DNA from: a virus | Length of the DNA: 20,277 nucleotides | Virus record (IMG/VR): IMGVR_UViG_3300006190_000024 | Span: 1 to 20,277 of that record | Reading direction: 5' to 3' (one strand) | In this document: positions 1 through 20,277 of the stretch, piece by piece | Position numbering within the stretch: the first letter of the stretch is position 1 | Layout of the letters: every line of letters starts with the position of its first letter | Notes under the pieces: model-generated | Databases searched by the model: none | Told to the model about the DNA's origin: nothing | The model's input: the letters and a program-made list of their open reading frames with translations, nothing else | Program-made: the position numbers and the translations under genes

Positions 1-912
1 ACAGCTGACACTCGCCAGCTTCTTTCAGAGAGCGGCTTTGATGAATTTCCGTTTATGGTTACGCGCTTTGTAAAAGACAGCGTTTCAACGTATGGCCGCA
101 GTCCCGCGATGAATGCGCTGCCAGATACGAAGATGCTAAACAAAATGTCAGAAACCACTATCCGTGCGGCGCAAAAGCAAATCGATCCGCCCCTCATGGT
201 TCCTGACGATGGCTTTATGTTACCTGTTCGGACAACCCCAGGAGCTCTAAACTTCTATCGCTCTGGAACCCGTGACCGCCTTGAGCCTTTACAGATTGGC
301 GCAAACAACCCGCTCGGCCTAAACATGGAAGAGCAGCGGCGGAACGCGATCCGCCAGGCTTTCTTTGTAGATCAACTGTTGATGTCCAATGGCCCTGCCA
401 TGACAGCAACAGAGGTGTTGCAGAGGAATGAGGAGAAGATGAGGCTTCTCGGACCAGTGCTCGGCAGACTCCAGGCTGAGTTACTGCAACCTTTAATCTC
501 CCGCTCCTTTGCACTGCTCCTTCGGTCTGGTCTTCTCCCGCCTGCGCCGGAGGAGCTACAAGGCCAAGACATTGATATTGAATATGTTTCTCCGCTTGCT
601 AAGGCGCAGAGAATGACAGACCTGCAATCTATGTTGCGCGGCTTTGAGGTTTTGCTTCAGATGCAGCAGATCGCTCCTGTCATGGATTACCTTGATGATG
701 ATAAGCTTGTGCAATATCTTGTTGAAACGACGGGCATTCCAGCGCGTGTTATCCGCAGCGACACAGAAGTCCAAGAGCTTCGACGCAAGCGGGCAGAGGC
801 TGAGGCAGCTCAAGCCCAGCAACAACAGGAAATGATGATTGCAGAGCAAGCACAGAAAGCAGCACCCCTGGCTAAGGTAGTATCTGATGCTAATATGAGG
901 GGGCAAGCTTGA
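1..912 (+). CDS. Portal (head-to-tail connector) protein, C-terminal part
   Basis: This is the 3' end of a podovirus portal gene, the dodecameric ring at the head vertex through which DNA is packaged and ejected. The reading frame is open from base 1, so the methionine at 55 is internal and the gene starts upstream; 303 residues are present. Recognisable portal features are the conserved stretch around YGRSPAMNALPD followed by LNKM and a DPPL motif, as in the phage head-to-tail connecting protein family (T7 gp8-like). The C-terminus is Gln/Ala/Glu-rich and probably helical. The stop TGA (910-912) overlaps the TTG start of the next gene. The family call is firm; the missing N-terminus cannot be judged. 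Confidence 0.93.
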   Translation, partial: TADTRQLLSESGFDEFPFMVTRFVKDSVSTYGRSPAMNALPDTKMLNKMSETTIRAAQKQIDPPLMVPDDGFMLPVRTTPGALNFYRSGTRDRLEPLQIGANNPLGLNMEEQRRNAIRQAFFVDQLLMSNGPAMTATEVLQRNEEKMRLLGPVLGRLQAELLQPLISRSFALLLRSGLLPPAPEELQGQDIDIEYVSPLAKAQRMTDLQSMLRGFEVLLQMQQIAPVMDYLDDDKLVQYLVETTGIPARVIRSDTEVQELRRKRAEAEAAQAQQQQEMMIAEQAQKAAPLAKVVSDANMRGQA

Positions 913-1133
913 ATAAAGTAAAAGAATTAAAGCTGGCCTATCGTCGGACATTTCTGACTGATGACGGTGAACAGGTTCTAGGTGATCTCAAGAAGCGCTT
1001 TAGCTTTGAGACAACCACTTTCGTTTCTGGCGATCCACATCAATCAGCGTTTGCAGAGGGTCAACGAGCAGCAGTGCTTACTATCGTCAGAATGTTGGCC
1101 GAAGAACGCAGCCCCGAACAGGAAAACCAATGA
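909..1133 (+). CDS. Bbp19-family small phage protein
   Basis: A 74-residue protein between portal and scaffold. The pattern FLTDDGEQVLGDL, then FVSGDPHQSAFAEGQR, then a hydrophobic helix ending in RML matches my memory of the Bbp19 family, named after a Bordetella phage BPP-1 gene in a comparable place. Its molecular role is unknown to me; position suggests head assembly or DNA packaging. The start is TTG at 909, overlapping the portal TGA as TTGA, with a strong GAGGGGG ribosome site at 897-903 and a 5-nt spacer. No ATG start in this frame would preserve the conserved N-terminus. The gene ends in an ATGA overlap with the scaffold gene, so all three are probably translationally coupled. Confidence 0.85.
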   Translation: MNKVKELKLAYRRTFLTDDGEQVLGDLKKRFSFETTTFVSGDPHQSAFAEGQRAAVLTIVRMLAEERSPEQENQ

Positions 1134-1996
1134 TCGAAGAGACAACCCTAGACGCAGGATCTCAAGAAGTAGCAGAACCAGCTGTAATTGCGACAGCTGC
1201 GGCTGAACCCGTTGCCGCCCCACAGGCTCCGATAGCAGCAGAGCCTGCAAGCGCATCAATTAGCTGGCTGGAAGGTCTTCCAGAGGAATTGCGCAACGAG
1301 CCTTCCTTGCGAAATTTCACTGATTCCGCCACGCTTGCTAAAAGTTACGTCCATGCCCAGCGCATGATAGGCGCAGATAAGGTTGCGCTTCCAGGCAAGT
1401 CGGCAACAGATGATGAATGGCGTAATGTTTACCAAAAGCTAGGCGCTCCCGACGATCCAAACCAGTATGAGTTGGAGCAAACGGATGTTTTTGATGAGAT
1501 GTCTTTTGACGCCTTTAAAAACAAGGCTTATGAGATCGGCTTGTCCAACAAGCAGGCTAAAGAAATCGCGGGCCTTTACGAAAGCCAGGTTAGCACTGGC
1601 CGTGAAGCTATGGCCCAGCGTGCAGAAGAGGCTCGATTTGGCGGTGAGCAAGAGCTGCGCCAAGAGTTTGGTCAATATTTCGAGCAGCGTCTAGGTCAGG
1701 CGCAAGCAGCGGCCCGTACAGTTATGGGCGACACTGCAATCTTTGATGAAATTCAACTAGCAGACGGGCGCTCCCTGGGAGATCACCCTGCTATTATTAG
1801 AACATTTTCCCGTATAGCAGAAATGCTTGGGGAAGACGGTTTAGTTGGGGAACCAACTGAAGTTGTTATGAGTTCGCAAGATGCAAAACAACTCATTTCA
1901 GAGCATATGCGGCCTAATACGCCGTTTACGATTGCTGGACACCCAGAGCATGACATGGCAGTTGCCGAAGTCTTGCGCTTGCGTGGCTATGTATAG
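1130..1996 (+). CDS. Capsid assembly scaffolding protein
   Basis: A 288-residue acidic protein between the portal group and the capsid gene, the usual place of podovirus scaffolds (T7 gp9-like), which guide procapsid assembly and then leave. Residues 1-40 are a low-complexity Ala/Glu/Pro segment. The family-typical part follows: a WLEGLPEELRNEPSLRNF segment, a YVHAQRMIG helix, and LGAPDDPNQYEL. The remainder is predicted helical and rich in Gln, Ala and Glu. The start overlaps the previous stop as ATGA (1130-1133), with AGGA at 1120-1123. The assignment rests on motif memory and position. Confidence 0.87.
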   Translation: MIEETTLDAGSQEVAEPAVIATAAAEPVAAPQAPIAAEPASASISWLEGLPEELRNEPSLRNFTDSATLAKSYVHAQRMIGADKVALPGKSATDDEWRNVYQKLGAPDDPNQYELEQTDVFDEMSFDAFKNKAYEIGLSNKQAKEIAGLYESQVSTGREAMAQRAEEARFGGEQELRQEFGQYFEQRLGQAQAAARTVMGDTAIFDEIQLADGRSLGDHPAIIRTFSRIAEMLGEDGLVGEPTEVVMSSQDAKQLISEHMRPNTPFTIAGHPEHDMAVAEVLRLRGYV

Positions 1997-2126
1997 TGGA
2001 TAACCGCAAGGCCCACGCCGACAAGCTTGTGTGTCAAGCGGATTATCTGCCCTAAGCAGCAGCAAGGCCCCCATAGGGATAACCAAGCGCGGCAATTTTA
2101 ACTGTAACCAAAGCAAGGAGAGACAA
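1997..2126 (+). promoter_or_regulatory. Structured leader upstream of the capsid gene
   Basis: This 130-nt gap is one of the few real intergenic spaces in the window. GATAACCGC (1999-2007) can pair with GCGGATTATC (2038-2047) with one bulged base, enclosing the 10-base palindrome ACAAGCTTGT (2021-2030). CCCTA (2050-2054) can pair with TAGGG (2074-2078). GGATAACC occurs at 1998-2005 and 2077-2084, and CAAGGCCC at 2007-2014 and 2063-2070, so the two halves share direct repeats. No T-run follows any stem, and I recognise neither a sigma-70 nor a T7-type promoter. The region ends in a strong Shine-Dalgarno (AAGGAG) before the capsid ATG. A regulatory or RNA-processing role is inference. Confidence 0.4.
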
Positions 2127-2987
2127 ATGTCTTCTCAAATTACCACAGCTTTTGTCAATCAGTTTTCCGCAAACATCCAAATGCTGGCACAGCAAATGGG
2201 TTCTCTGCTGCGCAACGCAGTAGATGTGGAAAGCGTCAATGGCGAGAAAGCTTTCTTTGATCAAGTGGGTGCGGCTGCGGCTGTCCTACGAACCTCGCGC
2301 CACGCCGATACGCCTATTGTGGACACTCCGCATAGCCGCCGGATGGTAACAATGTCTGACTATGAGTACGCTGACTTGATCGATGATCAGGACAAAGTGC
2401 GTTTGCTCGTTGATCCGACTTCAACATACAGTCGTGCTGCTGCCGCAGCTATGGGCCGCGCAATGGATGATGTTATCCTTTCTGCTGCTCTTGGCACAGC
2501 CCAGACAGGTAAAGACGGTTCATCAACAACATCATTGCCATCAAGCCAAAAGATTGGACACGCATCTGCTGGTTTGACCCTTGCTAAGTTGATTGAAGCT
2601 AAAGAAAAACTTGATAGCGGCAACGTCGATCCTTCGATTACGCGCAATATCGTTGTTTCTCCAAAGCAAGTCAGTGACCTGCTGAACAACACAACTGTAA
2701 CTTCAAGCGACTACAACACTGTCAAAGCTTTGGCGATGGGTGAGATCAACACATTTGTTGGCTTTAACTTCATTGTTTCAAACCGCTTGGCTGTGGACAG
2801 TAACTCTGATCGTCGAGTGATTGCGTTTGCAACAGACGGCATCAAGTGCGCCATTGGCAAAGAGCCATCAGCACGCATTGATGAACGTGCAGACAAGTCC
2901 TATGCGACTCAGGTGTACTATTGTCAGAGTGTCGGCGCGACGCGGATGGAAGAGTCCAAAGTCGTTGAAATCGCTTGTAACGAATAA
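2127..2987 (+). CDS. Major capsid protein (HK97-fold, Phage_capsid_2-like)
   Basis: A 286-residue major head protein. It opens with SSQITTAFVNQFSANIQMLAQQ, continues with a Met-Ser-Asp-Tyr-Glu-Tyr-Ala-Asp segment, and has an Ala-rich backbone helix (SRAAAAAMGRAMDD). Its C-terminal part contains IAFATDGIKCAIGKEP and VYYCQSVGATRMEE, all typical of the Phage_capsid_2 group of podovirus capsids. The ATG at 2127 is chosen because AAGGAG lies just upstream and the N-terminus matches the family. An in-frame GTG at 2031 would add 32 residues of unconvincing sequence read from the structured leader. The gene is the classic high-expression gene of the late operon and has one of the best ribosome sites here. 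Confidence 0.93.
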   Translation: MSSQITTAFVNQFSANIQMLAQQMGSLLRNAVDVESVNGEKAFFDQVGAAAAVLRTSRHADTPIVDTPHSRRMVTMSDYEYADLIDDQDKVRLLVDPTSTYSRAAAAAMGRAMDDVILSAALGTAQTGKDGSSTTSLPSSQKIGHASAGLTLAKLIEAKEKLDSGNVDPSITRNIVVSPKQVSDLLNNTTVTSSDYNTVKALAMGEINTFVGFNFIVSNRLAVDSNSDRRVIAFATDGIKCAIGKEPSARIDERADKSYATQVYYCQSVGATRMEESKVVEIACNE

Positions 2988-2999
2988 GGAAACTGAACA

Positions 3000-3461
3000 A
3001 TGGGTACTGTATATTCCGCACAACGCACCAACTCACGCGCCACTCCGGCAGTGATGAACCAAGCTAATGAGCTTAGTGGACGTGTCCGCATAGCTTATGG
3101 CACATACGAAGCAGCAAGTTTGGCTCAAAACGACATCATCGAGATGTTTATTTTGCCAGATGGCGCTCGCTTGCTAGAAGGCTCCCTTGCGCATGACGCG
3201 CTTGGTGGCTCAACAACACTTTCTGTCGGTCACGCCGCGTATACTAACGCTGCTGGTACTGCTGTCTCTGCTGCTGCTGCTGCCTACAAGGCTGCTGCTG
3301 CATCTACGGGCGCACAGAAAATTGACATTCTCGCAACGCTTGCGCTGGGTTCCGGCTCAGAGTTAAGCACAAATGAGAATGGCGCTCCCGTAACAGTGAC
3401 GCTCGGTGGCGCTGCTGGCACTGGAACTATTGAGCTAGCCATCAAGTATGTGTTAGACTAA
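3000..3461 (+). CDS. Small head protein, possibly capsid decoration or stabilisation
   Basis: A 153-residue protein beginning 12 nt after the capsid stop, with AAGGAA (2988-2993) as ribosome site. The sequence suggests a compact beta-rich fold: an N-terminal arm, a hydrophobic segment around IIEMFILPDGARLLEGSL, and a beta-rich end (VTVTLGGAAG, then ELAIKYVLD). An Ala-rich insert at about residues 80-101 is encoded by a GCT-repeat-like tract. Proteins of this type often follow the capsid gene in marine podoviruses, and a decoration or cement role is plausible from position. I do not recognise a named family, so the function is inference. Confidence 0.6.
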   Translation: MGTVYSAQRTNSRATPAVMNQANELSGRVRIAYGTYEAASLAQNDIIEMFILPDGARLLEGSLAHDALGGSTTLSVGHAAYTNAAGTAVSAAAAAYKAAAASTGAQKIDILATLALGSGSELSTNENGAPVTVTLGGAAGTGTIELAIKYVLD

Positions 3462-3464
3462 TAA

Positions 3465-3492
3465 GAGCGGGGGCGGCTTGTCGCCCCCTCTC
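3465..3492 (+). terminator. GC-rich hairpin after the head genes (T-phi-like position)
   Basis: GAG-C-GGGGGCG (3465-3475) pairs with CGCCCCC-T-CTC (3482-3492) around a 6-nt loop: ten base pairs with one internal C/T mismatch. It starts 3 nt after the stop of the small head protein gene and ends before the ribosome site of tail tube A. T7 has its late terminator T-phi in the equivalent place, between genes 10 and 11. The tract after the stem is CCTTATGG, not a clear U-run, so termination would be weak, or the stem may instead protect the 3' end of the capsid message. Confidence 0.6.
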
Positions 3493-3509
3493 CCTTATGG
3501 AGATAGCAG

Positions 3510-4115
3510 ATGACCAGCGTTGTAGATATTGCCAATTACGCCCTAAACTCTTTAGGTGCTTCTAACATTACGTCCCTCGGCGAGAACAGTAAGCCAGCCC
3601 GTATTGTTAATCAGCGTTACGAAGCTGTGCGAGACAGCGTTTTTCGGTCTCACCCCTGGAATTGTTTGATACAAAGAGCGGAGCTTGCGCAAGAGACTGA
3701 CGCCCCTATTTATGGGTACGCTTATCAGTACGCTCTTCCCTCTGACCCATATTGCCTGCGTGTGCTACAGTTTAGCAATGGGTCAATGACTTACCCTTAC
3801 GACAATATGCGCAGCAGCAGTAACACGCCAGTTTTCATCATTGAAGGCCGTAAGCTTTTGACAGATGAAGGCACGGTAAAGATTAAGTACGTTGCACGTA
3901 TTACAGATCCCCAACAGTATGATGCTGGACTAATCGAGGTTCTGGCCTCGCGCTTGGCCTATGAGGTTTCATATGCGGTTACGGGATCAACAACTGTTCG
4001 CCAGATTGCAGCGGCAGATTTTGACCGCAAGCTAAAAGCTGCTCGTTTTGAGGATGCTACAGAAGGCGCGCCGGAGCGGATTGAGGCAAGCGACTTTATA
4101 GAAGCGAGGTTCTAA
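3510..4115 (+). CDS. Tail tubular protein A (T7 gp11-like)
   Basis: A 201-residue tail tube A protein, the ring that attaches to the portal and links head to tail. The N-terminus VVDIANYALNSLGA, the N-Q-R-Y-E-A-V-R-D motif followed by a hydrophobic H-P-W-N-C segment, and the YQYALPSDPYCLRVL segment are characteristic of the gp11-like family. Length is in the normal range. GGAG at 3499-3502 serves the ATG at 3510. The gene abuts tail tube B with no gap (TAA directly followed by ATG), as in other podoviruses. Confidence 0.92.
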   Translation: MTSVVDIANYALNSLGASNITSLGENSKPARIVNQRYEAVRDSVFRSHPWNCLIQRAELAQETDAPIYGYAYQYALPSDPYCLRVLQFSNGSMTYPYDNMRSSSNTPVFIIEGRKLLTDEGTVKIKYVARITDPQQYDAGLIEVLASRLAYEVSYAVTGSTTVRQIAAADFDRKLKAARFEDATEGAPERIEASDFIEARF

Positions 4116-6119
4116 ATGGCTCGTTCCTCACTAGCCCTTAGCACCTTTACATCTGGCGAGATCTCCCCACGACTTGAGGGGCGCATAGATATTGAAAAGT
4201 ATCGCTCTGGGCTTTCAGATTTAACGAACATGGTCGTGCAACCTCACGGCGGCTTGACCCGTAGGCCAGGCACAGAATACTTGGGCGCGGTTAAAGATAG
4301 TTCTGTAAAAACACGGCTAATCCCGTTCCAGTTTAAAACCTCCGACACCTACATTTTGGAGTTCGGCCACCAGTACATGCGGGTTTTTCGCAATGGATTG
4401 CAGGTTTTACTAGGCTCTGCAAAAACCATTACTGCTGCAACCAAAGCAAACCCCGCCGTTATAACCAGCAATAGCCACGGATACAGCAATGGAGATGAGA
4501 TCTATCTAGCTGGTGTGGGTGGAATGACTGAGCTAAACGGTCGCAATTACATTGTAGCAAACGTATCGACAAATACTTACTCGCTAAAAGATCTGTTTGG
4601 CAACAACATAAACTCAACCAATTACACAACCTACACCTCTGGTGGGGCCACTGACGAGATATATGAAATAGCAACGCCATACGCTTCGGCTGATGTATTC
4701 AATTTACGGTTCGCCCAATCTGCTGATGTTATGTATTTCGCTCATCCAAGCTACGCAATCAGAACGCTTTCCCGCACTAATCACAATGCTTGGACGTTTG
4801 CGACTCCTACTATTAACGAAAATAGTACGCCGACTTTAACCAGTTCTAACAATTACCCTAGCGTTGTTACTTTCTTTGAACAGCGTTTAGTTTTTGCGGC
4901 AACGAACAATAACCCTCAAACCATTTGGTTTTCCAAGAATGCTGATTATTTAAATTTTACAACAGGAACTTCTGCCGACAACGCCCTGATCTACACCATT
5001 GCGTCCAATCAAGTAAACAGTATCCGCTACCTCTCAGCAACGCGGGTACTTACGATTGGCACCTCTGGCGGCGAATACGTTCTGACAACTACCAATAACG
5101 GCCCGATTACCCCAACAACTACGCAGATCCGCAAGTATTCAAACTACGGCTCGGCCAATATCGAGCCTGTGCAGGTTGCTGATGTGACGCTTTTCTTGCA
5201 GCGCGGCAACCGAAAGATCCGTGAGTTTAAGTATATTGGCGAGGTAGACACAGCCGGATACCAGGCACCAGATATTACCGTTCTTGCAGAGCATATCACT
5301 AAAGGCGGCGTTGAGGGCTTTGCTTACCAGCAAGAGCCTGAGAACATTGTCTGGTGTGTGCGCAGTGATGGCACCCTTCTGGGCCTAACGTATCGCCGCG
5401 AGGAGTCTGTGGTCGCCTGGCATAAGCATGTCATTGGTGGGGCATTTGGTAGTGGTCAAGCCATTGTTGAAAGCATTTCAACGCTTCCTACCGACACAGG
5501 CAACGATGAACTTTACATGATTGTTAAAAGAACAATTGACGGTCAGACAATGCGATACGTTGAGGTTATGAAAAACTTTGACTTTGGAAGCACCACAACT
5601 TCTGCATTCTTTGTTGATAGCGGTCTTTCTTATGCGGGTTCTGCTGTGTCTGGGTTCAGTGCGTTGTACCACCTAGAGGGCGATGATGTTTCGATCCTGG
5701 CTAACGGTGCAAGCCACCCTGATAAAACTGTATCTAACGGGGCAATCTCCTTGGACTTTTCCGCTACAAGCGCGGCAATTGGGTATGGCTACACATCAAG
5801 TATGCAGACGCTGCGCATAGAAAGCGGATCTCAAGATGGCATTTCTCAGGGCAAGCCTAAAAGAATTCACGGCATTACAATGCGTTTGTTTGAAACTGTT
5901 GGCGTCGAGATCGGGAATGATGCTGGCGAAATAGATCGTGTATTCTTTCGAGATAGCTCAATGGATATGGACGTTGCTGTGCCTTTATTCACCGGCGATA
6001 AAGATATTGAATTTCAAGGTGGGTTTGAGGACGATGATAGGATATACTTACAACAAACGCAGCCGCTCCCACTAACTGTGTTGGCGCTGTATCCACGCAT
6101 GAACACGTTCGACAAATGA
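4116..6119 (+). CDS. Tail tubular protein B / nozzle (T7 gp12-like) with FCCH-like insert
   Basis: A 667-residue tail nozzle protein that closes the tube below tail tube A. The N-terminus (FTSGEISPRLEGRIDIEKY, then a GGLTRRPGTEY motif and FQFKTSDTYILEFG) is diagnostic for gp12-like proteins. Residues about 102-185 are an inserted domain with an AATKANPAVIT start, HGYSNGDEIYL, GMTELNGRNY and a YTSGGA end; databases often label this pattern as an E1 FCCH-like domain in phage proteins, probably a surface beta-barrel here. The rest is beta-rich. The ribosome site GAGG is at 4106-4109, inside the preceding gene. The stop overlaps the next start as ATGA. Confidence 0.92.
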   Translation: MARSSLALSTFTSGEISPRLEGRIDIEKYRSGLSDLTNMVVQPHGGLTRRPGTEYLGAVKDSSVKTRLIPFQFKTSDTYILEFGHQYMRVFRNGLQVLLGSAKTITAATKANPAVITSNSHGYSNGDEIYLAGVGGMTELNGRNYIVANVSTNTYSLKDLFGNNINSTNYTTYTSGGATDEIYEIATPYASADVFNLRFAQSADVMYFAHPSYAIRTLSRTNHNAWTFATPTINENSTPTLTSSNNYPSVVTFFEQRLVFAATNNNPQTIWFSKNADYLNFTTGTSADNALIYTIASNQVNSIRYLSATRVLTIGTSGGEYVLTTTNNGPITPTTTQIRKYSNYGSANIEPVQVADVTLFLQRGNRKIREFKYIGEVDTAGYQAPDITVLAEHITKGGVEGFAYQQEPENIVWCVRSDGTLLGLTYRREESVVAWHKHVIGGAFGSGQAIVESISTLPTDTGNDELYMIVKRTIDGQTMRYVEVMKNFDFGSTTTSAFFVDSGLSYAGSAVSGFSALYHLEGDDVSILANGASHPDKTVSNGAISLDFSATSAAIGYGYTSSMQTLRIESGSQDGISQGKPKRIHGITMRLFETVGVEIGNDAGEIDRVFFRDSSMDMDVAVPLFTGDKDIEFQGGFEDDDRIYLQQTQPLPLTVLALYPRMNTFDK

Positions 6120-6556
6120 TAGCAGCAACACTTACCAGGGCCCATATTTTGCATGTAGCTAAGAACGCCCCCAAAGAGAATGACACCAACATTGGCTTGG
6201 TGCTTTCTAGCCTTAATATGTTCGCGGCTCCTGGTCGCGGTCTGGCTTTTCTCGGTGAGGGCAATGTCTACGCCGTAACAGGATTAGCGCCAATGTGGGA
6301 CGGTGTGGCTGAAGCTTGGTTTATTCCGACAAAAGACATGCAGAAAAAAAAGATCCAGACAATACGCTTAGTTCGACGTGAGCTTGATGCGGCCATACAG
6401 CGCTTAAAGTTACGCAGGGTTCAAGCTGCGGTTCGTTCCGACTTTGTGGGGGCGCACAAGCTTGCAAAGTTCCTGGGCTTTGAAAGCGAAGGCTTGATGA
6501 AAAAGTACGGGCCTGACGGGCTTGACTATGAAAGGTACGCCAAATGGACCCTATGA
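6116..6556 (+). CDS. GNAT-like protein in the T7 gp13 position
   Basis: A 146-residue protein with an acyltransferase-like outline. Its C-terminal LGFESEGLMKKYGPDGLDY (about 119-137) resembles the last strand and loop of GNAT N-acetyltransferases, and a central segment (AEAWFIPTKDMQKKKIQTIRLVRRELDA) fits the strand-helix core, though I cannot confirm the acetyl-CoA-binding loop. In T7-like phages the comparable gene 13 acts in virion assembly and is similarly GNAT-like; whether any enzyme activity remains is unknown. The start overlaps the tail tube B stop (ATGA) and has no strong ribosome site, so translation is probably coupled. An A8 run lies at 6344-6351. Confidence 0.75.
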   Translation: MIAATLTRAHILHVAKNAPKENDTNIGLVLSSLNMFAAPGRGLAFLGEGNVYAVTGLAPMWDGVAEAWFIPTKDMQKKKIQTIRLVRRELDAAIQRLKLRRVQAAVRSDFVGAHKLAKFLGFESEGLMKKYGPDGLDYERYAKWTL

Positions 6557-7122
6557 CATTATTGGGAGTCGGCCAAGCTGGACTATCCCTGCTCGGCGGG
6601 GTCAACGCCCAATCTGCGGCTAATCGTGCAGCCGCCGCGCAACAGCGCATAGGTGAGTTTAACGCAAGTGTCATTGAGCGCGATATAAACCTGCTGGAAA
6701 ACCAACGCACGATAATCAACAATAACGCGCTTATCTCCAACACTCGGAAGCGGGTGCAGTTCCGCAAGGTGCAGGGCGAGGTTGTTGCAAACTTCGCATA
6801 CGCGGGGATTGATATTGCGCAGGGTACGCCAATGCAGGTGCTGCGTGAAAACGCGCGAGAGCTTGAGTATGAGATAACGGTTGATAAGTTTAACAACTAC
6901 GTCACGAATATGCAGATTAACGACCAGCAAGAAGACACAAGACTGACTGCGCAGATGTCACGCATGGAGGCTGGCGCTGGTGCTGCTGCAATGAGGGCGC
7001 AAGGTTCGGCAAGTTTGATCTCAAGTTTTGGAGAGGCTGCTAAGATGGGGTACTCTAGCGGTATCTTTACGCCAACAACTGCGATGACACGATCCGATCG
7101 CCCCCAAGTAAGACCATTTTAA
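6544..7122 (+). CDS. Internal virion protein B (T7 gp14-like)
   Basis: A 192-residue protein that begins with a hydrophobic, glycine-rich segment (LLGVGQAGLSLLGGV), followed by Ala/Gln/Asn-rich helix and a conserved-looking core around VQGEVVANFAYAGIDIAQGTP and ELEYEITVDKFNNYVTNMQ. This outline is typical of the small podovirus core protein that is ejected to form an envelope channel. The ATG at 6544 is preferred because AAAGG (6531-6535) sits 8 nt upstream; an alternative ATG at 6553 would give an ATGA overlap with the previous stop and lose three residues. The assignment is by sequence pattern and gene order. Confidence 0.85.
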   Translation: MDPMTLLGVGQAGLSLLGGVNAQSAANRAAAAQQRIGEFNASVIERDINLLENQRTIINNNALISNTRKRVQFRKVQGEVVANFAYAGIDIAQGTPMQVLRENARELEYEITVDKFNNYVTNMQINDQQEDTRLTAQMSRMEAGAGAAAMRAQGSASLISSFGEAAKMGYSSGIFTPTTAMTRSDRPQVRPF

Positions 7123-7134
7123 CGGAGCTGGCAA

Positions 7135-9549
7135 ATGAGAATTCCCACATATACATCTGGATCAGCAATGACCTCAGAAGCTCCTGGCCGCAGCTTTCGG
7201 ACTAGGGCAAATGCGCAGCCGTTTGTTCAACAGGCACAGGGCCAGGGGGCTATTGCAAGTGCCGTAATAGGCCAAGCAGCTGAATTTACAGCTATGCGGT
7301 ATAAGGCTGCTCGCCAAACGCAACTTAGCGAAAAACTCTTGGCTGGCGAAGAGTCGCTTCGGGAAGAGGTGGATAGACTTTCAAACATACAGACAGGTAA
7401 GCTTGGCAGCGTTTTTAACGAAGGCGGCAAAGAGGAAAATGGTCTTTGGTCTCAGTCTACTAAATCTGTGCGCGAAAAACTTCTTTCAGACGTTACTGAT
7501 CGTGAGTCACGGCGCATACTTAACGACCGTTTCGGTCAGATGGAGCTTACTCAAAGGTTTTCTTTGCGTGGTCAAATTGACAACAAGATTACTGCTGCAA
7601 ACGCCGCTGCTCGCACGGAAACCCTAAACCGCGCAGCATCTGCAATTGCCGGTGGAAGGGACATTGCAAGCATCTCTTTAACCTTGCAGAATGTTGGCGT
7701 TGACTCAATGCAGCTTGCCGAGCTAAAGCTTGGAAACCCAGACGCGCTACAAAGGCAAGAGTACGCAATGCTGTATAACGGCGCTTTGGGAGCGGTTCAG
7801 AACCATGTATTCAACAGCCCTTCAAGAACAGCTGCTGTAGAAGGATTGCGCTTGGCAGAGCGTGAAAGAGACCCGACATTTGCAGGCGCAGGGCAGTACG
7901 CATACGCAGCTTTGAATATGCTAAGTCCAGAGGATAGGGCTAAAATACTTAGTAACGTAGTTCGGACCTCAAAGTTTATAGACGCCCCTTCGATAGAAGA
8001 GCAAAAACAAGAAGCGCTAACCCAAGCAGGAATTAGAACTTTCGTTGAACAAATTGACGTTACAACTGCGCGCTTAGAGGCTGGCGTCGATGTTCCATTG
8101 GCAGATTTGCAAAGGCTTCAAGGGGCTGGTACGTCGTTTGCTGAGTTAGCACCAAATCGAGCGCAAGCAATTAGTGATTCTCTTGCAGATTTAAATACAT
8201 TTAGTAACTTAAAAGATGATTTAAATGAATTTGGTAGTCCCGCAGCCGTGGCCCGGACTGTAAAGAATGCTTTTGAAGGCGCTTATTCTGGCGACCCTGA
8301 TTCAGCAGACACTAGGGCAGATTTAAGAGCGGCTGAGTTTGCAAGAAAATACCAAAAGAATATGATCGAAACTTTGAAGAAAGACCCTATGCGATGGGCT
8401 CAAAACGCAAAGGCGATTGAGGTTGGACCTATAAGCTTAACCCAAGAGGCTTTTGAAAATGGTGAAACAGGAATAGCTCAAAGGGCCTCTGCCGCCAAAA
8501 TGGCTAGTGGCTTTTACGGAACTACAGTGCCGCTTTTTACCAATCAAGAAGCGTTGGCAATGGTGGCTGAAATAGAGAAGGATGGACCAGTTGGCGCAAG
8601 CATACTTGCAAACATTGCAGGCGCAGCTGGCGCTCAGTCTAGCCTGGTAATAGATCAACTTCAAAAGCAGGGACTTAGCTCTGAGCTTGTTGAGGCTATG
8701 GCTCATCCCGAAAACCCTGCCCTGCAACAAACACTTAAAGATATTTCCACTACCTCTTTGGTAGACTTTAAGGGGCGGTTAAAAAATGTGTCTGGAACGT
8801 CTGATGAATTTAACAACATTGAAAGGGGTATCTCGGACCAAACGAGAGATTTGTTCTCTGCGTATTTGCGTGGGGGAGATGTGGGGACGCAGGCCTTATG
8901 GTTTGATCAAATTGAAGTTGCCACCAAGCTTGCTATTAATTACACCTTAAATGGCATGAGTTCTGCAAAAGCAGCAGAAAGAGCGGCAAAAAAAATCTTC
9001 TTAGAAAAAAATACCGTGTTTCCAACGTCTAGCGGAACTTATTACATTCCAAACCGGTCTGATGCAAGTGATATTTCTTCGGCTGCAACAAACCTTTTGA
9101 GCAGTGAAGATATTTTTAAGCTTGTGCCAATTCAGATCATTGACACAGAATACGATGATGCAGTTGATAGAGCGCTAAACCAAGCAGCGATTGCAAGTAA
9201 GGGTGTTTGGGTCACGGACGGGGAAGGTAAGGGGCTTACGCTGCAATACAGCGTTGGCGATTATGGGGACACGCTGCTCCCTGTGTTTAAAGAAGATGGT
9301 TCAGAGTTTAACTTAACTTTTGACCAAATACTTTCTTTTTCTGCAAAAATAACAGAGTCTAAATTAGAATCAGGAGAGTTTTCCGCTGAAGACGTTGGCC
9401 TGTACAATCAAGGTCGGGCAATTGCTGCGGAGGCCAGAGGGGAAGTGATGCCGCCGCCAGCAGAAGAAGCGACTTCAGGGAGCGATTGGATGAGCGGGTA
9501 CGCCGATCAAGGCGCTGCGTATCGCAACAAAACAGGCGAAGGCCAATGA
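7135..9549 (+). CDS. Internal virion protein C (T7 gp15-like core protein)
   Basis: An 804-residue, mostly helical, charged protein, close in size to T7 gp15 (about 750 residues), in the expected place after the gp14-like gene. The start motif RIPTYTSGSAM and the following Gln/Ala-rich segment are seen in core proteins of many marine podoviruses. No catalytic domain, signal peptide or clear membrane span is visible. The likely role is a component of the internal core and of the DNA ejection tube. GGAG at 7124-7127 serves the ATG. The stop (9547-9549) overlaps the next start as ATGA. Confidence 0.82.
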   Translation: MRIPTYTSGSAMTSEAPGRSFRTRANAQPFVQQAQGQGAIASAVIGQAAEFTAMRYKAARQTQLSEKLLAGEESLREEVDRLSNIQTGKLGSVFNEGGKEENGLWSQSTKSVREKLLSDVTDRESRRILNDRFGQMELTQRFSLRGQIDNKITAANAAARTETLNRAASAIAGGRDIASISLTLQNVGVDSMQLAELKLGNPDALQRQEYAMLYNGALGAVQNHVFNSPSRTAAVEGLRLAERERDPTFAGAGQYAYAALNMLSPEDRAKILSNVVRTSKFIDAPSIEEQKQEALTQAGIRTFVEQIDVTTARLEAGVDVPLADLQRLQGAGTSFAELAPNRAQAISDSLADLNTFSNLKDDLNEFGSPAAVARTVKNAFEGAYSGDPDSADTRADLRAAEFARKYQKNMIETLKKDPMRWAQNAKAIEVGPISLTQEAFENGETGIAQRASAAKMASGFYGTTVPLFTNQEALAMVAEIEKDGPVGASILANIAGAAGAQSSLVIDQLQKQGLSSELVEAMAHPENPALQQTLKDISTTSLVDFKGRLKNVSGTSDEFNNIERGISDQTRDLFSAYLRGGDVGTQALWFDQIEVATKLAINYTLNGMSSAKAAERAAKKIFLEKNTVFPTSSGTYYIPNRSDASDISSAATNLLSSEDIFKLVPIQIIDTEYDDAVDRALNQAAIASKGVWVTDGEGKGLTLQYSVGDYGDTLLPVFKEDGSEFNLTFDQILSFSAKITESKLESGEFSAEDVGLYNQGRAIAAEARGEVMPPPAEEATSGSDWMSGYADQGAAYRNKTGEGQ

Positions 9550-11414
9550 GGCCGCGCAAGTTAGCATCTGAAAACAGGGTTCTTCGCGCAGTCGCTGGTC
9601 AGGATATGTCAGTTTCCCTTGGAAGGGCTGTACAAGAGATAATTAATACACCAACCCTAACCGATCTTGTGGGTAACGCCCCCACTGGTGTAATCGGTGG
9701 TATGACTGATGAGCAGAGATCACTGCGCATTCAGAATGACAAGATGCGTAGAAGCCGCAAAAGCCTGCTCGAAAGTCAGCTGCGTACAGCTACGGACCCC
9801 ATCATAATCGAAAACCTTACGGGTCAACTTGACACGATTGACGTTGAGGGTGGAGATGAACGTGATGCGTTTGTTCAAGAGAGTATCGATGCTGGTAGAT
9901 TGATTGATACAGACCAGCTTGAAGAAGAGTATGGAGACCGTCTAAAGTTTGATGGCCCTATGGTACGGCAAGAGGCGAAAGCCCTCTATGACCAAAAGAA
10001 AGCAGAGGCCGTTAGGCAGGCTATACTTGAGCGCAGCCCAAAGGGGTTTGCAGCCACAGCCGTAAAGCTAGGGGCCGGTCTTGTAAATCAAATGACTGAC
10101 CCAATAGAAGTTGCATCTGCGTTTATTCCGTTTGTTGGACCCGCAGGCCGAGCATATTCGATTGCAAGGTTTGGTCGTGTTGGCGGTAGGGCCGCCCAAG
10201 GCGCTGTTGAAGGTATGCTTGGCGCAGCTGTAATTGAGCCTATATATTATGGGCTCTCCACAAGCCAGCAGCTGGATTACACGATGCGAGAAGCGTTGTT
10301 AAATGTTGGCGCTGGGCTTGTTCTCGGCGGTGGGTTTGGAACCATTGCTGGCGTTATGTCGCGTCATTCAATTGACGCAAATGCTGTCGCCAAATCTATT
10401 GAGCCAGACGCTTCTCTCAAAACCACTGTAGACCCAGAGGTAATCCCAAGCATTCCAAAAATGACAGATGTTGAAAGCGCAGTTGTTGCAAAACAAACTC
10501 GAGAAAACATATCAAAGTCTTACGATCTTTTGGGCGGCAAGGTCACAGCTGACATGGCTATTCGTCAAATGGTTAATGATATTGACGTAAATGTTTCGCT
10601 TAAAGCCCCGCGCATTCCAAGAAAACCGCAGACGATAACTGAGTTTATCCGCGCTAAAGGCGGGATGAACGATGAGGATGTTACCTTTAGGGGGGAGCTT
10701 GCATCTAGGGACGTTAAGGGCCGCGCCTCATACGTTACTTCAAGGGGAAATTTAGTAAACTCTCTAAGCAACCCTGGCAGTAACCTAAACGCTGACAACA
10801 TAGCAGAGGCGGCTCAAGAAGCTGGGTTTATTACAAAACGAGATACTAATGAGCTTTTCGACGCAATTGACCAAGACCTGCGCGCAAAGAATGGCGATGG
10901 TGAATTTGTCTTCTCCATTGAAGACCAAGAAATGGCGGAAGATTGGCGCAATTTAAATGGAGCTAAATCCGACTACGATGCGGAAATTGAGCGCCGTTTA
11001 GATATTCGCAATGTCCTAGATGAAAATAAGGCAACCGATGTTTCTGATGAAGAAATTGCAATGATTTCAGAATACATGTCTCGCAATAATTCTACGATAG
11101 ATGAGGCAACATATGAGATGGGCGTTGACCTTAGCCGTACTAAACTGCAAATGGAGTATGATTACGCGGTTGATCTAAAAAGCGATCCATACGCTGATTT
11201 TGAGGCTTCTATGCGTATAGAGGAAGCAGAGATACGGGAAGAGGCTGACATTGACTTTGGGCCAGACGAAGCGGTTATACAGCAGTTGAGAGATGAAAAC
11301 TTGCTAACGCCGGAAAATATTAAAGAGCTTGATGAAATTGCGGCGCTTGACGCAGAATTTGCAGCGTTTTCAGACGTTGTTGACGCGGTATCAACCTGCA
11401 TAGTGAGGTCATAA
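9546..11414 (+). CDS. Internal virion protein, N-terminal partner of a gp16-like pair
   Basis: A 622-residue protein. The ATG at 9546 is chosen because it forms an ATGA overlap and has GAAGG at 9538-9542; a longer in-frame start at 9486 would read through the end of the previous gene. After an acidic helical N-terminus, a glycine- and alanine-rich hydrophobic zone of roughly 100 residues (nt about 10045-10350, around LGAGLVNQMTDPIEVASAFIPFVGPAG and LNVGAGLVLGGGFGTIAGV) looks membrane-active. The remainder is acidic and helical. No lytic transglycosylase motif is visible, unlike the T7 gp16 N-terminus. The TAA shares its last base with the next ATG, so the two products are coupled. Confidence 0.75.
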   Translation: MRPRKLASENRVLRAVAGQDMSVSLGRAVQEIINTPTLTDLVGNAPTGVIGGMTDEQRSLRIQNDKMRRSRKSLLESQLRTATDPIIIENLTGQLDTIDVEGGDERDAFVQESIDAGRLIDTDQLEEEYGDRLKFDGPMVRQEAKALYDQKKAEAVRQAILERSPKGFAATAVKLGAGLVNQMTDPIEVASAFIPFVGPAGRAYSIARFGRVGGRAAQGAVEGMLGAAVIEPIYYGLSTSQQLDYTMREALLNVGAGLVLGGGFGTIAGVMSRHSIDANAVAKSIEPDASLKTTVDPEVIPSIPKMTDVESAVVAKQTRENISKSYDLLGGKVTADMAIRQMVNDIDVNVSLKAPRIPRKPQTITEFIRAKGGMNDEDVTFRGELASRDVKGRASYVTSRGNLVNSLSNPGSNLNADNIAEAAQEAGFITKRDTNELFDAIDQDLRAKNGDGEFVFSIEDQEMAEDWRNLNGAKSDYDAEIERRLDIRNVLDENKATDVSDEEIAMISEYMSRNNSTIDEATYEMGVDLSRTKLQMEYDYAVDLKSDPYADFEASMRIEEAEIREEADIDFGPDEAVIQQLRDENLLTPENIKELDEIAALDAEFAAFSDVVDAVSTCIVRS

Positions 11415-13897
11415 TGGAAAATTGCTTAGACTTAGGCAAAAAGGTTAATAACAAACGCCTTGATGACCAGCAGGTTCTCGACATTTTTAACGATCTGCAA
11501 CGGGCCAGAGATCCACAAAAAGCTGCAAACATGCTTCTTAACATTGAAGATGCAATGTTTCAGCGTGGCGCGTATCTTGTTGAGGGTGCAGACCTGGCGC
11601 GCAAGGTTGAAAAGCGTGGGCGTTACCTTAACATAATCGCAGAACATCGCCTAATGGAGTTGGCTGAGAGGGCTGATTCCGAATATGCAGACCCTAGCCT
11701 TGGGCTTGAGGCGGCTCTTGTTGGCGTTAATGCTTCTGGCATTGATGGAAATAACAGATCCGTTGCGGCTGTGGACTCTGCAATATTTTTAGAACACGCG
11801 GGTGGACTAATAGCAGATCTAAAAAAAGATGGCCTGCACACAGCTTACGTCAACATGCGCGGCCAGCTAGAGCGAGAAGTGTCACGGGTTTTAAGCGACC
11901 TAAACATGAGAAAACCAACTAATGCTGTTGATGCTAGTCCAGAGGCAGTAAAAATTGGCAAGATTATGTTTAAGTACCAGCGCAGCCTTTTAGAGCGCCA
12001 GAATAGATCAGGCGCTTACATAAGGTTAAAAGAAGGCCGCGTGGTGCAAGCCAGCCATGATCCAGGCGCGCTTAGAAAAGCTGGGTACGAAGAGTGGCGC
12101 GATTTCGTTGTAAAGAACGACATGCTAGATTTTGACCGCATGGATATTGCGCCGGAAAGAGTTGAGCGTTTCCTAGAGCTTTCTTACGCTTCTATTGAAA
12201 GCGGCATAAGGATTGCTAACGGCAAAACTACAGACGATATTGCCAAGGCTTTTAAGGGGCCAATGAACCTAGCGAAAAGGCAAAGCGCCTCTGGTGTCTT
12301 TACCTTTAAGAACGCGGATGCTTGGTACGATTACGATCAAAAATTTGGGCGCGGCTCATTGCGCGAGGCGTTTATGCAAGACATGCAATCTGCCTCAAGA
12401 TCGTCTGCTTTGATGGAAACCTTTGGCACTAACCCAGAGGCTATGCTTGATAAAGTTAGAGATAGGCTTCTAAAAAAACATAGAAAAAACGCAAAAAAAG
12501 TTAGTCGTTTGCGGCGCGATAAGGCGCTTCTTACCCTTGATGCTGCAATGGCAGAGGTTACAGGAAGTGTTAATATAGGCTCATCTTCCAACATCGCTCA
12601 GTGGACGGCTGGATTTCGCAACATACAAACAATGGCAAAGCTTGGCGGATCTTTTATATCTGCCCTTTCAGATGTTGGCTTTATAGCAACAAACCGCATG
12701 TACCAAGGCCGCAGTATGGTTGACGCATGGGGTGATGCTTTTGGAGCAGTGTTTCGAGGCATGAACAAGGGCCAAATGAGGGATTTTGCAGATCGAATGG
12801 GCGTAGGCCTAGAGGGCCAGCTTGGAGATTTCTTTCAAAGGTTTAACCCTACGGACAACGTAAATGGTCGCCTGTCTAAAACTATGGGGACTTTCTTTAA
12901 GTTGAACCTGTTGCAGCCTTGGACGGAAGCAAACAAGCGCGGCGTTAGCTTAATGATTGCAAATGATCTAGGGCGCGAGGCAGGCAAGTCTTTTGATAAG
13001 TTGCCGGGTGACTTGCAACGTGTTCTTGGGTCATACGGAATTGACAAGGCAAGCTGGGAAGTTGCCAGAAAGGGCGTCAAAAAGGGGCCGGATAAAAGAG
13101 ATTACATTTTTCCAGGTGACATTGAGGATACAAAGGTTCGGGAATCCATCTTTGCCTTGCTGGTAACTGAGGCTGATTTTTCTGTTCCTTCACCTGGGGC
13201 TAGGGAAAGAGCTATTTTGCGTAGAGGCTATAGACCAGGTACAGCTGCTGGCGAGTCTATTCGTTTTGTAACGCAATTTAAATCTTTTGGGGTTACTGCG
13301 CTAACAAAGGTTTTGGGGCGTCAAGTTTATGGCTACGGCGGTAAAACTCTAGCAGACCAATTAAAGAAAGGTGCGGGCGCAAACCTTGGGTTAGCAAACG
13401 CAATTATTGGAACTAGCTTTCTTGGGTACTTTGTGATGCAGGCCAAAGAAGTTATGCGTGGAAAAGAGCCACGACCAGCAACGCCTGAGACTTTTATGGC
13501 CGCAATGATGCAGGGTGGCGGTTTAGGGCTTTATGGTGACTTTCTGTTTGCAGAAACAAACCGTTTTGGCGGTGGGGGGTTCGTTTCGGACTTGCTTGGC
13601 CCTAGCGTTTCGACAGTAGGTGATTTTTCCGATTTACTTATAAAAGCCAAAAATGCTGGTTTTAACGGAGAAAAAAACCTTGGAGGTGACGCCGTTCGTC
13701 TTGTTAAAAACAACACACCATTTGCTAATTTGTTCTACACCAAGCAAGCAATGGACTATCTTTTATGGTATCATTTGCAAGAAATGGCGAACCCAGGCTA
13801 CTTGCAGCGCTCTGAAAGACGAAGCCAATCCGACTCAGGGCAAGGCTTTTTGGCGCGCCCAAGTGATGTAATCCAGTATGGCGGAGGATTTAAGTAA
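11414..13897 (+). CDS. Internal virion protein, C-terminal partner of a gp16-like pair
   Basis: An 827-residue core protein. Its C-terminal third carries features I associate with large podovirus ejection proteins: TQFKSFGVTALTKVLGRQ, a hydrophobic IIGTSFLGYFVM segment, a GGGLGLYGDFLF motif, and an NPGYLQRSERR segment close to the end. A strongly basic patch (LLKKHRKNAKKVSRLRRDK) is encoded by a cluster of A-runs near 12471-12502. GAGG at 11405-11408 lies 5 nt before the ATG, which overlaps the previous TAA. With its upstream partner it totals about 1450 residues, comparable to T7 gp16 (about 1320), hence the gp16-like reading. The role in DNA ejection is inferred from family and position. 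Confidence 0.8.
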   Translation: MENCLDLGKKVNNKRLDDQQVLDIFNDLQRARDPQKAANMLLNIEDAMFQRGAYLVEGADLARKVEKRGRYLNIIAEHRLMELAERADSEYADPSLGLEAALVGVNASGIDGNNRSVAAVDSAIFLEHAGGLIADLKKDGLHTAYVNMRGQLEREVSRVLSDLNMRKPTNAVDASPEAVKIGKIMFKYQRSLLERQNRSGAYIRLKEGRVVQASHDPGALRKAGYEEWRDFVVKNDMLDFDRMDIAPERVERFLELSYASIESGIRIANGKTTDDIAKAFKGPMNLAKRQSASGVFTFKNADAWYDYDQKFGRGSLREAFMQDMQSASRSSALMETFGTNPEAMLDKVRDRLLKKHRKNAKKVSRLRRDKALLTLDAAMAEVTGSVNIGSSSNIAQWTAGFRNIQTMAKLGGSFISALSDVGFIATNRMYQGRSMVDAWGDAFGAVFRGMNKGQMRDFADRMGVGLEGQLGDFFQRFNPTDNVNGRLSKTMGTFFKLNLLQPWTEANKRGVSLMIANDLGREAGKSFDKLPGDLQRVLGSYGIDKASWEVARKGVKKGPDKRDYIFPGDIEDTKVRESIFALLVTEADFSVPSPGARERAILRRGYRPGTAAGESIRFVTQFKSFGVTALTKVLGRQVYGYGGKTLADQLKKGAGANLGLANAIIGTSFLGYFVMQAKEVMRGKEPRPATPETFMAAMMQGGGLGLYGDFLFAETNRFGGGGFVSDLLGPSVSTVGDFSDLLIKAKNAGFNGEKNLGGDAVRLVKNNTPFANLFYTKQAMDYLLWYHLQEMANPGYLQRSERRSQSDSGQGFLARPSDVIQYGGGFK

Positions 13898-13956
13898 TGA
13901 CGCCACCCCTTAAAAGGTGTATTCTACGCACTAGGAAAGACAAGGACTTGCTATGA
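13897..13956 (+). CDS. Candidate 19-residue basic peptide bridging core and fibre genes
   Basis: The bases between the core gene and the fibre form one short open frame encoding MTPPLKRCILRTRKDKDLL. Its ATG overlaps the upstream TAA (TAATG), its TGA overlaps the fibre ATG (ATGA), and GGAGG at 13883-13887 stands 9 nt ahead of it. Overlap at both ends plus a good ribosome site suggest a translated mini-gene or a coupling leader for the fibre. Against it: the ribosome site lies in codons needed by the core protein, and such a short frame can arise by chance. Its function is unknown. Confidence 0.4.
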   Translation: MTPPLKRCILRTRKDKDLL

Positions 13957-16298
13957 CAGTATCATCGAGCACCAACCGAGCAAGCTATAGCGGCAATGGA
14001 ACGCTTACGACTTTTGCCTACGGTTTTAAGATCTTTGACCAGGATGAGTTGACAGTCATCCTTCGATCAAGCACCGGCGTCGAGACGGTTCAAACGCTTA
14101 CAACACACTATACTGTAACAGGTGTAGGTGCGGCAGGGGGCGGCAACGTAGTGTTCGGAAGTGCTCCTGCGTCTGGCGTTACCATTGTTATTTTGCGCGA
14201 GTTGGATCTTAAGCAAGGTTTGAACTTGGTTCCCAACGATCCCTTCCCAGCGGAATCGCTAGAAAGCAGCTTGGACAAGCTGACATTTATGGTGCAGCAG
14301 CATAACGAAGAGCTTGGCCGGACGATCAAGGCATCGCGAACAAACGTGCTTGCTGGCTCTGAGTTTACAATCCTAGCAGCGGATCGTGCCAATAAAGTAT
14401 TTTCTTTTGACGGATCTGGGGATCTGGCTATTACTCAAGAACTTGGCACTTTCAAAGGGAATTGGGCCGCTTCGACTGTTTACAAAGTTCGTGACCTGGT
14501 GAAGGACACCAGCACCAATAATATATTCATGGTAAAAACTGCGCATACTTCTAGCGGTTCTCAGCCAATCACCACCAACACGGATGCAGCGAAGTGGGAT
14601 CTGATTGTTAATGCAGCCGCAGCGACCACCAGCGCCACAGCAGCAGCCGCAAGCGAGACAGCCGCAGAGGCAGCAGAGGCAAACGCAGAGACTGCTCAAG
14701 CGGCTTCTGAGGCGGCGAGAGACGCAAGTGTTACTGCAAAGGATGCAAGCGTTGTTGCAAAGAACGCAAGCGTTGCCGCGAAAGATGAGAGCGTAACCGC
14801 TAAAAATTCTTCGGAATCTGCGCTCGCCAGCTTTACGGGTCAGTACGCCACAGGATCATCTGATCCTAGCAGCAATTTAAATACCGGCGATCTGTTTTTC
14901 AATTCGTCAACAAACCTGATGAAAGTTTACACCGGATCTGCCTGGGTAGCACTTACCCCCAGCAGCTCTGCCCAGACGAACATCAACGCACTTGCGGCTT
15001 CCGCCGTTATTGCCGACATGGCAATTTTAGGCACCGATGCTATCGTCGCTGACATGGCAATTTTAGGCACTGATGCCGTTGTTGCCGATATGGCGATACT
15101 GGCAACAGACGCAATTGTTGCAGATATGGCGATCCTCGGAACCGCTGATGTTGTTAATGACATGAATATCCTAGGTACTTCTGACGTTGTAACGGACATG
15201 AATGTTCTTGCCACTTCCGATGTCGTCACAGATATGAATGTTCTTGCCACCGCTGATGTAGTCAACGACATGAACGTGCTGGGTACTTCCGCAACCGTAA
15301 CTGCAATGAACCTTCTCGGCACCTCTGGCAATGTCACAGCGATGTCGAATGTTTCGGGAGCAATCTCCAACGTCAACACAGTTGCGGGAATAGCAAGCAA
15401 CGTTACGACTGTCGCTGGCGTCAGTTCTTCGGTGTCGGCCTTAGCAGCATCCGCAGTTCTTGCGGATATGGCGATCCTAGCGACAGACGCCATCGTTGCA
15501 GATATGGCTATCTTGGCTACTGATGCGATCGTTGCAGACATGGCGATTTTGGCAACCGACGCCATTGTTGCTGACCTAGCGATACTAGCCACAAGCGATG
15601 TCGTAACGGACATGAACGTGCTTGCCACTTCAGACGTAGTTAATGACATGAATGTGCTTGGCACTTCGGCGAATGTCACAGCAATGTCAAACGTGTCAGG
15701 CAGCATATCCAGCGTAAACACGGTGGCGAGCAACCTTGCTAGTGTAAACAGCTTTGCAAACACATACCGCATTGCGTCAAGCGCCCCAAGCTCTAGCTTG
15801 AACACTGGCGATTTGTACTTCAATACCTCAACAAATGTCGTCAATGTTTATAACGGAAGTGCCTGGGTTGCTGCTTATGCGTCCCTATCGGGCGCGCTCA
15901 CAGTCTCTAACAATCTTTCGGATCTAGCAAACGCAGGTACAGCCCGTACCAATTTAGGGCTTGGCAGTGCCGCGACCACGGCTTCAACGGCCTACGCTCC
16001 TGCTGCTGGTAGCTCCAATGTGGTCACGACAGGCGCTTTGAACAGCGGTTCAATAACATCTGGCTTTGGCACTATTGATATTGGTTCCTCTTCCTTTACA
16101 ACAACAGGAACAGTGAACTTTGGTAGCTTGGCAGATGGTACGATTACCGTGACAGCATTTGTCGATGAAGATAATATGTCAAGTGACAGTGCCACCCTAG
16201 TGCCGACACAACAATCGGTAAAAGCTTACGTAGACAGTTCTGTTGCTACTGCAGCCACAAAAGGCTTTGCTATCGCCGCAGCAATAGTATTTGGATAA
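13953..16298 (+). CDS. Tail fibre with T7 gp17-type N-terminus and 12-residue repeats
   Basis: A 781-residue fibre. Residues 1-150 match the T7 tail fibre N-terminal domain that binds the tail (FAYGFKIFDQDELTVIL, HYTVTGVG, VQQHNEELGR). Residues 220-290 are an Ala/Glu coiled coil ending in heptads. Residues 300-334 carry a TGDLFFNSST...YTGSAWV motif. Two blocks of 12-residue repeats follow (351-470 and 501-584), then a second TGDLYFNTST...YNGSAWV motif (607-641). The C-terminus has a segment common in marine phage fibres (SATLVPTQQSVKAYVDSSV). Ribosome site AAGGA is at 13942-13946. The role is host recognition; the receptor is unknown, and the final part may instead dock further fibre subunits. 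Confidence 0.9.
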   Translation: MTVSSSTNRASYSGNGTLTTFAYGFKIFDQDELTVILRSSTGVETVQTLTTHYTVTGVGAAGGGNVVFGSAPASGVTIVILRELDLKQGLNLVPNDPFPAESLESSLDKLTFMVQQHNEELGRTIKASRTNVLAGSEFTILAADRANKVFSFDGSGDLAITQELGTFKGNWAASTVYKVRDLVKDTSTNNIFMVKTAHTSSGSQPITTNTDAAKWDLIVNAAAATTSATAAAASETAAEAAEANAETAQAASEAARDASVTAKDASVVAKNASVAAKDESVTAKNSSESALASFTGQYATGSSDPSSNLNTGDLFFNSSTNLMKVYTGSAWVALTPSSSAQTNINALAASAVIADMAILGTDAIVADMAILGTDAVVADMAILATDAIVADMAILGTADVVNDMNILGTSDVVTDMNVLATSDVVTDMNVLATADVVNDMNVLGTSATVTAMNLLGTSGNVTAMSNVSGAISNVNTVAGIASNVTTVAGVSSSVSALAASAVLADMAILATDAIVADMAILATDAIVADMAILATDAIVADLAILATSDVVTDMNVLATSDVVNDMNVLGTSANVTAMSNVSGSISSVNTVASNLASVNSFANTYRIASSAPSSSLNTGDLYFNTSTNVVNVYNGSAWVAAYASLSGALTVSNNLSDLANAGTARTNLGLGSAATTASTAYAPAAGSSNVVTTGALNSGSITSGFGTIDIGSSSFTTTGTVNFGSLADGTITVTAFVDEDNMSSDSATLVPTQQSVKAYVDSSVATAATKGFAIAAAIVFG
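14724..14807 (+). repeat. Heptad repeat, four copies of ASVxAKD/N
   Basis: Four consecutive 7-residue units read ASVTAKD, ASVVAKN, ASVAAKD and ESVTAKN (fibre residues 258-285). The spacing of Val and Ala fits a trimeric coiled coil at the end of the fibre's helical stalk. Codons differ between units, so the DNA is less repetitive than the protein. Confidence 0.85.
15003..15362 (+). repeat. Fibre 12-residue (36-bp) repeat block 1, about 10 units
   Basis: Units such as AIVADMAILGTD and DVVTDMNVLATS follow one another without gaps from residue 351 to 458, and a degenerate tenth unit (GNVTAMSNVSGA) ends at 470. Hydrophobic residues recur at positions 2, 3, 6 and 9 of each unit. At DNA level the units use different synonymous codons, for example GCC/GCT/GCA for Ala and TTA/CTG/CTC/CTA/CTT for Leu. 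Confidence 0.92.
15453..15704 (+). repeat. Fibre 12-residue (36-bp) repeat block 2, about 7 units
   Basis: A second block (residues 501-584) repeats the plan of the first: units of the A-I-V-A-D-M type, then units of the D-V-V-T-D-M-N type, then the same closing unit (ANVTAMSNVSGS). The shared order shows that a whole block was duplicated, or that both blocks were built by the same rule. A 30-residue spacer separates them. Confidence 0.9.
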
Positions 16299-16310
16299 AG
16301 GAAAAGATAA

Positions 16311-16673
16311 ATGACCGTAGTTAATCTCATCAACGTAGCAACTATTACACCAGTAGTTAATGCGGGTGCAGTAACAAACAGTAGAGCATCTATCATTGAT
16401 GTTGCTGCTGATAAAGTTGCGAAAGTAAACTCACTAATCATTGCAAATGTGGATGGCACTAATGCCGCAGACATCACAGTTGAAGTGAGTATAGATAATG
16501 GCTCAAGCTATGTTGCTATAGCAAAAACTATATCTGTGTCTACCGACTCATCTTTAATCGTAGTGGGTAAAGACAATGGTTTTTACTTAGATGAGACTGA
16601 CATCCTAGCGGTTACAGCTTCTGCCGCTGATGACCTGACTTACTTAGTTAGCTATGAATTGATGACAGACTAA
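16311..16673 (+). CDS. Beta-rich virion-associated protein of unknown function
   Basis: A 120-residue protein rich in Val, Ile, Thr and Ala with alternating hydrophobic patterns, suggesting a beta-sandwich: VNSLIIANVDGTNAADITVEV, then a Ser-Asn-Gly-rich turn, ISVSTDSSLIVV, FYLDETDILAVTASA, and a final YLVSYELMTD. Similar small proteins lie next to fibre genes in other phages, so a minor tail or fibre-docking role is plausible. I do not recognise a named family. AAGGAAAA (16298-16305) is the ribosome site. The stop TAA shares a base with the next gene's ATG, tying it to the paralogue that follows. Confidence 0.65.
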   Translation: MTVVNLINVATITPVVNAGAVTNSRASIIDVAADKVAKVNSLIIANVDGTNAADITVEVSIDNGSSYVAIAKTISVSTDSSLIVVGKDNGFYLDETDILAVTASAADDLTYLVSYELMTD

Positions 16674-18136
16674 TGAGGACCATAGGCACCACATCTGTAG
16701 ATGGTGAAGTACGGGCGGTTGCCTCCGGTGCGTTACCGAATGGTAAGCCTGTGATTGTTAATAGTGATGGGACTGTTAGTGTTGTTGGGGTTCAAAGCCA
16801 ATCAACAGCCGCAGGGACACCTGTTGACCCTGATGCGGGTACTGGTGGGCAAAATACTGGTTGCGTCTTTGACTCTAACTCGAACAAGGTTGTTGTTGTT
16901 TTTAGGGACACAACAAATTCAGGTTATGGTACGGCAAGAGTAGGAACAGTTGACCCTTCAAACAACTCGATTAGCTTCGGCAGTAAAGCTGTTTTTAACT
17001 CAGGAAACTCTACCCAATTTGCTACCGCCTTTGACTCTAACTCGAACAAGGTTGTTATATCTTACGAAGATGGTGGAAATTCTTCTCAAGGGACTGCCGT
17101 TGTCGGAACGGTTAGTGGCACAGACATCAGTTTTGGGTCAGAAGATGTATTTGAGGCAGGTACTCCAAACGCTCAAAGGATGACCTTTGACAGTAGTAAC
17201 AATAAGGTTGTTATAGCTTACGCAGATGGAGGTAACTCAAACAAAGGAAAGGCGGTGGTCGGAACCGTCAGTGATACTAGCATATCCTTTGGAACCCCAG
17301 TGCAATTCGAGTCGGGTCAATGTAACAACATAGCCATAACTTTTGACAGCAACTCAAACAAGGTTGTTATAGCATTTGCCGACCTAGATAATTCCTTTTA
17401 CGGGAAGTCTGTAGTTGGAACGGTTAGCGGGACCGCAATTAGCTTTGGCAATTTGGTTACATTTAACAGTGCTAGAAGTACATTTATGAGTGCTGCATTT
17501 GATACCACCGCTAACAAAGTAGTAATAACATATAGCGATGGAGGAAATTCTTATCATGGTAGTGCCATTGTCGGAACGGTCAGCGGCACAAACATAAGTT
17601 ATGGTTCTGAAGCTGTGTTTTATGCAGGTTCTGCCAACTATACTGCTACTAATTTTGATAGCGGCACTGGCAATATCGTAATATCCTATCAAGACGCTGC
17701 AAACTCTTATCGTGGTACTGTTGTAACTGGTACAGTTTCAGGAACGGGGATTGGCAGTTTTGGCACTGCTGTTGTGTTTGAAGCAACCGTATTAGAACAC
17801 ATGTTTACAACTTTCGACAGCACTTCAAACAGAGTCATAAATACATATGCTGATAATGGCGATGGAGATAAAGCAAAGGTTGTGGTAATCCGAGGACAGG
17901 GTTCTGTACCAAACCTCACCTCCGAGAACTACATCGGCATCTCTAAAGGCGTTGCTTCGGATGGCGGCACGGCGAGAGTGCAGATTGGCAGCGCAATTAA
18001 CGGTGCGCAATCCAGCCTCACAGCAGGCCAGCAATATTTTGTACAAACAGACGGGACTATAGGCTTAACCGCTGATGACCCATCTGTACTTGCTGGGACT
18101 GCCGTTTCAGCCACCGACATCATTGTGAAAGGATAA
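16673..18136 (+). CDS. Seven-repeat propeller-like protein, paralogue 1
   Basis: A 487-residue protein of three parts. The N-cap (1-44) starts MRTIG and contains ASGALPNGKPVIVNSDGTVSV. Residues about 60-412 hold seven repeats of about 50 residues, each with a FDSNSNKVVIAY-like strand pair, a G-N-S turn, VVGTVSGT, SISFG and an F-x-S/A-G end; the seventh is shorter. The C-cap (415-487) holds ENYIGISKG, SSLTAGQQYFVQTDGTIGLTADD and a G-T-A-V-S-A-T end. Seven copies suggest a seven-bladed beta-propeller. Position after the fibre suggests a receptor-binding or accessory fibre protein; the function is inference. The ATG overlaps the previous stop with only a weak ribosome site. Confidence 0.75.
   Translation: MRTIGTTSVDGEVRAVASGALPNGKPVIVNSDGTVSVVGVQSQSTAAGTPVDPDAGTGGQNTGCVFDSNSNKVVVVFRDTTNSGYGTARVGTVDPSNNSISFGSKAVFNSGNSTQFATAFDSNSNKVVISYEDGGNSSQGTAVVGTVSGTDISFGSEDVFEAGTPNAQRMTFDSSNNKVVIAYADGGNSNKGKAVVGTVSDTSISFGTPVQFESGQCNNIAITFDSNSNKVVIAFADLDNSFYGKSVVGTVSGTAISFGNLVTFNSARSTFMSAAFDTTANKVVITYSDGGNSYHGSAIVGTVSGTNISYGSEAVFYAGSANYTATNFDSGTGNIVISYQDAANSYRGTVVTGTVSGTGIGSFGTAVVFEATVLEHMFTTFDSTSNRVINTYADNGDGDKAKVVVIRGQGSVPNLTSENYIGISKGVASDGGTARVQIGSAINGAQSSLTAGQQYFVQTDGTIGLTADDPSVLAGTAVSATDIIVKG
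16867..17056 (+). repeat. 28-nt perfect direct repeat in propeller blades 1 and 2
   Basis: The same 28 bases occur at 16867-16894 and 17029-17056, 162 nt (54 codons) apart, encoding FDSNSNKVV at equivalent places of two neighbouring repeats. Blade 4 (about 17342-17369) has a close variant. The identity suggests recent unequal exchange or gene conversion between blades. Confidence 0.85.
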
Positions 18137-18140
18137 ACAC

Positions 18141-18410
18141 ATGAAGACTATTACCGATACCGCCACAGCCTTGAGCAAGTTTCTTGTTGCTGATGACGTT
18201 GTGATTACGCACATCAACGACAACACGCAAATCAAAGTTGGCGAGCCAGCCATGTACATCATCGGCTGTATGGATGTTACCAACGCCACGATCTATGAAA
18301 ACGTGACAAACGCCCCCGAAGATTGGTACGGTAACAGGTACTTTTTTGATGGCACTGATTGGACTGCAAACTCTGACTGGGTAGACCCCCGCATCGAAGA
18401 CGGGGAGTAA
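18141..18410 (+). CDS. Small tail-region protein of unknown function
   Basis: An 89-residue acidic protein starting MKTITDTATALSKFLVADDVV, with IKVGEPAMYIIGCMDV in the middle and a Trp-rich end (APEDWYGNRYFFDGTDWTANSDW). Proteins with this DW-G...FDGT-W ending recur near fibre genes of marine phages as far as I recall, without known function. It lies between two members of the MRTI paralogue group but shares neither of their caps. Its ribosome site, AAAGGA at 18128-18133, is formed by the last codons of the upstream gene. Fibre chaperone, adaptor or structural subunit are all possible. Confidence 0.65.
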   Translation: MKTITDTATALSKFLVADDVVITHINDNTQIKVGEPAMYIIGCMDVTNATIYENVTNAPEDWYGNRYFFDGTDWTANSDWVDPRIEDGE

Positions 18411-18414
18411 TCAC

Positions 18415-18627
18415 ATGCGCACCATTGGTAATCCCAGCCCTACTGCACGGAAGCTGAACGCCATTGCCAGTGGTGTGCAAGGCGAGGTAAACGACAGGCA
18501 GGCATGTTTAACCGCTGGCCAGAGCCACTTTGTGCAGACGGGTGGTGCGCTAACCACAACCTCTGGAAATCCGAGTGTCTTCGCTGGCACAGCCATATCG
18601 GCAACAAATATTATCGTGAAAGGCTAG
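18415..18627 (+). CDS. Mini-paralogue: N-cap start joined to C-cap, no propeller
   Basis: A 70-residue protein that begins MRTIG, keeps an IASG motif at about residues 17-20 like the ASG of the N-caps of its large neighbours, then passes directly to the C-cap pattern (LTAGQSHFVQTGGALTTTSG, then PSVFAGTAISATNIIVKG). The seven-repeat centre and the front half of the C-cap are absent. The frame is intact, codons are diverged from both paralogues, and GGGGAG (18402-18407) is a good ribosome site. This argues for a functional small gene rather than a fresh deletion relic. It may be a minimal fibre-tip or adaptor unit. Function unknown. Confidence 0.7.
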   Translation: MRTIGNPSPTARKLNAIASGVQGEVNDRQACLTAGQSHFVQTGGALTTTSGNPSVFAGTAISATNIIVKG

Positions 18628-18630
18628 AGC

Positions 18631-20109
18631 ATGAGAACTATCCCAGAGTTTAAAAAGGGTACGCATAGGGCCAAGGCTTCTGGTGCGTTACCGAATGGTA
18701 AGGCTGTTGTGGTTAATGCTGACGGGACTGTGAGTGTTATTTCGGAAACAAGTGCAAGTGCGAGCGTTGGTTCTTCAGCAGTTTTAGATGTTGCTTGCGA
18801 GGGTAATAACAATGCAGTTTACGATGTTGCTAACAACAAAACTGTGTTTTTTTACAGGGGAGCTTCCAATGCGGGTAAATGCGTTGTCGGAACAGTAGCA
18901 TCAAACAATACTGTAAGTTTTGGCTCTGTTGTTACTTTTGAAGATGGTAGCGTTGATAGTTCTGTATCCGCTGTTTACCATGCAGCGGCAGGTAAAATTG
19001 TTGTTGTTTTCAGGGACGCCGGAAATTCGGGTTACTCTAAAGCTAGGGTCGGAACCGTCAGTGGAACCTCAATTTCCTTCGGAACGGTAGTCACGTTTTA
19101 TAACGGAGGTTCTTCACAAAAACAAAGTGCAGTTTATAGCAGTGGTTCTGAAAAAATTGTTGTTGCCTACACTAATAATTCTACCGCCGATGGGTTTTCT
19201 AAGGTTGGTACGGTGAGCGGAACAGACATCAGTTTTGGAAACCAAGCAACTTTTGAATCAGGAGAAGTCGGTGGGAATGAAATTGGTATGTCCTATGATA
19301 GCAATGCTGACAGGGTTGTTTTTAGCTACCGAGATCAAAACAATTCTGGATATGGTACTGCTATAGTGGGAGCAATAAGTGGGACAAATATCTCATTTGG
19401 AAGCAAGGTTGTTTTTAAAAGCGCCACTACCTATGGTCATAGTTCGGTGTATGACCCAGTAGCAACGAAAGTTTTATTGTCGTATCGGGGTAGTGGTATA
19501 GAGGCTATAGTGGGAACTATAGACCCTTCAGACAACTCAATTTCTTTCGGCTCATCGGTTACTGTAAAAAGTGATGGGGTAGAAACTGCATCGACCTTAT
19601 ACGACGCTAACGCTAAATTCGTAGTTGCTGTTTATGGTTACGCTACTAATGACTCAAAAGTTGCACTGAAAAATGGAACTATAAGCGGAACTTCTGTGTC
19701 TTTTGGCTCAGAAATAATGTTAGACAATACAAGCGGTAATTCTACTACAATAGCTAATGGACCAAAAGGCTCTGCTTATGATAGTTCTTTAGGTAAAATT
19801 GTAAGTTCATATACCACTAACCCAAACGGCGATGGCCCAGTGGGAAAGTACGTTGTGAGTCAAAACGCCTTCACCGCCACCAACCTCACCGCAGAGAACT
19901 ACATCGGCATATCCAAAGGCGGTGCATACGCATCAGGCTCAAGTGCAACGGTAGACATTATCGGCTCGGTTAGTGAGAACCAATCCAGTCTAACGGCAGG
20001 CCAGAGCTACTTCGTTCAGACAGACGGGACGATAGGATTAACGGCTGATGATCCAAGCGTCTTTGCAGGTACGGCAATATCTGCTACAAGACTTATAGTT
20101 AAAACATAG
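18631..20109 (+). CDS. Seven-repeat propeller-like protein, paralogue 2
   Basis: A 492-residue protein with the same plan as paralogue 1. N-cap: MRTIPEFKKG, then ASGALPNGKAVVVNADGTVSV. Centre (about 57-415): seven repeats with the pattern VYD/YDS...KIVVAY, VGTVSGT, SISFG and F-x-S/D-G, more diverged from one another than in paralogue 1. C-cap (419-492): ENYIGISKG, SSLTAGQSYFVQTDGTIGLTADD, then AGTAISATRLIVKT. AAGG at 18620-18623 is the ribosome site. The two centres differ in sequence while the caps are conserved, as expected if caps mediate assembly and the propeller meets a variable target. That functional reading is inference. Confidence 0.75.
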   Translation: MRTIPEFKKGTHRAKASGALPNGKAVVVNADGTVSVISETSASASVGSSAVLDVACEGNNNAVYDVANNKTVFFYRGASNAGKCVVGTVASNNTVSFGSVVTFEDGSVDSSVSAVYHAAAGKIVVVFRDAGNSGYSKARVGTVSGTSISFGTVVTFYNGGSSQKQSAVYSSGSEKIVVAYTNNSTADGFSKVGTVSGTDISFGNQATFESGEVGGNEIGMSYDSNADRVVFSYRDQNNSGYGTAIVGAISGTNISFGSKVVFKSATTYGHSSVYDPVATKVLLSYRGSGIEAIVGTIDPSDNSISFGSSVTVKSDGVETASTLYDANAKFVVAVYGYATNDSKVALKNGTISGTSVSFGSEIMLDNTSGNSTTIANGPKGSAYDSSLGKIVSSYTTNPNGDGPVGKYVVSQNAFTATNLTAENYIGISKGGAYASGSSATVDIIGSVSENQSSLTAGQSYFVQTDGTIGLTADDPSVFAGTAISATRLIVKT

Positions 20110-20118
20110 GAATACCCA

Positions 20119-20277
20119 ATGGATAAACGAACCGTAAGCAGCGCACATGAGCGCATTGATGGCCTAGAAAAAGAGGTAATTGCCATGCAGACCGAGATGC
20201 GGATACAATTCAAAGATCTTTATGGACGGATCAAACGAATGGAAGCTATCATGATCGGGGCCACTGGTTTTATTATC
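20119..20277 (+). CDS. XhlA/holin-like small protein, N-terminal part (cut by window end)
   Basis: The frame from ATG at 20119 is open to the last base (53 codons). It has a hydrophilic helical part (SSAHERIDGLEKEVIAMQTEM, then FKDLYGRIKRMEA) with coiled-coil spacing, followed by the start of a hydrophobic segment (IMIGATGFII) that is probably a membrane span. This layout resembles XhlA-type and related phage lysis-associated membrane proteins, which often sit between tail fibres and endolysin. AGGA at 20108-20111 is the ribosome site. The call is tentative because the C-terminus is missing. Confidence 0.6.
   Translation, partial: MDKRTVSSAHERIDGLEKEVIAMQTEMRIQFKDLYGRIKRMEAIMIGATGFII

Follow-up and report, generated by a model that had tools for sequence, protein, structure and literature searches.

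A virus record of 20,277 bases (the window, meaning the whole stretch of DNA analysed here) encodes a fibre with a row of 12-residue repeats, and neighbouring repeats are written in different synonymous codons. The locus raises the question of whether the codons differ through selection against DNA repetitiveness or through an old expansion of the array followed by drift at silent sites. We favour the second answer: with a probability of about 0.88, the block is an old, position-specific podovirus fibre stalk under ordinary purifying selection, whose silent sites have drifted to saturation.

The fibre gene and its repeat units

Both the N-terminal domain and the position of the gene identify the protein as a podovirus tail fibre of the phrog_1640/phrog_13893 type. 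Residues 1-124 match the phrog_1640 tail protein (E=6.9e-37), and phrog_13893 also covers the N-terminus in the PHROGs search. Residues 1-129 match the N-terminus of tailspike Dpo31 (28lx, 8ck1) with an E value of 4e-15 by phmmer, and this domain is probably the virion-attachment part. The gene lies directly after that of a large internal virion protein, in which 11414-13897 matches the virion structural protein phrog_684. The same order is found in Skadi-10, Skadi-4, Greip and HTVC024P, Pelagibacter phages whose fibres also have an N-terminal part like that of the window.

Table 1. Features of the fibre gene, in window coordinates.
Feature	Coordinates	Strand	Description or basis
Tail fibre gene	13953..16298	+	781 aa; ORF; phrog_1640 and phrog_13893 at the N-terminus; matches to putative tail fibers of Pelagibacter phages
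N-terminal domain, podovirus tail fibre/tailspike type, residues 1-129	13953..14339	+	PHROGs; phmmer
Small beta module, upstream	14844..14951	+	Sequence; predicted strands at fragment residues 10-45 (AlphaFold)
Repeat block 1, 10 units x 12 residues	14997..15356	+	Sequence
Spacer between blocks, 30 residues, 90 bases	15357..15446	+	Predicted helical
Repeat block 2, 7 units x 12 residues	15447..15698	+	Sequence
Small beta module, downstream	15765..15878	+	Low-Z structural matches; lead only
Fibre C-terminal part	15879..16298	+	16004-16298 and the next gene match L049, L050, L052, L053 and L054 at 82-84% DNA identity

The best named matches in a phage collection were Skadi-group Pelagibacter phages, at approximately 53-54% identity in three pieces that together cover 69% of the query. 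At the DNA level, matches to the fibre gene were only partial among the best 80 loci of the first IMG/VR scan. L002 and L006 showed 78% identity along a stretch of some 1,260-1,270 bases that opens the gene and reaches into block 1, and L005 showed 80% over 815 bases; the match to L049-L054 consists of the last 300 bases of the gene together with the next gene. LED_rpt (PF20854) was the only Pfam family matching the fibre at E<=0.01 (residues 347-454, E=2e-8), and with 34.6 bits against a curated cut-off of 59 the fibre does not qualify as a member. The T7 tail fibre N-terminus (PF03906, the accession given in the available part of PMC3909814) was absent from the Pfam matches at this threshold. 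The same part of that source describes the repeat patterns after the N-terminus as specific to each tail fibre. The two small beta modules have in common the motif NTGDL.FN.STN....Y.GSAWVA.

Elsewhere in the window, 16673-18136 and 18631-20109 encode paralogous proteins of 487 and 492 aa that are 42% identical. Between them lies a 70-aa ORF (18415-18627) that corresponds mainly to the C-terminal end shared by both (44-64% identity) and opens with residues similar to those with which both proteins begin. In the tail protein at 4116-6119 (phrog_376), residues 115-180 match Pfam E1_FCCH above the cut-off (36.5 bits vs 29.5).

The original prediction placed about 17 units of 12 residues at 15003-15704. 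We found 17 ungapped units, each of exactly 12 residues, in two blocks separated by a spacer, so that the array is not continuous, and TRF independently detected a 36-bp period with a 75-78% match. The description of the units as near-perfect and almost identical as protein was overstated, mean amino acid identity being 54% over the 136 pairs and 70% between neighbours. Near-identity was confined to pairs of the same class, which agree at 10 or more of their 12 residues (26 pairs, mean pN 0.065). The classes recur in order along the window array, with xDAIVADMAIL[GA] followed by TSDVVTDMNVLA, then T[AS]DVVNDMNVLG, then TSANVTAMSNVS, and similar.

Relatives were collected in four IMG/VR scans by taking the best 80 loci of at least 596, 374, at least 594 and 219 confirmed relatives, respectively; the locus scan may omit records very near the window. 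Together with the window, the 308 loci made up 309 records, which yielded 189 fibre ORFs with at least 3 units, which were collapsed by identical array plus flank to 121 distinct ORFs of 3 to 36 units. Pairs and clusters of these relatives are not fully independent. A scan of one bacterial genome collection gave a sole match, L318, a contig of Ascidiaceihabitans sp. isolate AH-135-O06. As it holds a related fibre and also an internal virion protein (30% identity), it is probably a phage or prophage contig.

A 12-residue consensus was common to 442 distinct units, with T at position 1 (0.75), S or A at position 2 (0.51 and 0.29), V, N or I at position 4 (0.42, 0.26 and 0.18), L at position 11 (0.79) and A or G at position 12 (0.94). 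Unit spacing was 12 in 1133 of 1192 successive pairs from the 121 ORFs, a count to be read with the ungapped detection, which makes runs 12 by construction. The rare other spacings include 22, 32 and 42, which exceed 12 by multiples of 10, and a second repeat of approximately 10 residues (V.TVAGISSN type) replaces or accompanies the 12-residue one in the related fibres L312, L313, L315 and L316. By the same scoring, Skadi-4 and Skadi-10 have 8 of the 12-residue units each, Greip has 1, and HTVC024P and HTVC120P have none; other short repeats occur there. We found no description of the 12-residue stalk repeat in the available parts of a literature search of limited extent.

The order of classes was also conserved. 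Among 80 distinct class strings of at least 5 units, 62 start with class a (15.8±3.3 when shuffled) and 58 end with class T (17.5±3.6 when shuffled). Since these classes recur at the start and the end far above the shuffled level, the units of an array are not interchangeable.

Silent sites within and between arrays

As the original prediction stated, neighbouring units in the window differ at most silent sites, only 37 of 113 matched codons (32.7%) being identical. Expected values were obtained from draws on the codon usage of the window ORFs outside the array, giving 32.9±4.5% for neighbours. Over all pairs, 30.7% of codons at matched residues were identical (n=763) compared with 32.0±2.3% expected. 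The amount of variation is thus that of random synonymous draws, and nothing in it calls for codons that were deliberately varied. Nei-Gojobori pS between window units was 0.782, compared with 0.782±0.022 after random synonymous redraw, and 79 of the 136 unit pairs were at or beyond the Jukes-Cantor limit. In the 26 same-class pairs, pS was 0.806 vs 0.820±0.042 for the redraw. The silent sites between window units are saturated, neither less nor more, and synonymous distances are not at the low level of a recent expansion. This saturation rules out recent expansion as the main story for the window array, though units 0 and 1 share 20 bases (P=0.06). An assembly artefact inside the array was judged unlikely, since this 20-base match is the longest exact repeat in the fibre gene.

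Under selection against DNA repetitiveness, silent differences between neighbours would be maintained because identical copies of 36 bp are lost through recombination or slippage. Neighbours in the window were not more different than non-neighbours (0.327 vs 0.303 identical codons), than permuted codons or than the draws. We then pooled the 69 non-redundant runs kept of 121 runs with at least 4 units. Neighbouring units had 1965 of 4487 codons identical (0.438), compared with 0.411±0.006 after permutation within the run (z=+4.3), an excess in the direction opposite to avoidance; z exceeded 1.64 in 12 single runs and was below -1.64 in one. The longest exact repeats were not shortened either, with a mean of 16.1 bases vs 14.9 after permutation, and were significantly longer in 6 runs and shorter in 1. 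Two observations lean the other way. Pooled all-pairs silent identity was slightly below the value drawn from the codon usage of the respective fibre outside its array (0.413 vs 0.429, sd 0.0054), and codon homozygosity was 0.012 lower in the array than outside (p=0.069, paired test), its usage being marginally more even. This weak all-pairs deficit is a hint that comes without the neighbour pattern that avoidance predicts. We therefore reject selection against repetitiveness on the basis of neighbour permutation, synonymous redraw, longest exact repeat and codon evenness; the weak all-pairs deficit remains, and the explanation, largely refuted, now appears very improbable.

A few arrays carry recent-looking repeats (L044, with z=+4.4 and a 32-base exact repeat; L059, with a 38-base exact repeat), indicating that array expansion was not always old. 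These arrays also bear on independent convergence, in which the fold demands the likeness, the units are not duplicates and their silent sites were never alike. The window array does hold no measurable silent-site trace of common origin. Nevertheless, the 12-residue consensus over 442 units and the clear recent duplicates in L044 and L059 indicate that duplication makes such units, and convergence has very little to recommend it as the origin of the array.

Inheritance by position, copy number and exchange

We compared units at the same position in different phages, using pairs with the same run structure, a choice that favours stable arrays. Same-position silent identity was 0.94 vs 0.97 for the N-part where nucleotide identity of the N-part was 0.97 or more (16 pairs), 0.88 vs 0.87 in the band 0.90-0.97 (21 pairs), 0.75 vs 0.78 at 0.85-0.90 (22 pairs), 0.61 vs 0.69 at 0.80-0.85 (8 pairs), 0.68 vs 0.65 at 0.75-0.80 (21 pairs) and 0.53 vs 0.62 at 0.70-0.75. 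Silent identity of units within one array was 0.41-0.46 in all bands, near the random level. As same-position identity tracks the N-part while within-array identity stays near random, most units diverged from one another before the present lineages split, and arrays do not generally homogenise. Concerted evolution does not describe these data, within-array identity being 0.42-0.45 vs 0.61-0.94 for the same position in same-structure pairs of at least 75% N-part identity. The arrays are ordered and conserved by position in same-structure pairs of at least 70% N-part identity; below 70%, same-position units were no more alike than non-matching units, and the description fails.

Old expansion followed by silent-site drift, one of the alternatives first put forward, was thus upheld by the saturated pS and by same-position units that surpass within-array units at 70% N-part identity or more. 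The accompanying idea of purifying selection on the protein was supported in 51 same-structure pairs of 80-97% N-part identity, with a median dN/dS of 0.16 for the array vs 0.195 for the N-part. In the same pairs, the ratio of array dS to N-part dS had a median of 1.01 (interquartile range, 0.60-1.77).

This pattern resembles that of the BACON repeats of crAssphage cluster 1, described in the available part of PMC6949934 as a tail-associated tandem array in which each position has a clade of its own and domain order is conserved. The likeness is one of expansion followed by position-by-position inheritance. It concerns the pattern of inheritance, the crAssphage array being made of whole BACON domains and that of the window of 12-residue stalk units.

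Frequent changes in copy number among close relatives would speak against this history, and unit number came out stable. Pairs were drawn from the 97 of 121 ORFs that were complete enough. Unit counts were equal in 16 of 18 pairs at 97% N-part identity or more, in 43 of 74 at 85-97%, in 8 of 24 at 80-85%, and in 22 of 119 at 75-80%; below 75%, the share of equal counts was 5-12% depending on the band. The two discordant pairs in the first band (L107 vs L108 and L113) both trace to a single terminal 12-mer that scores 8.7 against a threshold of 12. Clusters at 97% were uniform in unit number in 9 of 10 cases as scored, and in 10 of 10 after correction of this detection artefact; 9 of 15 clusters at 90% were uniform, the same artefact being counted among the 6 others. 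With agreement in only 43 of 74 pairs at 85-97%, unit number does vary as relatives become more distant. In the discordant pairs for which units were aligned one by one (L088/L091, L101/L125 and L139/L155), the differences look like multi-unit replacements or indels. A low rate of array change fits with units that are not interchangeable.

The array may also have been assembled by recombination between the fibre genes of different phages, its neighbours then differing by lineage. Units 0-3 of the window resemble units 1-4 of L002 and L006 (silent identity 0.50, nucleotide identity 0.81, with approximately 0.31 expected), and unit 9 resembles their unit 7 (silent identity 8 of 10). Units 4-8 are nearest units 2-6 of L003 and L008 (silent 0.48 and 0.43, nucleotide 0.81), compared with a silent identity of only 0.35-0.41 to five other relatives. 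The breakpoint is uncertain, however, as units 4-5 also fit L002 (silent 0.56). For block 2, no recent donor was seen among L002 and L006, silent identity (0.29 and 0.28) being at the random level. Among the relatives, L088 and L091 differ in arrangement in part of the array, and array dS was far from N-part dS in L104/L114 (0.05 vs 0.37) and L032/L037 (0.50 vs 0.12), which suggests exchange or rearrangement of the array between phages in these two pairs. Because array dS departs this far from N-part dS in some relatives, as the interquartile range of their ratio also indicates, arrays have been swapped or rearranged between phages, and the affinities of the window units make exchange likely in the history of its own array. 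Even so, saturation explains the differences between neighbours without a donor, and pairs with the same run structure do, on average, show orthology between same-position units. We regard assembly by recombination as possible, though on the unlikely side, and as compatible with the old, position-specific stalk.

Structure of the stalk and significance

In an AlphaFold2 monomer model of the window stretch (mean pLDDT 82.7, with a low pTM of 0.29), most helices had 10 residues, with breaks of 1-2 residues at 14 of 15 unit boundaries. The unbroken boundary, between units 2 and 3, is in a low-confidence part (pLDDT approximately 65). The monomer model of a second fibre family (mean pLDDT 75.7, pTM again low at 0.25) had helix breaks at all 13 boundaries, preceded by repeats of approximately 10 residues that were predicted as one long helix. 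No strand was assigned at the helix breaks in either family. Such breaks are expected, because a strict 12-residue period lies outside the range of continuous coiled coils, given as 4.0 or 3.0 residues per turn in the part of Hartmann et al. 2016 (PMC4786415) available to us. The models would be consistent with a trimeric spacer rod.

A search of solved structures with the array profile A1 retrieved no relative by sequence at E<=1. A Foldseek search of the PDB with the window fragment model returned 41 matches, none at E<=0.001 (best, 0.94), and VIA-align of the Foldseek matches aligned 54 chains, none with Z>=5. The top row was 7z4b_EA of phage SU10 (Z 4.1, fragment residues 157-213), and 19 of 22 rows cover the downstream beta module. 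That module matched collagen XV/XVIII trimerisation domains, as well as other trimeric proteins such as Mtd and tailspike TSP3, at Z 2.7-3.8 over 36-43 residues; at this level, Z may reflect only a common arrangement. The BFVD search gave 42 matches at E<=0.001, many of which carry a tail fibre name. Among the matches listed, the TM-score normalised to the query did not exceed 0.32 and was mostly 0.2 or lower. As these scores are so low, the matches show a common sequence pattern more than a fold.

The alpha/beta coiled coils of Hartmann et al. are alike in that a helical fibre is broken at regular intervals, and many beta-layers of trimeric phage fibres are listed in the part of their paper we consulted. 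The beta-layer consensus given there, [aliphatic]-A-T-K-[polar]-[DE], resembles the L-[AG]-T found here in its first three positions. Its K and [DE] are not kept, S or A standing at the first and V, N or I at the other, and units of the window type are spaced by 12 instead of the 9 or 6 of the nonads and hexads described. A tentative and rather doubtful extension is that the stalk forms a trimeric alpha/beta coiled coil of a new 12-residue period. Each unit would be a short helix ending in a beta-layer at L-[AG]-T, and the adjoining 10-residue repeats of related fibres would form a continuous coiled coil. If so, the classes, in their order, would serve as structural addresses on the rod.

Taken together, the block is most likely the tail fibre stalk of a podovirus, of a kind found in marine Pelagibacter phages, built of two runs of the 12-residue unit. 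Duplication, probably together with exchange of some units among phages, most likely produced its units well before today's lineages separated. From then on, array positions were mostly inherited as separate lineages, their residue classes kept by ordinary purifying selection while the silent sites drifted to saturation, so that the codon variation most likely reflects age and not design. Judging from the models, each unit may be a helix of approximately 10 residues broken near the conserved [GA]-T, and these helices may stack into a segmented, presumably trimeric rod that would space the receptor-binding end from the virion.

A tempting adaptive story is thereby removed, as strong protein repetition with scrambled codons needs only age and not selection on the DNA. 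The silent sites are ordinary, and the more interesting question is the structural one, posed by a recurrent 12-residue stalk unit that stands apart in sequence from the solved structures in the profile search. For marine phages, the array provides a case in which fibre repeat units are inherited largely by position instead of expanding and contracting freely.

What the first reader, a model, noticed from the sequence alone, without database searches (positions are those of the whole stretch)
18415..18627. 70-residue mini-gene that is only the end caps of the larger paralogues
The product keeps the MRTIG start, an ASG motif and the C-cap, but no propeller. It is in frame, has its own ribosome site, and its codons are diverged from both relatives. 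This suggests maintained function (adaptor, competitor or assembly partner) rather than decay.
Basis: partly seen in the sequence, partly recalled or inferred. Interest (0 to 1): 0.6.

Follow-up and report, generated by a model that had tools for sequence, protein, structure and literature searches.

The report
Shrunken copy of propeller-carrying phage protein
This 70-residue phage gene is the middle member of a conserved three-gene set of probable virus-surface proteins; it has lost its propeller and also half of the small barrel that carries it, so it is more likely a decaying leftover than a maintained mini-protein, although intact propeller-free versions do exist in other marine phages.

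Summary
The ORF at 18415-18627 is real. It is the orthologue of the middle gene (slot B) of a three-gene paralogue set found across marine phages in IMG/VR. The N- and C-"caps" are two halves of one small β-barrel with the phage cement/decoration ("β-tulip") fold, and the propeller is an insert in one of its loops. Genes come with zero (~117 aa), one (~480 aa) or two (~860 aa) propeller-sized inserts.

Clean propeller-free homologues exist and are scattered over the tree. They keep the whole barrel (AlphaFold2 pLDDT 87.5, pTM 0.77). The window's gene does not: it lacks 47 further residues carrying strands 2-5 of 8, and its own model is poor (61.0, 0.37). No other viral contig shows its junction. 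Its C-terminal part has six residues seen in none of 218 relatives and is the fourth-oddest of 219; the two long paralogues in the same genome have none. Branch dN/dS is 0.52 against a background of 0.21; neither 1 nor the background is rejected.

Best reading: a slot-B gene cut by in-frame deletion and now under relaxed constraint. The more interesting result is the propeller-in-cement-barrel family and its recurrent empty versions.

The parts
18415..18627 (+). 70-aa slot-B gene: N-arm and strand 1 (residues 1-20) joined directly to the last ~50 residues of the barrel; propeller and strands 2-5 absent
18472..18477 (+). deletion junction (IASG|VQGEV); no repeat longer than 1-2 nt is evident when compared with L028
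18402..18407 (+). GGGGAG ribosome-site-like sequence, inside the end of the upstream 89-aa gene
   Evidence: equivalent position in L028
16673..18136 (+). slot A paralogue, 487 aa: barrel halves flanking one propeller-sized insert
18141..18410 (+). 89-aa gene that accompanies slot B (87 aa in L028, L085, L088)
18631..20109 (+). slot C paralogue, 492 aa: barrel halves flanking one propeller-sized insert
16311..16673 (+). 120-aa gene that precedes the paralogue set; similar genes in L085 (124 aa) and L088 (120 aa)

Best explanation
Three paralogues (slots A, B, C) each consist of a small beta-barrel of the phage cement/decoration (beta-tulip) fold, with a beta-propeller inserted in the loop between strands 3 and 4 of that barrel. 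The barrel probably docks each protein on the virion and the propeller probably makes outward contacts such as host-surface binding (both inferred). In this phage the slot-B gene suffered an in-frame internal deletion of about 1.2 kb (one or more steps) that removed the propeller and strands 2-5 of the barrel. What remains is an expressed-looking but probably unfolded or unstable 70-residue product under relaxed constraint: an early-stage relic kept open by chance and by its position between two needed genes.
For: Orthology and position: slot-B signature in the N-arm and C-part, with the order A - 87/89 aa - B - C as in other contigs. Clean alignment as one internal deletion. The caps form one domain: cap-only L088 is predicted at pLDDT 87.5, pTM 0.77 with 8 strands, and its best solved-structure matches are phage capsid cement/decoration chains (top rows Z 12.1-9.4 over 102-107 residues); weak Pfam/PHROG matches agree. 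The mini, modelled with the same 36-sequence set, gives 61.0 / 0.37 and keeps only the parts that form strands 1, 6, 7, 8. Relaxed constraint: six never-seen residues including D43G, at a site that is D or N in all 218 others, and 4th-oddest of 219, while slots A and C of the same genome have none. End branch 0.48 against 0.11 and 0.034 for slots A and C. Pairwise dN/dS 0.27-0.46 against 0.10-0.20 for the nearest slot A/C comparisons. No second copy of the junction in IMG/VR. A comparable cap-only fusion in another phage (L085) is frameshifted.
Against: The ORF is open. Under neutral drift with 15-23 substitutions the chance of staying open is 0.54-0.40 for substitutions alone and 0.26-0.04 with indels at assumed rates, so openness mildly favours constraint. 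Branch dN/dS is 0.52 and is not significantly above background (2 delta lnL 2.65). The N-arm is well kept (17 of 20 residues identical to the slot-B consensus). An AlphaFold2 model of a 70-mer from a shallow alignment can be poor without the protein being unfolded. Part of the divergence may predate the deletion.
Confidence: 0.66

Rival explanations
1. Maintained mini-protein: the N-arm plus half barrel still works as an adaptor, filler or competitor that occupies a docking site of the full slot A/C proteins without displaying a propeller, perhaps completing its barrel with strands of a partner.
For: Open ORF with start and ribosome-site-like sequence; N-arm conserved; branch dN/dS point estimate below 1; whole-barrel cap-only relatives exist and recur.
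Against: Half the barrel is missing, residues seen nowhere else occur at near-invariant sites, and no other contig has this form.
Confidence: 0.2
2. Assembly or sequencing chimera: the metagenome assembler joined the start and end of a normal slot-B gene.
For: The record is a 20,277-base IMG/VR virus contig; several cap-only relatives sit at contig ends (L028, L102, L161).
Against: The junction is not at a shared repeat, and the sequence on the C side is itself strongly diverged from every known slot-B end, which a chimera of normal genes would not be.
Confidence: 0.07
3. The gene is a truncated duplicate of one of its two neighbours made inside this phage.
For: 56% identity to both.
Against: Its N-arm and C-part match slot B of other phages better (77-80% identity to L018 and L028), and it sits in the slot-B position.
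Confidence: 0.03

Closest known systems
Phage cement / head decoration proteins of the beta-tulip type (PF09956 Phage_cement_2, PF22758; lambda gpD, phi29 gp8.5 base, Pam3 and XM1 capsid chains)
   Same: The cap-only relative L088 has this fold over 102-107 residues at Z 12-9; weak sequence matches to PF09956 (best 8e-4) and PHROG 122 head decoration (0.025). Published work groups gpD, P74-26 gp87 and phi29 gp8.5 as beta-tulips (PMC11821841).
   Different: All sequence matches are below Pfam's curated cut-offs. Long members carry a propeller-like repeat domain inside the barrel. The set follows a tail-fibre gene in this window, so head or tail location is open. The 70-aa gene has only half of the fold.
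PHROG 4368 (unknown function)
   Same: Only phage family matched clearly by cap-only relatives (3.8e-10 for L088) and weakly by the mini itself (9.8e-4).
   Different: The family profile is 840 positions long and has no assigned function.
Slot-B propeller proteins of marine phage contigs (e.g. L005, L011, L018, L090)
   Same: Same genomic position, N-arm and C-part.
   Different: They are 464-488 aa, with a complete barrel and a propeller-sized insert.
Cap-only slot-B proteins L088 (117 aa) and L157 (118 aa)
   Same: No propeller, next to long paralogues.
   Different: Complete barrel with the insert cleanly absent at the loop; the window's gene lacks 47 residues more.

Membership tests
Phage cement/decoration (beta-tulip) fold, for the cap domain of this family | fold match to solved decoration/cement proteins over most of the domain | tested here: met
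   L088 model: Z 12.1 (8qsy_JJ, 105 residues), 10.2 (XM1), 10.1 (Pam3), 7.0 (phi29 gp8.5)
Phage cement/decoration (beta-tulip) fold, for the cap domain of this family | sequence score above Pfam gathering cut-off (PF09956) | tested here: not met
   best 20.1 bits against a cut-off of 24 (L102); so the claim is a shared fold, not membership of PF09956
Phage cement/decoration (beta-tulip) fold, for the cap domain of this family | binds the capsid lattice | not testable with these tools
   needs virion structure or mass spectrometry
Cement/decoration fold, for the 70-aa product itself | complete set of barrel strands | tested here: not met
   strands 2-5 of 8 fall in the deleted part; own model pLDDT 61.0, pTM 0.37
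Slot-B member of the three-paralogue set | slot-B N-arm and C-part sequence | tested here: met
Slot-B member of the three-paralogue set | position between the 87/89-aa gene and slot C | tested here: met
Slot-B member of the three-paralogue set | carries a complete barrel, with or without a propeller | tested here: not met
   it is a defective or reduced orthologue rather than a full member
   only ~117-aa forms found, none of ~70 aa
   0.52; 2 delta lnL 1.17 against 1 and 2.65 against background

The most novel reading that the evidence does not exclude
Propeller-free slot-B proteins are a recurrent, selected 'blank' state of a cement-barrel display system, used to fill or block docking sites without presenting a propeller, and the window's 70-aa form is an extreme blank that works as a half barrel completed by a partner's strands.
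Probability: 0.1. Interest if true: 0.6.

Novelty: new variant of a known kind. Interest (0 to 1): 0.3.

Why it matters
On its own the 70-aa gene is a gene relic or near-relic, which is ordinary in phages. The context is worth more: a set of three phage proteins in which propeller-like inserts of varying number (0, 1, 2) appear to be plugged into a loop of a cement-like barrel, with clean empty versions arising several times. If the propellers bind hosts, this is a modular display system in which gain, loss and doubling of the displayed head can be read directly from sequence, and cap-only forms are natural controls for what the barrel does alone.

Tried and rejected
Mini as a shortened copy of a neighbour: rejected by slot-B orthology. 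'No propeller-free relatives exist': my first look at the C-cap survey suggested this because most such ORFs sit at contig ends; printing the short ORFs and a pattern search across the loop junction found them, two complete. Searching bacterial genomes for the C-cap: none confirmed. Phage records: only distant matches. Sequence search of solved structures with A5: only chance antibody matches. Alignment A4 with separate N and C fragments was discarded because MAFFT laid N-caps over C-caps. The structural second look at the mini's own low-confidence model gave only Z 2.8 and 2.6, which says little. A mixed cap tree has few columns and some rows with non-cap sequence; it is used only for scatter and end-branch lengths. 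Literature searches for DUF2190/cement with propellers found no description of this family in the papers held.

Full report
What is there. The ORF 18415-18627 encodes 70 aa with its own ATG and a GGGGAG ribosome-site-like sequence. It lies in a podovirus-like contig whose tail tubular protein B is about 55% identical to that of Pelagibacter phage HTVC010P and its relatives. It sits between an 89-aa ORF and a 492-aa ORF; a 487-aa paralogue lies upstream of the 89-aa ORF. The three share MRTI and a conserved C-terminus. The window is a 20,277-base virus record.

A three-slot family. A profile of the C-terminus found 267 relatives in IMG/VR; the best 80 were kept, and further scans added more. 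Many contigs show three successive paralogues: slot A, then an 87-89-aa gene, slot B and slot C (87 of 160 locus strands hold three; many of the rest are cut by contig ends, and loci overlap). Lengths cluster near 480 aa and 860 aa, with a few at 750. The N-arm identifies the slot. The window's 487-aa gene is A, the 492-aa gene is C, and the 70-aa gene has the B signature (MRTIGNPSPTARKLNAIASG against MRTIGTPSTQARKLNAIASG; VQGEVNDRQ against VQGAINDRQ).

The caps are one domain. Complete propeller-free genes exist: L088 117 aa and L157 118 aa; L028, L102 and L161 are of the same kind but cut by contig ends; L085 is a fusion of slot-B start and slot-C end with a shifted frame near its start. In all of these (DGTVSVV-TSL-NLTSENYIG, DGTVSAV-GGG-NLTAENYIG and so on) the insert is absent at the same loop. 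L088 is predicted confidently (pLDDT 87.5, pTM 0.77, eight strands). Its best solved-structure matches are chains of phage capsids, mostly cement or decoration proteins (HFTV1 Z 12.1, XM1 10.2, Pam3 10.1, T1 9.4, phi29 gp8.5 7.0). Weak sequence matches to PF09956 and PHROG 122 point the same way. Published work calls this fold type the beta-tulip (PMC11821841). Viral predicted structures with the same domain include many tail-fibre-like proteins, so capsid against tail location is not settled.

What the mini lost. Aligned with cap-only and full-length relatives, the mini is residues 1-20 plus about 68-117 of the 117-aa barrel. The missing 47 residues hold strands 2-5. Its own model, from the same 36 sequences, is poor (61.0, 0.37). 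The junction has no evident repeat. Compared with a ~485-aa slot-B gene, about 415 codons are gone (inferred from lengths). One or two deletion steps cannot be told apart.

Selection. Leave-one-out scoring of 219 C-ends puts the mini fourth oddest, with six residues seen in no other (E24, A30, C31, G43, S50, N65); slots A and C of the same phage have none. Its end branch is 0.48 against 0.11 and 0.034 for them. Pairwise dN/dS to the nearest slot-B genes is 0.27-0.46, against 0.10-0.20 for the nearest slot A and C comparisons. A branch model gives 0.52 against a 0.21 background, with 2 delta lnL 1.17 against 1 and 2.65 against background, so neither is rejected. Neutral simulation gives a 0.54-0.40 chance of an open frame after 15-23 substitutions, and 0.26-0.04 once indels are allowed at assumed rates. 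Together: relaxed constraint is likely and complete neutrality is not shown.

Recurrence. Cap-only genes are scattered over the tree: seven label changes, at least six forced by well-supported branches, although the alignment is short. Four are slot B in different clades (L028, L088, L102, L157). Clean loss of the propeller is therefore a repeated event that leaves the barrel whole. The window's gene is the exception in that the barrel is cut too, and no other contig was found that encodes its junction peptide (NAIASGVQ was one of the scanned patterns).

Verdict. It is the slot-B gene of this phage after an in-frame deletion. Shown here: orthology, position, extent of the loss, unusual residues, absence of siblings in IMG/VR at this sensitivity. 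Inferred: that the product does not fold, that the barrel docks on the virion, and that the propeller binds something outside.

Noticed in passing
L085:4980-5324 (also L163): Slot-B start fused to slot-C end without propeller, frame shifted near the start relative to L028: a cap-only gene that looks broken, in a 42-kb contig.
   Followed up: partly
L001:1620-3872; L049, L079, L122 (~750 aa): The C-part of the barrel is preceded by a second, different repeat domain (GLAFNADGTRLFV..., NHL-like by eye, seen in L001) just before LTAGQ; the ~750-aa genes share odd C-part starts.
   Followed up: no
L088:112-8297: Slot A is absent: order is 120-aa gene, 87-aa gene, cap-only slot B, slot C. A 992-aa tail-tip (J-like, by eye) protein lies upstream, so the set seems to occur in phages of other tail types too.
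   Followed up: partly
window 13953-16298: Tail-fibre gene (N-terminus matches PHROG 1640 tail protein) with a long run of degenerate repeats (ADMAILATDAIV...), sub-threshold match to Pfam LED repeat.
   Followed up: no
L005-L161, many loci: Slot genes come with lengths fitting 0, 1 or 2 propeller-sized inserts (~117, ~480, ~860 aa) with few intermediates.
   Followed up: partly
window 16311-16673 and 18141-18410: Small genes of 120 and 89 aa travel with the three-slot set in other contigs; no family of known function.
   Followed up: no
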